The translations under genes were made by a program, and so were the position numbers. The notes under the pieces are model-generated. The model did not search any database and was not told where the DNA came from. It was given only the letters and a program-made list of their open reading frames with translations. Positions 1 through 64,000 of a stretch of 64,000 bases of DNA are shown here, in pieces. Origin of the DNA: Bergeyella cardium (lineage in GTDB: Bacteria; Bacteroidota; Bacteroidia; Flavobacteriales; Weeksellaceae); NCBI RefSeq assembly GCF_003614945.1, contig NZ_QYCZ01000001.1, positions 1,754,001-1,818,000 of the forward strand. Direction: 5' to 3'. Positions within the stretch are counted from its first letter, which is position 1, and each line of letters opens with the position of its first letter.

Positions 1-3000
1 CCACACCAATACTTCTCTGCTGAGTATAAGTTCGCGCTATTTGTTTAAGCTCTGCTCTATTCGGTGCATTTTTAAACTCTACATCATTATCAAGCGGGTT
101 GTATTTAGGGTCTTCTATCGTTTGAGAATAAGAGTAATTAACAGGAATCTTCATTCCCGTTTTCTCTGGGAGGAATTTATCAGCATTTATTGTTGTATTA
201 ATTCCAAATGCGAGCTTCTCGGTTTGGGCTCTCTCTGCGGGCTTTTGGTCTATACTTCCGAAACCTACGGTAGAGATAGAAGCATTGGCATTGAGCATAG
301 CAAAGTCTCCAAGGTTAAAGTCAATGCTTGCATTTGCTGCATAGCCTCCTTTATTCTCAATACCTGAAAGCCTTACTTCATCTACCCAAACGACCATATC
401 TTTATCGGTAGTAGCAGAAGTATTTCTCACCCCAATCATAATAGTCGTGATGCTTCCCAAACTTGGGCGACCTTTTACGAATACCTTTTTATCGGCATCT
501 CCAAAGTCTGCATAGTGGTAGCGGGTCTGCATTATATTAGGCTGGTTGAGCGCATCTCTCTTCATCTTCGCATTTACGAAATTCTGAACCTCAAGATTGA
601 TGGTATTCTGCGAAGGCCATATCTCCATAGGAGAGCGAGCATTCTGCGGGGTATATTTAAGGGAAGTCTCGTATTCATAATAGTTGTCTGTAACATCACT
701 ACCGAAACGGATGAAGAACTTCGCCTCAGGGTCTAATGCTGCATTGGTTAGATTTCTCAAATCTTCTGCGTGTACGAAGAGCTCTAAGTTTCTATATCTC
801 CTCATATCGAGGTTAGTATTCTTCACTACACCTCTTGCTTCTCTCTTCGGCAGTGTGCTGAGTTTAAGATAGAGTGAAGATTCATTTTGTCTTTGTACCC
901 CGGCATTGCCACTAAGCACTTGCCTTTCTATACCTGGAGGGAGTACATAAGGCGGGTTTCCATTGGCATTTTCTTCGAGATTTACACTTCCTACGAAGAA
1001 GTTTTCATTGCTCGGGTTGCCTACTCCTTCTACATCATTAGCTGCTACTGCGAGGGTTTTGTTATACTTTCTCCAATCGCTTCGCACCAAATCAAAAGTA
1101 CCAAAACGAAGAGTGGAAGTCTCCTCAAAACCATCGAGGAGTATCCTCGCATACCTTACATTATTAAGTATAGCTTCTGATGAGCCATCTACATTATTAT
1201 CAAATTGAGAAACAGGAACTCGGAAAAGATACCATTTATTTTTACTTGTTTGCCCGTTTTCAAACCTTACGCTTACTTCCTTTTCATCTACGATGAAATT
1301 CTGGTTTAAGGAAAGGCTCGCGCGGTCGAGGTCGATGGTATACTGATTATAAAGCTCCGTCTGGTCGAGGTTATAATCCCGGTTGATATCTTCTGCATCA
1401 GGGAGCTGAGTAGCCACTTCCAAACTGTTTGCCTGTGAGTTGCCTTCTGGGTTTCTGAAATATCGGTATCTGTCTATAACGGAATTAGCAAACGGAGGCG
1501 GGAAAGCCGTTGAAAGATAAAATACAAAGTCATCAGACGCAGGGTCTAAATTCCCTGTAACAGGATTGATGAAGTTCGTTCCAAACTTCTGAGCTTCCTG
1601 CTCGTTATTGAGACCATCATAACCTACATCCTGCTGGCTGCGCTCGTCTTCGGTAGAGAAGGCATAGAGCACAGGGAACTGATTCGGCTGTGAGCCCCAA
1701 TTGGTCGTAGAAGTAGAATTAGGCTGGTTAGAAGTAGGCAAACCATTTTCGTACTGTAGCTTTCCGTCTTTTAGAACATCTTCGGATACATTCCCGAGCT
1801 GTAATCTCAGTTTAGGACTCGCTCCGAGAGATTTGCCATCGGCATAAGGATCCATCATCCAAAACTCTACATATTCTATATTCGCACTTACGAAGTTACT
1901 TACAGAGATAGACCGCATAAGCCCTGCCCATCGGCTGGAAGGAGCTTCTGGATTGGTATTAAGGTTATAAGGGCCTCTCTCGGTAGGATAATAGGTAATA
2001 TCAAAAGTATTGGTAAAGGTTTGCTCTCCCGCTACATAATCTCTGTTATTGAAGAGCTCGGACATTTTCACCCTTCTGGAAGCGTGGTTAGATACAGATT
2101 CTGGATTGATACCCGCAGGAGCTTTCCCTCCTATACCATAGAATCTCGGGTCTATATTATACCAAGAGAGCAGCCCTCTGCCATATCCATTTTTAATATC
2201 GTCATTAAGACCAGAATTGATATTATAAGGAGGCAGTTTATTATTCTCCGGCTTAGATGCAAGGCTCCAAAAGGCTGGGTCTTTCAGTGAGATTTTAGAG
2301 GAGGTTTGCTCAAAGTCATCTATATATGCTTGCCCATCTATACCGCTGTTTTGACCAGGTATAAGGTATGCCGCTTCTGCTTTAAAGTTGAGATTAGACG
2401 GTGCATCGGTTTTTACCATTGGGAGTTTATTGGTAATTCGGGTAAGGAATGGCAGCTCATTATTGTACATCATATTAAAGCCCGTCATCGTATTATTTAC
2501 GGCTTCTTGCCCGAAGTTGACTTTCTGGGTAAGTGGTCTTTCGGAATAATTAACCACAGTAGCACCTATCATTAAGTTTTCATTGAACTTCCTTTCAAGG
2601 TTGAGCCCTAAGAACCTTCGTCTTTGGGTATTAAATATCAATTGATTTTCAAGGGAGATGTTGAGCGCTTGTCCTGAGTTTTTCACTTGCTCGTTAATGA
2701 TATACACCTGCCCAAGCATATAATCTACTGTATAGTCTTGCCCCTCTGTAAGCTGAACTCCATTTGCCGTAACTTTTACTGAACCTGGTGGGATGTTGAT
2801 TGCCCCAAGTGAGATACCATTGCCTTGGCTTCCTTTGTATCGCCCTTCAATGGTATATCGTTGTGCAAGGTTGGAGTTGTTTTCTACCACAGTTTTCAGT
2901 TGGGTATAGAGTTCAGAGAATACATACTGCGGGTCATTAGAACCGAGTATATTTTGGAGATACTTACCAAAAGGCTGAGCTTTAGTAAAGATAAGTTTCC

Positions 3001-4801
3001 CGTTATCTGGGCTGATGGTAATCCCTTGTACAAAGTCAAAGAGCCCATCTCCCAAGCCTCCACTGCCGTCATTTTGGGTATCATTATTCTGGTTAAGCCT
3101 ATCCCAGTTAAATAATTTCAAGAGGGTTTGGTCTTGCATCCCATTTACTGGAAGATAATTAATCTTACCTCCCGTTTTAGGATTTCGGTAGTAGATATTG
3201 AGCATAAAGTTTTCTGAAGAAATCTGGTTTGCATTGAGAGCATAGATATTCTTCATCATCAAATCCCACATAGGAGAAGTGGTTTTCACCACATTATTCG
3301 GTTTTAAGAGCTTGGTAATCACTACTGGGCTCTCTTCGGAAAATTCACCTACCTTATATACTTGTGTATCTCCTGCAAGGGTGTAGGAGTAGGATACCGC
3401 GAGGAGCTGATTATCGCTCAACCTTTGGTTTAATGAAATATATCCGAGCTGAGGCTGTAGGGTGTATTCATTAGAATTAAGCCTTCTTGCTCTTCGGTTG
3501 AAGACAAACTGCTCACCATCCTGATAGGTTTCATTCGTACCATTAGCATTGGGGAAAGACTGACCTTTTATGGTATTATACGCTGTAGAAACATCTCTGA
3601 TAGAGGCTCCAAGCGCATTTACACTGTTGTAAAGATTATTCTGGTCATTCTGAGGATAGCCGGCACCTTCGCCTAAGTCTCGGATACCGAGTATGCTTTT
3701 CTGCTCAGAAAGGTTACCAGAACCCTGCTCCAATACCCAAACTTCTAATCGGGTAATATTAATTTTAGAATTAATGAGCGGATACTGCGCAAGGGCATTA
3801 TCATATTGATTAAGGAAGTAATGCCCGAGGAAATAGTGCTGATTATCCTCATAATCGTAGGCATTGAGTTTAAAGGTTTGAAGCGCTCCACCCCCTTGTA
3901 CCACTACATTTCGGGCTTCTCCCTGCTGTTGGGAGAGAACTACCGTACCTCGAGTTTTACCGAGCTGAAACTCCGTTTTCAAACCAAAAAGAGATTCTGA
4001 ACCACGGATAAGGCTGGTAGAAAGGGGCATATTCACATTACCAAATTCTACTTTTTTAATGATTCTATCCTCACCGCCATCTACGGGAGCTTCTACGGTT
4101 TTGGAGTTGAGGAGCTCCTTACCTTGCTGTACTTTTTTTTGGAGCTTTTGCTGGAGGTCTTGCCAAGTACCTTTTGATTGCCAAGTAAGGTTCATTTTAT
4201 TTTCAAAGGCAAAACCGCTTTGGGTATCATAATTCGCTTTCAATTGGAGGTTTTCACCTACTTTTGCTAGCAAACTCAGCTGTATTCTCTGCTGAATATC
4301 AAAACTGAAATTCTTCCTATTCTGAGGAAGAATAAGCGGATTATCTATCTTCTGATAAAGCGCACCCACATCAAATGAAGCAAAACCTTGAGGTATGAGC
4401 TCTATTTTATTTCCGCCGAAAATACTTTCAAATACTTTATTCTTTATGGTGAGAGAGGGGAGTAGCAATCCTTTCTTCTGTGCATCGGTTTTATCTTTTC
4501 TATGGACGAGGTTTGCCGCATTAGACTTCTCCCGATAATACGCCCGAAGCTGATTGGTGGTAATGTATCTGCCGTACTCCTTAGGAGACATCGCCACAGG
4601 AGCTCCCACGACTACATTTCCTATCTTCGGATAGAGGAGATAGACGCCCAGAGAGACATCATAATACGCCTCATAAATCGTAGGGTCTGGCAAGGAATAC
4701 TCTTTTCTTATATCTAAACTGTCGGAGGGTTTTACTTGAGCATTTAAAGTACTAAATGCAAAAAAGAAACATAATACGAGATAATAAAGTCTATATTTCA
4801 T
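1..4801 (-). CDS. sprA: SprA, T9SS outer-membrane translocon (3' end beyond window)
   Basis: The minus strand reads open from the ATG at 4799-4801 to base 1 with no stop, giving about 1,600 residues of a protein that is usually near 2,400, so the C-terminal third lies outside the window. The first about 21 residues form a signal peptide ending in LNA-Q. The body is rich in beta-strand and aromatic residues with many asparagines, as expected for the very large barrel that forms the type IX secretion pore (called Sov in Porphyromonas) and supports gliding adhesin export in Flavobacterium. It starts 53 bases after ruvA, an adjacency common in Flavobacteriia, so the two are probably co-transcribed. 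Assignment rests on translation, size and context. Confidence 0.93.
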   Translation of the reverse strand, partial: MKYRLYYLVLCFFFAFSTLNAQVKPSDSLDIRKEYSLPDPTIYEAYYDVSLGVYLLYPKIGNVVVGAPVAMSPKEYGRYITTNQLRAYYREKSNAANLVHRKDKTDAQKKGLLLPSLTIKNKVFESIFGGNKIELIPQGFASFDVGALYQKIDNPLILPQNRKNFSFDIQQRIQLSLLAKVGENLQLKANYDTQSGFAFENKMNLTWQSKGTWQDLQQKLQKKVQQGKELLNSKTVEAPVDGGEDRIIKKVEFGNVNMPLSTSLIRGSESLFGLKTEFQLGKTRGTVVLSQQQGEARNVVVQGGGALQTFKLNAYDYEDNQHYFLGHYFLNQYDNALAQYPLINSKINITRLEVWVLEQGSGNLSEQKSILGIRDLGEGAGYPQNDQNNLYNSVNALGASIRDVSTAYNTIKGQSFPNANGTNETYQDGEQFVFNRRARRLNSNEYTLQPQLGYISLNQRLSDNQLLAVSYSYTLAGDTQVYKVGEFSEESPVVITKLLKPNNVVKTTSPMWDLMMKNIYALNANQISSENFMLNIYYRNPKTGGKINYLPVNGMQDQTLLKLFNWDRLNQNNDTQNDGSGGLGDGLFDFVQGITISPDNGKLIFTKAQPFGKYLQNILGSNDPQYVFSELYTQLKTVVENNSNLAQRYTIEGRYKGSQGNGISLGAINIPPGSVKVTANGVQLTEGQDYTVDYMLGQVYIINEQVKNSGQALNISLENQLIFNTQRRRFLGLNLERKFNENLMIGATVVNYSERPLTQKVNFGQEAVNNTMTGFNMMYNNELPFLTRITNKLPMVKTDAPSNLNFKAEAAYLIPGQNSGIDGQAYIDDFEQTSSKISLKDPAFWSLASKPENNKLPPYNINSGLNDDIKNGYGRGLLSWYNIDPRFYGIGGKAPAGINPESVSNHASRRVKMSELFNNRDYVAGEQTFTNTFDITYYPTERGPYNLNTNPEAPSSRWAGLMRSISVSNFVSANIEYVEFWMMDPYADGKSLGASPKLRLQLGNVSEDVLKDGKLQYENGLPTSNQPNSTSTTNWGSQPNQFPVLYAFSTEDERSQQDVGYDGLNNEQEAQKFGTNFINPVTGNLDPASDDFVFYLSTAFPPPFANSVIDRYRYFRNPEGNSQANSLEVATQLPDAEDINRDYNLDQTELYNQYTIDLDRASLSLNQNFIVDEKEVSVRFENGQTSKNKWYLFRVPVSQFDNNVDGSSEAILNNVRYARILLDGFEETSTLRFGTFDLVRSDWRKYNKTLAVAANDVEGVGNPSNENFFVGSVNLEENANGNPPYVLPPGIERQVLSGNAGVQRQNESSLYLKLSTLPKREARGVVKNTNLDMRRYRNLELFVHAEDLRNLTNAALDPEAKFFIRFGSDVTDNYYEYETSLKYTPQNARSPMEIWPSQNTINLEVQNFVNAKMKRDALNQPNIMQTRYHYADFGDADKKVFVKGRPSLGSITTIMIGVRNTSATTDKDMVVWVDEVRLSGIENKGGYAANASIDFNLGDFAMLNANASISTVGFGSIDQKPAERAQTEKLAFGINTTINADKFLPEKTGMKIPVNYSYSQTIEDPKYNPLDNDVEFKNAPNRAELKQIARTYTQQRSIGV

Positions 4802-4854
4802 CAAAAAAAATGAGTTTAAAATTGTTCTTGCACGAAGATTTTCATCAGAAAAAG

Positions 4855-5439
4855 TTAAAGACTTTTTAAAATTTGCTTTACCAAATCTTCTACTGAGAGC
4901 TCTGGGTTTTGTTTTAAAAACTTATCGGCAATCTTCTCGCTGCTGCGTTTCGGTATGCCCAAAACTTCTAATGCAGATAACGCCTCTTCTTTGGTTTTAT
5001 TATACGAATGAGGAGAAATATTTTCGCCCGAAATAGCGTATTTCTGCATCTTATCTCTAAGGTCTACAATAATGCGCTCTGCGGTTTTTGCACCTATACC
5101 TTTCACCTTTTGGAGGAGGGCGGCATTGCCCGAGAGTATTGCATTCGGAATCTCTTCCAGCGAGAGCGACGAGAGGAGGATTAGTGCCGAAACCGCTCCC
5201 ACACCATTCACACTTATTAAGAGATTAAAGATTTCTTTTTCTAAAAGACTGCTAAAACCATAGAGCAGCTGGGCATCTTCTCTAAAAATTTGCTGAGTGT
5301 AGAGCAGCGTTTCCTCGCCCAAAACGAGCCTCTGCGAGGTTTGAAGACTAATCCCTACATAATAACCCACACCTGCCACTTCTACTACGGTATAAGTAGG
5401 TGCCAGTTCCTGAACTCTACCCCTGAGTGAATAAATCAT
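4855..5439 (-). CDS. ruvA: Holliday junction branch migration protein RuvA
   Basis: At 194 residues it has the normal RuvA length. The N-terminal OB-fold begins MIYSLRGRVQEL. Two helix-hairpin-helix segments are visible: LLISVNGVGAVSALILLS (about residues 69-86) and LLQKVKGIGAKTAERIIVDL (about 108-127). A short C-terminal domain III follows, which in the family contacts the RuvB motor. RuvA tetramers bind four-way DNA junctions during recombination repair. The gene lies directly upstream of sprA on the same strand, so the two unrelated functions probably share a transcript. A -7-like TATCTTTG sits 23 bases before the start. Confidence 0.96.
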   Translation of the reverse strand: MIYSLRGRVQELAPTYTVVEVAGVGYYVGISLQTSQRLVLGEETLLYTQQIFREDAQLLYGFSSLLEKEIFNLLISVNGVGAVSALILLSSLSLEEIPNAILSGNAALLQKVKGIGAKTAERIIVDLRDKMQKYAISGENISPHSYNKTKEEALSALEVLGIPKRSSEKIADKFLKQNPELSVEDLVKQILKSL

Positions 5440-5461
5440 TGTATTCTGAATTTTAAGCCCC

Positions 5462-5469
5462 CAAAGATA
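5462..5469 (-). promoter_or_regulatory. Bacteroidota -7 element upstream of ruvA
   Basis: The minus strand reads TATCTTTG, matching the TAnnTTTG consensus. No clear TTTG is seen at the -33 position, so this is a half-match. Its placement just upstream of ruvA-sprA is suitable. Confidence 0.5.
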
Positions 5470-5593
5470 CTAAATCCCTACCTTAGTATCAGCTGAAGGA
5501 TTTACTTATTAATATAAATAGCTGCCTATTTATTATAGTGGATTTCACGATTTGCTGAAAAAATCCTCTACTTTTTTTTTTATAGAGGGCACT

Positions 5594-5627
5594 TAATAAA
5601 ATTCCCCTCCAAAATATTGGAAGGGAA
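5594..5627 (-). terminator. Rho-independent terminator after rpsJ
   Basis: On the minus strand a stem TTCCCTTCC / GGAGGGGAA with an 8-base AT loop is followed by TTTTATT. It closes the str operon immediately after rpsJ, so the S10 gene is not continued into rplC and the rest of the S10 operon here. The hairpin could act in both directions because T-rich sequence also follows on the plus strand. Confidence 0.8.
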
Positions 5628-5651
5628 CTTTTTATGATTAATCTTAATTTA

Positions 5652-5957
5652 TCATACTTTGATTTCTACATCAACTCCGCTTGGAAGTTCAAGTTTCATC
5701 AACGCATCTACCGTTTTAGAAGATGAAGAGTAGATATCCATCAATCTCTTGTGTGCAGATAGCTGGAATTGCTCTCTTGACTTCTTATTTACGTGTGGAG
5801 ACCTCAACACAGTGAAGATTCTCTTATGCGTAGGCAATGGGATAGGTCCGTTTACAACCGCACCAGTAGCCTTTACTGTTTTTACGATTCTTTCAGCAGA
5901 TTTATCCACCAGATTGTAATCGTAAGATTTAAGTTTTATTCTGATTCTTTGTGACAT
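5652..5957 (-). CDS. rpsJ: 30S ribosomal protein uS10
   Basis: 101 residues, standard length. The sequence shows the hallmark uS10 segments [15 protein letters not shown] at the start, [19 protein letters not shown] in the middle loop and [12 protein letters not shown] at the end. It is the last gene of the str operon, 18 bases after fusA, and is followed by a strong hairpin terminator. Besides its role in the 30S head, uS10 is NusE in antitermination complexes. In many bacteria rpsJ begins the S10 operon; here it is detached from it. Confidence 0.98.
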
Positions 5958-5975
5958 TTTAATCTAATTTTAAAA

Positions 5976-8093
5976 TTAACCTCTTGCTTTTGCGATTACT
6001 TCTTCAGCGATATTCTGCGGAGCCGGCTCGTATTTCTCGAACTCCATAGAAGATGTAGCTCTACCAGAAGACAGGGTTCTGAGTGAAGTTACATAACCAA
6101 ACATTTCGGATAGAGGGACGAATGCTTTGATAACTTTTGCATTATTTCTGTCATCCATACCATTTACAGTACCTCTTCTTCTGTTGAGGTCTCCTACGAT
6201 GTCTCCCATATACTCCTCAGGAGTAACTACTTCCAGTTTCATAATAGGCTCCATTATCACAGCCTTAGCAGCTCTACCCGCTTCTTTGAAACCGAGTTTC
6301 GCAGCCAATTCGAAGGATAATTGGTCAGAGTCTACCGCGTGGAAGGAACCATCTTTAAGGGTAATCTTCATTGCATCAACTTCAAATCCAGCCAAAGGAC
6401 CATTTTTCATTGCCTCTTTGAAACCTTTTTCTACAGAAGGGATGAATTCTTTTGGAATGTTACCACCTTTAATTTCGTTGATGAATTCGAGACCTGTTTT
6501 ACCTTCATCAGCAGGGCCGATTTCAAAGATAATGTCCGCAAACTTACCTCTACCACCCGATTGTTTTTTATACACCTCTCTGTGGCTTGTAGTGTGGGTA
6601 AGAGCTTCTTTGTATTCTACCTGTGGCTGACCTTGGTTTACTTCTACCTTAAACTCTCTCTTCAATCGGTCTACGATGATATCAAGGTGAAGCTCTCCCA
6701 TACCGGAGATGATGGTTTGACCAGAAGCCTCATCTGTTTTCACTTGGAAAGTAGGGTCTTCCTCTGCAAGTTTTGCCAAAGCATTACCGAGCTTATCTTG
6801 GTCAGCTTTTGTTTTTGGCTCAACTGCGATACCGATTACTGGGTCTGGGAAAATCATAGATTCTAAAACGATAGGGTTTTTCTCATCAGAGAGAGTATCC
6901 CCTGTTTTGATATCTTTAAAACCTACTGCTGCACCGATATCTCCTGCCTCAATGTACTCAACAGGATTTTGCTTATTCGCGTGCATTTGATAGATTCTTG
7001 AGATTCTCTCTTTGTTTCCAGAACGGGTGTTTAGAACATAAGAACCAGCATCTAACCTACCAGAGTAAGCTCTAAAGAATGCCAAACGACCTACGAATGG
7101 GTCAGTAGCAATCTTAAATGCCAACGCTGCGAAAGGATCTTTTACATCTGGTTTTCTTGTAATTTCAGCATCTGTATTAGGGTCAGTTCCTTTGATATCA
7201 TCTTTATCCATAGGAGAAGGCAGATAACGGCAAACCGCATCTAGCATAAACTGAACCCCTTTATTTTTGAATGAAGAACCACAAGTCATTGGGATGATAG
7301 ACATATCTATCGTAGCTTTTCTCAATGCCTCGTTAATCTCTTCTTCTGTGATAGAATCTGGATCTTCGAAGAATTTCTCCATTAGAGACTCGTCATATTC
7401 CGCAACATTTTCTACGAGATTTTGACGGAATTGAAGAACCTCATCTTTCATATCATCTGGAATCGGAACGATATCAAATGTAGAACCTTGAGTTTCTTCG
7501 TGCCAGATAATTGCTCTGTTTTTAATCAAATCAACTACCCCTTTGAAGTCTTCCTCAGAACCGATAGGTAATACAATAGGAACTGCATTAGAACCTAACA
7601 TTTCTTTTACCTGACGGCATACGCCTAAGAAGTCGGCACCTTGTCTGTCCATCTTATTAACGAATCCCATACGAGCAACTTTATAGTTGTCCGCAAGTCT
7701 CCAGTTGGTTTCAGACTGAGGCTCTACTCCATCTACAGCGGAGAAGAGGAATACCAAGCCATCTAATACTCTAAGGGAACGGTTTACCTCTACGGTAAAG
7801 TCTACGTGCCCCGGTGTATCGATGATATTAAAGTGGTATCCTTTGGTATCAGGAAGGTTTTGACCTTGCTCTGTTGGGAAGTTCCAGTTACAAGTAGTAG
7901 CTGCAGAAGTAATGGTAATACCTCTTTCAGCTTCTTGCTCCATCCAGTCCATCTGAGATGTACCCTGGTGAGTTTCTCCAATCTTATGGGTTTTTCCCGT
8001 GTAGAAAAGGATACGCTCGGTAGTTGTAGTCTTACCAGCATCGATGTGTGCAGCGATACCGATATTTCTTGTGTATTTTAAATCTCTACTCAT
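5976..8093 (-). CDS. fusA: Translation elongation factor G
   Basis: 705 residues, the usual EF-G length. The G domain contains the P-loop [10 protein letters not shown] (residues 15-24), IDTPGHVDF and NKMD. Domains II to V follow, including the GGxIPKE-type segment [16 protein letters not shown] of domain IV. EF-G is the GTPase that drives translocation on the ribosome. It sits between rpsG (8 bases upstream) and rpsJ in the str operon. It carries no insertion or truncation. Confidence 0.98.
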
Positions 8094-8101
8094 TTTAGCA
8101 A

Positions 8102-8578
8102 TTAAAATTTAAAGTGTGAGAATGCTTTGTTTGCTTCTGCCATTTTATGAGTATCTGTTTTCTTTTTGAAAGCAGCACCTTCTTCTTTAGAAGCAGCGAT
8201 AATTTCAGCAGCGAGTTTAAGCGCCATTGATTTATCATTTCTTAGTTTAGCATACTTAATTAACCATTTCATTGCCATAGAGATTTTTCTATCTGCTCTA
8301 ATAGGCATAGGAATCTGGAAGTTTGCTCCACCTACTCTTCTTGAACGCACTTCTACATGAGGCATTACATTGGTAAGGGCATCTTTCCAAATTTCAAGAG
8401 ATGTTTTTTCGTTATCTCCTTTCTTAGTTTCTACAACATCTAATGCATCATAAAAAATTCTAAAAGCGATAGATTTTTTACCATCAAGCATTAGGTTATT
8501 TACAAATCTTGTTACCAATTGATCATTAAATTTCGGATCCGGTAACAACGCTCTTTTTTTAGCTTTTGTCTTTCTCAT
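8102..8578 (-). CDS. rpsG: 30S ribosomal protein uS7
   Basis: 158 residues with typical uS7 blocks: [22 protein letters not shown] near the N-terminus and [18 protein letters not shown] in the centre, then the helical C-terminus. It nucleates assembly of the 30S head by binding 16S rRNA. It is second in the str operon, between rpsL (25-base gap) and fusA. Confidence 0.98.
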
Positions 8579-8603
8579 TGTTTCGTTTCTTACAATTTAA
8601 TGA

Positions 8604-8999
8604 TTACTTTTTAGTTGCTGCCTGACCTGGTTTTGGTCTCTTAGCACCGTACTTGGATCTTCTTTGTGTTCTTCCATTTACACCTGCGGTGTCTAATGCA
8701 CCTCTTACGATGTGGTAACGAACTCCCGGTAGGTCTTTCACCCTTCCGCCTCTTACCAATACTATCGAGTGCTCTTGAAGATTATGTCCTTCGCCCGGGA
8801 TATAAGCGTTGACTTCTTTACCATTAGAAAGTCTTACCCTTGCAACTTTTCTAAGTGCAGAGTTCGGTTTCTTAGGTGTAGTAGTATATACTCTCGTACA
8901 TACTCCTCGTCTCTGTGGACATGCATCAAGGGCAGCCGATTTGCTCTTCTTGGCAAGTGTGGCTCTTCCTTTTCTTACTAATTGTTGAATAGTAGGCAT
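8604..8999 (-). CDS. rpsL: 30S ribosomal protein uS12
   Basis: 131 residues. The diagnostic segments are present: [19 protein letters not shown], the [11 protein letters not shown] loop and [12 protein letters not shown]. The lysines at the two classical streptomycin-resistance positions (PKKPNS and GRVKDL) are both retained, so the sequence predicts the ordinary sensitive form. It is the first gene of the str operon and has a full Bacteroidota promoter 26 to 56 bases upstream. Confidence 0.98.
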
Positions 9000-9024
9000 T
9001 TAATTGCTTTTTATTTTTGAGGTG

Positions 9025-9055
9025 CAAAAGTATATATTTTTATTGAAACAACAAA
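9025..9055 (-). promoter_or_regulatory. Promoter of the str operon
   Basis: Read on the minus strand: TTTG, 19 bases, then TACTTTTG, a near-perfect match to the Bacteroidota -33/-7 pattern (TTTG and TAnnTTTG). It lies just upstream of rpsL and should drive rpsL-rpsG-fusA-rpsJ. Confidence 0.85.
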
Positions 9056-9131
9056 ACTCATTGCAAACTAATTTTTTAATTTATTAATGAGAAAAATATT
9101 TCAACTTACTATCCACCGAATGGATTTGATT

Positions 9132-9608
9132 TTAAAATAATCCTCCCTGATTTTGATTTTCAAAAAAGACATCTACATTTAGATTAGCCTGCTGAGCAGC
9201 TTTTACGGCAAGCTGGTCTACAAGCTCATTCTCTGGATGACCATTATGCCCTTTTACCCAATGAAACTGGGGATTATATTTTATATAAAGCGGATAAAAC
9301 CTTTTCCACAAGTCCGGGTTTTTTATTTTCGTAAAGCCTTTCTTTTTCCAGCCGAAGAGCCACTTTAAATTAATAGCATCGGAGACATATTTACTATCTG
9401 TATAGATATGAATTGTATGCCCTTCAGAATTGATTTTTTCAAGAGCAATGATAACTGCCAAGAGTTCCATACGATTATTGGTTGTCTTCCTGAACCCCTC
9501 AGAGAATGTCTTTTGATAGCCCACATCTGGTACGCGCATAAGAATACCATATCCTCCTCTGCCAGGGTTGCCAGAGCAAGCACCATCTGTAAAAATTTCA
9601 ATTGTCAT
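9132..9608 (-). CDS. rnhA: Ribonuclease HI
   Basis: 158 residues, typical of bacterial RNase HI. The four carboxylates of the active site are visible: D in FTDGACSGNPG, E in NNRMELLAV, D in YTDSKYVSDA and D in NELVDQLA. The basic handle segment WLFGWKKKGFTK and the HWVKGHNGHPENE block support RNase HI rather than HII. It removes RNA from RNA-DNA hybrids in the cytoplasm. It lies 16 bases after dnaB and is probably co-transcribed with it. Confidence 0.96.
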   Translation of the reverse strand: MTIEIFTDGACSGNPGRGGYGILMRVPDVGYQKTFSEGFRKTTNNRMELLAVIIALEKINSEGHTIHIYTDSKYVSDAINLKWLFGWKKKGFTKIKNPDLWKRFYPLYIKYNPQFHWVKGHNGHPENELVDQLAVKAAQQANLNVDVFFENQNQGGLF

Positions 9609-9624
9609 TTTCTCTAATTAATCA

Positions 9625-11211
9625 TTAGAATGGCATATCATCAAAATCTTCATCATTCATAGAAGAGCCGGAAAGCCCAGAATAATCAGGAGAAGAAGGC
9701 ATACCAAATGCTGCAGAAGGGTCTATTGTAGTACGAATCTTATCAAAAGCGTTTTCATTAGATTGAGAAGTGATGTTATAATCAAACTCGGCATTTAAAG
9801 CATCTAAATCCCCAAACCTTGCGAAGTTTTTAAGGAAAGAGAGACGAACATCTGCAGTAGCTCCATTCCTGTGCTTTGCAATAATAATTTCCGCTTGATT
9901 CTCAGTAGCTGTCTGCTCACCTTCAGGGTCATTATCCCAATGGGTAATCTTATAGTATTCTGGTCGGAAGATAAAGGAAACGATATCAGCATCCTGCTCT
10001 ATAGCACCAGATTCTCTAAGGTCGGAGAGCTGTGGGCGCTTACCTGGTCTGGACTCCACCGTTCTGGAAAGCTGAGAAAGCGCAATTACGGGAACATTCA
10101 ATTCCTTAGCAATTGCTTTAAGGGATCGGGATATGGTTGCTATCTCTTGCTCGCGGTTTCCTGCGCCCTTTCCTGCATTCCCAGCGGTCATTAGTTGGAG
10201 ATAATCTACCATAATGATTTTCACACCGTGCTGCATTACCAGCCTACGGCATTTAGCACGGAAGTCAAACACCGAAAGCGAAGGTGTTTCATCTATATAG
10301 AGCGGTGCGTTTTCCAGCTCTGATACATTGGTAAAGAGCCTTTCCCACTCTTCATCGGTGAGGGTTCCTTTTCTCAGTTTTTCAGATGAAATTTTAGTCT
10401 CAGAAGCTATCATCCTTGTGATGAGCTGTACCGAAGCCATTTCAAGAGAGAATAATGCCAATGGAATCTTGTGCTCCACCACGATATTCCTCGCCATAGA
10501 GAGGATAAAGGCGGTCTTACCCATTGCTGGACGAGCAGCAATGATGATAAGGTCAGAATTCTGCCAGCCTCCTGTCTCTCTATCCAAATCCTTAAATCCT
10601 GAAGGAATTCCCGAAAGCCCTTGCTTATCTTTGAGCGCCACGATACTGTCTATCGCCTGTCTCACTAAGGAATTTGCGGTATCAAAACCTTTTTTTATGG
10701 TTCCATTGGTAATGTCAAAGAAAGATTGCTCCGCTTTGTCGAGGAGCTCCAAGACATCTGTACTCTCTTTATACGAGCTGTCTATCACATTTGCTGAGAT
10801 ATTGATAAGGCTCCTCAGAATGAATTTCTCGAGGATAATGCGCACATAATATTCTATATTGGCAGCAGAAGAAACCGAAAGTGTAAGCTCTATAATATAC
10901 TGATCGCCCCCTGCGATATTGAGTTTCTCTTCCTTTTTCAGCTCTTGGATTACGGTCATCAGATCCACAGGCTGAGTATTATGATAGAGCTTTGTAATGG
11001 CAGAAAATATAATCTGATGCCTTGGGTCATAGAAAACCTCAGGAGTGATAAGGTCTATAGACTCATCTATCCCCTTTCTATCGACCAGAAAGGCACCGAG
11101 AACCAATCGCTCTACATCTACGGCATTGGGCGGTATTTTACCTTGTGCGAGTGATAATTCCTGAGTATAATCCCTACTGCTAAGGGGTTTTATTTCTTCT
11201 TTCTGAACCAT
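9625..11211 (-). CDS. dnaB: Replicative DNA helicase DnaB
   Basis: The chosen start, the ATG at 11209-11211 (MVQKEEIKPL), gives 528 residues; an in-frame ATG at 11250 would lie upstream of a -7 promoter element, so it is rejected. The N-terminal helical domain begins around IPPNAVDVERLVLGAFL. The RecA-like motor has Walker A AARPAMGKTAFIL, Walker B-type IIMVDYLQLM and QLSRTVESRPGKRPQLSDLR. It unwinds DNA at the replication fork as a hexamer. The acidic tail ending DDEDFDDMPF is of the kind often seen in this phylum. rnhA follows. Confidence 0.96.
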   Translation of the reverse strand: MVQKEEIKPLSSRDYTQELSLAQGKIPPNAVDVERLVLGAFLVDRKGIDESIDLITPEVFYDPRHQIIFSAITKLYHNTQPVDLMTVIQELKKEEKLNIAGGDQYIIELTLSVSSAANIEYYVRIILEKFILRSLINISANVIDSSYKESTDVLELLDKAEQSFFDITNGTIKKGFDTANSLVRQAIDSIVALKDKQGLSGIPSGFKDLDRETGGWQNSDLIIIAARPAMGKTAFILSMARNIVVEHKIPLALFSLEMASVQLITRMIASETKISSEKLRKGTLTDEEWERLFTNVSELENAPLYIDETPSLSVFDFRAKCRRLVMQHGVKIIMVDYLQLMTAGNAGKGAGNREQEIATISRSLKAIAKELNVPVIALSQLSRTVESRPGKRPQLSDLRESGAIEQDADIVSFIFRPEYYKITHWDNDPEGEQTATENQAEIIIAKHRNGATADVRLSFLKNFARFGDLDALNAEFDYNITSQSNENAFDKIRTTIDPSAAFGMPSSPDYSGLSGSSMNDEDFDDMPF

Positions 11212-11215
11212 ACGG

Positions 11216-11223
11216 CAAAGATA
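11216..11223 (-). promoter_or_regulatory. -7 element immediately before dnaB
   Basis: The minus strand reads TATCTTTG, only four bases before the dnaB ATG. If used, the transcript would have almost no leader. This position decides the dnaB start at 11211. Confidence 0.55.
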
Positions 11224-11361
11224 ATTTTTGTTTGATAATCTCGGAAACATAAACCCTCAATGAGAATGTGGATAAGTATGATAAACGCCCCCTCAAAGTT
11301 TATCAATACAAAGATTTCTATGTGGAAAACTCAATTAAAAAATTATTTCTCCAAAATTGGA

Positions 11362-11369
11362 TATTTTTG
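11362..11369 (+). promoter_or_regulatory. -7 element upstream of the SMR gene
   Basis: TATTTTTG followed by CAGGC, 33 bases before the ATG at 11403. The -33 box is not clear. Confidence 0.55.
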
Positions 11370-11402
11370 CAGGCATTAAATACAACTGAGAAAGAATAAA
11401 CG

Positions 11403-11738
11403 ATGAATTGGCTTTATATCATTATAGCGGGACTTTTTGAAACAGGTTTTACCCTCTGCCTCGGCAAGGCACAGGAGAGCACAGGCAGGGAGAGCCTCTA
11501 TTGGTGGATGGGCTTCCTCGCGTGTTTGGCTATCTCTATGTATCTGATGTTTAGAGCTGTTTCTGGTATTGGGGCGCTACCCATAGGCTCTGCATACGCT
11601 ATTTGGACGGGTATTGGTGCTGTGGGTGGAGTACTGGTTGGGATTTTTATCTTCAGAGAGCCTGCTACTTTCTGGCGATTATTCTTCGTCTCTACGCTTA
11701 TTGGCTCTATTGCCGGCTTAAAATTCTTCTCGGAATAG
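11403..11738 (+). CDS. SMR-family exporter, Gdx/SugE type
   Basis: 111 residues with four hydrophobic helices, the small multidrug resistance fold. The membrane-embedded glutamate is E13 (AGLFETGF). The segment GSAYAIWTGIGAVGG closely resembles the Gdx/SugE subgroup (guanidinium exporters) rather than EmrE. The tryptophan normally found three residues after the glutamate in Gdx is phenylalanine here, so substrate specificity is uncertain. It acts in the inner membrane as an antiparallel dimer using proton exchange. It precedes aroC by 47 bases, but no functional link is apparent. Confidence 0.85.
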   Translation: MNWLYIIIAGLFETGFTLCLGKAQESTGRESLYWWMGFLACLAISMYLMFRAVSGIGALPIGSAYAIWTGIGAVGGVLVGIFIFREPATFWRLFFVSTLIGSIAGLKFFSE

Positions 11739-11785
11739 CTTCCATGCCTTATATATAATGTATCACCTTTAATCATCTTTGAATT

Positions 11786-12847
11786 ATGAATAATTTAGGA
11801 AATTTCCTTAGCCTTAGCAGTTTTGGCGAGAGCCACGGAGCAGCCTACGGAGGCATTATTACCCATTTTCCTGCGGGCTTGGAGGTAGATTTCAAAGCCA
11901 TACAACACGAGCTCAACCGAAGGAAACCCGGGCAGTCCAGCATCGTTACTCAACGAAAAGAAAGCGATACCGTACAATTCCTCTCAGGTATTTTCGAGGG
12001 GAAAACTACGGGCACTCCCATAGGCTTCATCATAGAAAATGAAAACCAGCGAAGCAAGGACTATGACCATATTGCCCAAGCCTATCGCCCAAGCCACGCC
12101 GACTATACCTATGAGCAGAAATTCGGTATTAGGGATTACAGAGGAGGGGGCAGAGCCTCCGCTCGCGAGACCCTCAACTGGGTGGTAGCGGGTGCCCTTG
12201 CAAAGCAGCTCCTTCCCAATATTCAAATTCAGGCTTATACCTCCTCCATCGGTGAGATTAATTGTAGCACGCCTTACTACGACTTGGATTTATCCCAAAC
12301 CGAAAGCAATATCGTACGATGCCCAGATGAAGCCACTGCCCAAAAGATGATCGAGCGGATAAAAGAAGTGAAAAAGCAAGGCAATACCATAGGAGGCACC
12401 GTTACCTGCGTTGTCAGGAATGCACCTGTGGGGCTGGGCGAGCCTGTATTTAGCAAGCTACAAGCCGAGCTGGCAAAAGCAATGCTCTCCATCAATGCCT
12501 GCAAAGGCTTTGAGTACGGAAGCGGTTTTGAAGGCTCAAAAATGACGGGTAAGGAGCACAACGACCTCTTCAATGCTGATTTCTCAACCCAGACCAACCA
12601 CTCTGGCGGGATACAGGGCGGGATTTCCAACGGTATGGATATCTACTTCCGATTGGCATTTAAGCCCGTTGCCACCCTTCTCCAGCCACAGGAGAGCTTT
12701 ACCAGAAACGGCGAACCCATCATCCTTGAAGGTAAAGGCCGCCACGACCCTTGTGTAGTTCCCCGCGCTATTCCAATAGTAGAAGCCCTCACCGCCTTTA
12801 TCCTCGCAGATTTATATCTGATTAACCATAAAAAAAAGCTGCCTTAA
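11786..12847 (+). CDS. aroC: Chorismate synthase
   Basis: 353 residues, normal for AroC. Signature segments are present: [20 protein letters not shown] near the N-terminus, the [16 protein letters not shown] segment and the [21 protein letters not shown]-site block. It converts 5-enolpyruvylshikimate 3-phosphate to chorismate, the last common step of aromatic amino acid synthesis, using reduced FMN. It ends in a lysine-rich tail KKKLP; the 3' end abuts an array of 7-base repeats. Confidence 0.97.
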
Positions 12848-12850
12848 CTT

Positions 12851-12892
12851 GCTTTTAGCTTCTGGCTTTTGGCTAATAGCTCAGTGCTTTCC
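12851..12892 (+). repeat. Heptad array H1, (GCNNNNN)6
   Basis: GC dinucleotides recur exactly every seven bases at 12851, 12858, 12865, 12872, 12879 and 12886, with units such as GCTTTTA, GCTTTTG and GCTAATA. It begins three bases after the aroC stop. It is one of seven such arrays in the window. Confidence 0.75.
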
Positions 12893-12925
12893 ACGCGAGT
12901 GGCTAAGTCCCTCAGCTGGAAGCTG
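12891..12925. repeat. Two short hairpins between convergent genes
   Basis: CCACGCGAGTGG (stem CCAC/GTGG, loop GCGA) and CAGCTGGAAGCTG (stem CAGCT/AGCTG) lie between the aroC end and the 3' end of the outer membrane gene. The first belongs to the GCNA-loop hairpin family seen at other islands; together they may serve as a weak terminator. Confidence 0.5.
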
Positions 12926-12927
12926 TG

Positions 12928-14529
12928 TTAGAATTTAGATAAAATTCCCCAGTGGATTTTGGTTTCTTTGAAGCGGAAGGGCTCGCCAGATTGCGCACCA
13001 TTAGAGACCTGAAAAGTTATTAATCCCATCGGCAGGGAGAAATTAAAGCCCAAGCCTACGCTATAGAATTTCGGGCGGATGCCGAGGGTTTTGTTTCTCA
13101 GCAAGCCGTATTGTGCAAAGACATCGAAGAAGGCGGTATCGCTGGCGAGGTAGCGGTACTCGGCGCCTGTATAGGCATAGAAATCGGAAATAAGGGCGTT
13201 TTCATTAAAGCCCCGAAAGCTGTTCCAGCCGCCCGTTCTCAGCAGCTCATTCACCGAAAGCGGGAGGGGGGTGCTGAGCATTGCCGACTCGCCTTTTAGA
13301 TTGAGGTAATGCCTGCCCGAGAGGTGGAAATTTTTCTCCGCATAGAGCGTATATCGGAGGAGGGCGGCACTGCCGTCTTTCGGATAAAGGGTCTTTAAAT
13401 AATCGCCCTCCGCACGGATTTTTGAGCCGTAGAGAAAGAGCTCTACCTCGGTGGGCTGCTGGTACTCGTACCACAGACCGATGCCCGAGCGGGAGAAGTC
13501 CTTCGCCGAGGTGTAGAGGCTATCGAGCACAGTGGAGACTTCAAAACTCGCCCTAAGCCCGATTTTCTGGCGCTCGGAGAGGTTATAAAACAGGCTGGGC
13601 TGCGCCTTTACGGTAGCAAAAGTAGAATCCTGTTTATAGATATTGAGCTGGGCATCCAGCCCTATATTGGTTGTAAAGAGGTAGGGAATCCTTGTTTTCA
13701 GGTCAAAGGTCTGCCCCCTATCGGGGTTCCTCTGCCAGTAGAGGCTGATGTCTTCAAAGCCGTTGAACATATTCCGAAAAGCGAGGTTTAAGCTCCCATT
13801 AAAGGTGAATTTCTCGGTTTTATCATTCCCAAAACCGATGATGCCATCAAAAGTATTGGTTTTTTTCTTTTGGAAGAAGAGGAAAATCTGCGTAGAATCC
13901 TTTGTAAAGAGGGTCTGCGGAGGTTTTTCCAAGCTGAGAAAACGATGATTTTGCAAGCTGCGATAGAGCTCGGAGAGCGCACCTTCGCTATACACCTTGC
14001 CCACAAAGTCTTTTTCTATGTTTCTCACAAACCTGCGGGGCACTTGGGTATGCGACCTCAAAACAATGCCTGTGATGCGCCTCTGCTGGTTCTTCAATAC
14101 CGAAATCTCAACCTGCGGAAGATCGTTTTTTATGCCGAGATATTGGGTTTTCACTCGGCTAAAAGCGAAACCTTTCTCGGCATACGCCTTATGAATACTC
14201 GCCCGAAGAGAGTCCAGATTGTTGGTAAAAAACGGCTGAGCCCCCCCCATCTCCTTTGCTAAAACGGCATCATACCTTACCAGCGCACGATTGAAATTCC
14301 TCCCCTTATCAAAGGTTATTCGGATTTTGCCTCCCAAATCCTCCGTTTTTACAATCTTAGTAAAGTAATAATTGTTCTCCACCAAAGAATCGAGAAACTT
14401 CACCGCAGAGATTGAGTCTTTCCTACTGTATTCCGCTTTGCTTTGGTGATCGACCAGCACAAAGCCCCTGCCCTGAGAAAAGGCTTGCACAGAGATTAAA
14501 ATAAGGAGGATTTTGAGGAAGTTTGCCAT
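12928..14529 (-). CDS. BamA/TamA-like outer membrane barrel with POTRA-like N-terminus
   Basis: 533 residues. A signal peptide ends at about residue 19 (QAFSQ). The first about 200 residues resemble POTRA-like modules, and the rest is a beta-rich barrel ending in phenylalanine (GILSKF), as outer membrane proteins do. RTGGWNSFRGFNENAL resembles the conserved RGF loop of the Omp85 superfamily barrel. The family inserts or exports outer membrane components; the substrate of this member is unknown. It lies six bases after an SDR gene on the same strand, so the two form an operon. Convergent with aroC. Confidence 0.75.
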   Translation of the reverse strand: MANFLKILLILISVQAFSQGRGFVLVDHQSKAEYSRKDSISAVKFLDSLVENNYYFTKIVKTEDLGGKIRITFDKGRNFNRALVRYDAVLAKEMGGAQPFFTNNLDSLRASIHKAYAEKGFAFSRVKTQYLGIKNDLPQVEISVLKNQQRRITGIVLRSHTQVPRRFVRNIEKDFVGKVYSEGALSELYRSLQNHRFLSLEKPPQTLFTKDSTQIFLFFQKKKTNTFDGIIGFGNDKTEKFTFNGSLNLAFRNMFNGFEDISLYWQRNPDRGQTFDLKTRIPYLFTTNIGLDAQLNIYKQDSTFATVKAQPSLFYNLSERQKIGLRASFEVSTVLDSLYTSAKDFSRSGIGLWYEYQQPTEVELFLYGSKIRAEGDYLKTLYPKDGSAALLRYTLYAEKNFHLSGRHYLNLKGESAMLSTPLPLSVNELLRTGGWNSFRGFNENALISDFYAYTGAEYRYLASDTAFFDVFAQYGLLRNKTLGIRPKFYSVGLGFNFSLPMGLITFQVSNGAQSGEPFRFKETKIHWGILSKF

Positions 14530-14535
14530 AATTTT

Positions 14536-15336
14536 TTAATGAGATGATAAGCCGCTGTACTTTTTCATCAGCCACTCGTAGAGGTTTTGAGGGAGGAGCC
14601 ACTTTAATGGCACACCGATTTTCTGACCGATTTTCCCGAAGTAATAATGTGACCTCCACCTGCGCTTTGCAAGGAGCTTTTCGGTATAAATGGCAACCGC
14701 TTCTGGGGCTATGCCCTTATCTACATCGGCGTTCATCAGCGGATAGACCTTAGAAAATACGCTCTCATACGGCACCGAAACCGATGTTCTAATCCTATGG
14801 TCTGCGATATTCGTTTTTATGTCCCCAAGATGGAGGGCGCAAACCTGCACGCCCCAAGGCGCTACCTCATAGCGGAGGGCTTCGGTTACCTTATCCAATG
14901 CCGATTTAGAAGCGGAATAAAACCCACGAAACGGCAGCCCCATCTCAGAACCTATACTTGAAATATTGATGATTTGCCCGCTCCTTTGCGCCCTCATCGA
15001 GGGCATCACGGCAGAAATCATCTGCACCGCCCCGATGAGGTTGAGATGAAAAAGCCGGCTTATCTCGTCCTTCGTAGCATCCTCTACCGCACCTACCATC
15101 CCCATTCCTGCATTATTTATAAGGATGTCTATTCTGCCTTCGCGCTCTATAACTTTTGCAACTGAGGCTTTCACCTGCTCATTATCGGTAATATCGGTTG
15201 GGATTGTAGTGAAATATGCCGACCTCACCTCCTTCCTGCTAAACCCATAAACCGAATAGCCCTTCTTGCCAAAAAACTCCGCAAGAGAATATCCTATCCC
15301 CGATGAGCTCCCTGTAATGATTATCGTTTTCTTCAT
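14536..15336 (-). CDS. SDR-family oxidoreductase
   Basis: 266 residues from the ATG at 15334-15336 (MKKTIIITG). A start seven codons further upstream would overlap a -7 promoter box and is rejected. The classical short-chain dehydrogenase elements are all visible: TGSSSGIG cofactor loop, NNAGMGMVG, catalytic serine in INISSIGS, and YSASK with the catalytic tyrosine and lysine. The substrate cannot be deduced. It probably heads a two-gene operon with the outer membrane barrel gene, six bases downstream. Confidence 0.9.
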   Translation of the reverse strand: MKKTIIITGSSSGIGYSLAEFFGKKGYSVYGFSRKEVRSAYFTTIPTDITDNEQVKASVAKVIEREGRIDILINNAGMGMVGAVEDATKDEISRLFHLNLIGAVQMISAVMPSMRAQRSGQIINISSIGSEMGLPFRGFYSASKSALDKVTEALRYEVAPWGVQVCALHLGDIKTNIADHRIRTSVSVPYESVFSKVYPLMNADVDKGIAPEAVAIYTEKLLAKRRWRSHYYFGKIGQKIGVPLKWLLPQNLYEWLMKKYSGLSSH

Positions 15337-15354
15337 CTTTATCGTATTACGGCG

Positions 15355-15385
15355 CAAAAATAAGGCACTGTATTTTGTGGGGCAA
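15355..15385 (-). promoter_or_regulatory. Promoter of the SDR operon
   Basis: Minus strand TTG, 20 bases, then TATTTTTG. The -7 box overlaps the alternative upstream ATG and supports the start at 15336. Confidence 0.6.
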
Positions 15386-15425
15386 GCTGTGGCAGACTTT
15401 CAGCCGTAAGCGGTATGCAGCGAGA

Positions 15426-15456
15426 TAAAAAATCGTCTCCACAATTGTGAAGACGA
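15426..15456 (-). terminator. Terminator after dps
   Basis: On the minus strand a 24-base self-complementary stretch (15433-15456; arms TCGTCT and AGACGA around CACAATTGTG) is followed by TTTTTTAT. The stem is complete apart from a G-T wobble. It terminates the Dps transcript and faces the SDR promoter region. Confidence 0.75.
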
Positions 15457-15493
15457 CTTCTTAAATTAAATATATTTTAAGCAATGAAAAAAG

Positions 15494-15970
15494 TTATTTT
15501 CCTAAATAAGAGTTATACATCCATACTTCTTTTTCTTGTTCGGTAACATAGTCGCTCATCAGGGAGTTTGTACCTTCGTCTCCAGCTTCACCAGCAATGT
15601 CAAGCAAGTCTCTCTGAAGCCCTAGCAACACCTGAAACGCATCGATGATGTTTTGTACGCATTTAGTAGCATCGCTTACTTCTGTGCTTTCTTTTATGGT
15701 AGAGAGCTTGAGATAATCGGAATAATTATGATTCGGAGTACCGCCAAGGGTAAGGATTCTCTCCGCGATTTCATCAATTTTAAGAACAAGGTTGTCATAC
15801 AACTCCTCAAATTTTGGATGAAGCGTGAAGAACTGGTCTCCTTTTATATTCCAATGTGCCCCTCTCGTATTCTGATAAAATACAGAGTAGTTTGCTAATA
15901 ATACTTGAAGTTTTTCTGTGATTTTTACGCAATCGGCTTCTTTTAGCCCGATTATTACTGAATTTTTCAT
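15494..15970 (-). CDS. dps: Dps-family DNA-binding/iron-storage ferritin
   Basis: 158 residues. The Dps signature is visible: NTRGAHWNIKGDQFFTLH (His of the inter-subunit ferroxidase centre) and DEIAERILTLGG (Asp and Glu ligands). Dps dodecamers oxidise Fe2+ with hydrogen peroxide and protect DNA. There is no obvious basic N-terminal tail, so DNA binding is not certain. The gene is monocistronic, with its own terminator and a TACATTTG -7 box, and is divergent from the nos region. Confidence 0.92.
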   Translation of the reverse strand: MKNSVIIGLKEADCVKITEKLQVLLANYSVFYQNTRGAHWNIKGDQFFTLHPKFEELYDNLVLKIDEIAERILTLGGTPNHNYSDYLKLSTIKESTEVSDATKCVQNIIDAFQVLLGLQRDLLDIAGEAGDEGTNSLMSDYVTEQEKEVWMYNSYLGK

Positions 15971-15991
15971 TTGTTCGATTTTTTATTGGTG

Positions 15992-15999
15992 CAAATGTA
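15992..15999 (-). promoter_or_regulatory. -7 element of dps
   Basis: The minus strand reads TACATTTG (TAnnTTTG), 21 bases before the dps ATG. No convincing -33 TTTG is present, which would fit an activator-dependent promoter, but that is inference. Confidence 0.5.
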
Positions 16000-16149
16000 T
16001 AGAGAAAGTCAATGAACTAAAAATATTTTCAATAGATTAAAGCTATATTTATTTTATAAGAAATCATTTTGACTACTCTTTTCATCGTAAAACAAGTGTT
16101 CTACAATCATGCTTAACAGCCTTTATTTAGAAAAACTTCATATATAGAG

Positions 16150-16172
16150 TATTGATATGATTTTTGTCAATA
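16150..16172. promoter_or_regulatory. Inverted repeat, possible operator
   Basis: TATTGATA, 7 bases, TGTCAATA: two 8-base arms matching at seven of eight positions. It sits between dps and the nos promoter, about 160 bases upstream of the nos -33 box. The arm spacing is unlike a standard Crp/Fnr site (TTGA-N6-TCAA), so the regulator is unknown. Confidence 0.3.
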
Positions 16173-16330
16173 TATCCATCGCTATACTATTAATCATTAA
16201 AAGACTAAAACATCTTTTATGAAAATTTCTTTCAATAAATCAGGTAAATATTTGCTAAATATTTTAAAAAATCCAGCAAATCAATATAAATAAAACAAAT
16301 TACCCAAACAGATATTACGAGAATAAAACA

Positions 16331-16361
16331 TTTGCACGAATACTAAAAAGTGTTAATTTTG
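16331..16361 (+). promoter_or_regulatory. Promoter of the nos cluster
   Basis: TTTG at 16331-16334, 19 bases, then TAATTTTG at 16354-16361, matching the Bacteroidota consensus. It lies 25 bases before the cytochrome ATG. Confidence 0.8.
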
Positions 16362-16386
16362 ACCCCGTAATTGTAATTAAAAAAGA

Positions 16387-16863
16387 ATGAAAAAACTAAA
16401 ATTTTTAGCGATGGCTATGGTTGCTGTAATGGCAATCTCTTGTGGTGACGACAAGAAAAGTGGAGAAGAATCTGCAGATGCAACTGCTACCGAAGCAGGA
16501 GGTGCTTCTGGAGAGGCTTCCAAAGATGGTATTGGCAAGTATACCTCTGAAAACTTCACAGCAGGCGATTTTGATGCTGCTGTAGCTGCACACGGAAAGG
16601 AAATTGCAGAAGTAAAATGTACCTCTTGCCACAACTATGATGATGTAAGGAAAGTAGGACCAGGCTGGAAAGGCGTAACCGATAGAAGAACGGCTGCTTG
16701 GATTCTCAACTTTATCTCTGACCCTCAACCAATGATAGAGAATGACCCTCAGGCTAAAGCATTATTTGAAGAGTACCTCACTCCGATGCCAAATCAAAAT
16801 CTTACAGAAGATGAAGCTAAGGCAATCTATATGTATATGAGGGAAATTGATGGTAAAAAATAA
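16387..16863 (+). CDS. Lipid-anchored c-type cytochrome of the nos cluster
   Basis: 158 residues. A lipoprotein signal ends in the lipobox MAISC (Cys19). An acidic, Ala/Ser/Glu-rich linker covers about residues 20-50. One haem c site is present, CTSCH at 78-82, with Met134 in TPMPNQ as the likely distal ligand. It is therefore a small mono-haem cytochrome tethered on the periplasmic side. Its place directly before nosZ and after a strong promoter suggests it passes electrons to the reductase; cytochromes c are frequent in clade II nos clusters. It might also serve a different acceptor. Confidence 0.88.
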   Translation: MKKLKFLAMAMVAVMAISCGDDKKSGEESADATATEAGGASGEASKDGIGKYTSENFTAGDFDAAVAAHGKEIAEVKCTSCHNYDDVRKVGPGWKGVTDRRTAAWILNFISDPQPMIENDPQAKALFEEYLTPMPNQNLTEDEAKAIYMYMREIDGKK

Positions 16864-16886
16864 TAATCATCTTTAAACTAAAAAGT

Positions 16887-16940
16887 AGGGATACCTTTAT
16901 AATATAGTACTAAACAAAAAAGTTGTTATACGGTATCCCT
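16887..16940 (+). repeat. Long-stem hairpin between cytochrome c gene and nosZ
   Basis: A perfect 9-base pair, AGGGATACC and GGTATCCCT, encloses a 36-base loop in which TATAA and TTATA can extend the stem. There is no T-run right after it, so it is not a normal terminator. It could act as an mRNA stabiliser or processing point setting the cytochrome/nosZ ratio. Confidence 0.6.
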
Positions 16941-17000
16941 TATTTACTACCATCGTCAAAAAATTGAATAAAATTTTAATTAACATTTAATACTTGTTTT

Positions 17001-18968
17001 ATGAAAAACCTATGTAAGCAATTAGGGTTGGCTGCCCTAGCGACAGGTTTCCTTTTAACAGGCTGTAAGCCGAAAGGAACAGGAGATGCTGTAAGCGGAG
17101 ACGCTGCAGAGAGAGTCTATGTAAAACCAGGTGAGCACGATGAGTTCTATAACTTCGTGTCTGGTGGTTTTAACGGACAATTGAACATTTATGGGTTACC
17201 AAGTGGAAGACTTCTAAAAGTAGTTCCTGTGTTTTCCCAAAATCCAGAAAATGGATATGGTTATAGTGAAGAAACTAAACCAATGCTTGAAACTTCTCAC
17301 GGCTTTATTCCTTGGGGAGACCTTCACCACGTAGAACTTTCACAAACCAACAGTGAAGTAGATGGAAGATGGATTTTCTGTAACGAAAATAACACTCCTC
17401 GTGTGGCAAGGGTAGACCTTAAAACATTTAAAACTGCTGAGATTATTGAACTTCCAAACTCTGCGGGTAACCACTCTTCTCCATTCATCACTGGAAACAC
17501 TGAGTATGTGGTAGCAGGTACCCGTTTCTCCATACCATTTGATGATGAAAACGGAGATATCCCATTGGATAGCTACAGACAAAACTTTAAAGGTGCTATC
17601 TCTTTCATCGGAGTAGACCCTAAAACAGGAGCTATGGATATTGATTTCCAAATCCAACTTCCTGGTATTGACTTTGACCTTTCTCACGCAGGTAAAGGTC
17701 CTTCTAAAGACTGGTTCTTCTTCTCTTGCTACAACTCTGAAAAAGCAAATACCCTTCTTGAAGTAAATGCTTCTCAGAACGATAAAGACTTCTTAATGGC
17801 AATCAACTGGAAAAAAGCGGCTGAACTTGCTAAAGCAGGAAAAGGAAGAAAAGTTAAAACAAAATATGCACACAATGTATGGGATGAAGAAACTCATACT
17901 GGAAAATCTGAGATTAGAGAAGAAGTTACTATGCTTTCTATCGAAGATCTAAAAGGAAGCATCTACTTTATGCCTTGCCCTAAATCTCCACACGGATGTG
18001 ATGTAGACCCTACAGGAGAGTACATCATCGGTTCTGGTAAACTTGCTGCTCTTATCCCAGTATTCAGCTTTACAAAAATTCAAAAAGCTATTGAGAAGAA
18101 TGATGTTATCGGAGATTATGATGGTGTTCCAGTATTGAAATACGAATCTGTACTTCACGGTGAAGTAGAGAAACCAGGTCTTGGTCCTCTTCACACTGAG
18201 TTTGATGCACACGGTAATGCTTATACTTCTATGTTCCTTTCTTCAGAAGTTGTAAAATGGAACATCAAAGACCTTAAAGTATTAGACAGACAACCTACTT
18301 ACTATGCTACTGGTCACTTAATGACTATTATGGGTGATACTGCTAAACCAATCGGTAAATACTTAGTAGCATACAACAAAATTACAAAAGACAGATATCT
18401 GCCAACAGGTCCAGAGCTTACTCAATCAGCACAATTATTTGATATCTCTGGCGATAAAATGCAGTTATTATTAGACTTCCCTACTTTCGGTGAGCCTCAC
18501 TATGCACAAGCTGCACCAGCAGATCTTATCAAGAAAGATCAGCCTAAGTTCTATGACATTGCTAAGAACAACCACCCTTATGTAGCAAGAGGTGAGAAAG
18601 ACACTAAAGTAGTAAGAGAAGGCAATAAAGTACATGTATACTTAACAACTGTTCGTTCCCACTTAGCTCCAGACAATATTGAAGGAATTAAAGTAGGTGA
18701 TGAAGTATTCTTCCACGTAACCAATATCGAGCAAGACTGGGATATCCCTCACGGATTCGCTATTAAAGGAGCGAGAAACCAAGCTGAGCTTCTTATTATG
18801 CCAGGTGAGACAGTTACTTACAAGTGGAACCCTGAAAGAGTAGGTATATTCCCTATGTATTGTACAGACTTCTGTTCTGCTCTTCACCAAGAGATGCAAG
18901 GTTACATCAGAGTATCTCCTGCGGGAAGCAATCCAGAACTTAAGTGGAGTTTAAATAATAAAAACTAA
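17001..18968 (+). CDS. nosZ: Nitrous oxide reductase, clade II (atypical) NosZ
   Basis: 655 residues. The leader MKNLCKQLGLAALATGFLL ends in a lipobox-like TGC (Cys22) and lacks a twin-arginine motif, which is typical of clade II Sec-exported NosZ. Histidine motifs of the CuZ propeller include WGDLHHVELS, SPHGCDVDPTGEY, PLHTEFD and GEPHYAQ. The C-terminal cupredoxin domain carries the CuA site with C621, C625, H629 and M632 (CTDFCSALHQEM). The enzyme reduces N2O to N2 in the periplasm. It follows the cytochrome gene by 137 bases and is followed by a strong terminator before the accessory genes. Confidence 0.97.
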   Translation: MKNLCKQLGLAALATGFLLTGCKPKGTGDAVSGDAAERVYVKPGEHDEFYNFVSGGFNGQLNIYGLPSGRLLKVVPVFSQNPENGYGYSEETKPMLETSHGFIPWGDLHHVELSQTNSEVDGRWIFCNENNTPRVARVDLKTFKTAEIIELPNSAGNHSSPFITGNTEYVVAGTRFSIPFDDENGDIPLDSYRQNFKGAISFIGVDPKTGAMDIDFQIQLPGIDFDLSHAGKGPSKDWFFFSCYNSEKANTLLEVNASQNDKDFLMAINWKKAAELAKAGKGRKVKTKYAHNVWDEETHTGKSEIREEVTMLSIEDLKGSIYFMPCPKSPHGCDVDPTGEYIIGSGKLAALIPVFSFTKIQKAIEKNDVIGDYDGVPVLKYESVLHGEVEKPGLGPLHTEFDAHGNAYTSMFLSSEVVKWNIKDLKVLDRQPTYYATGHLMTIMGDTAKPIGKYLVAYNKITKDRYLPTGPELTQSAQLFDISGDKMQLLLDFPTFGEPHYAQAAPADLIKKDQPKFYDIAKNNHPYVARGEKDTKVVREGNKVHVYLTTVRSHLAPDNIEGIKVGDEVFFHVTNIEQDWDIPHGFAIKGARNQAELLIMPGETVTYKWNPERVGIFPMYCTDFCSALHQEMQGYIRVSPAGSNPELKWSLNNKN

Positions 18969-19035
18969 ACTTTGAAAATCCGGTAAAAGTAATAAAAGCT
19001 CTAACCGATGAATCAATAATTTTTATTAATCATCT

Positions 19036-19062
19036 AAAGGGCGGGTACAACCGCCCTTTTTA
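19036..19062 (+). terminator. Terminator directly after nosZ
   Basis: Stem AAAGGGCGG / CCGCCCTTT with loop GTACAA, followed by TT and A-rich sequence. It is 68 bases after the nosZ stop and 15 bases before the next ATG. It should separate highly expressed nosZ from the accessory genes. Confidence 0.8.
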
Positions 19063-19076
19063 AATAAAAAAGTATA

Positions 19077-19664
19077 ATGAAATCTAATACAATTAGTGGG
19101 TTGTCCAAAACAATCCTTATCCTTAGTGGTATCGGTCTTTTCGTTTGTATGTTTGTTCCTATATGGTGGATCTATTTATGGGCACCACAATATCCAGAAG
19201 GCTTGAATATGTATCTCTACTCTGATCAAATAACAGGAGATTTGGATAAAATTAATCCTCTAAACCACTATATCGGGATGAAAAAGATTAATGCCAGCGA
19301 TTTCTGGGAATTTACTTATATGAATTATATTCTTGCTTTTTATGGCATTCTTTGTATTCTCGCAGCATTCATCAAGAAAAGAAGTTTTCTGTATTTTGTT
19401 ATGATTCTGTTCCTTTTATTCGGTATCGGTTTTATGACTGACTTCTGGTATTGGGAGTATGACTATGGACATACCTTAGCCGATGATGCCGCTATTAAAA
19501 TCCCTGGTATGAGCTACCAGCCACCACTCATTGGACCGAAAGATTTACTTAATTTTAAAGCAGCATCCTGGCCACATTTAGGAGGTTCTATTATGTTTGC
19601 AGTAGGAGTTTTACTTTTTCTGATATCAGTAAAAGAGTTTAAAAGCGCAAAAAAAGAATCCTAA
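19077..19664 (+). CDS. NosB-like membrane protein of clade II nos cluster
   Basis: 195 residues with four hydrophobic segments (about residues 9-33, 83-100, 105-124 and 165-187) and a periplasmic-looking region rich in Trp, Tyr and Pro between the first two. Position right after nosZ and topology match the membrane protein called NosB in clade II clusters. The name is given by context and shape only. Its function in N2O reduction is unsettled; a role in electron transfer or maturation is plausible. It starts 15 bases after the nosZ terminator. Confidence 0.6.
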   Translation: MKSNTISGLSKTILILSGIGLFVCMFVPIWWIYLWAPQYPEGLNMYLYSDQITGDLDKINPLNHYIGMKKINASDFWEFTYMNYILAFYGILCILAAFIKKRSFLYFVMILFLLFGIGFMTDFWYWEYDYGHTLADDAAIKIPGMSYQPPLIGPKDLLNFKAASWPHLGGSIMFAVGVLLFLISVKEFKSAKKES

Positions 19665-19678
19665 AACAGCCTTAGATA

Positions 19679-19708
19679 TTGCTCAATATCAAAATTTAAG
19701 TATATTTG
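19679..19708 (+). promoter_or_regulatory. Promoter before nosL
   Basis: TTG at 19679, 18 bases, then TATATTTG at 19701-19708, 19 bases before the nosL ATG. It would give nosLDFY transcription independent of read-through past the nosZ terminator. Confidence 0.6.
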
Positions 19709-19727
19709 TCTCCTAAACACTTGAATT

Positions 19728-20213
19728 ATGAAGTTATATAATAAAGTTGCTTTTTCTATTGTTGCAATCGCTTTCACAGCTTGCCAGTCTAATAATGAGC
19801 CACAGCCTATCAATTATGGAAAAGATCAGTGCGACCACTGCCAGATGACCATTACTGATAATAAATACGGTGCTGAGCTTATTACATCTAAAGGGCGAGT
19901 GTATAAGTTTGACGACATTACCTGCTTGGAAGGTTATAATGAAGAACATTCTGATAAAACCAAAGACTCCAAACATTATGTTTCAGACTTTGAGAGCCAC
20001 GAGCTTATCCCAGTAGAAAAAGCAACATTTATATATGGCGGAGAACTTAGAAGCCCTATGGGAGGCAATAGAGCCGCTTTCTTAGACAAGACTAAGGCTA
20101 CAAAATTTGCAGAAAAACTCGGTGCAAGTTCAGAACCTCAGCAGTCTTCTACTGAGGATCACCATCACAATGAAGGAGGGGAAGAAAACCCTCACAGTAT
20201 GCACAATCACTAA
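19728..20213 (+). CDS. nosL: Copper chaperone lipoprotein NosL
   Basis: 161 residues. Lipobox AFTAC gives Cys19 as the lipidated residue. The NosL copper motif CxxCxM is C35-D-H-C38-Q-M40. The C-terminus is His-rich (DHHHNEGGEENPHSMHNH), an extra potential metal site. NosL is the periplasm-facing Cu(I) chaperone that delivers copper to NosZ maturation. It is followed by nosD, nosF and nosY in the usual order. Confidence 0.93.
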   Translation: MKLYNKVAFSIVAIAFTACQSNNEPQPINYGKDQCDHCQMTITDNKYGAELITSKGRVYKFDDITCLEGYNEEHSDKTKDSKHYVSDFESHELIPVEKATFIYGGELRSPMGGNRAAFLDKTKATKFAEKLGASSEPQQSSTEDHHHNEGGEENPHSMHNH

Positions 20214-20318
20214 ACGAAATCATTAAAATATTGATTTCGAAATGAATATCGCAGTTGGCATCAGTTGGCTGCAATATTTTTTATAGTACAGACCTATCAT
20301 CATTTTAATCTAATACGA

Positions 20319-21557
20319 ATGAGATTATTATTTTCAATCCTCTTGCTTTTATTTTTCAGTTCTGCTTTTGCCAAAGTATATAAAGTCGGTGCAAACGAAG
20401 AATACAAAACCATTAAAAAAGCTATGGAAGCCGCTAAAAACGGAGACACTATATTGGTAAAAAAAGGGCATTATAAGGAAGGGAATATCAATGTAACAAA
20501 GTCATTAACCTTTATTGGCGAGGGGAGGCCTGTGCTCGATGGCGAAATGAAATACGAGATTATGTCCTTCCGAGCGAATCATATTATTCTCAAAGGGTTT
20601 AAACTTATCAACTCAGGGAAGAATGAGTTTAAAAACATCGGTGCTATAAGGTTATACGACAGTAAGTTTACCACCATTCAAGACAATATCTTCCAGAATA
20701 ATTATTTCGGAGTTTATATCCAAAGAGGCTTCAGATGTTTGATAAAAAACAACCGCTTTATTTCTAATAGAACGACCAACCAAGAGCAGAGTGGCAACGG
20801 TATCCACGCTTGGCAATGCGATGAGATTTGGATCAAGAATAACTATATCTCTGGCTACAAAGACGGTATCTATTTAGAACGGGTGCGCTCTTCATTCATC
20901 TATAAGAATTACTCTTATAAGAATATGCGCTATGGGCTCCACTTTATGTTCTCCCACAACAATGTTTATAAAGGCAATACCTTCAAAAACAACTCTGCTG
21001 GCGTAGCCGTTATGTACACTAAAAATGTAGATATGGAATACAATATCTTTGAGGACAACTGGGGAGATGCCGCATACGGACTGCTATTAAAAGAAATACA
21101 GTACAGCAAAATAAAAAATAACATCTTCAGAAGTAATACCACCGCAGTATTGGTAGACGGTGCTACGGAGATGGAAATAGAACGAAATACCTTTGTAAAC
21201 AACGGCTGGGGGCTTAAGATTAATGCTAACAGTAGAGACAGCAAGCTCTTTTATAACAATTTCATCAATAATACCTTTGATATCAGTACCAATGGCAGTA
21301 CAATGATGAATGAATTTAAGTACAATTACTGGGATAAATACGAAGGCTACGACCTCAATAAAGACGGCATAGGAGATGTACCTTTCTACCCTCTAAGCCT
21401 CTACTCCGTACTTACGGAAAAGAACCCCTCAGTAATGCTACTCTACAAAACCTTCTTTGTAGACCTGCTGGAAAAGACCGAAAAAATAGTTCCAAGCCTT
21501 ACGCCGGAGAATTTCGTAGATAAAGAACCAATGATGAAGAAAAATACAAGAAAATAA
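20319..21557 (+). CDS. nosD: Periplasmic maturation protein NosD (beta-helix)
   Basis: 412 residues from the ATG at 20319, which begins a good signal peptide (MRLLFSILLLLFFSSAFA); an in-frame TTG at 20265 adds an unlikely N-terminus. The body is a series of parallel beta-helix rungs of the carbohydrate-binding/sugar-hydrolysis repeat type (GIYLERVRSSFIYKNYSY, GLHFMFSHNNVYKGNTFKNN). NosD works with the NosFY ABC transporter in assembling the copper-sulfur centre of NosZ. It lies 105 bases after nosL. Confidence 0.95.
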   Translation: MRLLFSILLLLFFSSAFAKVYKVGANEEYKTIKKAMEAAKNGDTILVKKGHYKEGNINVTKSLTFIGEGRPVLDGEMKYEIMSFRANHIILKGFKLINSGKNEFKNIGAIRLYDSKFTTIQDNIFQNNYFGVYIQRGFRCLIKNNRFISNRTTNQEQSGNGIHAWQCDEIWIKNNYISGYKDGIYLERVRSSFIYKNYSYKNMRYGLHFMFSHNNVYKGNTFKNNSAGVAVMYTKNVDMEYNIFEDNWGDAAYGLLLKEIQYSKIKNNIFRSNTTAVLVDGATEMEIERNTFVNNGWGLKINANSRDSKLFYNNFINNTFDISTNGSTMMNEFKYNYWDKYEGYDLNKDGIGDVPFYPLSLYSVLTEKNPSVMLLYKTFFVDLLEKTEKIVPSLTPENFVDKEPMMKKNTRK

Positions 21558-21610
21558 AACCAAAGGAAAACATCCCTTTATTCAGTGTATAAAAACGAAG
21601 ATTGACAAAT

Positions 21611-22327
21611 ATGATTCAGATAAAAAACTTAATAAAAAATTTTGGGAAGTTTCGTGCTTTGAACGATATTAACCTGAATTTCAGCGAAGGCCAATCCATT
21701 GCTCTCATCGGTCCCAATGGCTGTGGTAAAACTACCCTCATCAAGAGTATACTGGGGCTTAATGTAATAGAAAAAGGCAGTATTGTAGTAGATGGAAAAA
21801 ATGTACGGGATGATTTCCAGTACCGCGAGCACATCGGGTATATGCCACAAATAGGAAGATACCCTGAAAATATGACGATTGGGCAGACCATCAAGATGAT
21901 ACAAGACATTAGGAAGTATCCAAAAGACCAGATAGACACCGAGCTTCTGGAGGCTTTCGAGCTGGAAAAAATGTATCATAAGAAAATGAGTACCCTCTCC
22001 GGTGGTACCACTCAGAAAGTAAGTGCAGTACTTGCGTTTATGTTTAACCCCAAAATCATTATTCTCGATGAGCCTACAGCTGGTTTAGACCCTCTTGCCT
22101 CTGAGATTTTAAAGAACAAAATCATCAAAGAAAAAGATAAGGGCAAACTGATTATAATTACCTCCCACCTCTTAAGTGAGCTCGATGAGATTATTACGCA
22201 GATTGTTTTTATGAATGAGGGACGCATCCTCGTGCATCAACCAGTGGAAGAATTGCAACAAACCACAGGTAAAGAAAAGATTTCCGACGCTATTGTGAGT
22301 ATCCTAAAACAGATGAAAGATGAATAA
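21611..22327 (+). CDS. nosF: ABC transporter ATP-binding protein NosF
   Basis: 238 residues from the ATG at 21611; an in-frame TTG three codons earlier is less likely. Walker A GPNGCGKTT, signature LSGGTTQK and Walker B IIILDEPTAGLD are all intact. It powers the NosY permease during NosZ maturation. It overlaps nosY by eight bases, indicating translational coupling. Confidence 0.95.
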   Translation: MIQIKNLIKNFGKFRALNDINLNFSEGQSIALIGPNGCGKTTLIKSILGLNVIEKGSIVVDGKNVRDDFQYREHIGYMPQIGRYPENMTIGQTIKMIQDIRKYPKDQIDTELLEAFELEKMYHKKMSTLSGGTTQKVSAVLAFMFNPKIIILDEPTAGLDPLASEILKNKIIKEKDKGKLIIITSHLLSELDEIITQIVFMNEGRILVHQPVEELQQTTGKEKISDAIVSILKQMKDE

Positions 22328-23087
22328 TACAGCTAAATTTATCATTTTTGATATCCTAAAAAATAAAATCGTACTGGTATATACTGCCATTTTGTTCCTC
22401 ATCTCGTGGGCGCTTCTCGGTTTGGAAGAAAACTCTTCCAAAGCTACAGCCAGCCTTCTCAATGTAGTCATTTTGCTGGTACCACTGGTAAGTGTTATTT
22501 TTTCTACGATTTATGTGTATAACAGTAGCCAGTTCATCGAGCTGCTCCTAAGCCAGCCTGTCGCACGAACTCGCATCTGGCTCGGAATTTTTATTGGAAT
22601 TTCTACAGCGCTTATCGCGGCATTCCTCATCGGTTGTGCATTGCCTATTTTCCTTTATTCATCATTGGAAACGGGCTTCTCGCTCATTATTTCGGGCTGC
22701 TTCCTATCGGTCATCTTCACTGCTTTCGCTATGCTGATGTCCATCTCCGCAAAAGACCGAGCAAAGGGTATTGGGCTTTCTATTTTTATATGGATATTTT
22801 TCAGTTTGGTATATGATAGCATCTTGCTTCTTCTCATTTTCCAGCTGTCAGATTATCCTATCGAAGGTACAATGGCAACTCTCACAGCGCTCAATCCAAT
22901 AGGTCTTTCCCGTATTTTTGTGCTTTTGCAGTTAGATGTAGCTGCAATGCTCGGGGCAACAGGGGCGATATTCAAGGAGATTTTCGGTAGCGGAGGCGGT
23001 ATGGGAGTCTCGCTGCTTATCCTCTGCGTGTGGATAGCCATCCCTCTCTTTCTCAGCTTGATTAAGTTTAACAAAAAGGATTTATAA
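22320..23087 (+). CDS. nosY: ABC transporter permease NosY
   Basis: 255 residues with six predicted membrane helices. The segment ELLLSQPVARTRIWLGIFIG, after the second helix, matches the coupling region of NosY-type permeases. With NosF it forms the transporter thought to supply a sulfur species for the CuZ site. It is the last gene of the nos region, followed by a terminator at 23106-23135. Confidence 0.93.
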   Translation: MNNTAKFIIFDILKNKIVLVYTAILFLISWALLGLEENSSKATASLLNVVILLVPLVSVIFSTIYVYNSSQFIELLLSQPVARTRIWLGIFIGISTALIAAFLIGCALPIFLYSSLETGFSLIISGCFLSVIFTAFAMLMSISAKDRAKGIGLSIFIWIFFSLVYDSILLLLIFQLSDYPIEGTMATLTALNPIGLSRIFVLLQLDVAAMLGATGAIFKEIFGSGGGMGVSLLILCVWIAIPLFLSLIKFNKKDL

Positions 23088-23105
23088 TATAAAATCACCC
23101 CTATT

Positions 23106-23135
23106 TCCTCCCTCCTCAGCAGGGAGGATTTTTCT
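23106..23135 (+). terminator. Terminator of the nos accessory genes
   Basis: Stem TCCTCCCT / AGGGAGGA with a 7-base loop followed by TTTTTCTTTTT, 19 bases after the nosY stop. Confidence 0.8.
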
Positions 23136-23244
23136 TTTTCACACCCAATCCTCAAGGGCTTTACCAGAGACGAAAAAAGGGGCAAAGTAGAGCCTCTCCC
23201 CTCCCCTACTTTTAGAAAAAATCTTTCTTTTTTATGTAAAAAAA

Positions 23245-23344
23245 ATTTCATAGTGATGATTTTTTTTTTCATCACTATGTTTTTGGAATTTCATCACTAT
23301 GTTTTCCTAATTTCATAGTGATGAAATTTTTTTTCATCACTATG
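23245..23344. repeat. Five alternating CATAGTGATGA palindromic units
   Basis: The 11-mer CATAGTGATGA occurs at 23249 and 23314 in plus orientation and as TCATCACTATG at 23269, 23291 and 23334. Centres are spaced 20, 22, 23 and 20 bases. Each sits in a 16-base frame TTTCAT-NNNN-ATGNNN and neighbouring T-runs follow, so several alternative hairpins with U-tracts can form on both strands. The 350-base gap 23088-23437 between nosY and the ABC-F gene holds only this array and the terminator before it. Confidence 0.75.
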
Positions 23345-23437
23345 TTTTTTCGATTGGATACTGATGCTATTTTTTTCCTATTGGCATAAAGAAAAATCAT
23401 CGACTGATGGGTGGTAATCTTTTATTCTTTATTCGTC

Positions 23438-25312
23438 TTATTCCTGCAATTCTAACCACCGCATTTCTGCCGTTTCTAATTTCTCAGATACCGCTTCTAA
23501 ATCGGCAGAGAGCACTGATATTTTAGTATAATCGGTCTCATTATTTAGCTGCTGGAGGATAAGGTCTCTCTGCTTTTCGAGCTCGGGAATGTCCTTTTCT
23601 ATCTGTTCCAGCTCTCGCTGTTCTTTAAAGGAGAGCTTTCTTTTTACGGCAGATATCTGAGGTTCGGGCTTTCTTTCATCAGGAGTTTTGCGCTCGGTCT
23701 GTGGCTCTGCTTTGGGCTTAGTCTGTGCCTTCATCTCTCTGTATTGGGAGAAGTTCCCTGTAAAATTTTTCACTTTACCCTCACCCTCAAATGCCAGTAT
23801 GCGGTCTACAATCCTGTCCATAAAATAGCGGTCGTGAGAGACTATGATGAGGCAACCCTGAAAGTTGATAAGAAAATTCTCCAGCACGGTGAGTGTTGGG
23901 AGATCCAAATCGTTCGTAGGCTCATCAAAGATGAGGAAATTCGGGTTTTGGTAGAGTACAAACATCAGGTGTAGCCTGCGCTTCTCCCCTCCCGAGAGCT
24001 TGACGATGGGCGAATACTGAGTATAGTCATCAAAGAGGAAAAGCCTTAAAAACTGCGATGCAGAGATGGTTTTCCCATTTGCCAAAGGAAAGTTTTCAGA
24101 GATATTTCGGATGAAATCTATCACCCGCTCATCTTCATTATATGAAAGTCCCTTTTGGGAAAAATAGCCGAATCTAATGGTTTCGCCTGTTTCTATCTCT
24201 CCCCTGTCATAAGGCTCCAGTCCTTGAATAATATTGAGCAGGGTGGATTTTCCCGCTCCGTTCTTACCGACAATACCTACCTTCTCGCCCCGTTGGAACT
24301 GATAAGAGAAGTCCTTAAGCAGAACATTATCTCCGAAGCTCTTATCAATATGCTTGAGCTCCAGAATCTTTTTGCCTAATCTCTTCATCTCAAAGTCCAG
24401 CTCCAGAGATTGTTTCTTAGTATTGGTCTTCGCCACTTTCTCGGTTTCGTAAAAGGCATCTATACGGCTTTTAGACTTGGTCGTCCGTGCTTTTGGCTGC
24501 CTCCTCATCCACTCCAGCTCCTTACGGTAGAGGTTATTGGCTTTATCAATAGTAGCATTGAGGTTATCCTCACGAATCATTTTATTTTCAAGGTAGGTGG
24601 CATAACTCCCTTGGTGAGTGTAGAGGGTGTAATCCTCCATCTCCCAGATAATATCACAGACTGAATCGAGGAAATATCGGTCGTGGGTCACCAGCAGTAA
24701 AGTAAGTTTTGCCTTGTTCAGATAGTTCTCCAGCCACTCTACCATCTCTACATCCAGGTGGTTGGTCGGCTCATCCATAATAAGTAAAGTGTGCCTGTGC
24801 TCCGCTCGAGTCTCCGTAAGGAGCTTTGCCAGCGCGACCCTCTTGACCTGCCCACCAGAGAGCTGCCCCATCTTTGTTGAGAGCTCGGTTATTTTGAGCT
24901 GAGAGAGTATTTGCTTCATCTCATTTTCCAAGTCCCACGCCTTTTGGCTTTCCATTTCCGCAAGGGCGAGCTCCATCTCTCGGGGACTGTTAGACGCCAA
25001 TGCTCGATGATAATTCCTAAGTGCTGCAATAGGTGGGGAGTCTAAACTCATCATAAACTCCTCTACGCTTAAGCTGGGGTCAAAGCTAATTTCTTGGTCA
25101 AACAACACCACTTGAATATCCTTATTAATGCTCACCTCACCCTCATCGGCAATTTCTTTACCCATTAAAATTTTGAGCAGAGTAGATTTCCCACTTCCAT
25201 TCTTCGCTACAATAGCTATTTTATCCCCTTCATTGATATGAAAACTGATGTCTTTAAATAAGGTCTTTACACCATAGGATTTTGATAAATGCTCTGCCGA
25301 AATATAGTTCAT
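23438..25312 (-). CDS. ABC-F family ATPase (Uup-like)
   Basis: 624 residues with two ABC cassettes and no membrane segment. Cassette 1 has Walker A AKNGSGKSTLL, signature LSGGQVKR and Walker B LLIMDEPTNHLD. Cassette 2 has GKNGAGKSTLL, LSGGEKRR and FLIFDEPTNDLD. The C-terminal about 90 residues are charged and helical (ELEQIEKDIPELEKQRDLI), like the coiled coil that binds DNA or ribosomes in Uup-type members. ABC-F proteins act on the ribosome; the exact subfamily is not certain. Transcribed divergently from the ClC channel gene. Confidence 0.92.
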   Translation of the reverse strand: MNYISAEHLSKSYGVKTLFKDISFHINEGDKIAIVAKNGSGKSTLLKILMGKEIADEGEVSINKDIQVVLFDQEISFDPSLSVEEFMMSLDSPPIAALRNYHRALASNSPREMELALAEMESQKAWDLENEMKQILSQLKITELSTKMGQLSGGQVKRVALAKLLTETRAEHRHTLLIMDEPTNHLDVEMVEWLENYLNKAKLTLLLVTHDRYFLDSVCDIIWEMEDYTLYTHQGSYATYLENKMIREDNLNATIDKANNLYRKELEWMRRQPKARTTKSKSRIDAFYETEKVAKTNTKKQSLELDFEMKRLGKKILELKHIDKSFGDNVLLKDFSYQFQRGEKVGIVGKNGAGKSTLLNIIQGLEPYDRGEIETGETIRFGYFSQKGLSYNEDERVIDFIRNISENFPLANGKTISASQFLRLFLFDDYTQYSPIVKLSGGEKRRLHLMFVLYQNPNFLIFDEPTNDLDLPTLTVLENFLINFQGCLIIVSHDRYFMDRIVDRILAFEGEGKVKNFTGNFSQYREMKAQTKPKAEPQTERKTPDERKPEPQISAVKRKLSFKEQRELEQIEKDIPELEKQRDLILQQLNNETDYTKISVLSADLEAVSEKLETAEMRWLELQE

Positions 25313-25384
25313 CTGACCTGATTATTATTAATGAATCGCGAAAATACAAAATACCTTAAACTTCCTTTGGGTTTAGGGTGGGTA

Positions 25385-25419
25385 TTTGGTGATTATTCTC
25401 AATGGCTTTATTATTTTTG
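25385..25419 (+). promoter_or_regulatory. Promoter immediately before the ClC gene
   Basis: TTTG at 25385-25388, 23 bases, then TATTTTTG at 25412-25419, only four bases before the ATG at 25424. It excludes the upstream ATG at 25331 as the main start and implies a very short or absent leader. Confidence 0.6.
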
Positions 25420-25423
25420 CAGA

Positions 25424-26779
25424 ATGAAAAAATGGGCAGAGCGCATAAGGGCAAAACTCAAATATTACTTTGACAGAAACTATAACGACAAGCTAAAGAA
25501 ATCTGTACTACAGGCAATACCTTTCTGGGTAGGCTCAGTCATCACAGGGATTTTAGCGGTATTCTATGCAAAAGCATTCCATTGGGCAGAGGATTTTCTA
25601 AAAATGATTCTCGGCATTCATCCCCTCCTGATATTTATCCTTACGCCCGTGTGCTTCGTTGCCTCGTGGTGGCTCATTAAGCGCTTCTCTCCCTATGCAA
25701 AAGGCAGTGGCATTCCGCAGGTAATGGCATCCATAGACCTCGCCACACCTGCCAATGGTAAAAAGGTACACCGACTGCTCAACATCAAAGTTCTCATCAT
25801 TAAAATCCTCTCGTCTATGCTAATGGTAATGGGTGGAGGTATCGTTGGGCGTGAAGGTCCTACCATTCAGATTGCAGGCTCCGTATTCACCACTATTAAT
25901 AAATACTTGCCCAAATGGTGGGTAAAAATCTCTGAAAGAAATATGATTATGACGGGTGCTGCCGCAGGGCTATCCGCAGCGTTTAATACACCCTTGGGAG
26001 GAATCGTCTTCGCTATTGAAGAGCTTGCCAAAACCCATATTAAGTACTTTAAAACCGCTCTCTTCACAGCGGTAATCATTGCTGGGCTCACCTCTCAAAC
26101 CCTCGCAGGGAGCTATCTCTACCTCGGCTATCCTAAGACGCAAAACATTACCCTTTTCGTAATGCTACCTGTCATTCTCGTTTCTGGGATTTCAGGGCTC
26201 CTCGCCAGCCAGTTCTCTATCTACATCCTCAAACTCAGCCGATGGAAAGAAGACAAACTTAAAAGCACCCGCTCAAACATCCTCTTTCTCATCCTTTCTG
26301 CTCTTGTGATTGCCTCTATATCTTATTTTCTCAGCTCAGATATATTAGGCTCGGGTAAAGGTCTGATAGAAGATGTTCTCTTCTCCGAACAGAAACAAAA
26401 AGCCTGGTACACCCCTTTTATACGAATGATAGGCTGTGCTCTTTCCTTCACTTCTGGTGCTGCAGGGGGGATATTTGCTCCTGCCCTCAGTATCGGTGCA
26501 AGCATAGGTGCGGTATTCTCTGACCTTATCCACCTCTCTCCTGCCGAAACCAATGTGGTGATACTCTCTGGGATGGTCGCTTTCCTCACGGGGATTACCC
26601 GTGCACCCTTTACCTCTGCCATTATCGTATTGGAGATGACCGACAGGCATTCCCTCATCTTCCATCTGATGCTCGCAGGAATTATCTCCTCTGTAGTCTC
26701 CCTACTCATTAGCCGACACTCCCTCTACGAATACATAAAAATGGGGTTTATAAAAAAGGCAATAAGCAATAAGCAGTAG
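25424..26779 (+). CDS. ClC-family chloride channel or H+/Cl- antiporter
   Basis: 451 residues from MKKWAERIRAK, with about ten membrane segments. ClC signatures are intact: GSGIPQ (anion site), GREGPTIQIAG including the gating glutamate, and GGIFAPALSIGASIG. No C-terminal CBS domains are present, as in the short bacterial form. It moves chloride across the inner membrane, probably coupled to protons. The last residues (AISNKQ) and the stop codon are encoded inside a 7-base repeat array, so the repeat appears to have formed the present gene end. Confidence 0.93.
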   Translation: MKKWAERIRAKLKYYFDRNYNDKLKKSVLQAIPFWVGSVITGILAVFYAKAFHWAEDFLKMILGIHPLLIFILTPVCFVASWWLIKRFSPYAKGSGIPQVMASIDLATPANGKKVHRLLNIKVLIIKILSSMLMVMGGGIVGREGPTIQIAGSVFTTINKYLPKWWVKISERNMIMTGAAAGLSAAFNTPLGGIVFAIEELAKTHIKYFKTALFTAVIIAGLTSQTLAGSYLYLGYPKTQNITLFVMLPVILVSGISGLLASQFSIYILKLSRWKEDKLKSTRSNILFLILSALVIASISYFLSSDILGSGKGLIEDVLFSEQKQKAWYTPFIRMIGCALSFTSGAAGGIFAPALSIGASIGAVFSDLIHLSPAETNVVILSGMVAFLTGITRAPFTSAIIVLEMTDRHSLIFHLMLAGIISSVVSLLISRHSLYEYIKMGFIKKAISNKQ

Positions 26780-26786
26780 GCTGTGG
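26759..26786 (+). repeat. Heptad array H2 at the ClC gene end
   Basis: GC occurs at 26759, 26766, 26773 and 26780 (units GCAATAA, GCAATAA, GCAGTAG, GCTGTGG). It overlaps the final codons and the TAG stop (26777-26779) of the ClC gene. Confidence 0.7.
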
Positions 26787-26812
26787 GGGGGGGAAGTTTG
26801 TGGTAAGTGCCT

Positions 26813-26826
26813 CACCCGCTAAGGTG
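26813..26826. repeat. GCTA-loop hairpin
   Basis: CACCCGCTAAGGTG, stem CACC/GGTG. Preceded by GTGCCT. Closely related to CACCGGCTACGGTG at 27081. Confidence 0.55.
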
Positions 26827-26870
26827 TGCTCTCAAGTTGTTGTAGGATAGCACCTCCCTCAATAGGGAGT

Positions 26871-26980
26871 CTATTACGAGCGTAATAGAGTGTCTATCCT
26901 TACCGTAATAGAGTGTCTATTACGAGCGTAATAGGATGTCTATTCTTATAATGATAGATAGTCTATCCTTCTCAAGATAG
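26871..26980. repeat. Five tandem 18-base palindromes with exact 23-base period
   Basis: Units begin at 26871, 26894, 26917, 26940 and 26963. Each has the form CTAT-N10-ATAG; the first and third are the perfect palindrome CTATTACGAGCGTAATAG and the others are degenerate. Five-base spacers (AGTGT, AGTGT, GATGT, ATAGT) separate them. A further hairpin CTCCCTCAATAGGGAG at 26854-26869 precedes the array. Confidence 0.85.
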
Positions 26981-26999
26981 AAAGCGCTTATAATAAGAG

Positions 27000-27048
27000 G
27001 CTGATAGCAGTTGGCTCTTGGCTGCTGGCTTTTGGCTGTTAGCTTAAT
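27000..27048 (+). repeat. Heptad array H3, (GCNNNNN)7
   Basis: GC at 27000, 27007, 27014, 27021, 27028, 27035 and 27042 without a phase break; units include GCTCTTG, GCTGCTG and GCTTTTG. Confidence 0.75.
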
Positions 27049-27080
27049 GGGTGCGTGGTTATCTTGTCCTAAGTGTGCCC

Positions 27081-27094
27081 CACCGGCTACGGTG
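27081..27094. repeat. GCTA-loop hairpin
   Basis: CACCGGCTACGGTG, a perfect five-base stem with loop GCTA, preceded by GTGCCC. Same family as 26813-26826. Confidence 0.6.
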
Positions 27095-27112
27095 TATTTA
27101 TTTTTAAAACCT

Positions 27113-27120
27113 TACTTTTG
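27113..27120 (+). promoter_or_regulatory. -7 element before the DUF2723 gene
   Basis: TACTTTTG (TAnnTTTG), 26 bases before the ATG at 27147. The -33 box is not evident. Confidence 0.5.
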
Positions 27121-27146
27121 GGGGCGAAAAAAGATTTTGTTGTTTT

Positions 27147-30100
27147 ATGGATAACCAAACTTTCAAAAAGTGGAATACGATTACAGGGTGGGTAGTTTTT
27201 GGAATTTCCCTCCTTACTTATCTCTCTACGATAGAGCCTAATTTCAGCTTTTGGGACTGTGGGGAGTATATTTCCTCAGCAGTGAAACTCGAAGTAACCC
27301 ACGCCCCTGGTGCCGCACTCTTTCAGTTGGTAGGTGCAGTGATGGGGATATTTGCATTGGGGAATGGGGAGTATTATTCATTGGTTATTAATGCAACTTC
27401 AGCACTGTTTAGTGCTTTTACGATACTCTTCCTGTTTTGGACGATTACCCATTTGGTGAGGAATATCTTTATCAAATCTAATGGCGAAGCGACTGAAAGC
27501 AGCGATATCGCTGTGCTTTTTGCAGGAGTTATCGGAGCACTGAGCTTTACCTTTTCAGATACCTTTTGGTTTTCGGCAGTGGAGGGCGAGGTCTATGCTA
27601 TGGCATCAATGTTTATCGCATTACTGCTGTGGCTCATCGTAAAATGGGAGCGGGAGTTTGATACCCCACACCATCAGCGGTGGCTGATACTTATCTCTTT
27701 TATCATAGGGCTTTCGGTAGGGGTACATATGATGTGTATGCTGGCAATACCTGCGATATGCCTTATATTTTATGCTAAGAAATATGAATTTAGCTGGAAG
27801 TCTTTCCTCATCGCAAATGGGGTTACGCTATTGATATTAGCCCTTGTCTTTAAGTTTATATTCCCATTGATTATGTCTTTATTTGGGAAGACGGAAATCT
27901 TTGCAGTCAATGGCTTGGGACTGCCTTTCAACTCGGGAACAGCGATTGCCTTTATTATCTTGGTGATGCTTTGCCTTATTGGATTAAAGGTTGCCATCCA
28001 ATCAAAGAAAAGCCTGAACCAAACGATAGCACTCTCGGTTATCTTTATGATTATCGGTTTCTTGTGCTGGCTGGTCATCCCCATCAGAGCGAATGCTAAC
28101 CCACCAATGAACCTCAACAACCCCAATACTGCTATTGGGATGCTGGACTATTACAACCGTGAGCAATACGGCGACTGGCCTACGATATACGGACAAAACT
28201 ACACCGCACAGCTCGATAACTACGGCATAGAACGAAACGATGACGGAAGCTATAAAACCGTAAAAGATGATGGACTCTTGAAGTTTGGAGATGTCTATGA
28301 GCCCGACTATACCACAGGCGAGTACCGAAAGGTAGGCGAGCGGTTTAATTATGTATATGCTAAAGCCCACACCAGCTTTATGCCCCGTATGTTTAATGAA
28401 AGTGATGATGTAATGAGTAACTACATCTCTATGTACGGAGCTCCTGATTTTGAATTTAATTTTGATAATCCTTATATAACAGAAAGCCCGGAGGCAGAAC
28501 AGGCATTTGATGAGCTTAGAGCAAAATACGAAGATGGGAGCATAACCCTTGATGACTATCTGGAAGTAAAGAAATATAATCTTATTAAGGTAAAAAAGCC
28601 TTCCTTCTGGCAGAACTTCGATTACTTTATCAGCTTTCAGAATGGGTATTATAACTTTCGATATCTTTTGTGGAACTTCGCAGGAAGGCAGAATGATTTA
28701 GAAGGGCATATGGAAAACACCAAAGGAAACTGGATTTCGGGCTTCTCTTTCATTGATAATCTTCTGCTGGGCAACCAAGAGGATATGCCAAAGATGTACT
28801 CTAATGAGAGTACCGTGAAATTCTACTTCCTACCGCTTATCTTAGGATTTATAGGCTTCTATTTCCAAGTGAAAAGAGACTTCGGGAGGTTCTACGCCCT
28901 ACTCTCACTCTTCGTACTAACAAGTGTGGGGATTATCTTCTACACAGGAGTAAAACCCTTTGAACCGAGAGAGAGAGACTATGCAATGGTAGGCTCTTTC
29001 TACGCCTTTGCAATTTGGATAGGTCTGGGAGCTGGGGCTATTTTAAACCTTATCCAGAGGAAGTTTAATAAGAACTCATCCGTCATTTTAACGGGTGTGG
29101 TACTGCTCTTTATCCCAATGATGATGGGCTTCCAGAACTATACGCCACACGACAGAAGCAAAAGATATGCAGCGTATGACTATGCCTATTCGGTATTAAA
29201 ATCATTGAATAAAGACAACATTATTTTTGTCTATGGAGATAATGATACCTACCCACTTTGGGCTATACAAGAAACCGAAGGCTTCCGAGATGATGTAAAG
29301 GTGGTTAATTTCACCCTTGCGCAGACCCCTTGGTACCTTGACCAGATTAAAAGGCGAACCTATAACTCAATGCCAGTGCCTTCGTCATTAAAGCACGAGG
29401 ATTACAGAGACGGGACAAATGACCAGATTCTGGTTTTCTCAAAAGAAAGATGGAAAAACTTCTTCGACAACCTTGAAGAAAATGGCTTCCACAAAGATGC
29501 TTTCCCAAGTCTTAGAAAATATGCTACGATGGATTCTATCTCGGTGAAAGATGCCTTGAGATTCCTCAAAATTAAATCTGCGGAGAAAGACGAGATACTT
29601 AAATTCTACTTTGGAGATACCAGATACGAGAGATTTAACTTCATCCCTTGTAATAAAATGTACATTCCTGTAAATAAATCAAACGCGATAAAGGCAGGAA
29701 TCATTCGCAAGGAAGATTTGCCCAATACAGTGGATAATCTTGTGATTACCTACAAGCCACAAACGATGTTTAAAAACGGACTTATGCTGATGGATATCCT
29801 CGCTCATTTTGACTGGAAACGAACGATTAATTTCTCCTCTGGAGGGATTTATGAAGATGAAAATATCTTCTTCTTAAATGATTACTTACAGTTCGATGGC
29901 TTCTCCTATCGCCTCGTACCGATACAAACAAAGGAAAAGGAGTCTGGCGAGATGGGAAGAGTAGTGGCAGACGACCTCTACCGCATTGTGAAGAACTATC
30001 GCTGGGGGAATTTCAAGGATTTGAGTGTGCATTTTGATGAAACCTGTACCTCCAACATCGTAAGCTACAGGAGCTCTGCCAGCCGGGCTGCCGATGCACT

Positions 30101-30650
30101 CGCAAGCAAAGGGCAAAAGGCAAAAGCAGTGGAAATACTCGATCTTGCCAATAGGGAAATCCCTGTGAGCAAGTATAACGACCCTCGTTCTTTGAGTTCC
30201 ATAGTCTATGGTTATATTATTTCTGGTCAAGAAGGGAAAGGGCTAAAGCTGGCAGAAAGCCTGAAAGGAGAAATCTTTAAGGAATATGATTATTATGCAG
30301 GTCTGTCTGCCTATGAGCAGAAGTTTGCAGGGAAAACCCTCCGCTCGAAGCCATTTGAGTACTCATTAGTCGTGGGTGCCGTAGTAGATGCCTATAAAAA
30401 GATGGGGAAAGAGGATAAAGGCTATCAATACCTTGTGAAATCCATAGAGCCGATAGACAAGAGGTATGAAAACTTTATAAAAGACCTTGAGCAGATGGGC
30501 AAAGAGAAAGCGATGAGAGAGGCGGACAATATACAGAAGATTGCGCCTTTCTACCAGTTCTTGTTTGAGGTAATGAAGCCGTATGACTCTACCTACCAAG
30601 AGGAAAAACTGAACCAAATAACCAACCAGATAATGAAAGTAACGCAATAA
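27147..30650 (+). CDS. DUF2723-family giant membrane protein
   Basis: 1167 residues. The N-terminal about 660 residues hold many membrane helices with the DUF2723 opening: FWDCGEYISSAVKLEVTHAP, whose acidic residues after the first helix resemble the DE motif of GT-C glycosyltransferases. The remaining about 500 residues are soluble and contain GDNDTYPLWAIQETEG, followed by a helical, possibly TPR-like end. The family is widespread in Bacteroidota and is suspected to be a protein O-glycosyltransferase; that is inference, not shown here. It overlaps by one base (ATAATG) the next GT-C-like gene, so the two are translationally coupled. Confidence 0.8.
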   Translation: MDNQTFKKWNTITGWVVFGISLLTYLSTIEPNFSFWDCGEYISSAVKLEVTHAPGAALFQLVGAVMGIFALGNGEYYSLVINATSALFSAFTILFLFWTITHLVRNIFIKSNGEATESSDIAVLFAGVIGALSFTFSDTFWFSAVEGEVYAMASMFIALLLWLIVKWEREFDTPHHQRWLILISFIIGLSVGVHMMCMLAIPAICLIFYAKKYEFSWKSFLIANGVTLLILALVFKFIFPLIMSLFGKTEIFAVNGLGLPFNSGTAIAFIILVMLCLIGLKVAIQSKKSLNQTIALSVIFMIIGFLCWLVIPIRANANPPMNLNNPNTAIGMLDYYNREQYGDWPTIYGQNYTAQLDNYGIERNDDGSYKTVKDDGLLKFGDVYEPDYTTGEYRKVGERFNYVYAKAHTSFMPRMFNESDDVMSNYISMYGAPDFEFNFDNPYITESPEAEQAFDELRAKYEDGSITLDDYLEVKKYNLIKVKKPSFWQNFDYFISFQNGYYNFRYLLWNFAGRQNDLEGHMENTKGNWISGFSFIDNLLLGNQEDMPKMYSNESTVKFYFLPLILGFIGFYFQVKRDFGRFYALLSLFVLTSVGIIFYTGVKPFEPRERDYAMVGSFYAFAIWIGLGAGAILNLIQRKFNKNSSVILTGVVLLFIPMMMGFQNYTPHDRSKRYAAYDYAYSVLKSLNKDNIIFVYGDNDTYPLWAIQETEGFRDDVKVVNFTLAQTPWYLDQIKRRTYNSMPVPSSLKHEDYRDGTNDQILVFSKERWKNFFDNLEENGFHKDAFPSLRKYATMDSISVKDALRFLKIKSAEKDEILKFYFGDTRYERFNFIPCNKMYIPVNKSNAIKAGIIRKEDLPNTVDNLVITYKPQTMFKNGLMLMDILAHFDWKRTINFSSGGIYEDENIFFLNDYLQFDGFSYRLVPIQTKEKESGEMGRVVADDLYRIVKNYRWGNFKDLSVHFDETCTSNIVSYRSSASRAADALASKGQKAKAVEILDLANREIPVSKYNDPRSLSSIVYGYIISGQEGKGLKLAESLKGEIFKEYDYYAGLSAYEQKFAGKTLRSKPFEYSLVVGAVVDAYKKMGKEDKGYQYLVKSIEPIDKRYENFIKDLEQMGKEKAMREADNIQKIAPFYQFLFEVMKPYDSTYQEEKLNQITNQIMKVTQ

Positions 30651-32140
30651 TGAAACAGAAACTATCGGTACTCGCAGTAGTCTTCGTCGTTCTGATAAAG
30701 TTGCCATTTCTACTGACACACCACATACAGGAAGATGCCTTCATCACTTGGAGAGTAGCTCAGAACCTGCTCGATTATGGTGTGATAGGCTTTAATGGTG
30801 ATACGAAAATCTCGGCATCTACTACCCACTTGTATGTATTCGTATCTTACTTGTTTAATTTGATATTGGGGAAGGAGAATTTCATTTACCCAATTCTTAT
30901 TTTTAATTCTACACTCTTCACAATAGGTTCTTACCTGCTGGCGAAGATGCTCCTCGAGAGTGAAAAGCAAAGGGCATTATTCATTTTGATATTCGGGATG
31001 CTGCCTCCTTCTATCAAGGTATCGATTCTTGGGATGGAATATGGGATTCTCTTCTTCCTTGAGATGAGTTTGCTGTACTACGGCTTCTATAAGGCGAGAA
31101 ACTGGGCGCTAATCGTACTGCCGCCGCTTATTCTCTTTACGCGGATAGACACGGTGATATTCCTGGGGATTATATTCGTTGCTGATGTGTTATGGAGGAA
31201 GAAAATCAAGTGGTGGTTTGTGCTCGGAGGAGTGATAGGAGTAGGCGCGGCATTATCCTTCAACCTTCTTTACTTTGATGAGGTTATAAACAACACGATA
31301 AAGGCGAAAAGCTTGGCGTATGAGAAGAGCCTGAGCTTTAATGAGCACTTGCACTTGTTTTGGATCAACCTCGGGAACTTCTGGGGGATGCTGAAGCTGC
31401 CGATGAGCATTAACCCATTCACGATATTGGTTCTCGCATTTGAACTTTTGTGCTTCATCTACCTCATCAGAGAGAGGAAAGAGAGGAATTTCTTCATCAT
31501 TGCATTGTTTTCGTTCGGATGGGTGAAGCAGGTGGTGTTCCTCTCGCAGAGGAGCTATTTCGATTGGTATTATTGGGTTCCGCAGGTGTTACTTTTCGTT
31601 CCCGTATTGATATTTGTGATTGAACAAAAGGTAAAAAGAGGGCTGTGGGTGGCGAGTTTGAGTGTATTCTACATCTTGCCGATGCTCCTCTTCCAAATGA
31701 TACACTCCGTAGCGACGGGGAACGGTGAATGGAACTACCGAAGAGGCATCGGGCTGTACTTAAAGGGGTACGAGACGGACAAAGAGGAGTGGATATTCTT
31801 AGAACCCGCAGGATTTGTGCCGTATTTCTCTGGCCTGAGGACGATAGACGAGGTGGGGCTGGTGGATAAGGAGGTGCAGGAGGAAATCATCAATGACCGA
31901 GAGAACTATAAGTATAACACGATACGAAAACGAGAGCCAAAATACATTTTATCTTATACCGACCTGAATGAAGAGCCCCACGCAGACTTCTACAAGGAAC
32001 ATTACAGGCTGCTGAGGAAGTTCCGAATAAAAGAACACCTGAGCAGTGAGAACAAATGGCTTGAAAAAATCTATCAGCTGAAGCCCTCAGGGACGGATTA
32101 TAACCTGTATGAGAGAAAATCGGCAGGCAGTAGGCAGTAA
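30650..32140 (+). CDS. GT-C-like polytopic membrane protein
   Basis: 496 residues, about ten membrane helices then a soluble C-terminal domain (from about residue 370). After the first helix comes HIQEDAFITWRVAQNLL, an acidic ED motif typical of dolichyl- or undecaprenyl-phosphate-sugar-using glycosyltransferases of the GT-C fold. It starts on the last base of the DUF2723 stop codon. Its final codons (AGSRQ) and stop lie in a heptad array. A role in cell-surface or protein glycosylation is inferred; the sugar and acceptor are unknown. Confidence 0.65.
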   Translation: MKQKLSVLAVVFVVLIKLPFLLTHHIQEDAFITWRVAQNLLDYGVIGFNGDTKISASTTHLYVFVSYLFNLILGKENFIYPILIFNSTLFTIGSYLLAKMLLESEKQRALFILIFGMLPPSIKVSILGMEYGILFFLEMSLLYYGFYKARNWALIVLPPLILFTRIDTVIFLGIIFVADVLWRKKIKWWFVLGGVIGVGAALSFNLLYFDEVINNTIKAKSLAYEKSLSFNEHLHLFWINLGNFWGMLKLPMSINPFTILVLAFELLCFIYLIRERKERNFFIIALFSFGWVKQVVFLSQRSYFDWYYWVPQVLLFVPVLIFVIEQKVKRGLWVASLSVFYILPMLLFQMIHSVATGNGEWNYRRGIGLYLKGYETDKEEWIFLEPAGFVPYFSGLRTIDEVGLVDKEVQEEIINDRENYKYNTIRKREPKYILSYTDLNEEPHADFYKEHYRLLRKFRIKEHLSSENKWLEKIYQLKPSGTDYNLYERKSAGSRQ

Positions 32141-32161
32141 GCTGTAGGCCGCAGGCTTGAG
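32127..32161 (+). repeat. Heptad array H4 at the end of the GT-C-like gene
   Basis: GC at 32127, 32134, 32141, 32148 and 32155 (units GCAGTAG, GCAGTAA, GCTGTAG, GCCGCAG). The TAA stop of the preceding gene (32138-32140) is part of the second unit. Confidence 0.7.
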
Positions 32162-32226
32162 GCGATGAGTAGCAGGGCGAATGTGATGGGCGGAGAGCCG
32201 TTATTTATTATTCATCGGAGGAAATT

Positions 32227-32250
32227 AATGCCCGCTATTGTGTGGGCATT
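32227..32250 (+). terminator. Hairpin after the glycosyltransferase pair
   Basis: AATGCCC and GGGCATT enclose a 10-base loop, followed by TATTCATT. It is a plausible weak terminator. Confidence 0.5.
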
Positions 32251-32254
32251 TATT

Positions 32255-32401
32255 CATTAAATAAAATCAATTAGATTTGAAAGATTTTGGGGTATGCATT
32301 AAATAAAAATCATTAGAAGAAAAGTATTTTGCTATATTTATTGAAGAAAATTCATTAGACGCGATAGACAATACGAGATTCATTAAGTAAAATCAATTAA
32401 A
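32255..32401 (+). repeat. Four 21-base units with exact 42-base period upstream of kdsA
   Basis: Units start at 32255, 32297, 32339 and 32381 and share the form YATTRARKAAAAT followed by YMATTARA; each is preceded by ATT or a variant. The 21 bases between units are mostly non-repetitive. A degenerate fifth unit may begin at 32213. The last unit ends 12 bases before the kdsA ATG. Confidence 0.65.
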
Positions 32402-32412
32402 AATAATATATT

Positions 32413-33222
32413 ATGCTATTAACAGTGGATAAAATGAAGCACACGGACTCGAAAAACTTCTTCCTGATAGCGGGACCTTGTGCGATCGAGAATGAAGAGA
32501 CAGCTTTTGAGATTGCAGAGCGGGTGCTGGAGCTCTCGAACCGATACAAAATACCGTATATCTTTAAGGGCTCATTTAAAAAGGCAAACCGCTCAAGGAT
32601 AGACTCTTTTACGGGCATAGGGGATGAGAGGGCGCTGGAGATTATCAGACGAATCGGGGATAAATATGACCTGCCGACGACGACAGACATACACGAGGTG
32701 GCCAATGCTGAACTGGCAGCGGAGTATGTAGATGTGCTACAGATACCAGCCTTTCTCGTGAGGCAGACAGACCTTGTGGCAGCAGCAGCAAAGACAGGGA
32801 AAACCGTTACACTGAAGAAGGGGCAGTTCCTTTCGCCAGAAGCAATGCAGTTTGCCGTACAAAAAGTGAAAGATTCTGGTAATAACAAGGTAGGAATTAT
32901 TGAGCGGGGGAACTCATTCGGTTATACCGACCTTATTGTGGATTTCCGTGGGATTCCAGTGATGCAAAACTATGCGCCAACGATACTTGACATAACGCAT
33001 TCTCTACAGCAGCCCAACCAATCCAGTGGGATAACGGGTGGAAAGCCTGAGCTGATAGAAACAATAGCCAAAGCAGGAGTAGCAGTAGGTGTAGATGGCC
33101 TCTTTATAGAAACCCACCCTGAGCCATCCGTAGCGAAATCAGATGGAGCGAATATGCTGAAGCTCGATTTGCTCGAGCCACTGCTCGAAAAGCTTGTGCG
33201 GATACGAGAGGCAGTAAGCTAA
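32413..33222 (+). CDS. kdsA: 3-deoxy-D-manno-octulosonate 8-phosphate synthase
   Basis: 269 residues. It condenses phosphoenolpyruvate with arabinose 5-phosphate in Kdo synthesis for lipopolysaccharide. GPCAIE places a cysteine (C23) where metal-independent enzymes have asparagine, and the other metal ligands are visible in DITHSLQQP (His), FIETHPEP (Glu) and KSDGANML (Asp), so this is the metal-dependent class. KGSFKKANRSR is the substrate-binding block. It is monocistronic, with an unusual 42-base repeat array directly upstream and a terminator downstream. Confidence 0.96.
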   Translation: MLLTVDKMKHTDSKNFFLIAGPCAIENEETAFEIAERVLELSNRYKIPYIFKGSFKKANRSRIDSFTGIGDERALEIIRRIGDKYDLPTTTDIHEVANAELAAEYVDVLQIPAFLVRQTDLVAAAAKTGKTVTLKKGQFLSPEAMQFAVQKVKDSGNNKVGIIERGNSFGYTDLIVDFRGIPVMQNYAPTILDITHSLQQPNQSSGITGGKPELIETIAKAGVAVGVDGLFIETHPEPSVAKSDGANMLKLDLLEPLLEKLVRIREAVS

Positions 33223-33263
33223 TGGCATTAAAGTACATTAAAAACTGTCTTACCCCATAAAAA

Positions 33264-33299
33264 TTAGCCCTGTGCTTTTGGAGTGCAGGGCTAAAAAAT
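33264..33299. terminator. Terminator between kdsA and DUF4476 gene
   Basis: Stem TTAGCCCTG / CAGGGCTAA, 12-base loop, then AAAAAATT. On the minus strand the stem is followed by TTTTTATG, so it can serve both convergent genes. Confidence 0.75.
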
Positions 33300-33341
33300 T
33301 TAATATATAAAATTTACAATTATGAGCCTTGAGATTTGGGG

Positions 33342-34118
33342 CTATCTTTTGCGAATTTGGGTGAGGAAATGGGTGAAGCGCTCTTTGCCGCTCTCGAAGG
33401 AGAAAGTCTCGCGGAGCTTGTAGTAATTCTGCGGATCGGCAACGAGAGCGTAAGCCTCTTTGGCGAGGGTGAGCTTGGAATCATCAAAGGAGAGGTCGGA
33501 CATTAGCATAGCGATTTGGTCGGTAGTGAAGGAGGTAACATCGCGCTGCATTTGGAAGAAGCTGAGCTTTTCTCTATCGAACATTTCTTTTTTGTAGAGG
33601 GTGAAGAAGTGCTCAAATTCGGAGTTTTTCATCCTGCCGATGCCGCCGTAGTATCCGTTCCAGAAATCATTCCACTGGCTACCGTAGTAGGCTTGGTTGG
33701 CGGTTCTTAAATCGAGATCTTCGAGGAGGAAGAGGCCTTTTCGGGAGAAGAAATCGAAGACCATACGGTGATTATTTCTCGGGCGAAGGCTTACTTGGTA
33801 GAGGACGATGCCGGAATAGGAGATGGTGAGCTGCTGAGGGCGAGCGGAGAGGTCGAAAAACCGAAAAACGCCATTGGAATTGGTAATCTGCTGATCGCCG
33901 ACGCTTACGGTAAACCTGCCGACTTCGGGGATTCTTACGAAGACTTCGGCATAGCCATAGTCGTACGGCATAAACCATCTGTAATTTTCTTTTGGCATTA
34001 GCTCGATGCGTTCGGAGGATCGGTTTTCGTTTTTAAAGAGCTTACCCGCAGAACCGATTTCCTGAGAAAAGCCTAAAAAAGATACACACGCAAATAAAAG
34101 TATAAAGGACTTTTTCAT
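33342..34118 (-). CDS. Exported DUF4476-domain protein
   Basis: 258 residues. A signal peptide ends near residue 18 (FLGFSQ). The N-terminal half is a small beta domain (FTVSVGDQQITNSNGVFRFF). The C-terminal about 90 residues match the DUF4476 pattern of repeated four-helix units: FTTDQIAMLMSDLSFDDSKL and TLAKEAYALVADPQNYYKL. The domain is common in Bacteroidota exported proteins and has no known activity. It has no operon partner. Confidence 0.75.
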   Translation of the reverse strand: MKKSFILLFACVSFLGFSQEIGSAGKLFKNENRSSERIELMPKENYRWFMPYDYGYAEVFVRIPEVGRFTVSVGDQQITNSNGVFRFFDLSARPQQLTISYSGIVLYQVSLRPRNNHRMVFDFFSRKGLFLLEDLDLRTANQAYYGSQWNDFWNGYYGGIGRMKNSEFEHFFTLYKKEMFDREKLSFFQMQRDVTSFTTDQIAMLMSDLSFDDSKLTLAKEAYALVADPQNYYKLRETFSFESGKERFTHFLTQIRKR

Positions 34119-34216
34119 TTTATTAAAATTTGAACGGGTATTAGCGAGTATTATGCCAAAAAAATGAAAGGAGCAAAGCTCGGTGTGATAAATTTTCTAT
34201 CTGTGGGGTATTTGTT

Positions 34217-34224
34217 TATATTTG
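34217..34224 (+). promoter_or_regulatory. -7 element of the TonB-dependent receptor gene
   Basis: TATATTTG, 37 bases before the ATG. The -33 box is weak. Confidence 0.55.
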
Positions 34225-34261
34225 TCTCCACTAAAAAAGGAGTATATTTACCCCAAAGACA

Positions 34262-36490
34262 ATGAGAAAAGTATCTGGATTTATTATAGCCTTAGTGCCG
34301 CTGTTTTGCCTTGCACAAAAAGACTCTACGGAGATTAGAGAAAAAAGGATAAAGGAAGTGGTATTCCAAAAGAAAACGAGATTTACGAAACCAACAGACC
34401 TGACCGCTGTAAAAGTATCTGCAAGCGATGTAAAAGCAGTATCTACGCTATCGGGAGGAGTGGAAGGAATACTGAAAACCCACCCAAGTGTGAACTCTAA
34501 CACCGAACTCTCGTCTCAATATATGGTAAGAGGAGGGAATTATGATGAAAACTTGATTTACATTAATGATATAGAGATTTATCGCCCTTTTTTGATAAGA
34601 AATTCTCAGCAGGAAGGGATGAGTATCATTAACCCTGATATGGTAGATGTGGTGAGCTTCTCGGCAGGAGGTTTTGAAGCGAAATATGGAGATAAAATGT
34701 CTTCTGCACTTAATATCTACTACCGCCAACCAACGAAAAATGAGCTCAGCGGAGAGGCAAGCCTCATCGGAGGAAGACTAACGACAGCACTTGCTACGAA
34801 GAACAAAAAGCTATCGGCAATAGTTTCGGCAAGGTACAGGAATACCAATCTTGTCCTCAACACTCTGAATGAAGATACTGACTTTAACCCTCAATATGCC
34901 GACCTGCAAGGCTATATTAACTATGATATCAGCGATAAAATAAGGCTTTCCTTCCTCGGATTCTACTCTCAAAATAAATATGAGATGATTCCCAGACAAA
35001 AGACAGTGGAATTTGGGACAATATACCAACCCATACAGGTCTCAATAGGATATTCTGGAAAAGAAAAAGATGAATACAGGAATATGATGGGAGTACTCTC
35101 CCTTAACTATAAACCCCACAAAAAGTGGAATATCATCCTCGATAACTTTGCCTACCAAAACAGAGAGCGAGAGTATTACCATATCTCATCTGGCTATAAA
35201 ATACAGACCTTTGACCCAAATACAGGAATCCCTATACCGAACTACGACCTCGGTGGACAAATAGAACACGCGAGAAACGACCTTTTCGTAAGGACTTTTG
35301 GCTCCCAGCTAAGAGCGAGATTCTCACCAAGCGTAAATACCGATATAGAAACAGGCATCAAATACGAGAAAGAGGAGATACAAGACCTTACCAATGAATG
35401 GCGGTTTGTAGATTATCAAGGCTACTCTACCCCACCGAGTAGTACAATACCAGGAGTGCTGAACGGCGACCCACTGAAAATGAATTACCACATCTGGGGA
35501 AATAATAAAGTAAGCCCAAGCAGAATATCAGCATACGCACAGCTCTCTCATAAATTCTTCTGGGGAGAGAATAAAGTATTCATCAATGCAGGGGTAAGAG
35601 CACAGCAATGGAGCTTTAATAAAGAGACACTCATAAGCCCGAGAATCCAGCTGGCACTGAAACCAGACTGGGAAAGCGATATTCTTTTCAGACTGGCAGG
35701 AGGAGTGTATTATCAGGCACCTTTCTACAAGGAAATAAAGAACCTTAGTGGAGATTTTAACGAGAAAATAAAAGCACAAAGGTCTTATCAGCTCATACTG
35801 GGGAATGATTATGAATTCAGTATGGTCAGCCGCCCCTTTAAACTCACAACCGAAGTCTATTATAAGAAAATGGACAGGCTTATACCTTATTATATAGACA
35901 ATGTACGCACCCGATACGGTGGAGAAAACAATGCAAAAGGCTATTCTTATGGTATAGATGCAAGGCTATTCGGGCAATTTGTGCCTGGAGTAGATTCATT
36001 TATCTCTGCAAGCTACGCAAGGGTATTCGAGAATATCAACAACAAAGGCTATATCCCCAGACCCACCGACCAGAGATTCAGATTCTCTATGTTTTACCAA
36101 GATTATATGCCGAAATTCCCAAGTATGAAAGTAAGCCTGACATTAGTCTATGCCAGCGGACTGCCCACAGGAACGCCAGTACAACTCAACACCGATGGAC
36201 AGCCCGACTACACCTCTGCCTACAGCTACCAGAGAACCCTGCCCGCATACAAGAGAGTGGATATAGGCCTTACAAAAGTATTTATAGACCAAAAAGACTT
36301 TAAAGCAAAGAATAGATTTTGGAATCACTTTAAGGAGCTGAGCCTCGGGGTGCAGATATTTAATGCATTTAATATCAATAATACCGTAGCCAACCAATGG
36401 ATTTCCGATGTGAATTCTAACAGCATCTATGCCGTACCCGTAAGGCTTACAGGGAGGTTCTTTAATCTAAAATTAGAATTCAAACTCTGA
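34262..36490 (+). CDS. TonB-dependent outer membrane receptor
   Basis: 742 residues. Signal peptide to about residue 19 (LFCLAQ). A plug domain follows, with EGILKTHPSVNSNTELSSQY and MVRGGNYDENLIYINDIEIY, then a large beta barrel whose last residues are FFNLKLEFKL. There is no N-terminal carboxypeptidase-like domain and no SusD partner, which argues against a polysaccharide SusCD pair; iron, vitamin or peptide uptake is possible. It is followed at 46 bases by gldB, which has its own -7 element. Confidence 0.88.
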   Translation: MRKVSGFIIALVPLFCLAQKDSTEIREKRIKEVVFQKKTRFTKPTDLTAVKVSASDVKAVSTLSGGVEGILKTHPSVNSNTELSSQYMVRGGNYDENLIYINDIEIYRPFLIRNSQQEGMSIINPDMVDVVSFSAGGFEAKYGDKMSSALNIYYRQPTKNELSGEASLIGGRLTTALATKNKKLSAIVSARYRNTNLVLNTLNEDTDFNPQYADLQGYINYDISDKIRLSFLGFYSQNKYEMIPRQKTVEFGTIYQPIQVSIGYSGKEKDEYRNMMGVLSLNYKPHKKWNIILDNFAYQNREREYYHISSGYKIQTFDPNTGIPIPNYDLGGQIEHARNDLFVRTFGSQLRARFSPSVNTDIETGIKYEKEEIQDLTNEWRFVDYQGYSTPPSSTIPGVLNGDPLKMNYHIWGNNKVSPSRISAYAQLSHKFFWGENKVFINAGVRAQQWSFNKETLISPRIQLALKPDWESDILFRLAGGVYYQAPFYKEIKNLSGDFNEKIKAQRSYQLILGNDYEFSMVSRPFKLTTEVYYKKMDRLIPYYIDNVRTRYGGENNAKGYSYGIDARLFGQFVPGVDSFISASYARVFENINNKGYIPRPTDQRFRFSMFYQDYMPKFPSMKVSLTLVYASGLPTGTPVQLNTDGQPDYTSAYSYQRTLPAYKRVDIGLTKVFIDQKDFKAKNRFWNHFKELSLGVQIFNAFNINNTVANQWISDVNSNSIYAVPVRLTGRFFNLKLEFKL

Positions 36491-36505
36491 TAAACCGAAA
36501 AATAC

Positions 36506-36513
36506 TATTTTTG
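36506..36513 (+). promoter_or_regulatory. -7 element of gldB-gldC
   Basis: TATTTTTG followed by CC, 23 bases before the gldB ATG. Confidence 0.55.
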
Positions 36514-36536
36514 CCAGCCTATTTTGGATTTTAAGA

Positions 36537-37517
36537 ATGATGAATTTTCAGCGAATTATATTGATTTCCCTTGCTCTTAGTACCCTAGCAGTCTCCTGCA
36601 AAAAGGAAGAAGCAAACCGCTGGCAAGTAGAAATAAAAGAACCCTCAGCAAAAGTGGAAATTATAGATATATCTAAGGAATACTATAATACCGAGATTCC
36701 ATTAGAGGAGTTTAAGGCGAAATACCCTTGGTTTCAAGGGACAGTACCCGATGCTGAGTATGAAGAACGAAGGCAAGATAAAGAAGAAGCAAAAATCTAT
36801 GAAGATGCAATATCCAAACTCAATATTCAAAAGCTGTCCAAAGACCTTGCGGGGCTTTTTAGCCATATAAAATATTACTTCCCAGACTTTAAACAGCCAA
36901 AGGTATTTTTGTATTCATCGGCTCTGCAAAGCGCTACAAACCCGATAGCTTACATCCCTGCTGAAAACCTGCTCTTTATAGATATATCAGGCTTTATGGG
37001 TAAAGATAATGCTCACTACAAAGGATTAGAACTCTACTTCCAGAAGTCTATGAACCCGAGTAATCTGCTCTCAAAAATTTCGTATGCTTTTGCGGAGTAT
37101 TTTGTGCCTTATTCGCCAAACGACAGGACATTCATCAGCAGGATGATTTATGAAGGAAAGCTCCTGACGCTACAAGATGCCTTCTTACCCAATGAACCCG
37201 ATTACCTGAAAATGAATTATACGCAGGAGCAATACGACTGGTGCTCTACCTATGAAAATAATATCTGGAACTTCTTTGTGGAAAACGACTTGGTTTTCAG
37301 TGATGACCAAAGGCTCAGTGAGAGGTTTATAGCCCCCGCTCCATTTTCAAAATTCTATACCGAGATAGATAATGAGTCCTCACCACAAGTAGGCACATTT
37401 ATCGGTTGGGAAATATGCAGAGCTTTTTTAAAGGCAAAACCTGACATCAGCCTTCAAGATTTCCTGAAAATAAAAGGCGAAGAGATATTTAAAGAATCCA
37501 AGTATAATGGAAAATAG
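36537..37517 (+). CDS. gldB: Gliding motility lipoprotein GldB
   Basis: 326 residues. Lipobox AVSC gives Cys21 as the lipid anchor. The body matches GldB-type proteins (YYNTEIPLEEFKAKYPWFQG near the start, GTFIGWEICRAFLKAKPDIS near the end), with partial resemblance to metallopeptidase-like folds. GldB is required for gliding and T9SS function in Flavobacterium, although its exact task is unknown. gldC follows after 30 bases. The start codon has an adjacent second ATG. Confidence 0.9.
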   Translation: MMNFQRIILISLALSTLAVSCKKEEANRWQVEIKEPSAKVEIIDISKEYYNTEIPLEEFKAKYPWFQGTVPDAEYEERRQDKEEAKIYEDAISKLNIQKLSKDLAGLFSHIKYYFPDFKQPKVFLYSSALQSATNPIAYIPAENLLFIDISGFMGKDNAHYKGLELYFQKSMNPSNLLSKISYAFAEYFVPYSPNDRTFISRMIYEGKLLTLQDAFLPNEPDYLKMNYTQEQYDWCSTYENNIWNFFVENDLVFSDDQRLSERFIAPAPFSKFYTEIDNESSPQVGTFIGWEICRAFLKAKPDISLQDFLKIKGEEIFKESKYNGK

Positions 37518-37547
37518 AAAATAAGTGAATTTTAAAAAAGAGATATA

Positions 37548-37877
37548 ATGAGAAAAACGAATATTACCGTAGAAGTAGAGCTTGACGAGAACCACATCCC
37601 TGAAAAGATGGCTTGGTACGCACAAGATGGTGGAATAGACAAGCAACCAACAAAAGCAGCAATGATTTCCGTATGGGACGATGAAAAAATGGAAGCCCTA
37701 CGCCTTGACCTCTGGACAAAAGATATGCAGGTAGAGCATATGAAACGCTTCTATCATCAAATACTTCTCTCTCTTGCAGATACCTACGAAAGAGCAACCA
37801 ATGAAGAAGACACCGCAATCTGGATGAGAGGCATCGCTGAAGAATTTGCACTCAAATCTGCTATTAAGCAACTGTAG
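37548..37877 (+). CDS. gldC: Gliding motility protein GldC
   Basis: 109 residues, no signal peptide, so cytoplasmic. It begins MRKTNITVEVELDENHIPEK and continues AWYAQDGGIDKQPTKAAMIS, the standard GldC sequence in Flavobacteriia. It enhances gliding but is not essential in Flavobacterium; its biochemical role is unknown. It is in an operon with gldB and converges on mutY. Confidence 0.92.
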   Translation: MRKTNITVEVELDENHIPEKMAWYAQDGGIDKQPTKAAMISVWDDEKMEALRLDLWTKDMQVEHMKRFYHQILLSLADTYERATNEEDTAIWMRGIAEEFALKSAIKQL

Positions 37878-37936
37878 AGCGTGCATCATAGAAAGAAATT
37901 ATACTTTCCTGATAAAAAGGGAGCTCAATAACTCCC

Positions 37937-38989
37937 TCAATGGAAAGATGCCTCACCAACTGCGCTGTGTTTTATATAGTTTTCTAATGGTTTTGGGAAA
38001 GACTTGCTCTGAGACTCCTCAAAAGAGGAAATAATAAAATCACCCTCACTGGCAAAGTCCTCAAAAAGATTTTGATGAGGCAGATTTACGGTGTATATAT
38101 CTATATTTAAGTTTCTATGGGTGAGTTTATACTTCACATTTGTGTGCTTAGCGATATACTGCTCCCAATCCTCTGGCACAGAAACGGGAAATTCATAGAG
38201 ATTCTTCCAGATAAAGTCAGTTCCCCTCCTGCGAATAAGGAATTTATCCTCAAACGACACAAAATAATAGGTTAAGGACAAGTCTTTAACCTCTGTTTTT
38301 TTCTTTTTTACGGGAAACAGATTCGTTTTTCCAGTAGAGAATGCCAAGCAATCCTCATTCACAGGGCAAATAATACACACAGGATTCTTAGGCTTGCAAA
38401 TCTCTGAACCGAGATCCATCATCGCTTGGTTAAAATCTCCCGTACGGTTTTCAGGGATAATTTTCATTGATATTTCTGAGAAATACTGAAAGGCGGTGGA
38501 CTTAGAAATATCATAATCATCAGCAAAAAGACGAGAAATCACTCGGTAAAAGTTACCATCTATGGCAGGATAATCCCCCCCGAAGCAAATACTGGAAACT
38601 GCCGCTGCGGTATACTTCCCAATACCTTTAAGTTTGAGTATATCTCGGTACTCTGAAGGAAATTCGCCATTAAACTCCTCTACGATTTGCTTTGCTGCTT
38701 TGTGGATATTCATCGCTCTGGAATAATACCCAAGCCCCTTCCAGTGGAGCAAGACATCATCAGTAGAAGCATCGGCAAGGCTTTTTATATCTGGGAATCT
38801 TTCGATAAAATTAAGGTAATGAGACATTCCCTGAGCGATTCTTGTTTGCTGAAAAACAACCTCGCAAATCCAGATTTTATAAGGATTTTTCGTTTTCCTG
38901 AAAGGCAAATCTCTACCATAAACCGAGTACCAATCTAATAGCTTCCTACCAATGTTAAGAAAATCAGGGTTTTGTTTGTATGTTTCCAA
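37937..38989 (-). CDS. mutY: A/G-specific adenine glycosylase MutY
   Basis: 350 residues. The HhH-GPD fold appears as LKGIGKYTAAAVSSICFG with the catalytic aspartate in AIDGNFYRVISR. The iron-sulfur cluster cysteines have the exact C-x6-C-x2-C-x5-C spacing (CKPKNPVCIICPVNEDC). A C-terminal NUDIX-like domain for 8-oxoG recognition follows. It removes adenine mispaired with 8-oxoguanine. It overlaps the -33 region of the divergent HU gene. Confidence 0.96.
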   Translation of the reverse strand: METYKQNPDFLNIGRKLLDWYSVYGRDLPFRKTKNPYKIWICEVVFQQTRIAQGMSHYLNFIERFPDIKSLADASTDDVLLHWKGLGYYSRAMNIHKAAKQIVEEFNGEFPSEYRDILKLKGIGKYTAAAVSSICFGGDYPAIDGNFYRVISRLFADDYDISKSTAFQYFSEISMKIIPENRTGDFNQAMMDLGSEICKPKNPVCIICPVNEDCLAFSTGKTNLFPVKKKKTEVKDLSLTYYFVSFEDKFLIRRRGTDFIWKNLYEFPVSVPEDWEQYIAKHTNVKYKLTHRNLNIDIYTVNLPHQNLFEDFASEGDFIISSFEESQSKSFPKPLENYIKHSAVGEASFH

Positions 38990-39007
38990 AAATAAATATT
39001 ATATTTG
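38975..39007 (+). promoter_or_regulatory. Promoter of the HU gene
   Basis: TTTG at 38975-38978, 21 bases, TATATTTG at 39000-39007. The -33 box lies inside the mutY start region. Confidence 0.75.
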
Positions 39008-39036
39008 CAGTCCAAAATTAAAAATAAAATTAGGAA

Positions 39037-39327
39037 ATGACAAAGGCAGAATTAGTAGCCGCAATTTCAAGCAAATTGGGGACTGAAAAAAACGAAACAC
39101 AGAGAATAGTTGAAGCGTTTATGCAAGAAATCAGAGCTTCTCTATATAATGGAAACAATGTGTACCTAAGAGGTTTCGGTTCTTTCATCGTAAAGACCAG
39201 AGCAGCTAAAACAGGTAGAAATATCTCTAAAAACATAGCGATTGAAATCCCGGCGCACAACATTCCAGCTTTCAAACCAGCGAAAACATTTGTAGAGAAA
39301 GTAAAAACAAAAGTCCCTGTGAAGTAA
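39037..39327 (+). CDS. HU/IHF-family DNA-binding protein
   Basis: 96 residues. The family signature GFGSFIVKTRAAKTGRN lies in the DNA-gripping arm, followed by PAHNIPAFKPAKTFVEKV. It bends and compacts DNA as a dimer. It is followed by a tiny basic protein gene and rng, an arrangement common in Flavobacteriia. Confidence 0.94.
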   Translation: MTKAELVAAISSKLGTEKNETQRIVEAFMQEIRASLYNGNNVYLRGFGSFIVKTRAAKTGRNISKNIAIEIPAHNIPAFKPAKTFVEKVKTKVPVK

Positions 39328-39366
39328 TTGAGTTAACTGAGTATTAATAATAAATAATTGTAAATT

Positions 39367-39456
39367 ATGCCAAGCGGAAAGAAAAGAAAAAGACACAAGG
39401 TAGCGACGCACAAAAGAAAAAAAAGAAGAAGAGCTAACAGACACAAGAAAAAATAA
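39367..39456 (+). CDS. 29-residue highly basic protein (AURKAIP1/COX24-like)
   Basis: The frame MPSGKKRKRHKVATHKRKKR continues for nine more residues to a TAA stop, with two thirds of all residues Lys, Arg or His. Such tiny proteins are annotated in Bacteroidota as AURKAIP1/COX24-domain proteins, related to mitochondrial ribosomal protein mS38; a ribosomal role is likely but not shown. It lies 39 bases after the HU gene and 92 before rng. It is too short for ordinary gene finders. Confidence 0.8.
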   Translation: MPSGKKRKRHKVATHKRKKRRRANRHKKK

Positions 39457-39548
39457 GTGCTCTTTATTTGATAGCATAATATAGTTAATGATAATTTTAT
39501 CATTGACTATATTTATTTATGTATAATTTTTAATTTCCAGTAAGTAAG

Positions 39549-41105
39549 ATGAAAAAAGAACTCATCGTATCTCACGAAGACGGACACACAAAAATAGCCC
39601 TACTAGAAGATGGTAGACTCTTTGAACTACACGAAGAGCAGGGCAAAAATAAGTTCGTAGTAGGAGATTTATTTCTGGGAAGGATAAGGAAATTGGCACC
39701 GAACCTCAATTCGGCTTTCGTCAATATAGGATACGAAAAAGATGCTTTCTTGCATTATCAGGATTTGGGACCTGATTATTTGAGCTTTAAAAAGTATATC
39801 AACGATATTTTTTCTAAAAGGCAAAACACTTCCAGCCTTAAAAACTTTGAAATCCAAAAAGAAATAGACAAACACGGTACGGTAGACAAAGTCCTTTCAA
39901 AAGACGATATCGTCCTCCTTCAAATTACCAAAGAACCTATTTCTACCAAAGGTCCACGGATTTCTACTCAAATCTCCATTACAGGCAGATTTATGGTACT
40001 CATCCCTTTTGATGATAAAATCTCAATATCAAAAAAAATCAAGAACTCTGAGGAGAAACACAGGCTCAGAACTTTAATCGAGAGTATTAAACCCGAAGGC
40101 TTCGGAGTAATCATCAGAACCGTAGCAGAAAATAAGAAAGCTGCTGACCTCCATAATGATATGTACTCACTCATCTCCAAGTGGGAAAATGTATTTAAAA
40201 ACATACAAAGGCATAAAGTACCATCAAAAGTCCTTAGTGAAGATGATTTAGCATCGTCTATCTTGAGGGACAACTTCAACCAAGATTTCGTAAATATCAT
40301 TTGCGATGATGAAAAAATGGTTGATGATATGAAAAATTATCTGGAAGTCATTGCTCCTGAAAGGAAAAACATCGTTCAGTTTTATGACTCTCATATTCCC
40401 CTCACGGAGTATTACAATGTAGAGAAGCAGCTCAAGCAGAGCTTTGGGAAGCATGTAAACATCCCTGGTTCCAAAGGAGCCTATTTGGTTATTGAACACA
40501 CAGAAGCCCTCCATGTAATCGATGTGAACTCTGGGCACAATGTAGTCTCTGGCACTACTAATAGGGAACATGCCCTCACTGTAAATAAAATAGCGGCTAC
40601 AGAAATCGCACGCCAGCTAAGACTCAGAGATATGGGAGGCATTATTGTGATTGATTTTATAGATATGCCCCTCCCCGAACAACGAAGACAGCTCTACGAC
40701 CACTTCCGCGAAGAGATGAAGCGGGACAAGGCGAAGCATAAAATACTCCCACCAAGTAAATTCGGGCTCATACAAATGACCAGACAAAGAGTGCGCCCAG
40801 AGATTAATATTAAAACACAGGAAGAAAATCCAAATGCAGGTGGGGAGATTATAGCACCTATTGTCATTATAGAGCGAATAGAAGAGAGTATAAAAAACAT
40901 CATCCAAACCGAGAGAGGGAAACTCTTTCTCCATGTACATCCCTTTGTAGAAGCCTATCTTACAAAAGGTGTAAAAAGTACACGAGTAGATTGGTTTTTA
41001 AAATACAAAAAATGGGTATCCATCATTCCGAGAGACTCGTTCAAATACTTAGAATTTAGGCTCTACAACAGCAAGAAAGAAGAACTTTTCAGTTATTCTA
41101 ATTAA
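39549..41105 (+). CDS. rng: Ribonuclease E/G family protein
   Basis: 518 residues, RNase G size, without the long C-terminal scaffold of RNase E. The S1 domain (VGDLFLGRIRKLAPNLNSAFVNIG) comes first, and the catalytic core includes HVIDVNSGHNV and GGIIVIDFIDM with the metal-binding aspartates. GLIQMTRQRVRP is the conserved RNase E/G block. It cuts single-stranded A/U-rich RNA and matures rRNA. It may be co-transcribed with the HU and basic-protein genes. Confidence 0.95.
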   Translation: MKKELIVSHEDGHTKIALLEDGRLFELHEEQGKNKFVVGDLFLGRIRKLAPNLNSAFVNIGYEKDAFLHYQDLGPDYLSFKKYINDIFSKRQNTSSLKNFEIQKEIDKHGTVDKVLSKDDIVLLQITKEPISTKGPRISTQISITGRFMVLIPFDDKISISKKIKNSEEKHRLRTLIESIKPEGFGVIIRTVAENKKAADLHNDMYSLISKWENVFKNIQRHKVPSKVLSEDDLASSILRDNFNQDFVNIICDDEKMVDDMKNYLEVIAPERKNIVQFYDSHIPLTEYYNVEKQLKQSFGKHVNIPGSKGAYLVIEHTEALHVIDVNSGHNVVSGTTNREHALTVNKIAATEIARQLRLRDMGGIIVIDFIDMPLPEQRRQLYDHFREEMKRDKAKHKILPPSKFGLIQMTRQRVRPEINIKTQEENPNAGGEIIAPIVIIERIEESIKNIIQTERGKLFLHVHPFVEAYLTKGVKSTRVDWFLKYKKWVSIIPRDSFKYLEFRLYNSKKEELFSYSN

Positions 41106-41129
41106 TTTTATCCTATCCCTTAATCAAAA

Positions 41130-41162
41130 AAATCCCCATTGCAAAGCCGCAGTGGGGGTTCT
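41130..41162. terminator. Bidirectional terminator between rng and thioredoxin-like gene
   Basis: A stem of nine bases with one mismatch, CCCCACTGC / GCAATGGGG on the minus strand, followed there by ATTTTTTT; on the plus strand TTCTCTTTCT follows. It serves two convergent genes. Confidence 0.7.
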
Positions 41163-41166
41163 CTTT

Positions 41167-41667
41167 CTATTCATTTCCCGTTTGGACAAGTATCCTCAGC
41201 GTTTTCTCTAATTCCTTTGCCCGCACAAAGCCATTAAGACGATACACCTCCTCGTTCTTCGAGTTGATGAAAACCATCTGCGGATACACCCGCTCCTCAT
41301 CTCCAAGCAGCAAATCCACAAGCTGATGCTCCCCCGCCCCCCTTCCCCTTGGGCGATATTTGAGGATTTTCCCCGCAAACTGAACTTCATCCTTGCTCTC
41401 CGCATCAAAGCTGACGAAGTAGAAATTCTCATTGAGCAGCGCCTCCACCGTTTTGTTTCTAAAAGTAGTCCTCTGCATCGCTTTGCAGTACTGGCACCAG
41501 TCCGTATGCAGAAAAACGACCGTAATTCTCCTCTGCTCTTGGTTCAATCGCTCTATATCACTCAGATTATAGGACTTAAGCTGAGAAAAACAATCATTAG
41601 CCCCCCCAAAAAAGAATAAAATTATTCCAATAAAGACTGTTTTCAGTGGTTTTTGTTTGAACTTCAT
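41167..41667 (-). CDS. Exported thioredoxin-fold protein
   Basis: 166 residues from the ATG at 41665-41667; a longer start at 41694 would overlap a TAGCTTTG promoter box. One N-terminal membrane segment or signal (residues 10-29). The redox site is WCQYCK (C58, C61) in VVFLHTDWCQYCKAM. The rest is a thioredoxin-like fold with the cis-proline segment YPQMVFI. It probably acts in the periplasm in disulfide reduction or metal-centre maturation. It has no operon partner. Confidence 0.82.
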   Translation of the reverse strand: MKFKQKPLKTVFIGIILFFFGGANDCFSQLKSYNLSDIERLNQEQRRITVVFLHTDWCQYCKAMQRTTFRNKTVEALLNENFYFVSFDAESKDEVQFAGKILKYRPRGRGAGEHQLVDLLLGDEERVYPQMVFINSKNEEVYRLNGFVRAKELEKTLRILVQTGNE

Positions 41668-41682
41668 CGTTATTTTTATTGG

Positions 41683-41690
41683 CAAAGCTA
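41683..41690 (-). promoter_or_regulatory. -7 element of the thioredoxin-like gene
   Basis: The minus strand reads TAGCTTTG, 15 bases before the chosen start; it decides between the two candidate ATG codons. Confidence 0.5.
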
Positions 41691-41760
41691 TCAAAAAAAT
41701 GGATTACAGCATTTGCCATAATCCATTTTAACTATTGTTTAATTAAATAAATCTATCTAA

Positions 41761-42303
41761 TTAGAAAGAGTAACCCAGTGCTACTCCGAATGAAGGAAGT
41801 ACACCTCCTCCTTTCAAATCTAAAGTTTGGCTATTCGTATCACCGCTATAGCTAAATGAGGAATAAGTAAATCCTAAACTTAAGTCTAAAGTAAATCCAC
41901 TATCCCAAATCCATTGGTAACCACCTCTTGCTCCAAGACCAAAAGCATTAAAGTCGCTTTTTGCTTCTTGAACAGGTCCTCCAAAGAAATTAGGAGTCTC
42001 TAACTTTACACTCCCTCCTTGGTAGAATACAATCCCTAAACCGTACCAGCCTCTAAGAGCCTCCTCAAAGTAGTATCTGTATGCAAGGTTAGCTCCAAAG
42101 CTGCTATACTTAGCCCCTCCGAATTTAAAACCACCTAAACCAAGACCTCCACCCACAGATGAATGCTCTCCGATAGCTCTTTCATAATTTACCAAGTCTG
42201 TTCCCCCTAAAAGAGCAAACGGATTAGCCTTGACCGAATTCTTCTGTTGTGCGCTTAGTGCTCCAAAAGCTGCTAACGCACCCACTAATAAAACTTTTCT
42301 CAT
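41761..42303 (-). CDS. Small outer membrane beta-barrel protein
   Basis: 180 residues. Signal peptide to about residue 18 (GALSAQ). The mature part is glycine-rich with alternating hydrophobic strands (SSVGGGLGLGGFKFGGAKYS, GVALGYSF) and ends in phenylalanine, as an eight-stranded outer membrane barrel would. The exact family is not recognised. It is a single gene. Confidence 0.7.
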   Translation of the reverse strand: MRKVLLVGALAAFGALSAQQKNSVKANPFALLGGTDLVNYERAIGEHSSVGGGLGLGGFKFGGAKYSSFGANLAYRYYFEEALRGWYGLGIVFYQGGSVKLETPNFFGGPVQEAKSDFNAFGLGARGGYQWIWDSGFTLDLSLGFTYSSFSYSGDTNSQTLDLKGGGVLPSFGVALGYSF

Positions 42304-42510
42304 TTCTATATAATATATAAATTCTATAATATTTTTCTTATCACAAATAGTATTTTCATTAATTCATCACAAATAGAGGCCTTTATAAAAATTTTCAAGC
42401 CTTATCCATAAAGAAAAACAATACTTTCGTTCTTAAAATTGCGCGAATATATAAAAACTTTATGATAAAATTAACTTAATTCAATATGATTTTTAACATA
42501 TCTATTGCCG

Positions 42511-42540
42511 ATTAATAAAAAAAAGTATTTTTGGGAGGCA
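42511..42540 (+). promoter_or_regulatory. Promoter-like block, copy 1
   Basis: ATTAATAAAA, an A-run, then GTATTTTTGGGAGGC. It contains TATTTTTG at 42526-42533. Confidence 0.55.
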
Positions 42541-42654
42541 AAAGCGTTTTCACCATCGCAAATGAGGCAAATGAGTTTTGTTTGATGCAATCTGTGCACG
42601 CAGACAGATGATTTTTAATCTTCATCATTCAATCCCTTAATACATCTGCCATCA

Positions 42655-42685
42655 ATTAATAAAAAAAAAAGTATTTTTGGGAGGC
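42655..42685 (+). promoter_or_regulatory. Promoter-like block, copy 2, before the POT gene
   Basis: The same block with two more A bases; TATTTTTG at 42672-42679, 29 bases before the POT ATG. GGGAGG after it is purine-rich but too far from the ATG for a Shine-Dalgarno sequence. Confidence 0.6.
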
Positions 42686-42708
42686 TTAACAAAAAAAATA
42701 TTTTTTAT

Positions 42709-44361
42709 ATGATGAAACATCCTAAAGGTTTGCCGTTTCTCTTCTTTACAGAGATGTGGGAGCGGTTTGGTTACTATCTCATCCTCGGGATTTTTGTGCT
42801 GTATATGATAGACCCGACCGACAAAGGAGGTCTGGCGATCCCCGACAAGGCTGCAGACGATATCTTCGGGACTTTTATTGCCCTCACCTACCTTACGCCC
42901 TTCCTCGGTGGGTTCTTGGCAGATAGAGTTTTGGGCTATACCAAAGCGATCTACATCGGTGGTGCGCTGATGGGGCTTGGGTACATCAGCCTCGGGCTCT
43001 CACAGGAGCTGCCAATGTTCTACCTCTCTATGGCGCTGATTATTCTGGGTAATGGCTTCTTCAAACCGAGCATCTCGACGCTTCTCGGCAACCTCTACAC
43101 CGAAGAGCCCTACAAGAAATACAAAGACGCGGGCTATAATATCTTCTATATGGGGATCAATTTCGGTGCGTTTATCTGCAACATTATCGCGGCGTTTATG
43201 CGGAATAAATTCGGCTGGAGCGAGGCATTCATCACCGCTGGCGTAGGGATGTATGTGGGGCTCATCGTGTTTAGTTTTGGGCTAAAACACATAAGACACG
43301 CCAATGTTTTGAAGCCAAAACAAGAGGGCGATATTGGTTTGGGAAGCATCATTATGAAGGTTTTCGTACCTGCAATTGCGATAGGCGTATTGGGGTGGAT
43401 GATTCCTGGGAATTTGTTTGGTAGCGACTCTACCGATGCCTTTATCTTCGCCTGCCTGCCTATCGTAGGCTTTTACTTGAACCTCTACTTCCGCTCGAAT
43501 AAAGAGGACAAGCGATCCATAGGTGCGCTGCTCGCGATTTTTGCTGTGGGGATAATGTTCTGGGCAGTGTTTAAGCAGAATGGAACTGCCCTCACCCGAT
43601 GGGCGAAATATTACACCGACAGGAGCGTACCGAAGAGCTTGGAACGGCCGCTGGAGAGCATCTATCTCGTAGAGGTAAAGGAATACAAGGATCAGGAAGT
43701 TCCCGTGTATGATGAGCAGTTCCGCGCCCAAAAAGATGAGAACAAAAACGATATAAAGGAAACAGGAAAAGATGTTTATTTTAAAAATATAGGTCGTGAG
43801 CAGCGTGCCCAGCTTGAAAAATCACCCGAACCGAAACTCTTTCTCTACAACCCCGAGCTGTTTCAGTCGATCAACCCATTTTGGGTCATCGCCCTTACGC
43901 CAGTGGTGGTCGGTTTTTTCTCATTGCTCAGAAAAAAGGGCAAAGAACCCACTACGGCGAGTAAAATCATCTTGGGGATATTCATTTCGTCGCTCTCCTG
44001 CCTTGTGATGTACTTTGCGGTAGTGGCGAGTGGCAACGGGGAGGTAAAAGTCTCACCGCTTTGGCTTGTAGCGTCTTACGGAGTAATTACGATTGGAGAG
44101 CTCTGCCTCTCGCCTATGGGGCTTTCGCTTGTCTCCAAGCTCTCACCACCGAGGATTACGGCGCTTATGATGGGCGGGAACTTCCTTGCGGTGTCTATCG
44201 GGAACAAACTCTCTGGGATACTCGCAAGTATGTGGTATGACTACGAAGATAAAGCGAATTTCTTTTTGGTAAATTTTGCACTGCTGATCGTAGCCTTTAT
44301 TATAGGGCTCTCCATACTCAAAAGCCTGAATAAAATTATGCGGGAGAAAGATTCTGAGTAG
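42709..44361 (+). CDS. POT-family proton-coupled peptide transporter
   Basis: 550 residues with about 12-14 membrane helices. The ExxERF motif is present as EMWERFGYY in helix 1, and GNGFFKPSISTLLGNLY matches the PTR2 signature region. An insertion of about 100 hydrophilic residues (about 300-400) sits between two helices, as often found in Bacteroidota members. It imports di- and tripeptides with protons. The coding sequence is visibly richer in G and C than its neighbours. It ends at a convergent terminator. Confidence 0.93.
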   Translation: MMKHPKGLPFLFFTEMWERFGYYLILGIFVLYMIDPTDKGGLAIPDKAADDIFGTFIALTYLTPFLGGFLADRVLGYTKAIYIGGALMGLGYISLGLSQELPMFYLSMALIILGNGFFKPSISTLLGNLYTEEPYKKYKDAGYNIFYMGINFGAFICNIIAAFMRNKFGWSEAFITAGVGMYVGLIVFSFGLKHIRHANVLKPKQEGDIGLGSIIMKVFVPAIAIGVLGWMIPGNLFGSDSTDAFIFACLPIVGFYLNLYFRSNKEDKRSIGALLAIFAVGIMFWAVFKQNGTALTRWAKYYTDRSVPKSLERPLESIYLVEVKEYKDQEVPVYDEQFRAQKDENKNDIKETGKDVYFKNIGREQRAQLEKSPEPKLFLYNPELFQSINPFWVIALTPVVVGFFSLLRKKGKEPTTASKIILGIFISSLSCLVMYFAVVASGNGEVKVSPLWLVASYGVITIGELCLSPMGLSLVSKLSPPRITALMMGGNFLAVSIGNKLSGILASMWYDYEDKANFFLVNFALLIVAFIIGLSILKSLNKIMREKDSE

Positions 44362-44374
44362 GTTGCAAACAAAA

Positions 44375-44402
44375 AAAGGAAGGATTTAGAAATCCTTCCT
44401 TT
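44375..44402. terminator. Bidirectional terminator
   Basis: AAAGGAAGGATTT and AAATCCTTCCTTT form a near-perfect palindrome with A-rich sequence before and T-rich after, between the convergent POT and lipoprotein genes. Confidence 0.85.
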
Positions 44403-44423
44403 AATTTTAATCTACTTACAAAA

Positions 44424-44678
44424 TTATTTTGCAGCAGCTTCACCTTCAGCTGGAGCAGCAGCTTCACCTTGAGCTGGAGCAGCAGCCTCTTCAGCAGGAG
44501 CAGCTTCTTCAGCAGGAGCAGCCTCCTCAGCAGGAGCAGCTTCTTCAGTAGCTGGAGCTTCTTCTTCAACAACTACTTCAGTAGAATCAACATTTGCATC
44601 AGCGTCAGCAGATGCCTCTTTTTTGCAAGCTACAAGAGCTAGAGCAGCTACAGCTGCTACGAATAATGACTTTTTCAT
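44424..44678 (-). CDS. Small Ala/Glu/Pro-rich lipoprotein
   Basis: 84 residues. Lipobox ALVAC gives Cys18, followed by KKE. The mature part is low-complexity and acidic, with repeats of the form EEAAPAEEAAPAEEAA. No domain is recognised; it may be an extended periplasmic or surface spacer. Its signal peptide is nearly identical to that of the next gene upstream (44724-44942), so the two are sister genes with diverged or expanded tails. Confidence 0.75.
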   Translation of the reverse strand: MKKSLFVAAVAALALVACKKEASADADANVDSTEVVVEEEAPATEEAAPAEEAAPAEEAAPAEEAAAPAQGEAAAPAEGEAAAK

Positions 44679-44723
44679 AATATAAAAAATATTTAAAAAT
44701 TAAAAAATTACTTTCTTTACTAA

Positions 44724-44942
44724 TTAGTGAGCTGCTTTGTGAGCCTCCTCTTCTAATTCTTGCTCTGCCTCTGCTTTTAGAGAATCTGATACCTCAGGTG
44801 CTTCTTTCTGCATAAGCATCATATCCTCTGTGGATAAAGAATCTTGTGCTTCGGCGGTTACATCCTCGTATATAAAGGCTTCTTTTTTGCAAGCCACAAG
44901 AGCAAAACCCGCAAGAGCTACTATAAATAATGACTTCTTCAT
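44724..44942 (-). CDS. Small acidic lipoprotein, sister of the downstream gene
   Basis: 72 residues from the second of two adjacent ATG codons. MKKSLF and ALVACKKEA match the signal of the downstream lipoprotein; Cys18 is the lipidated residue. The mature part is acidic and predicted helical (LKAEAEQELEEEAHKAAH). Function unknown. A TACTTTTG box lies about 60 bases upstream and may serve both genes. Confidence 0.7.
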   Translation of the reverse strand: MKKSLFIVALAGFALVACKKEAFIYEDVTAEAQDSLSTEDMMLMQKEAPEVSDSLKAEAEQELEEEAHKAAH

Positions 44943-45001
44943 CATTCCTAATTTGAGCTTTAAAATATTCTGCGTCTTCTCTGTTCCTCAATTGAACGAA
45001 G

Positions 45002-45009
45002 CAAAAGTA
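45002..45009 (-). promoter_or_regulatory. -7 element upstream of the lipoprotein pair
   Basis: The minus strand reads TACTTTTG, 59 bases before the start at 44942. Confidence 0.5.
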
Positions 45010-45120
45010 TTATACTTAGGTAGTGTTGCCCATAAAAAATAATTGTAATACATTTGCAAATGTTGATTTACAAATAAAGACACTTACAAATCAATAATTT
45101 AATTATATTTTATAAAATCA

Positions 45121-46251
45121 GTGGATTTAGAGTTTTTACATTTTGAGCAATTAAAAAAGGAAATTCAGGCTCAATATTTAAAGAACCACACCCCTTCATA
45201 CGATGATATTTCTAAATGGAAGGGGATTGATATTATATACTTCCAAGAGGATTTAAGGAAGATTGCAAAGGGCAATATAAGTGAAAAATCTTTCTATACA
45301 TATTTCAAAAGCACCACAATAAACAAGTTGCCAAGAATAGATATGCTAAATCTACTGTCTCTGTATGCGGGATATGCCTCCTGGTTTGAGTTTAAAAAAC
45401 AACACAAAGAGACAGAAGGCTTTATCGAAGAGGTTCAGAACCGTAGTAAAAACAAAACAGAAAACACAGCAATAACCTCCCCAAAACAAGAGCAAAAAGC
45501 ACCAAATACTCCAGAAAAAAATCTTATCCAAGAATCTGTTTTACAAAAATCAGATATTGAAAACCAAAGAAATAACCAAAAAGAGAGCTTAACCCAACAT
45601 AGAAATAAAAGACACAGAGCAAAAGAATATGCTTGGATAGGGCTTTCCGTAATATTAGCTGTATGTGCTACCCTTTTAGGGTTTAAAGATTTAATCTTTG
45701 GAAGAACTTTTACTTACTGCTTTACAGATGCTGACAGAAGTTCTGGCGTGCTCTCTACTATTGAAGTAAAGGTCTTTAAACAAGATGAATCTCCTCTTAT
45801 ATACAAAATAAAGCCTGGAGACTGTTTTATATATCATACAAAAGATAAAAATTTAGTTATGGAAATAACTTCTCCTTTTTATGAAAATCTAAAAGTAACA
45901 AGGAATTTAGAAAATGCCCCAAAAGAGGAGAATATAGACCTAAAACCTGATGATTATAAGTTTGCTTTCTATTATTTTTCGCGGAAAGACATCTCTGGAA
46001 ATACAGCAGAAGACCTCATCAGCCAAAAAAGAAAGGAACTTGAAAACAGAATTAGCGATGATGCCATTATAAAACAGATATATGACAGTGATATTTATGG
46101 TGTAGAAACCATCAGCAAGGAGAAATATATAACGCTGGTAACTACGCCAACAACCTCGCTTAAAAACCTTAATCTATTAGAAATGAAAAGAAACGAAAAA
46201 GGAAAAATCATTTCTATCAAATTTAAAATTACTGACAATGAAAAGAATTAA
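45121..46251 (+). CDS. Unrecognised protein with one central membrane segment
   Basis: 376 residues, start codon GTG. The N-terminal about 100 residues are soluble and helical (FEQLKKEIQAQYLKNH; ISEKSFYTYFKSTTINKLPR), resembling a small DNA- or protein-binding helical domain. A charged, Gln/Asn/Lys-rich linker follows, then one membrane helix (about 172-190, AWIGLSVILAVCATLLGF), then a C-terminal domain of about 185 residues outside. The layout resembles a membrane-spanning sensor. It overlaps the next gene by 14 bases, so the pair is probably coupled. No family is assigned. Confidence 0.65.
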   Translation: MDLEFLHFEQLKKEIQAQYLKNHTPSYDDISKWKGIDIIYFQEDLRKIAKGNISEKSFYTYFKSTTINKLPRIDMLNLLSLYAGYASWFEFKKQHKETEGFIEEVQNRSKNKTENTAITSPKQEQKAPNTPEKNLIQESVLQKSDIENQRNNQKESLTQHRNKRHRAKEYAWIGLSVILAVCATLLGFKDLIFGRTFTYCFTDADRSSGVLSTIEVKVFKQDESPLIYKIKPGDCFIYHTKDKNLVMEITSPFYENLKVTRNLENAPKEENIDLKPDDYKFAFYYFSRKDISGNTAEDLISQKRKELENRISDDAIIKQIYDSDIYGVETISKEKYITLVTTPTTSLKNLNLLEMKRNEKGKIISIKFKITDNEKN

Positions 46252-46825
46252 TCATATAATATCAATCTTTGCTATTGGAATAATTTTTCTGTCTTCCTGC
46301 TCTAAAAAATTAGACAAGGTAAGCGATTTGGACATCCTTCGCTCCAATACCAACACTAAAAGCTATCCAGCAGTGCAGATGGATAGCGCACAAGCAATTA
46401 ATTCTATCACCAAACAAAAAGTGCAGGAAATCATTGACCTTTCTGCCTTATACCTTGAAGGAAATCAAGATACACAAATAGATTCTGCTATTTTCAAGCA
46501 AATGCAGGCTTATTTCTATCAGCCTGATTCATTAACCTTTAAGCCTTTATTCAAAGAATTGCAAGACCATAGAGTAAAATCTGCAAAAGTAAATCACCTC
46601 GAAGTATTTAAAGATATACAAGACACTGATACACTGGATATGGCAAAATTCAGTGTAGAATATTTTGATAGAAATAACAGGAGAATTGGTGAGTTTAATA
46701 GAAGTGCTCAGTATATTCTTGTAACACCCAACAAAGAGAGTAAAGAATTTAAATTTTTCTTTCTTAAGTTTTATCAGGACCTCTTACCGAAGAATGACAG
46801 TATACCTGAAGGAGAAACGAGATAA
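46238..46825 (+). CDS. Unrecognised lipoprotein coupled to the membrane protein
   Basis: 195 residues. Lipobox LSSC gives Cys21. The mature region is mixed alpha/beta with no clear domain; YFDRNNRRIGEFNRSAQYIL and FFLKFYQDLLPKND are near the end. The start lies inside the 45121-46251 gene (14-base overlap). Its last 52 bases overlap, tail to tail, the cyclo-ligase gene on the other strand. Function unknown. Confidence 0.65.
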   Translation: MKRINHIISIFAIGIIFLSSCSKKLDKVSDLDILRSNTNTKSYPAVQMDSAQAINSITKQKVQEIIDLSALYLEGNQDTQIDSAIFKQMQAYFYQPDSLTFKPLFKELQDHRVKSAKVNHLEVFKDIQDTDTLDMAKFSVEYFDRNNRRIGEFNRSAQYILVTPNKESKEFKFFFLKFYQDLLPKNDSIPEGETR

Positions 46826-47346
46826 TCCACAGGAACATCTGTGGAAAAAACATCATCTATGCTCTCAAGCGGAGGGAAATAGCTCAGCCCTACTTTTAGG
46901 CAATCGGCATTTATCTTCTTGAAGAAAGCATCATAAAATCCCTTTCCATAACCTATCCTGTTTCCCTTCTCATCGCAGTATAAAAGAGGTGTAAGAACCA
47001 TATCAAAATGACAAATATCCTCCTCGTTCTCCTTTGGCTCAAGGATATCCCATTTGTTTTTTTCTAAAAGGGTAGACGAAGTAAAAGGTATGGATAACAA
47101 ACTATTTCCGGCAACCTTAGGGACAAATACATTAACCCCTATCTCCCAAAAATGGTTGATAAATAAAAAAGTATCTATCTCTTTAAACTTTTGAATGGGG
47201 AGAAAACAATGTAGGCTCTGCCCCTCTTTAAGACTAAATTCTGAAATAAAATTCTGAAATATCTGGTATGAAAGCTCCTTTACCTCATCATCCGACAGGG
47301 ATTTTCTTCTATTAAGATAAATTTCTCTCAGCTCAGACTTAAGCAT
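46774..47346 (-). CDS. 5-formyltetrahydrofolate cyclo-ligase
   Basis: 190 residues. It has the N-terminal LREIYLNRRKSLS segment and the nucleotide-binding GNRIGYGKGFYDAFF motif typical of this enzyme (MTHFS/YgfA). It converts 5-formyl-THF to 5,10-methenyl-THF using ATP. It is the third gene of an operon after a U32 protein and a ferredoxin (4-base gap). Its 3' end overlaps the convergent lipoprotein gene by 52 bases. Confidence 0.92.
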   Translation of the reverse strand: MLKSELREIYLNRRKSLSDDEVKELSYQIFQNFISEFSLKEGQSLHCFLPIQKFKEIDTFLFINHFWEIGVNVFVPKVAGNSLLSIPFTSSTLLEKNKWDILEPKENEEDICHFDMVLTPLLYCDEKGNRIGYGKGFYDAFFKKINADCLKVGLSYFPPLESIDDVFSTDVPVDYLVSPSGILSFFGKRS

Positions 47347-47350
47347 TTTT

Positions 47351-47581
47351 TTATATCTCTTTTACACTGATAATCTTTACAGGACAAGCTTTAGCAGCTT
47401 TATCACAAGGTTCAAAAGCATCTTGCAAAGGGGTTTTTACCGTATGAAAGCCTTTCTTCTCTACAGATTTTAAGAGGACTGATTTACCATCTTTTTTAGA
47501 CATACGGAAATATTCAGGTGCAAACTCCGCACAGTAGTTGCACCCGATACATTTATCCCGCTGTAGTGTAATGATAACCAT
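47351..47581 (-). CDS. Small ferredoxin with one 4Fe-4S cluster
   Basis: 76 residues. Cysteines appear as CIGCNYC near the N-terminus and CDKAAKACPV near the C-terminus, the pattern of a single-cluster 4Fe-4S ferredoxin with the CxxCxxC...CP arrangement. It probably carries electrons in the cytoplasm. Being 15 bases downstream of a U32 protein gene suggests it may serve that enzyme's oxidation chemistry, but this is inference. Confidence 0.85.
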   Translation of the reverse strand: MVIITLQRDKCIGCNYCAEFAPEYFRMSKKDGKSVLLKSVEKKGFHTVKTPLQDAFEPCDKAAKACPVKIISVKEI

Positions 47582-47596
47582 ATTTATAGCCTTTGG

Positions 47597-48856
47597 TTAT
47601 TTTACCATCTGCTCATTCTTCACAATCTTATAGAGCTTGTCGCTCGGTCTTACCCTAAAATCTGTTTTAAAGGTAATGACATCGCCCTTTACTGCTTTCT
47701 TATGGTCTGGTTTGGTATCTACCATCATATTTTCTACAACCAGCTCTTGGGAGCCCGTTGTAGGTCCTTGTACTAATATTTTATCGCCTTCATTAAGGTC
47801 AAAGGCTTCAATTAGAAACTCTGCAATATTAGATTTAGGGTAGAAGTGCTGCCCTTTACCGATATAAACTTTCTTTTGTGTAGCATTGGAACCTGGATTT
47901 GGAGACCACTCCCCAAGTTTCTGACCGAGATAATACCCAGACCAAAAGCCTCTGTTATACACTGTTTCTAATCTACTCATCCAGTCGGCTACCTTTTCTC
48001 TGGTATAGGTTCCGTCTGCTATGGAGTCTATCGCCTCGCGGTAGCATTTGGTTACAGTTGCCACATATTCTGGAGCTCTACCTCTACCTTCCAGCTTCAG
48101 TACTTTTACACCGGCATCCACTATTTGGTCGAGGAAATCTATCGTACAGAGGTCTTTCGGAGACATCATATACTCATTGTCCAGCTCTATTTCAAAGCCG
48201 CTTTCCTGATCTATCACCGTGTATTTCTTCCTGCAATTTTGCTTACAAGCCCCTCTGTTGGCAGATGAATTATGAGAATGCAAACTCAGATAACACTTAC
48301 CAGAAACCGCCATACAAAGAGCTCCGTGACCGAATAGCTCTATCTCTACAAGGTTGCCCGAAGGACCTTTAATCTGATCTTTTTCTATTTGCTGGCAAAT
48401 CTTCTTTACTTGGCTGATGCTCAGCTCTCGACTCATTACCATAGTATCGGCAAAGAGTGAATAAAACTTCACTGTTTCTATATTCGTGATATTAATCTGG
48501 GTAGAGATATGCACCTCCATACCGATTTGTCTTGCATAGGCTATTACCGCCTGATCCATTGCAATCACAGCGGTGAGTTCTGCTTCTTTCGCCTTATCCA
48601 AAAGTGTTTTGATGATGGAAAGGTCGTGGTCGTAGATAATTGTATTTAGGGTAAGATAGGTTCTCACTCCTTTTTCTTTACATCTTCTGCTTATTTCCTG
48701 TAAATCATCAATCGTAAAATTCATAGAGGCTCTTGCTCTCATATTGAGCTGCTCCACACCAAAGTATACTGAATCTGCTCCATTATCTAATGCTGCCTGC
48801 AATGAGATAAAATCACCCGCAGGAGACATTAATTCTATTTTCCCTGACTTTGTCAT
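47597..48856 (-). CDS. U32 peptidase-family protein, TrhP/YegQ-like
   Basis: 419 residues. MSPAGDFISLQAALDNGADSVYFGVEQLN is the opening of the U32 TIM barrel (given here as a pattern of MSPAGD and ADSVYFG). Cys-rich segments such as GKCYLSLH and RGACKQNCRKKY match the iron-sulfur ligands of tRNA hydroxylation enzymes TrhP (YegQ), which form 5-hydroxyuridine at tRNA position 34. Length fits TrhP better than RlhA. It is first in an operon with ferredoxin and 5-formyl-THF cyclo-ligase. Confidence 0.85.
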   Translation of the reverse strand: MTKSGKIELMSPAGDFISLQAALDNGADSVYFGVEQLNMRARASMNFTIDDLQEISRRCKEKGVRTYLTLNTIIYDHDLSIIKTLLDKAKEAELTAVIAMDQAVIAYARQIGMEVHISTQINITNIETVKFYSLFADTMVMSRELSISQVKKICQQIEKDQIKGPSGNLVEIELFGHGALCMAVSGKCYLSLHSHNSSANRGACKQNCRKKYTVIDQESGFEIELDNEYMMSPKDLCTIDFLDQIVDAGVKVLKLEGRGRAPEYVATVTKCYREAIDSIADGTYTREKVADWMSRLETVYNRGFWSGYYLGQKLGEWSPNPGSNATQKKVYIGKGQHFYPKSNIAEFLIEAFDLNEGDKILVQGPTTGSQELVVENMMVDTKPDHKKAVKGDVITFKTDFRVRPSDKLYKIVKNEQMVK

Positions 48857-48877
48857 TTATTTTTCTAAAAATTTCGG

Positions 48878-48885
48878 CAAAGATA
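48878..48885 (-). promoter_or_regulatory. -7 element of the U32 operon
   Basis: The minus strand reads TATCTTTG, 21 bases before the ATG. Confidence 0.55.
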
Positions 48886-48941
48886 ATCATTTTTACCTAC
48901 CGCATAATGGCTGTAAGCGAGCCACATTAAACCATAAAAAG

Positions 48942-48963
48942 CCCCACTACTCTTGCAGTGGGG
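48942..48963 (-). terminator. Second hairpin terminator downstream of the TM2 gene
   Basis: On the minus strand CCCCACT / AGTGGGG with an 8-base loop followed by CTTTTTATGG. It comes 59 bases after a stronger terminator, in tandem. Confidence 0.65.
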
Positions 48964-49021
48964 AAGATTTAATCTTATTAAAACTTTAAATTATGGAAAT
49001 TTTTATCTTTAAATCAAAAAA

Positions 49022-49051
49022 AAAGCGAGAGTATTTATTTACTCTCGCTTT
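49022..49051 (-). terminator. Terminator of the TM2 gene
   Basis: AAAGCGAGAGTA / TACTCTCGCTTT, a perfect 12-base stem with loop of six, followed on the minus strand by a T-run of about eight. Confidence 0.9.
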
Positions 49052-49057
49052 ATCTTT

Positions 49058-49315
49058 TTAGAACCAAGGTTTTTGATTCACCTGATAAGTTTCTACGAAT
49101 TCTTCATCAGATTTCATAAGATATATAACACCTTCTATAATAGACACTATACCAGAAGCCCCACAAGTAATAAGACCTACAACAAGCTGGATAATACCCT
49201 CTTTTTTATAACCTAAATAGAATTTGTGAACCCCTAAGTAACCAAGTAATATTGCTAAAACACCAGCTACTACTCTTTTACTTTCTTGACCGTTTGTTAA
49301 ATTTTGCTCTGACAT
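49058..49315 (-). CDS. TM2-domain membrane protein
   Basis: 85 residues. The TM2 pattern is clear: two membrane helices (VVAGVLAILLGYLGVHKFYLG and IIQLVVGLITCGASGIVSII) separated by YKKEG, with the GxHKFYLG loop. TM2 proteins are small inner membrane proteins of unknown function. It has a full promoter and a strong terminator, so it is monocistronic. Confidence 0.88.
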   Translation of the reverse strand: MSEQNLTNGQESKRVVAGVLAILLGYLGVHKFYLGYKKEGIIQLVVGLITCGASGIVSIIEGVIYLMKSDEEFVETYQVNQKPWF

Positions 49316-49355
49316 AAAAAATAATTTTTTGTTTTACATTTGTTTTTATCGATTG

Positions 49356-49385
49356 CAAATATAGATAAATTTCATTTAATACAAA
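49356..49385 (-). promoter_or_regulatory. Promoter of the TM2 gene
   Basis: Minus strand TTTG, 18 bases, TATATTTG; matches both consensus boxes. Confidence 0.7.
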
Positions 49386-49403
49386 ATATTTTTATTATTT
49401 TTC

Positions 49404-52250
49404 TTAAAAATTAAAGATTTGCTCCTTTGTAAGGTGCTCAAAAGAGCTAAAACTTGTAAAAGTAGAATGATTATTACCAAGCAGAGCGGTATTATAGGTT
49501 TGGTTCTTTATATAAACATTATAGAAAGCCTCCAAAGTATCAAGATTGAGAGAAAGAATTTCATTATACATATCTTTTCGGATATCGTAATCTATGCCGA
49601 GCTTTTTGAGATGATGATAATTAAAGAAAATATTCGTACGCTTTATCCTGCCCGTTTGAATTTTCTTAAGAGCTGATTTCCTTGCAGTATCAAACTGCGA
49701 TTGAAACTTCGGAAAGCTGGACATAAGCTCATCTAAAGTACTGATTGCCACAAAGAGTTTGTCTGGCTGGGTACCGATATAAGAGGTAATATAATCTGAC
49801 TGATAGAGCTCCTCTGCCGATTGATACGAAACATACACAGAATACGCAAGGCTCTTGCTCTCCCTCATCTCCTGAAAGACTACGGAAGACAACCCTCTCC
49901 CAAAGTATTCATTAAAAACGCTAATCTTCCCAAAGTTGTCTTTATTTACTTCCAGCCCTTTTGCTACTCTGCACATCTCTACCTGTACCATATCATAATC
50001 GGTAAAGAATACTTTTTCCTGAGTATCGGGCTGGTTAAAGGCTTCTTGGGTGGGGATTTCCTTTGTAATGGGTTTCATTAACCCAGCGATGAATGATTTA
50101 AAACCTGCTTTATTCTTTCCATAGTAGAAGACCTCATAAGGTAGGTCCTGAAGAGACTTGATTTTATCGGTAAGCTCCTGAATATTGATACTGAGTAGCC
50201 TTTCCTTCGAGATAATATTCCTAAATCTGGAATGCGTACCATACTTTGCATAGTTCGTTAGGGCTTTCATTATTCGCCCTTTATCGTTTTTCTGTGCTTC
50301 TCGCCCTTCCAATATCGATTGCACAAGAGTAGCGTATATTTCTGTATCAGGTTTCACTTTCTCCCACCACTCATAGAGGAGCTTTGTGCCCTTCTGAATA
50401 TTCTCCTCTAAACCAATAAGATGAATATGCACCTGCTCATTAGAGGTTTTAAGGTGATAGCTCACACCTATTTTATAAAATTCTTGTTTGAGCTCCTGCG
50501 GAAGGTAATGCTCCGTACCGAGATATTCCAAAAGCTGCACAGCAAGCACCCATTCTTTATCGTGATCCGAGCCGAAAGGGAATAGAAAATGTACCTGTGC
50601 TATATCATTATATTCATTTTGTACAAAGCTGAAACTCCTCTCCTGTACTGCATCTTGCTTTATTGCTTTCTGATAATCTATAAACTCTGGTTCTATATCT
50701 TCAGATTCTGTATTGAGGATTTCTTTTAAGAATGCAGACTCTTCCTCTCTGTTAATCTGTACAGGGGTAATGTTCGGATTCTCTACCCGTATAAGGTGAG
50801 TATTCTCTCCCTGCTCCTTATAGACTACGGCATAATTTTCCTGAAAGAAGCTATTAGCAAAAGCTACTACTTCCGCTTTAGTAATCTGTTCATAGAGGCT
50901 CAACTCTTCCAGCTCTTCCTTCCAGCTCCTTCCTTTTATATAGACATCATAGAGGTTTGATGCCAGTCCATTCGCGGTTTCTAAGGCTTTTAATCGCTGA
51001 AACTTAAAATCATTAATAATGGCAGGGATTAACCAATCTGGGAAATCTCCTTTTTTAATGAGATTAATTTGCTCTTTAATCATTTCTACACCTGCCTCCA
51101 GCGAGTCTCCATCTTTTGGAACAATGACTGCCGAGAGATATCCATATTTCTTAAACCCTACGGAATATGCCTGTGCATAAAGTGCCGTTTGCTTTTGGTT
51201 AATATTCAAATCCATAAGCCCAGCCTCTCCCCTATTGCTCAGAATATTGGCAACTACATCTGCCAGCATAGACTCCCTTGTGCCGTAGCTATCGGTGCGC
51301 CAAGCGAGCTGCACTCTGGGGATAGTAGGGCTTTTAATCACTCTGCTGACCACCTGAGTCATCGGTTCTTCTATTATATCTTCCTGAGAGGGGAGAGCCT
51401 TGTATTCCAAACTTCCAAAATATTGGTCAATGAGTTTAATACTCTCCTCAAAGTCAATATCCCCCACGAGTACAAAAGCATAATTATTGGGCACATAATA
51501 AGTAGAAAAGTACTCATAAATTGCTTTCATAGATGGATTTTTAAGGTGCTCTGCCTTGCCAAGAGTAGTCTGCTGACCATTAGGATGGGTCGGGAAGAGG
51601 AGCTCCATCAGTGCTTCATTTACGGTACGGGCATCGTTATCTTGGCTGCGGTTAAACTCCTCATAGACCGTTTCCAGCTCGGTATGGAAAAGCCTTAGCA
51701 CCAAATCCGAAAAGCGCTCTCGCTCTATTCTCAGCCACTTTTCCAGTTCGTTTTTAGGGATGGAGTTTTTATAAACGGTTTCGTCTATCCAAGTATGTGC
51801 ATTAGTTCCCACCGCTCCGAGTGAAGAGACCGCCTTGTCATACTCATTTGCCAATGCATACTTGCTTGCCTCCTGAGAGAGCCTGTCTATCTCGTTATAG
51901 ATTTCCTTTTTCTTATTGGGGTTTTTCTCTACCTTATGCTCCTCAAAGAGCAGAGCGAGGGTATCGAGGAGGGGTTTTTCTTTCTCCCAGTCTAATGTTC
52001 CGAGTTTGGAGCTCCCCTTAAACATCATATGCTCCAAGTAGTGGGCAAGCCCTGTATTATCCTTCGGGTCTCGGTTGCTGCCCGTGCGTACGGCAATGTA
52101 GGTCTGTATCTTTGGTGTATCAAAATTCTGTGCAAGGAATACCGTAAGCCCATTTTTCAAGGTATAAGTTCGTACTTTGTTTTCATCATTTGCTACGGTA
52201 GTATAGGCGTATCCGTTGCTGTCTGTATGCTTTTCTTCCTGATAAATCAT
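49404..52250 (-). CDS. M16-family metallopeptidase, double-domain
   Basis: 948 residues, so both halves of the clamshell are in one chain. The inverted zinc motif HxxEH is H70-Y-L-E73-H74 (GLAHYLEHMMFKG), and ELETVYEEFNR supplies the third ligand region. The second half lacks a zinc motif, as usual. There is no signal peptide, which points to a cytoplasmic peptidase degrading small peptides. A TAAATTTG -7 box lies about 20 bases upstream. Confidence 0.92.
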   Translation of the reverse strand: MIYQEEKHTDSNGYAYTTVANDENKVRTYTLKNGLTVFLAQNFDTPKIQTYIAVRTGSNRDPKDNTGLAHYLEHMMFKGSSKLGTLDWEKEKPLLDTLALLFEEHKVEKNPNKKKEIYNEIDRLSQEASKYALANEYDKAVSSLGAVGTNAHTWIDETVYKNSIPKNELEKWLRIERERFSDLVLRLFHTELETVYEEFNRSQDNDARTVNEALMELLFPTHPNGQQTTLGKAEHLKNPSMKAIYEYFSTYYVPNNYAFVLVGDIDFEESIKLIDQYFGSLEYKALPSQEDIIEEPMTQVVSRVIKSPTIPRVQLAWRTDSYGTRESMLADVVANILSNRGEAGLMDLNINQKQTALYAQAYSVGFKKYGYLSAVIVPKDGDSLEAGVEMIKEQINLIKKGDFPDWLIPAIINDFKFQRLKALETANGLASNLYDVYIKGRSWKEELEELSLYEQITKAEVVAFANSFFQENYAVVYKEQGENTHLIRVENPNITPVQINREEESAFLKEILNTESEDIEPEFIDYQKAIKQDAVQERSFSFVQNEYNDIAQVHFLFPFGSDHDKEWVLAVQLLEYLGTEHYLPQELKQEFYKIGVSYHLKTSNEQVHIHLIGLEENIQKGTKLLYEWWEKVKPDTEIYATLVQSILEGREAQKNDKGRIMKALTNYAKYGTHSRFRNIISKERLLSINIQELTDKIKSLQDLPYEVFYYGKNKAGFKSFIAGLMKPITKEIPTQEAFNQPDTQEKVFFTDYDMVQVEMCRVAKGLEVNKDNFGKISVFNEYFGRGLSSVVFQEMRESKSLAYSVYVSYQSAEELYQSDYITSYIGTQPDKLFVAISTLDELMSSFPKFQSQFDTARKSALKKIQTGRIKRTNIFFNYHHLKKLGIDYDIRKDMYNEILSLNLDTLEAFYNVYIKNQTYNTALLGNNHSTFTSFSSFEHLTKEQIFNF

Positions 52251-52269
52251 TATAAATCTAAAAAGACTG

Positions 52270-52277
52270 CAAATTTA
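52270..52277 (-). promoter_or_regulatory. -7 element of the M16 peptidase gene
   Basis: The minus strand reads TAAATTTG, 19 bases before the start. Confidence 0.55.
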
Positions 52278-52302
52278 TATTTTATGATATAGATAATGAA
52301 AT

Positions 52303-52331
52303 ATCCCTTTAACCAATGCGATTAAAGGGAT
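52303..52331 (-). terminator. Hairpin after the NlpE-like gene
   Basis: ATCCCTTTAA / TTAAAGGGAT with a 9-base loop. A weak T-run (ATTTCATT) follows on the minus strand. Confidence 0.6.
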
Positions 52332-52357
52332 AGAAATCATTAAAAATGTGCTTTCGC

Positions 52358-52831
52358 TTACTTTTTCGTAAGGATGTAATTCGAAGCAAGCTCTCCTTCC
52401 ACTCTCTTACCGTCTGTATCTAAGAAGTAGAGTTTATCGCCATCTACTTCATACAGAGAGGAGCCTTCTTTTACTCCCTCCAAAGTTACTTTTTTGGTAG
52501 CAGAGTCGTAGCTAAACTTACCTTCTAACTTATCAGGAGTGGCATCTTTTGCCTTTTCCCCCTGATACTTAGATTCTCTCACATAGCTTCCGTCGGCATT
52601 TAGGGTTAATGTTTCCTCTATACCCTCACAATCCGCACACGGAAGCACACCTGCGTAAGTCCCTGCAATAGCACCGAGCTCTTCACTCGCTACAGGAATT
52701 GCATCTGCCGGCAACTCATCAGATGCAGAAGCACTGTCCTCCACAGGAGTTTCTACAGATTCCGGTTCAGATTTCTTACACGCCGCTAATAAAAGCCCCG
52801 CACATAGCAAAGGCAACATCATTTTTTTCAT
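52358..52831 (-). CDS. NlpE-like copper-resistance lipoprotein
   Basis: 157 residues. Lipobox LLAAC gives Cys18. An acidic Ser/Ala linker is followed by an NlpE N-terminal-type beta domain, GTYAGVLPCADCEGIEETLTL, with the CxxC of C65 and C68, and SYDSATKKVTLEG. NlpE senses envelope stress and copper in enterobacteria; only the N-terminal domain exists here. No signalling partner is nearby. Confidence 0.85.
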   Translation of the reverse strand: MKKMMLPLLCAGLLLAACKKSEPESVETPVEDSASASDELPADAIPVASEELGAIAGTYAGVLPCADCEGIEETLTLNADGSYVRESKYQGEKAKDATPDKLEGKFSYDSATKKVTLEGVKEGSSLYEVDGDKLYFLDTDGKRVEGELASNYILTKK

Positions 52832-52872
52832 TTATATATTTTTTTTGCTCCCCTCTATCAAATCCTATGCCA

Positions 52873-52965
52873 GCCGTAGCACGGCAGGCACTTAGACCCT
52901 TCGCAGGGCAGGCACCCACTGTGTGGGACACACCTGTAGCACGGGAGGCATTTAATCACAGCGTG
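52873..52965. repeat. Cluster of five short GC-rich hairpins
   Basis: GCCGTAGCACGGC (52873), CCCTTCGCAGGG (52897), CCCACTGTGTGGG (52915), CCTGTAGCACGGG (52933) and CACAGCGTG (52957). All have 3-5-base stems and loops AGC, TCGC or TGT. GTAGCACGG followed by AGGCA recurs at a 60-base distance. Confidence 0.6.
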
Positions 52966-52982
52966 GGGAGCACATAGGACAA

Positions 52983-53066
52983 GCTATCTGCTAAAAGCCA
53001 ACTGCCAGAAGCTCCTTACCATAAACTAACCGTGCACCGCTTACTGCCTAAAGCCTATTGCTAAGA
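52983..53066 (+). repeat. Heptad array H5, 12 units in phase
   Basis: GC at 52983, 52990, 52997, 53004, 53011, 53039, 53046, 53053 and 53060; the three units at 53018, 53025 and 53032 lack GC but keep the seven-base phase. The longest array in the window. Confidence 0.7.
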
Positions 53067-53105
53067 AGGAAGGGTGGCCTCCTTAAAAAAAAATGATTAG
53101 TAGTA

Positions 53106-53122
53106 GGGGCACGATGTGCCCC
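53106..53122. repeat. Perfect GC-rich hairpin
   Basis: GGGGCAC-GAT-GTGCCCC. It stands in the same relative place as the hairpin at 62079-62104 in the sister island. Confidence 0.65.
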
Positions 53123-53164
53123 ACTCTTCATCGTCATCTCTTAATCTCAATAATAATATCGCTC

Positions 53165-53410
53165 GGTTTCTATTTCTTTTTTATCATTTGAAGTATTTAA
53201 TCCATCGCTGATTTTATTGCTCATTCTTGAGCTTACTCGTTATCTAAGTTTAATAGGCTGGCTTAGCTAATGAGTATCGCTCGGGTGGGCGAGATACCTT
53301 CGCCCGAGAGAGCGAGATACCTTCGCCCGAGTGGGCGAGGTCGTCTCGCTTTTCTAATCGCCCAAAGAGGATAGCAATATACAATTTAACAACTCTATCA
53401 TAGCGAGTTA
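53165..53410. repeat. Dispersed element, copy A (246 bases)
   Basis: Collinear with 62161-62480: shared GGTTTCTATTT, CATCGCTGA, CATTCTT, GGCTAAT-type block, the hairpin array, TCGCTTTTC and TTA ends. Copy A has three hairpin units, copy B six, which accounts for 69 of the 74-base length difference. Confidence 0.7.
53277..53361. repeat. Three tandem hairpins, 23-base period (TCGCCC family)
   Basis: TCGCTCGGGTGGGCGA at 53277, TCGCCCGAGAGAGCGA at 53300, TCGCCCGAGTGGGCGA at 53323, then a degenerate TCGCTTTTCTAATCGC at 53346. Steps are exactly 23 bases. The third is a perfect stem TCGCCC/GGGCGA. Confidence 0.85.
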
Positions 53411-53433
53411 TACGATTATTCTAACCACACACC

Positions 53434-53475
53434 GCCAATAGCTAATAGCCAGAAGCCACTTGCCTACTGCTTTTA
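53434..53475 (+). repeat. Heptad array H6, (GCNNNNN)6
   Basis: GC at 53434, 53441, 53448, 53455, 53462 and 53469, units GCCAATA, GCTAATA, GCCAGAA and so on. It ends 50 bases before tpiA. Confidence 0.75.
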
Positions 53476-53525
53476 TTTTTTTAAATTTGTGAGCTATTAA
53501 ACAATAAATAATCAATACCACTACT

Positions 53526-54284
53526 ATGAGAAAAAATATCGTAGCCGGAAACTGGAAAATGAACAAAAACTTCCAAGAGGCAGAAAGCCTGATGAAAGAA
53601 TTGGCAGACTACAAAAAGAACCACAAAACCCAGTGTGAGGTCTATATAGCTCCTCCAAGCCTTTACCTGACCACAGCAAAAAGCATCTTTGCTAATAATG
53701 AAGTAGAGGTGTATTCTCAGGATGTATCTGCGCATGCTTCTGGTGCTTATACGGGAGAGATTTCCACAGGTATGCTGCAATCGATAGGAGTGAATGGTAG
53801 CCTTGTGGCACACTCCGAGAGAAGACAATACCACGGGGAAACCGACATTAGCGCAGGTAAAAAAGTAAAAGCGCTGTTAGATGCTGGGCTTACACCTGTC
53901 TACTGCAATGGAGAGACTTTGGAGCAGAGGAAAGCAGGCAAACACCTTGACATAGTAAAAGAGCAGACAGAAACTGCACTCTTCGGGCTTTCGGCAGAGG
54001 AGATACAGAAAGTAGTGATAGCCTACGAACCCGTTTGGGCAATCGGCACAGGAGAGACAGCTACACCAGAACAAGCACAGGAGATACACGCACACATTAG
54101 AAAACTCATCGCGGAGAAATACGGTAAGGCAGTAGCAGATGAAATATCCATACTCTACGGTGGCTCCGTAAAACCAGAAAATGCAAAAGAAATCTTCTCT
54201 CAACCCGATATAGATGGCGGACTGATAGGAGGTGCAGCGCTTAAAATTGGAGATTTTTCTAAAATCATAGAGGCTTTTAACTAA
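53526..54284 (+). CDS. tpiA: Triosephosphate isomerase
   Basis: 252 residues, the typical length. Catalytic residues are visible: K11 in AGNWKMNKN, the histidine in VAHSERRQY and the glutamate in AYEPVWAIGTG (signature). The phosphate loop LYGGSVKPENA is present. It interconverts dihydroxyacetone phosphate and glyceraldehyde 3-phosphate. prmA follows at 33 bases on the same strand. Confidence 0.98.
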   Translation: MRKNIVAGNWKMNKNFQEAESLMKELADYKKNHKTQCEVYIAPPSLYLTTAKSIFANNEVEVYSQDVSAHASGAYTGEISTGMLQSIGVNGSLVAHSERRQYHGETDISAGKKVKALLDAGLTPVYCNGETLEQRKAGKHLDIVKEQTETALFGLSAEEIQKVVIAYEPVWAIGTGETATPEQAQEIHAHIRKLIAEKYGKAVADEISILYGGSVKPENAKEIFSQPDIDGGLIGGAALKIGDFSKIIEAFN

Positions 54285-54317
54285 GCCTCTTTTTTAAACT
54301 CATCAGTACGCTATATA

Positions 54318-55145
54318 ATGACAGCATATTTAGAATTTAGTTTTAAGATAGCCCCACTACAGCCGTGGAGCGAAATCCTAATGGCAGAGCTTATAGAAAT
54401 AGGTTTTGATAGCTTTACCGAAGAGCTTGATGGGATTTTAGGCTATATACCCGAAGAATCTTTCAACGAAAACAGCCTAAAAAGCCTACCTCTAATGAGT
54501 GCTCCAGAGGTAAAAATAAGCTACACCTATCAGCAAATGCCCAACATCAACTGGAATGAAGAGTGGGAAAAAAACTTCTCTCCTATTAATATAGAAGAAA
54601 AAGTACTTATACGGGCAGAATTTCACGAGCCTCGCCCAGATCTCCACGAAATCATCATCCAACCAAAGATGTCTTTCGGTACGGGGCACCACCCTACTAC
54701 CCATCTGATGATTCAGCAAATGCTCGATATGGACTTCACAGATAAAAAAGTCCTTGATATGGGCTGTGGAACCTCCGTACTGGCAATCTATGCCAAGCAA
54801 AGAGGCGCAAACGAAGTAACCGCAATAGATATAGACGAATGGTCCGTAGAAAACTCCATAGAAAACGCTGAGCGAAACAGCGTACAGCTGAATATTTCAC
54901 AAGGTACCGCAGAAAGCCTCGGAGCAGAAAGCTATGATATTATACTGGCAAATATCAACCGAAATATTCTGATTTCTGATATCCCAACCTATGTATCCGT
55001 ACTAAAAGATAAAGGGCAACTGCTTCTCTCTGGTCTCTGCTTCTTCGATGTAGAGGATATACTTCAAGTCTGCAACGAACAAGGGCTCAAACTAACCCAC
55101 CAACAACAAAGAGAGGAGTGGTGCAGCCTCCTATTAGAGAAATAA
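54318..55145 (+). CDS. prmA: Ribosomal protein L11 methyltransferase
   Basis: 275 residues. An N-terminal substrate-recognition domain of about 60 residues precedes the SAM-dependent methyltransferase fold with FGTGHHPTT, VLDMGCGTSVLAIYA (motif I) and ILANINRNIL (motif IV). It trimethylates L11. It is in an operon with tpiA and followed by a strong terminator. Confidence 0.94.
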   Translation: MTAYLEFSFKIAPLQPWSEILMAELIEIGFDSFTEELDGILGYIPEESFNENSLKSLPLMSAPEVKISYTYQQMPNINWNEEWEKNFSPINIEEKVLIRAEFHEPRPDLHEIIIQPKMSFGTGHHPTTHLMIQQMLDMDFTDKKVLDMGCGTSVLAIYAKQRGANEVTAIDIDEWSVENSIENAERNSVQLNISQGTAESLGAESYDIILANINRNILISDIPTYVSVLKDKGQLLLSGLCFFDVEDILQVCNEQGLKLTHQQQREEWCSLLLEK

Positions 55146-55167
55146 ATACTAAGAAATACGAATCCTT

Positions 55168-55200
55168 AAGCCATCTTTATAGTTTAAAGGTGGCTTTTTT
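55168..55200 (+). terminator. Terminator of tpiA-prmA
   Basis: AAGCCATCTTTA pairs over 12 positions with TTAAAGG-TGGCTT (one G-T wobble), loop TAGT, followed by TTTT. Confidence 0.9.
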
Positions 55201-55248
55201 ATGATAAATATCATAGATTAAAGCTATTTTCTTTATTTAAAAAAAATA

Positions 55249-55256
55249 TACATTTG
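55249..55256 (+). promoter_or_regulatory. -7 element of the FG-GAP gene pair
   Basis: TACATTTG, 37 bases before the GTG start at 55294. Confidence 0.5.
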
Positions 55257-55293
55257 CCGAGTATTCAACTTTAATTATTCTAAATTATATACA

Positions 55294-57027
55294 GTGAGAA
55301 AAGTCTACCTTCCTCTATGCCTTAGTGTATTTGCTTGTATAAATGCACAGCAATTCAAAGAAGTAATGCCTCCAGCATTTAAAAACTTCTTCTTTGGAAG
55401 GGCAGCCATAGCAGACTTTAATAATGATGGCTATAAAGATCTGTTCTTTACTGGAACCGTAGACGAGAATAATAACAACCTTCCTGATTACTCTTTTAAT
55501 ACATTTTATAAAAATACAAATGGTACATTCTCTCCCTTACAGTCTTTTAGAGAAAATTCTGCCTACCTCGGAGATGCTAAGTTTATAGACTTTGATAATG
55601 ACGGGCTATTAGATCTCGTAGCTACGGGGCTTTCATCTGATGAACACCGTACTTTAAGATGGAAAAATACTGGTGATGCTTTCGTATTAGATAATATAAG
55701 TGATGGAAGAATTCGCGGGAATATAGAGAGCTTTGACCTCAACCACGATGGATTATTAGACTATGCCGTTAATGGCTTTCAGTATAAGGATATTGGTGGA
55801 GTTAATTATAAGACCGATCTGTATATCAACTCCAAATCTGGGTTTTCAGATGTCAATAATGAAACAATCCCTCTCGGTAGCCTCAATGGAAAACTCCGAA
55901 TCTTTGATATTAATAACGATGGACTCCACGATACTGTAATATTCGGAACTACCGCCTCTGGAGCATCAGAAAAAACATTTACGGTTTATAAAAATGATAA
56001 TGGTGTTTTTAATACTCATCAGCAACTTGAAGGATTGGTTAATGGAGACTTAGCTTATGCAGACTTTAATGCCGATGGATACCTTGATATGATTGCTTGT
56101 GGGAAAGATAAAAACAATAATTACCACCTCATCTACTATAAAAATGATAGTGCTGGTAAGTTTCTAAAAAAGGAAATCTCTACTGAATATCTGGACAATT
56201 CATCACTAGATGTAGGAGACATTAATGACGATGGATACTATGATTTTATTGTGATAGGAAGTGGCAGTAGTGCCTCCAACACAACTAAGGTTTTTGTTTA
56301 TAACTCCTCCTCTGATACATTTGAATATACAGATTATGGTATTCCACAATTAGGTGGTAATGGAGGAATTAACCTGTTTGATTTCAACAATGATAACAAA
56401 TTAGACATCCTTATGTATGGAGCAAATAATAAAGAAACCGATAAACCGCACAAGACGAAACTCCTTGAAAATACACAGGACATAACCAACAATGCTCCTA
56501 ACCCACCTGCAAACCTTTCTTCAAGTCTATCTGATAATAAAATCCTGTTTGAATGGAACGGTGCTAATGATGATAAAACCCCGTCAAAAGCATTGCAGTA
56601 TGAGTTTATCGTTGGCTCCGCTCCTGGAAAATCCGATATAGCAAAATATACCGTAACCACTCCTCATTGGTTCCTACAAAAAGAGAACCTACCTAATACA
56701 ATCTATTGGAGAGTGAAGTCTATTGACGCTTCAAAAGTTTTATCCAATGATTCTGAAGAGCAAGTGGTTTCTAATCTTTCAGTAAATAATATCACTAAAG
56801 AAAGCAATGCGATATTATATCCAAACCCTGTAAAAGATGTACTCAACATCCGTACTGAAGCAAAAGTAAAATCTTACAGAATAATCAATACTTCTGGGCA
56901 AGTAGTACTAAGCAAAACCACGGACGAGAAGTCTATTAACTTGTCTGGGCTCAGCAAAGGACTTTATATCGTAGAAATCACCTTTGAAGATGCTAAGCCA
57001 CTGTCAGCAAAAATTATTATTAATTAA
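55294..57027 (+). CDS. FG-GAP/VCBS-repeat T9SS cargo protein, copy 1
   Basis: 577 residues, GTG start followed by a signal peptide (RKVYLPLCLSVFACINAQ). At least seven calcium-binding-like repeats are seen: DFNNDGYKD, DFDNDGLLD, DLNHDGLLD, DINNDGLHD, DFNADGYLD, DINDDGYYD and DFNNDNKLD, suggesting a beta-propeller. A fibronectin-like segment (about 400-500) is followed by the type A T9SS sorting domain, starting near LYPNPVKDVLNIRTEAKVK. It is secreted via the type IX system, probably anchored at the surface. Ligand unknown. Confidence 0.88.
   Translation: MRKVYLPLCLSVFACINAQQFKEVMPPAFKNFFFGRAAIADFNNDGYKDLFFTGTVDENNNNLPDYSFNTFYKNTNGTFSPLQSFRENSAYLGDAKFIDFDNDGLLDLVATGLSSDEHRTLRWKNTGDAFVLDNISDGRIRGNIESFDLNHDGLLDYAVNGFQYKDIGGVNYKTDLYINSKSGFSDVNNETIPLGSLNGKLRIFDINNDGLHDTVIFGTTASGASEKTFTVYKNDNGVFNTHQQLEGLVNGDLAYADFNADGYLDMIACGKDKNNNYHLIYYKNDSAGKFLKKEISTEYLDNSSLDVGDINDDGYYDFIVIGSGSSASNTTKVFVYNSSSDTFEYTDYGIPQLGGNGGINLFDFNNDNKLDILMYGANNKETDKPHKTKLLENTQDITNNAPNPPANLSSSLSDNKILFEWNGANDDKTPSKALQYEFIVGSAPGKSDIAKYTVTTPHWFLQKENLPNTIYWRVKSIDASKVLSNDSEEQVVSNLSVNNITKESNAILYPNPVKDVLNIRTEAKVKSYRIINTSGQVVLSKTTDEKSINLSGLSKGLYIVEITFEDAKPLSAKIIIN
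56566..57027 (+). repeat. Near-identical 3' block shared with copy 2
   Basis: The last 462 bases are nearly identical to 58332-58793, with only scattered single-base differences, while the earlier parts of the two genes are clearly diverged. Confidence 0.85.
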
Positions 57028-57050
57028 CTCTTAAAATAAAAACACTTATT

Positions 57051-58793
57051 ATGAAAAAGATTTGTATACCCCTAACTATCGCAGCATTAGCCTTTGCAAA
57101 TGCTCAGCAGAAATTTGAAGAAGTAACGCCTACTTCATTTAAAGCCTTTTACTATGGAAAGGCTTCCATAGGAGATGTAAACAATGATGGCTTTAAAGAT
57201 GTATTCTTCACTGGAACCGTAGATGAAGACGGAGATAACTATCCTGATATTACTAAAAACGAACTCTATAAAAATGACAATGGGACTTTTGTACCTCTGC
57301 AGCTATTTCCAGAAAATGCTGTACATTTCAGCGATAATAAATTTATAGATTTTGATAATGACGGGCTTTTAGACCTTGTTACCACTGGACTAAGCTATAA
57401 TGATGTAGTCAACTACCGTACTTACAGATGGAAAAATACAGGTACTAAATTTGAACTGCAAGACAACCTCGATGGGAGGACATTCGGTAATATAGAAGTA
57501 TTTGACCTTAACCACGACGGGCTATTGGATTATGCAGTAAACGGTCTCAGATTCATAGAAAATGTAGGTTTTGAGTACAAAACCGATGTGTATCTCAATA
57601 GTAAAACAGGTTTTTTAGATAAGAGAAAAGATATAATCCCTGAGGGGAGGCAGTATGGAAAGCTAAGAGTTTTTGATATTGATAACGATGGATACTTAGA
57701 TGCTGTACTCTTCGGATTAAATGAAAATACAGAAGAAAAATTTACCATTTATAAAAATAATAAAGGGACTTTTGAAATTTCTCAAGAGCTTGATGGATTC
57801 CAAAATGGAGACCTGAACTATGCAGATTTTGATAGTGATGGTGACCTTGATTTTGTCATTAGTTCATTAGATAAAGAAGGAAAATACCACCTTATCTATT
57901 TCAAAAATAATGGAGGAATATTTACACCTCATCAAGAAATAAACTCTGATCATTTGAATGATTCTTCAATAGATATAGGAGATATTAATGGCGATGGATA
58001 CTACGATTTTATCGCTATCGGAAGTGGGAAAAATTCAGCTAATAATGTAACCAGTGTATTCATCTACAATCCTACTACGGATAATTTTGAAGAACAATAT
58101 TTTGATATCGACCCAGTAGGAGGAAATGGTGGTATTAACCTGTTTGACTTTAATAATGACAATAATTTAGATGTACTGCTATACGGCTTTGACTGGAAAA
58201 TATCTGGCTATCCTTATGTAACCAAACTCTTTAAAAATATACAAAGTATAACCAACAAAGCCCCAGAGCCACCTACCTATCTCTCTGCAACAGTAAGTAC
58301 TGATAAAGTTACATTTGAGTGGAGCAGTGGTAATGATGATAAAACTCCATCAAAAGCATTGCAGTATGAGTTTATCGTTGGCTCCGCTCCTGGAAAATCC
58401 GATATAGCAAAATATACCGTAACCACTCCTCATTGGTTCCTACAAAAAGAAAACCTGCCTAATACAATCTATTGGAGAGTCAAGTCTATCGATGCTTCAA
58501 AAGTTTTATCCAATGATTCTGAAGAGCAAGTGGTTTCTAATCTTTCAGTAAATAATATCACTAAAGAAAGTGGTGCAGTATTATATCCAAACCCTGTAAA
58601 AGATGTACTCAACATCCGTACTGAAGCAAAAGTAAAATCTTACAGAATAATCAATACTTCTGGGCAAGTGGTGCTAAGCAAAACCACAGATGAGAAATCT
58701 ATCAACTTATCTGGGCTCAGCAAAGGGCTTTACATCGTAGAAATAACCTTTGAAGATGCTAAGCCATTGTCAACGAAAATTATCGTAAACTAA
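57051..58793 (+). CDS. FG-GAP/VCBS-repeat T9SS cargo protein, copy 2
   Basis: 580 residues, ATG start with signal peptide to about residue 18 (ALAFANAQ). It has the same layout as the preceding gene: propeller-like D-x-[DN]-x-DG repeats, a linker domain and a C-terminal T9SS type A sorting domain (LYPNPVKDVLN). N-terminal regions differ clearly, while the last about 150 residues are almost the same. It follows copy 1 after 23 bases, so both are probably one operon. A terminator follows at 58831. Confidence 0.88.
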   Translation: MKKICIPLTIAALAFANAQQKFEEVTPTSFKAFYYGKASIGDVNNDGFKDVFFTGTVDEDGDNYPDITKNELYKNDNGTFVPLQLFPENAVHFSDNKFIDFDNDGLLDLVTTGLSYNDVVNYRTYRWKNTGTKFELQDNLDGRTFGNIEVFDLNHDGLLDYAVNGLRFIENVGFEYKTDVYLNSKTGFLDKRKDIIPEGRQYGKLRVFDIDNDGYLDAVLFGLNENTEEKFTIYKNNKGTFEISQELDGFQNGDLNYADFDSDGDLDFVISSLDKEGKYHLIYFKNNGGIFTPHQEINSDHLNDSSIDIGDINGDGYYDFIAIGSGKNSANNVTSVFIYNPTTDNFEEQYFDIDPVGGNGGINLFDFNNDNNLDVLLYGFDWKISGYPYVTKLFKNIQSITNKAPEPPTYLSATVSTDKVTFEWSSGNDDKTPSKALQYEFIVGSAPGKSDIAKYTVTTPHWFLQKENLPNTIYWRVKSIDASKVLSNDSEEQVVSNLSVNNITKESGAVLYPNPVKDVLNIRTEAKVKSYRIINTSGQVVLSKTTDEKSINLSGLSKGLYIVEITFEDAKPLSTKIIVN

Positions 58794-58830
58794 AGTTTTT
58801 TCATTATCTTTTTTAATCGTTTCATTCGGG

Positions 58831-58862
58831 AAGCCTATCTTTTTTAGGTAGGCTTTCTTTTT
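58831..58862 (+). terminator. Terminator of the FG-GAP gene pair
   Basis: AAGCCTA / TAGGCTT with a 9-base loop and then TCTTTTT. Confidence 0.85.
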
Positions 58863-58906
58863 AATAGACCTCAATGAGAAGAAATAATGAAGTAAAACAC
58901 AATAAG

Positions 58907-58937
58907 TTTGCATTATTTAAAAAAAATGTTATTTTTG
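58907..58937 (+). promoter_or_regulatory. Promoter of rpmE2
   Basis: TTTG, 19 bases, TATTTTTG at 58930-58937: a full consensus match. The 5' leader to the ATG would be about 85 bases, unusually long for this window and possibly regulatory. Confidence 0.75.
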
Positions 58938-59030
58938 CAACCTCAAATACCACAGTAGCGATAGTCTGTCCATTACCATTCTATCCAAACTATTAGAAAA
59001 TAAGAAGTTAAAAAATAATTTTTAGATATT

Positions 59031-59282
59031 ATGAAAAAAGGAATCCACCCTGAAAATTATAGATTAGTTGTGTTTAAGGACATGAGTAATGATGAAATGT
59101 TCCTCTGCAAATCTACTGCGGAAACAAAAGATACTATCGAGTATGAAGGTCAAGAGTATCCATTGGTAAAAATGGAAATCTCTTCTACTTCTCACCCATT
59201 CTACACTGGTAAAGTGAAGTTAGTAGACACTGCGGGTAGAGTAGATAAATTTATGAACAAGTACAAAAAATTCGCAAAGTAA
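59031..59282 (+). CDS. rpmE2: 50S ribosomal protein bL31, type B
   Basis: 83 residues. [17 protein letters not shown] and [20 protein letters not shown] are typical of bL31 type B. It lacks the CxxC zinc motifs of the C+ form, so it is the zinc-independent type. Monocistronic, with a strong promoter and terminator. Confidence 0.96.
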
Positions 59283-59306
59283 TTTTATTGATTTCATAGT
59301 ATTAAA

Positions 59307-59337
59307 AAGTCTTTCAGAGGTTTCTGAAAGGCTTTTT
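59307..59337 (+). terminator. Terminator of rpmE2
   Basis: AAGTCTTTCAGA / TCTGAAAGGCTT with loop GGTT and T-run (TTTTT). The next gene's -7 box follows almost immediately. Confidence 0.9.
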
Positions 59338-59343
59338 TTATTG

Positions 59344-59351
59344 TACTTTTG
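59344..59351 (+). promoter_or_regulatory. -7 element of the GlmU-like gene
   Basis: TACTTTTG, 18 bases before the ATG at 59370 and directly after the rpmE2 terminator. Confidence 0.6.
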
Positions 59352-59369
59352 TGCAAATAATGTTAGACT

Positions 59370-60536
59370 ATGCAGTTAGTATTTTCAGATGCACAATATT
59401 GGGAGGATTTCCTGCCTCTTACCTTTACTCGCCCTGTTGCAGAGATGAGATGCGGTATCCTCACTTTCGCAGAGCGATGGATAAAATTATTAAACATTTC
59501 TGAGAAAGCATACATCACAGAAGAATATTTGGAGGGTAAATATCCTCATCCCAAAGAGGTAGAAAGCCTTTTTATCGTGCCCAACTTTCTCCCAACTTTA
59601 AAAGTAGTAGAGCAAATAAAAGAATTAAAATCTGGCGAAGCCTTAGTTTATGAAAATGAACTCTTAGCTGCGAGAATTAATATGAAGAATTTCAGTCTGA
59701 GCCAGATTGAAAAGATGACAGACATAGAAGGAGAACTTATTTTCTTTAAACAACCCACAGATTTATTTTCTTTAAACGATAAGGCTATTAATTTTGACTT
59801 CGAGCTCCTGACCAAAGGCAGAAAATCTCAGCCGCTATCGGAGACGAATGGACTTTTAGGAAATGCCTCAGACTTGTTTATAGAAGAAGGAGCGGTAGTA
59901 GAATTCTCCACCCTCAATACAAAAACGGGTAAAATCTATATTGGCAAAGATGCCGAGATAATGGAAGGCTGCCACCTGCGAGGACCTATTGCGCTATGCG
60001 AAGGAGCAAAATTCAACCTAGGAGCAAAGATTTATGGAGCCACCACCATTGGCCCACACTCCAAAGTAGGTGGAGAAGTTAATAACATCATCATTTTTGG
60101 TTATTCCAATAAAGGGCACGATGGCTTTGTGGGCAATTCCATCATCGGAGAGTGGTGCAACCTTGGGGCAGATACCAATTCATCTAACCTGAAAAACAAT
60201 TACGCCAATGTAAAACTCTGGAATTATCGACAAAAGAAGTTCATCGACACAGGACTTCAATTTGCAGGGCTCATAATGGGCGACCACTCCAAAACAGCGA
60301 TCAATACCCAACTCAATACGGGTACTGTGGTAGGTGTAGCTGCCAATATTTTCGAGACTGGCTTCCCTCCCAACCTGGTGAGCAATTTCAGTTGGGGAGG
60401 GATGAAAGCTGATGCCCGATTTAACCTTGAAAAAGCCTGCGAAGTAGCCGAAAAAGTGATGTCTCGCAGAAAGGTAAGCCTCACCGATGCCGATAAAGAC
60501 ATTCTCAAACATATTTATGAACATTTCACAGATTAA
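59370..60536 (+). CDS. GlmU-family nucleotidyltransferase-like protein
   Basis: 388 residues. The N-terminal domain begins LVFSDAQYWEDFLPLTFTRP, a degenerate nucleotidyltransferase opening found in GlmU-like proteins of Bacteroidota. The C-terminal half is a left-handed beta-helix of hexapeptide repeats (GKIYIGKDAEIMEGCHLRGP, IGEWCNLGADTNSSNLKNNY). It may be a sugar-1-phosphate nucleotidyl/acetyltransferase, but the classical GxGxRMxP motif is not seen, so activity is uncertain. It is followed at 12 bases by a lipoprotein gene. Confidence 0.8.
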   Translation: MQLVFSDAQYWEDFLPLTFTRPVAEMRCGILTFAERWIKLLNISEKAYITEEYLEGKYPHPKEVESLFIVPNFLPTLKVVEQIKELKSGEALVYENELLAARINMKNFSLSQIEKMTDIEGELIFFKQPTDLFSLNDKAINFDFELLTKGRKSQPLSETNGLLGNASDLFIEEGAVVEFSTLNTKTGKIYIGKDAEIMEGCHLRGPIALCEGAKFNLGAKIYGATTIGPHSKVGGEVNNIIIFGYSNKGHDGFVGNSIIGEWCNLGADTNSSNLKNNYANVKLWNYRQKKFIDTGLQFAGLIMGDHSKTAINTQLNTGTVVGVAANIFETGFPPNLVSNFSWGGMKADARFNLEKACEVAEKVMSRRKVSLTDADKDILKHIYEHFTD

Positions 60537-60548
60537 AAACCCCATACA

Positions 60549-61961
60549 ATGAAAATAAAGAGCCTTTTCGCCCTCAGTTTTTTTGCTTTAATACTCATTA
60601 TTTCGTGCAAAAGAGACGAAATCAACTTTGAAACACCCAATGCAGAACTCAAATTTTCCAGAGATACGGTATTCTGCGACACGATTTACAATCAAGTACG
60701 CTCAGAAACCTATGCAGTAAAGGTCTTCAACACCGAAAACCGCGATATTTTCATCCCAAAAATCAGCCTACAAGGAGGAAATACCTCCCCGTACCGCATC
60801 AATGTAGATGGAAAAGCAGGTGTAGAGTTTAGGGATGTACCCCTCAGGAAGCACGACAGCCTGTACATCTTCGTAGAAATAGCACCCGTTGCCAACAGCA
60901 AGGAAGCGATTGCTGAAGACCGCATCATTTTCTCTATGCCAAAAGGAGAGCAGCACATCACCCTCTTTTCTGTGGTTCAGGATGCTGAGTTTTTCATTCA
61001 AACACAAACCAATCCCAACCTGCTAAGCGAGGATACAAACTGGACGAGTGATAAAGCAAAAATCATCTTCGGAGAGCTGACTTTAGCCGAAGGGAAAACC
61101 CTAAGTGTGGCAGAAGGCACAAAAATCTACTTCACCAAAGGGAGCGGACTCAAAATATCAAAGAATGCAAAGCTCAACCTCAACGGTGCACTGGACAACG
61201 AAATCCTCCTACGAGGGGACAGGAATGATACCCGCTACGATACCATTCCCCTCAACTGGAAAGGTATCCGTTTAGAAGAAGGTGCAAGCCTGAATGCCAA
61301 CTATGCCAAAATCTTCGGGGGCGAAACAGGAATACAGCTCTACAAAGCCAGTGCAACCCTCCGAAATACAATAATGCACAGCTTTCAAGACTATGGAATT
61401 CGCTCAATAAACTCCCAGCTACAGGCAGAAAACCTCGTGATGAACAGCTGTGGGGGAGCAAATTTAGCCCTACTCGGTGGTGGCGAGGCAAGCCTTACGC
61501 ATTGCACCTTAGCAAACGAGTGGAAACAGAATTATTCACTCCCTGCCTATGGGGTTTATGCTACGAATGAGTGGACAAACGATTCTGGCAATAAGGAAAT
61601 CAACAACCTCAATCTGAAAATCCAAAATTCTATCCTCTACGGAAGTGCCGAGACCTCTATATTCTTTGAGCCTGTACAAGGGTATGATTTCAATTACCTC
61701 ATCAGCCATTCACTCGTGAAGTATAGCAATAAGTCGGGGTTCAACTTTGATTCTAACGCCCTCGTCGTCCAGTCAATAAAGAATGAAGACCCAAAATTTG
61801 CCCGACCTTATATCACAAAAATGAATCTTCGTCTAAAGCCCAACTCCCCTGCCATCGGGAAAGGAAGTACCACCGTAGCAGCCTCCGTAAGTAAGGATAT
61901 TAAAGGTGAAGACAGAACCTCCTCCCCTAATCTTGGAGCCTATCAAACACCTACTCGTTAG
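60549..61961 (+). CDS. Lipoprotein with right-handed beta-helix repeats
   Basis: 470 residues. Lipobox LIISC gives Cys20. An N-terminal beta-sandwich-like part (about 30-150) is followed by parallel beta-helix turns (KLNLNGALDNEILLRGDRND, GIRLEEGASLNANYAKIFGG) and an ending GAYQ typical of such exported proteins. It is tethered in the envelope; substrate unknown. It forms an operon with the GlmU-like gene, a pairing that recurs in Flavobacteriia as far as I recall. Confidence 0.8.
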   Translation: MKIKSLFALSFFALILIISCKRDEINFETPNAELKFSRDTVFCDTIYNQVRSETYAVKVFNTENRDIFIPKISLQGGNTSPYRINVDGKAGVEFRDVPLRKHDSLYIFVEIAPVANSKEAIAEDRIIFSMPKGEQHITLFSVVQDAEFFIQTQTNPNLLSEDTNWTSDKAKIIFGELTLAEGKTLSVAEGTKIYFTKGSGLKISKNAKLNLNGALDNEILLRGDRNDTRYDTIPLNWKGIRLEEGASLNANYAKIFGGETGIQLYKASATLRNTIMHSFQDYGIRSINSQLQAENLVMNSCGGANLALLGGGEASLTHCTLANEWKQNYSLPAYGVYATNEWTNDSGNKEINNLNLKIQNSILYGSAETSIFFEPVQGYDFNYLISHSLVKYSNKSGFNFDSNALVVQSIKNEDPKFARPYITKMNLRLKPNSPAIGKGSTTVAASVSKDIKGEDRTSSPNLGAYQTPTR

Positions 61962-62002
61962 CACGAGGGGCTCTTACCCACTGGCGTGGCACCTTGCAGG
62001 TG
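61954..62002. repeat. Three short GC-rich hairpins after the lipoprotein gene
   Basis: CTCGTTAGCACGAG (61954, overlapping the gene's stop), CCACTGGCGTGG (61978) and CACCTTGCAGGTG (61990). The first two have centres 23 bases apart. Same family as 52873-52965. Confidence 0.6.
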
Positions 62003-62024
62003 GCGCACTTACCACAAACTAACC

Positions 62025-62073
62025 GCGCACCGCCAATAGCTAAAAGCCAATAGCTATTTGCCATCTGCTAAAA
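62025..62073 (+). repeat. Heptad array H7, (GCNNNNN)7
   Basis: GC at 62025, 62032, 62039, 62046, 62053, 62060 and 62067. It is preceded by ACAAACTAACCGCGCACCGC, nearly identical to the start of the second half of H5. Confidence 0.8.
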
Positions 62074-62078
62074 AGAAG

Positions 62079-62104
62079 TACGGCACCCCAAATGGGGTGC
62101 CGTA
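62079..62104. terminator. Perfect hairpin, possible minus-strand terminator
   Basis: TACGGCACCCC-AAAT-GGGGTGCCGTA, an 11-base perfect stem. On the minus strand CTTCTTTTTAG follows, so it may end transcripts coming from the 62491-63207 gene after crossing the repeat array. Confidence 0.6.
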
Positions 62105-62160
62105 CAAATAAATACTAACAATTATAAAAACGCATTATGCACACAAGTGATAAAGTGCAA

Positions 62161-62480
62161 GGTTTCTATTTTCTTTCTTATCAGCTAATGGCTTTAAAAT
62201 TCATCGCTGAGTTTATTATTCATTCTTAAAGCTTATTTATTGTTTAGGTTTAATGGGATATCTTGGCTAATTTCTATCGCCTGAGTAGGCGAGACACTAT
62301 CGCCCGAGAGAGCGAGTCACCTTCGCCCGAGAGAGCGAGTCACCTTCGCCCGAGAGAGCGAGTCACCTTCGCCCGAGAGAGCGAGACACTATCGCCCGAG
62401 AGAGCGAGTCACCTTCGCTTTTCCAATTGTCCCAAAAAAACATTAATATATGATTTAAATAGCATTATAATAGATAGTTA
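62161..62480. repeat. Dispersed element, copy B (320 bases)
   Basis: Homologous along its length to 53165-53410 (same order of shared blocks on both sides of the hairpin array). It holds six rather than three hairpin units. Confidence 0.7.
62277..62430. repeat. Six tandem hairpins with exact 23-base period
   Basis: Units at 62277, 62300, 62323, 62346, 62369 and 62392, then a degenerate TCGCTTTTCCAATTGT at 62415. The first, TCGCCTGAGTAGGCGA, is a perfect stem with a compensatory pair; the others are TCGCCCGAGAGAGCGA with one internal mismatch. Spacers alternate between GACACTA and GTCACCT. Confidence 0.9.
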
Positions 62481-62490
62481 AGTAGATTAA

Positions 62491-63207
62491 TCAGGCAATA
62501 ACTACGGGTGTATTAAGCACCTCAGTTCTTGGGGTTTTTAGAAAGACTTTCGAGGTATTGCTAAACTGCGTTGTGATGCTCAGCTCGTAGTTGCCTGCGG
62601 GGAGGCTGGCGGGGATAAGCACCAAAAGACGAGCGGGCTCATTAATCACGATGTCCTCGAGTTTTGTCTTGGCCTTGGTGTCTATATTCGTGAGATAGAC
62701 ACCATTATCTGTGTGGGTGCCTGCAACCTTGATGTAAGAACCTTTTACCTCTGCATTCTTGCCTTTGGTAAGGGTACCATCGGTTTTGCCTGTGCTGAGG
62801 TCGGTAATACCGAAGATTGCCATTGGGCTAGATTGCTCTCCAAGGAATTCTACTTTGGTTTGGGAGATGGCTTTCCTTAGCTCTGCGCCTTGATTAACAT
62901 TTACATAGACGCTGTGCTTGTCCTTATCCCAGACTTTGTCTTTAAAGACACCTTTTATCGCTGGGCGCATAATGACGAGGCCGGTATTGACTACATAGCC
63001 TTGGAGCACGAGCTCTGTGCTCTTGCGATTGAAGCGGGAGATGATGTCTATTGCCGTCTCCTCTTTTATCTCCATACCTTCTTTTTTGAGCTCTGCTACA
63101 ATCTCTGCTACGCTTACGCTCCCTACGCTTGCGGGTACACCTACAAAATCTGATGGGTCGCTGGTAAGAGGGTTATCTCTTAGCCACGCTTTTAAAGTAT
63201 TTTTCAT
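62491..63207 (-). CDS. HU-like-domain protein with C-terminal DUF4469-like domain
   Basis: 238 residues, no signal peptide. Residues about 1-125 resemble the HU-like DNA-binding domain of Bacteroidota (SVAEIVAELKKEGMEIKEET, FNRKSTELVLQGYVVNTGLV). The C-terminal about 110 residues form a beta domain (PARLLVLIPASLPAGNYELS) resembling DUF4469 or an Ig-like fold. The role is unknown. It lies after the FISUMP-domain gene with a terminator between them, and its transcript would run into the hairpin array downstream. Confidence 0.7.
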   Translation of the reverse strand: MKNTLKAWLRDNPLTSDPSDFVGVPASVGSVSVAEIVAELKKEGMEIKEETAIDIISRFNRKSTELVLQGYVVNTGLVIMRPAIKGVFKDKVWDKDKHSVYVNVNQGAELRKAISQTKVEFLGEQSSPMAIFGITDLSTGKTDGTLTKGKNAEVKGSYIKVAGTHTDNGVYLTNIDTKAKTKLEDIVINEPARLLVLIPASLPAGNYELSITTQFSNTSKVFLKTPRTEVLNTPVVIA

Positions 63208-63257
63208 TGTAATAATGTTTATTGGTTTATATATAATTCTTTATGTTTTCTTTTATA

Positions 63258-63279
63258 AAAGGGGGATTACTCCCCCTTT
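63258..63279 (-). terminator. Terminator after the FISUMP-domain gene
   Basis: AAAGGGGGA / TCCCCCTTT with loop TTAC (plus-strand reading), followed on the minus strand by TATAAAAG; the stem itself ends in T bases. Confidence 0.7.
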
Positions 63280-63290
63280 GGGTGTATTTA

Positions 63291-64000
63291 TTAGTCTTTT
63301 ATGCAACGAACGGACATTTGAGATATTTTTTGCATAGTAATATTATTACCTACCCCTAATATTTGTCCTACAATTACACCACCTATAGATGCTGATGGAT
63401 CTAAAGCTTGTGGAACTTTAAATTGTGGGTTCCTATTTTCATATGAACTTGCTCGAATATAATATGCATCTTTAGAAGTATCTGGTGTTTTCGTCCATAA
63501 AAAACTCCATTGTTCCATCGAATTAGGAGTTGTACCAGAAGCTGTTCCAAGTCGAAGAATCTCTGTAAAAAAACTTCCTCTATAAGACTTTATATCTGTG
63601 AGTATACCTCCTCCTACAGTATTTAACTTCAACTGATGCATTTCTGGTTGTGTAGGGGTATGCCAACCACTTGGGCAAGGATCTGTATAACCAGAAACAT
63701 TAGCATTATACTCTGTCTGGTTATATCGTTTCCAAGCATCGGTAGTAGTACCTAAAGGAAAATCAGTCACAGAATTATATCTATAGACTCCGTTAGAGCC
63801 ACTCGGCGATGGACCTGAAAGGCTATTCGGCCAGTTAACTAACTCGTGGCCATCGGCTACCCTGCCCCATTGAAATGCAGAACCAAACATTCTGTAGTCC
63901 ATTAATGTATTAGGAGCTCGCATCTCATAAATCTGATCATATCCAAAGTCTGCTATACGGTTTGCATCGGCAGAATGCGCTCCAAGGTTCTTATCTAGCC
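63291..64000 (-). CDS. FISUMP-domain protein (5' end beyond window)
   Basis: The frame is open to 63998, so the start lies outside the window; about 235 C-terminal residues are visible. LDKNLGA, FQWGRVADGHE, DPCPSGWHTPTQPE and SQMSVRCIKD are the standard blocks of the Fibrobacter succinogenes major paralogous domain. Such proteins are usually exported and surface-located in Bacteroidota. The function is not known. An internal ATG at 63921-63923 is not the true start because the NLGA block lies before it. Confidence 0.85.
   Translation of the reverse strand, partial: LDKNLGAHSADANRIADFGYDQIYEMRAPNTLMDYRMFGSAFQWGRVADGHELVNWPNSLSGPSPSGSNGVYRYNSVTDFPLGTTTDAWKRYNQTEYNANVSGYTDPCPSGWHTPTQPEMHQLKLNTVGGGILTDIKSYRGSFFTEILRLGTASGTTPNSMEQWSFLWTKTPDTSKDAYYIRASSYENRNPQFKVPQALDPSASIGGVIVGQILGVGNNITMQKISQMSVRCIKD

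Follow-up and report, generated by a model that had tools for sequence, protein, structure and literature searches.

The intergenic array at positions 26871 to 26980 of the window (the whole stretch of 64,000 nucleotides analysed here, part of a 1.96 Mb genome in 3 contigs) raises the question of why palindromic units with different letters should be laid out in one genome at one and the same 23-base step. The units of this array, referred to as array A, start at 26871, 26894, 26917, 26940 and 26963 and carry the CTAT...ATAG arms in all five cases. The exact spacing described in the sequence-only reading is thus seen in the letters themselves, in the TRF output (period 23 over 26861-26944 and period 46 over 26861-26966) and in the lag-23 score of the intergenic region, which was matched by none of 2000 mononucleotide shuffles. 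Across the whole genome a two-unit CTAT pattern was found at 4 places, with 11 occurrences on each strand, and the reversed control pattern 0 times. The unit had been described as an 18-base palindrome followed by a 5-base spacer; its dyad symmetry is real, but it is uneven, with 4 to 8 pairs per unit out of 9 possible, and the supposed spacer, AGTGT, rather than N10 forms the centre of the elementary hairpin. The features of the window needed for the argument are:

26838 to 26870, plus strand: leader of array A (TTGTAGGATAGCACCTCCCTCAATAGGGAGT), resembling what immediately follows the HU stop codon at L043, the HU locus of the CTAT type.
26871 to 26980, minus strand: array A, five CTAT-N10-ATAG units of period 23, with the loop reading ACACY on the minus strand and RGTGT on the plus strand.
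53277 to 53339, plus strand: array B, in which the 23-bp element has TCGCCC-type units; the genes on either side diverge and there is no HU gene.
62016 to 62183, minus strand: cassette tail beyond array C, found at L043 with 96% identity and containing an inverted repeat with a T-run (GTACGGCACCCC...GGGGTGCCGTAC).
62274 to 62418, plus strand: array C, six TCGCCC-type units of period 23, 72 nt past the stop codon of the HU-DNA_bdg/DUF4469 gene.
62491 to 63207, minus strand: HU-DNA_bdg (PF14848)/DUF4469 (PF14734) gene encoding 238 aa, with the PDB relative 4fmr (E 7e-37); it belongs to a set of 5 strong paralogues in this genome.
63291 to 64000, minus strand: 3' part of a surface-protein gene (~715 aa) that runs off the window, with a C-terminal Fib_succ_major domain (FISUMP, lectin-like), hypervariable between paralogues.

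Placed in register, the unit reads arm(5)-loop(5)-arm(5)-linker(8), i.e. a 5-bp stem closed by the loop RGTGT/ACACY, adding up to 23. The loop ACACY is common to the CTAT, TCGCCC, CTCACA and GGAAG arrays, which also share part of the linker, and within a single array (L040 5821-5958) the arms change from CTAT to CTCACA inside the linker while the loop-centred hairpins remain intact. Among 27 distinct units the pair 2-14 occurs in all four Watson-Crick types (AU 13, CG 9, UA 3, GC 2), 31 double changes were counted against 11.6 in the control, and the covariation score was 0.67 as compared with 0.21 or less for slid partners. In the same set 98.5% of the cells are paired versus 75% after shuffling, an absolute percentage that is somewhat favoured because the units were picked in register, the slid controls being the fairer comparison. 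The CTAT and TCGCCC arrays are therefore one element, with double substitutions in the arms that compensate each other. The contrary claim, that array A is unlike the TCGCCC family, was mistaken, since loop and linker match and the arms differ by compensation at paralogous sites; the proposal of one system with a fixed 23-base spacing and changing letters is supported. The covariance model R1 retrieved 11 arrays genome-wide, 3 of them within the window. More general tests say less about individual arrays: whole-unit dyad permutation is a weak test in which about one quarter of the arrays are significant, likewise for folding energy, and the folding energies are mostly unexceptional. Whole units have been gained or lost between array copies. 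These 23-bp arrays have no unique spacers between repeats of the kind that would identify them as CRISPR. The CTAT sequence itself was found in only 2 other genomes among 296 relatives, probably by chance; one of these matches (G152) is a two-unit 23-nt repeat.

The genomic context links the element to a gene family. Each of the five strong PF14848 genes has a period-23 array behind it; the arms are TCGCCC-type in four cases and CTAT in one. Six of the 11 arrays, array C included, stand directly behind an HU-DNA_bdg/DUF4469 gene or its remnant (the latter at L042), and the other five, array A among them, lack such a gene. The HU-linked arrays of this genome start 27-74 nt past the stop codon with the RGTGT strand in sense, as does array C with respect to its adjoining gene. 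Arms differ at paralogous HU sites, while position, orientation and period of the array are kept. HU domains from TCGCCC loci and from CTAT loci share 97.6% identity, so the HU domain does not track the arm letters. Each HU gene of the genome is preceded by a surface-protein gene whose product measures ~715 aa, or 336 aa at L171, where the locus is shortened; at least one of these proteins has a Fib_succ_major domain. The right end of the cassette is a tail with a terminator-like inverted repeat. In the most similar pair of cassettes the N-terminal part of the adhesin gene is mostly 89-100% identical, identity falls mostly to 45-69% over its last ~700 nt and most of the HU gene is back at 89-100%; in other pairs identity falls just as sharply, and their N-terminal parts are less conserved. 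Conserved blocks flanking a hypervariable adhesin end suggest cassette exchange or gene conversion. The linkage between array and HU gene inside this genome is in part the duplication of one cassette. Array A departs from this arrangement: no HU gene lies beside it, its leader and units together match L043 9550-9676 at ~73% (blastn), and the neighbouring protein is 65-68% identical to its counterparts in Epilithonimonas, Chryseobacterium and Bergeyella. Array A may be a solitary copy, either a relic or a mobile copy without the HU gene. No intrinsic terminator was found within it, the terminator-like sites at 27005 and 27081 (scanned from 26700 to 27200) falling outside.

Comparison with other genera extends the linkage beyond this genome. 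Of 148 genomes sampled from the family (Weeksellaceae-like), 46 have PF14848 genes, with up to 13 copies each, and many of these genes are followed, 1-115 nt behind, by arrays of other letters with period 23 or 46. Arms include GGTCAA-GGGTGTG-TTGACC (G156, G135), TACTA-GGTGT-TAGTA (G122) and TGCAG-GGTGT-CTGCA (G102), and in G088 (L248) the unit CCGT-CCTTACCGTA-ACGG-GGTGT keeps the linker and loop of CTAT-CCTTACCGTA-ATAG-AGTGT with compensated arms. This cross-genus list of units was anchored on the RGTGT loop, whose enrichment without anchoring is moderate (26 versus 11.2 ± 3.1). A sequence-blind scan of the 160 nt behind each of 31 non-redundant HU genes, looking for three equally spaced dyads at periods 13 to 35, returned period 23 at 14 loci, any other period at no more than one, and ~0.1 in shuffles. 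The remaining 17 loci failed this strict dyad test, some of them having weaker arrays by eye. Ordinary intergenic regions of the relatives scored in 2 of 321 cases (Fisher p ~7e-15 against the HU loci), and a four-dyad version placed period 23 at 17 of 21 positive loci, some of which are redundant. In G077 and G088, all four places carrying one array sequence are HU loci, in one case displaced by 3.5 kb of inserted genes. The insertion in G077 (L242 3211-5360 to L278 ~1465) lies between the HU-gene terminator and the array and includes two D12-class DNA methyltransferases; L252 of G063 has an identical left junction, as if the boundary between HU terminator and array were an insertion site. 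CRISPR-like arrays with a period of 66 nt are also present 250-770 nt past the HU-DUF4469 stop at L240, L244 and L253 (in G077, G088 and G063).

A genome-wide preference for this spacing was the remaining expectation of the sequence-only reading, which held that a broad spread of periods would reduce the match at 23 to coincidence. The test of three equally spaced dyads in the own genome returned 21 hits at period 23, 12 at 21 and 11 at 22, against ~5.4 per other period. Direct reading of 858 kb (44% of the genome, sampled as stretches) gave intergenic tandem arrays with periods 21 (12), 22 (3) and 23 (11), most of the others being multiples (41-42, 63, 65, 84) or CRISPR of period 77. The preference for periods 21-23 is therefore real and 23 is its strongest component; arrays cluster instead of spreading broadly, although 23 is not the sole period. 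No arrays of period 20-24 were found in 400 kb from three relatives, and 371 kb from ten further relatives yielded two weak ones.

At the level of mechanism, our reading, a tentative one to which we give a probability of about 45%, is that the array would be recognised as DNA through its shape and its spacing. Most likely it would serve the HU-type protein as a site for docking or recombination while adhesin cassettes are shuffled. Array A is on this view a copy of a family-wide element in which tandem dyads are held at exactly 23 bp with the arm letters free provided that the arms pair, and which forms the 3' end of a multi-copy cassette running from a surface protein with a hypervariable lectin-like C-terminus through the HU-DNA_bdg/DUF4469 gene to the array. 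The HU-type protein encoded alongside would dock on the array by its shape and spacing rather than by its letters, and gene and array together would make up a common block helping recombination or gene conversion to swap variable adhesin ends. A published study describes HU proteins as favouring junctions, forks and bent DNA (PMC5683647), and a site defined by dyads and spacing would suit an HU-type protein for that reason. It is tempting to speculate further that the HU-type protein reads DNA only through the 23-bp dyad lattice behind its own gene, and that this would drive the exchange of lectin-like adhesin ends, and perhaps the entry of further genes, DNA methyltransferases for example, throughout the family; in this exclusive form the idea is improbable.

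On the other hand, the arrays could be functionless palindromic minisatellites, built and homogenised by hairpin template switching and slippage, with copying from arm to arm giving the covariation. Template switching is reported to create hairpins together with compensatory changes (PMC8794818), and the gain and loss of whole units between copies, the many different 21-23-nt families of this genome and the fold-back signatures at one array end in L040 and at L042 (an inverted unit) agree with such an origin. The L040 signature is a 19-bp inverted repeat with a 6-nt loop (AATGTGGCAATACCTCACA...TGTGAGGTATTGCCACATT) at 5915-5960. Nevertheless, this process does not account for a period of exactly 23 bp kept in different genera next to a single gene family, for loop and linker remaining constant while arms change, or for the near absence of such arrays from the random intergenic regions of relatives. 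Template-switch mutagenesis may build the units, but alone it leaves the exact 23 across genera unexplained, and as the whole account we regard it as rather unlikely.

A conserved loop with compensated stems is also typical of RNA, and the array could form part of the 3' region of the HU transcript, or be copied into an antisense RNA, its hairpins binding a protein or protecting the transcript. The HU-linked arrays of this genome lie where such an element might be expected, shortly past the stop with RGTGT in sense and ahead of a terminator-like tail hairpin. However, array B sits between divergent genes, Rfam gave no match in the window, and in G088, G077 and G061 a terminator-like hairpin separates the HU stop from the array. 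Moreover, G.T and A.C mismatches number 45 and 53, so that G.U-compatible mismatches are in excess on neither strand, an absence of strand bias expected of double-stranded DNA. The balanced mismatches and the terminator-like hairpin preceding the array in these three relatives favour the DNA-level reading, and an RNA element is in our view unlikely.

The closest published element is BrickBuilt of Porphyromonas gingivalis, a 23-nt minisatellite within a MITE that has a leader, a tail and 1-23 units in 19 intergenic copies (PMC4596501). It is predicted to form stem-loops, its unit number varies between strains and one copy lies beside an HU-type (PF00216) gene; it is also a single sequence family, bounded by IS5-like terminal inverted repeats of 12 bp and restricted to P. 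gingivalis and P. gulae, default BLASTn giving matches in P. gingivalis only and homologues being known in P. gulae (PMC4596501). Compared by description only, our 23-bp arrays may be the same kind of thing, being 23-nt tandem repeats that are intergenic, present in a similar number per genome and provided with leader and tail. They differ from it in that the letters vary from locus to locus and from genus to genus while the arms covary, and that arrays stand behind HU-DNA_bdg/DUF4469 genes. This precedent, together with 11 copies in the genome, some of them solitary with a common leader, is consistent with a minisatellite carried in a MITE-like element and moved by a transposase in trans; such an origin is nonetheless very unlikely, given that most copies are bound to a gene cassette, that a Y1 transposase is absent and that neither plasmids nor phages matched the array. 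Other routes were rejected: a RAYT/REP origin (Y1_Tnp PF01797, 0 matches in the own genome with 5 of 14 controls positive), a retroelement or DGR (reverse transcriptase PF00078, 0 matches in the genome) and loss of the hairpin nuclease SbcCD, as SbcD is present here (G000:C1:1506270-1507082) and was undetected in most sampled relatives. The copying machinery suggested at the outset is accordingly left without direct support, the genome having neither a reverse transcriptase nor a Y1/REP transposase.

Likenesses to other known systems are partial. Integron attC sites mark the 3' end of a gene cassette and are recognised by their folded shape with variable arm sequence; the arrays share with them the cassette 3' end and the variable arms, whereas attC sites are single long hairpins and ours are 23-bp arrays. 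The iterons of plasmid origins, direct repeats spanning about two helical turns, keep their sequence and are read by a protein whose gene lies alongside. The arrays resemble them in repeat length and in the protein gene alongside, by which they would presumably be read, and differ in changing their sequence and in being multi-copy and chromosomal. With REP/BIME and RAYT (Y1) systems they share intergenic palindromes, regular spacing and many copies, but here the Y1_Tnp gene is missing, the arm sequence is not conserved and there is a tie to a specific gene. In the literature we found no report of DUF4469 or of 21-23-nt palindromic arrays of this bacterial family. An element conserved in spacing and pairing rather than in letters is missed by ordinary similarity searches, and its tie to an HU-type gene and a hypervariable surface protein makes it possible to ask whether a nucleoid-type protein may possess a site of its own that is defined by shape, and by what route these adhesin families become diverse in the absence of a reverse transcriptase.

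The 21- and 22-nt arrays fall outside the HU-cassette explanation. A period-21 intergenic family with the core GGTYARARACC and changing arms, separate from the 23-nt element, occupies at least six places in the genome (L029 16308-16446, L031 8608-8713, L034 1940-2107, L138 5122-5189, L144 1027-1120 and L028 17656-17823). At L026 15989-16165 there are eight period-21 units in which TTGTCGGAAT is conserved, the rest is degenerate and dyad symmetry is absent. Another separate intergenic family, of period 22 (TTTCATCACTAYG / CATAGTGATGAAA), is found at 23267-23376 of the window and at L136 2875-2958, L130 4948-5040, L030 7686-7777 and L174 1210-1292, the last copy coming after a divergent HU-like gene. 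At 32251-32359 of the window, L029 7787-8067 and L038 2166-2449 there are intergenic arrays whose periods, 42 and 84, are multiples of 21, and the CRISPR array of period 77 in this genome spans L143 7274-8310.
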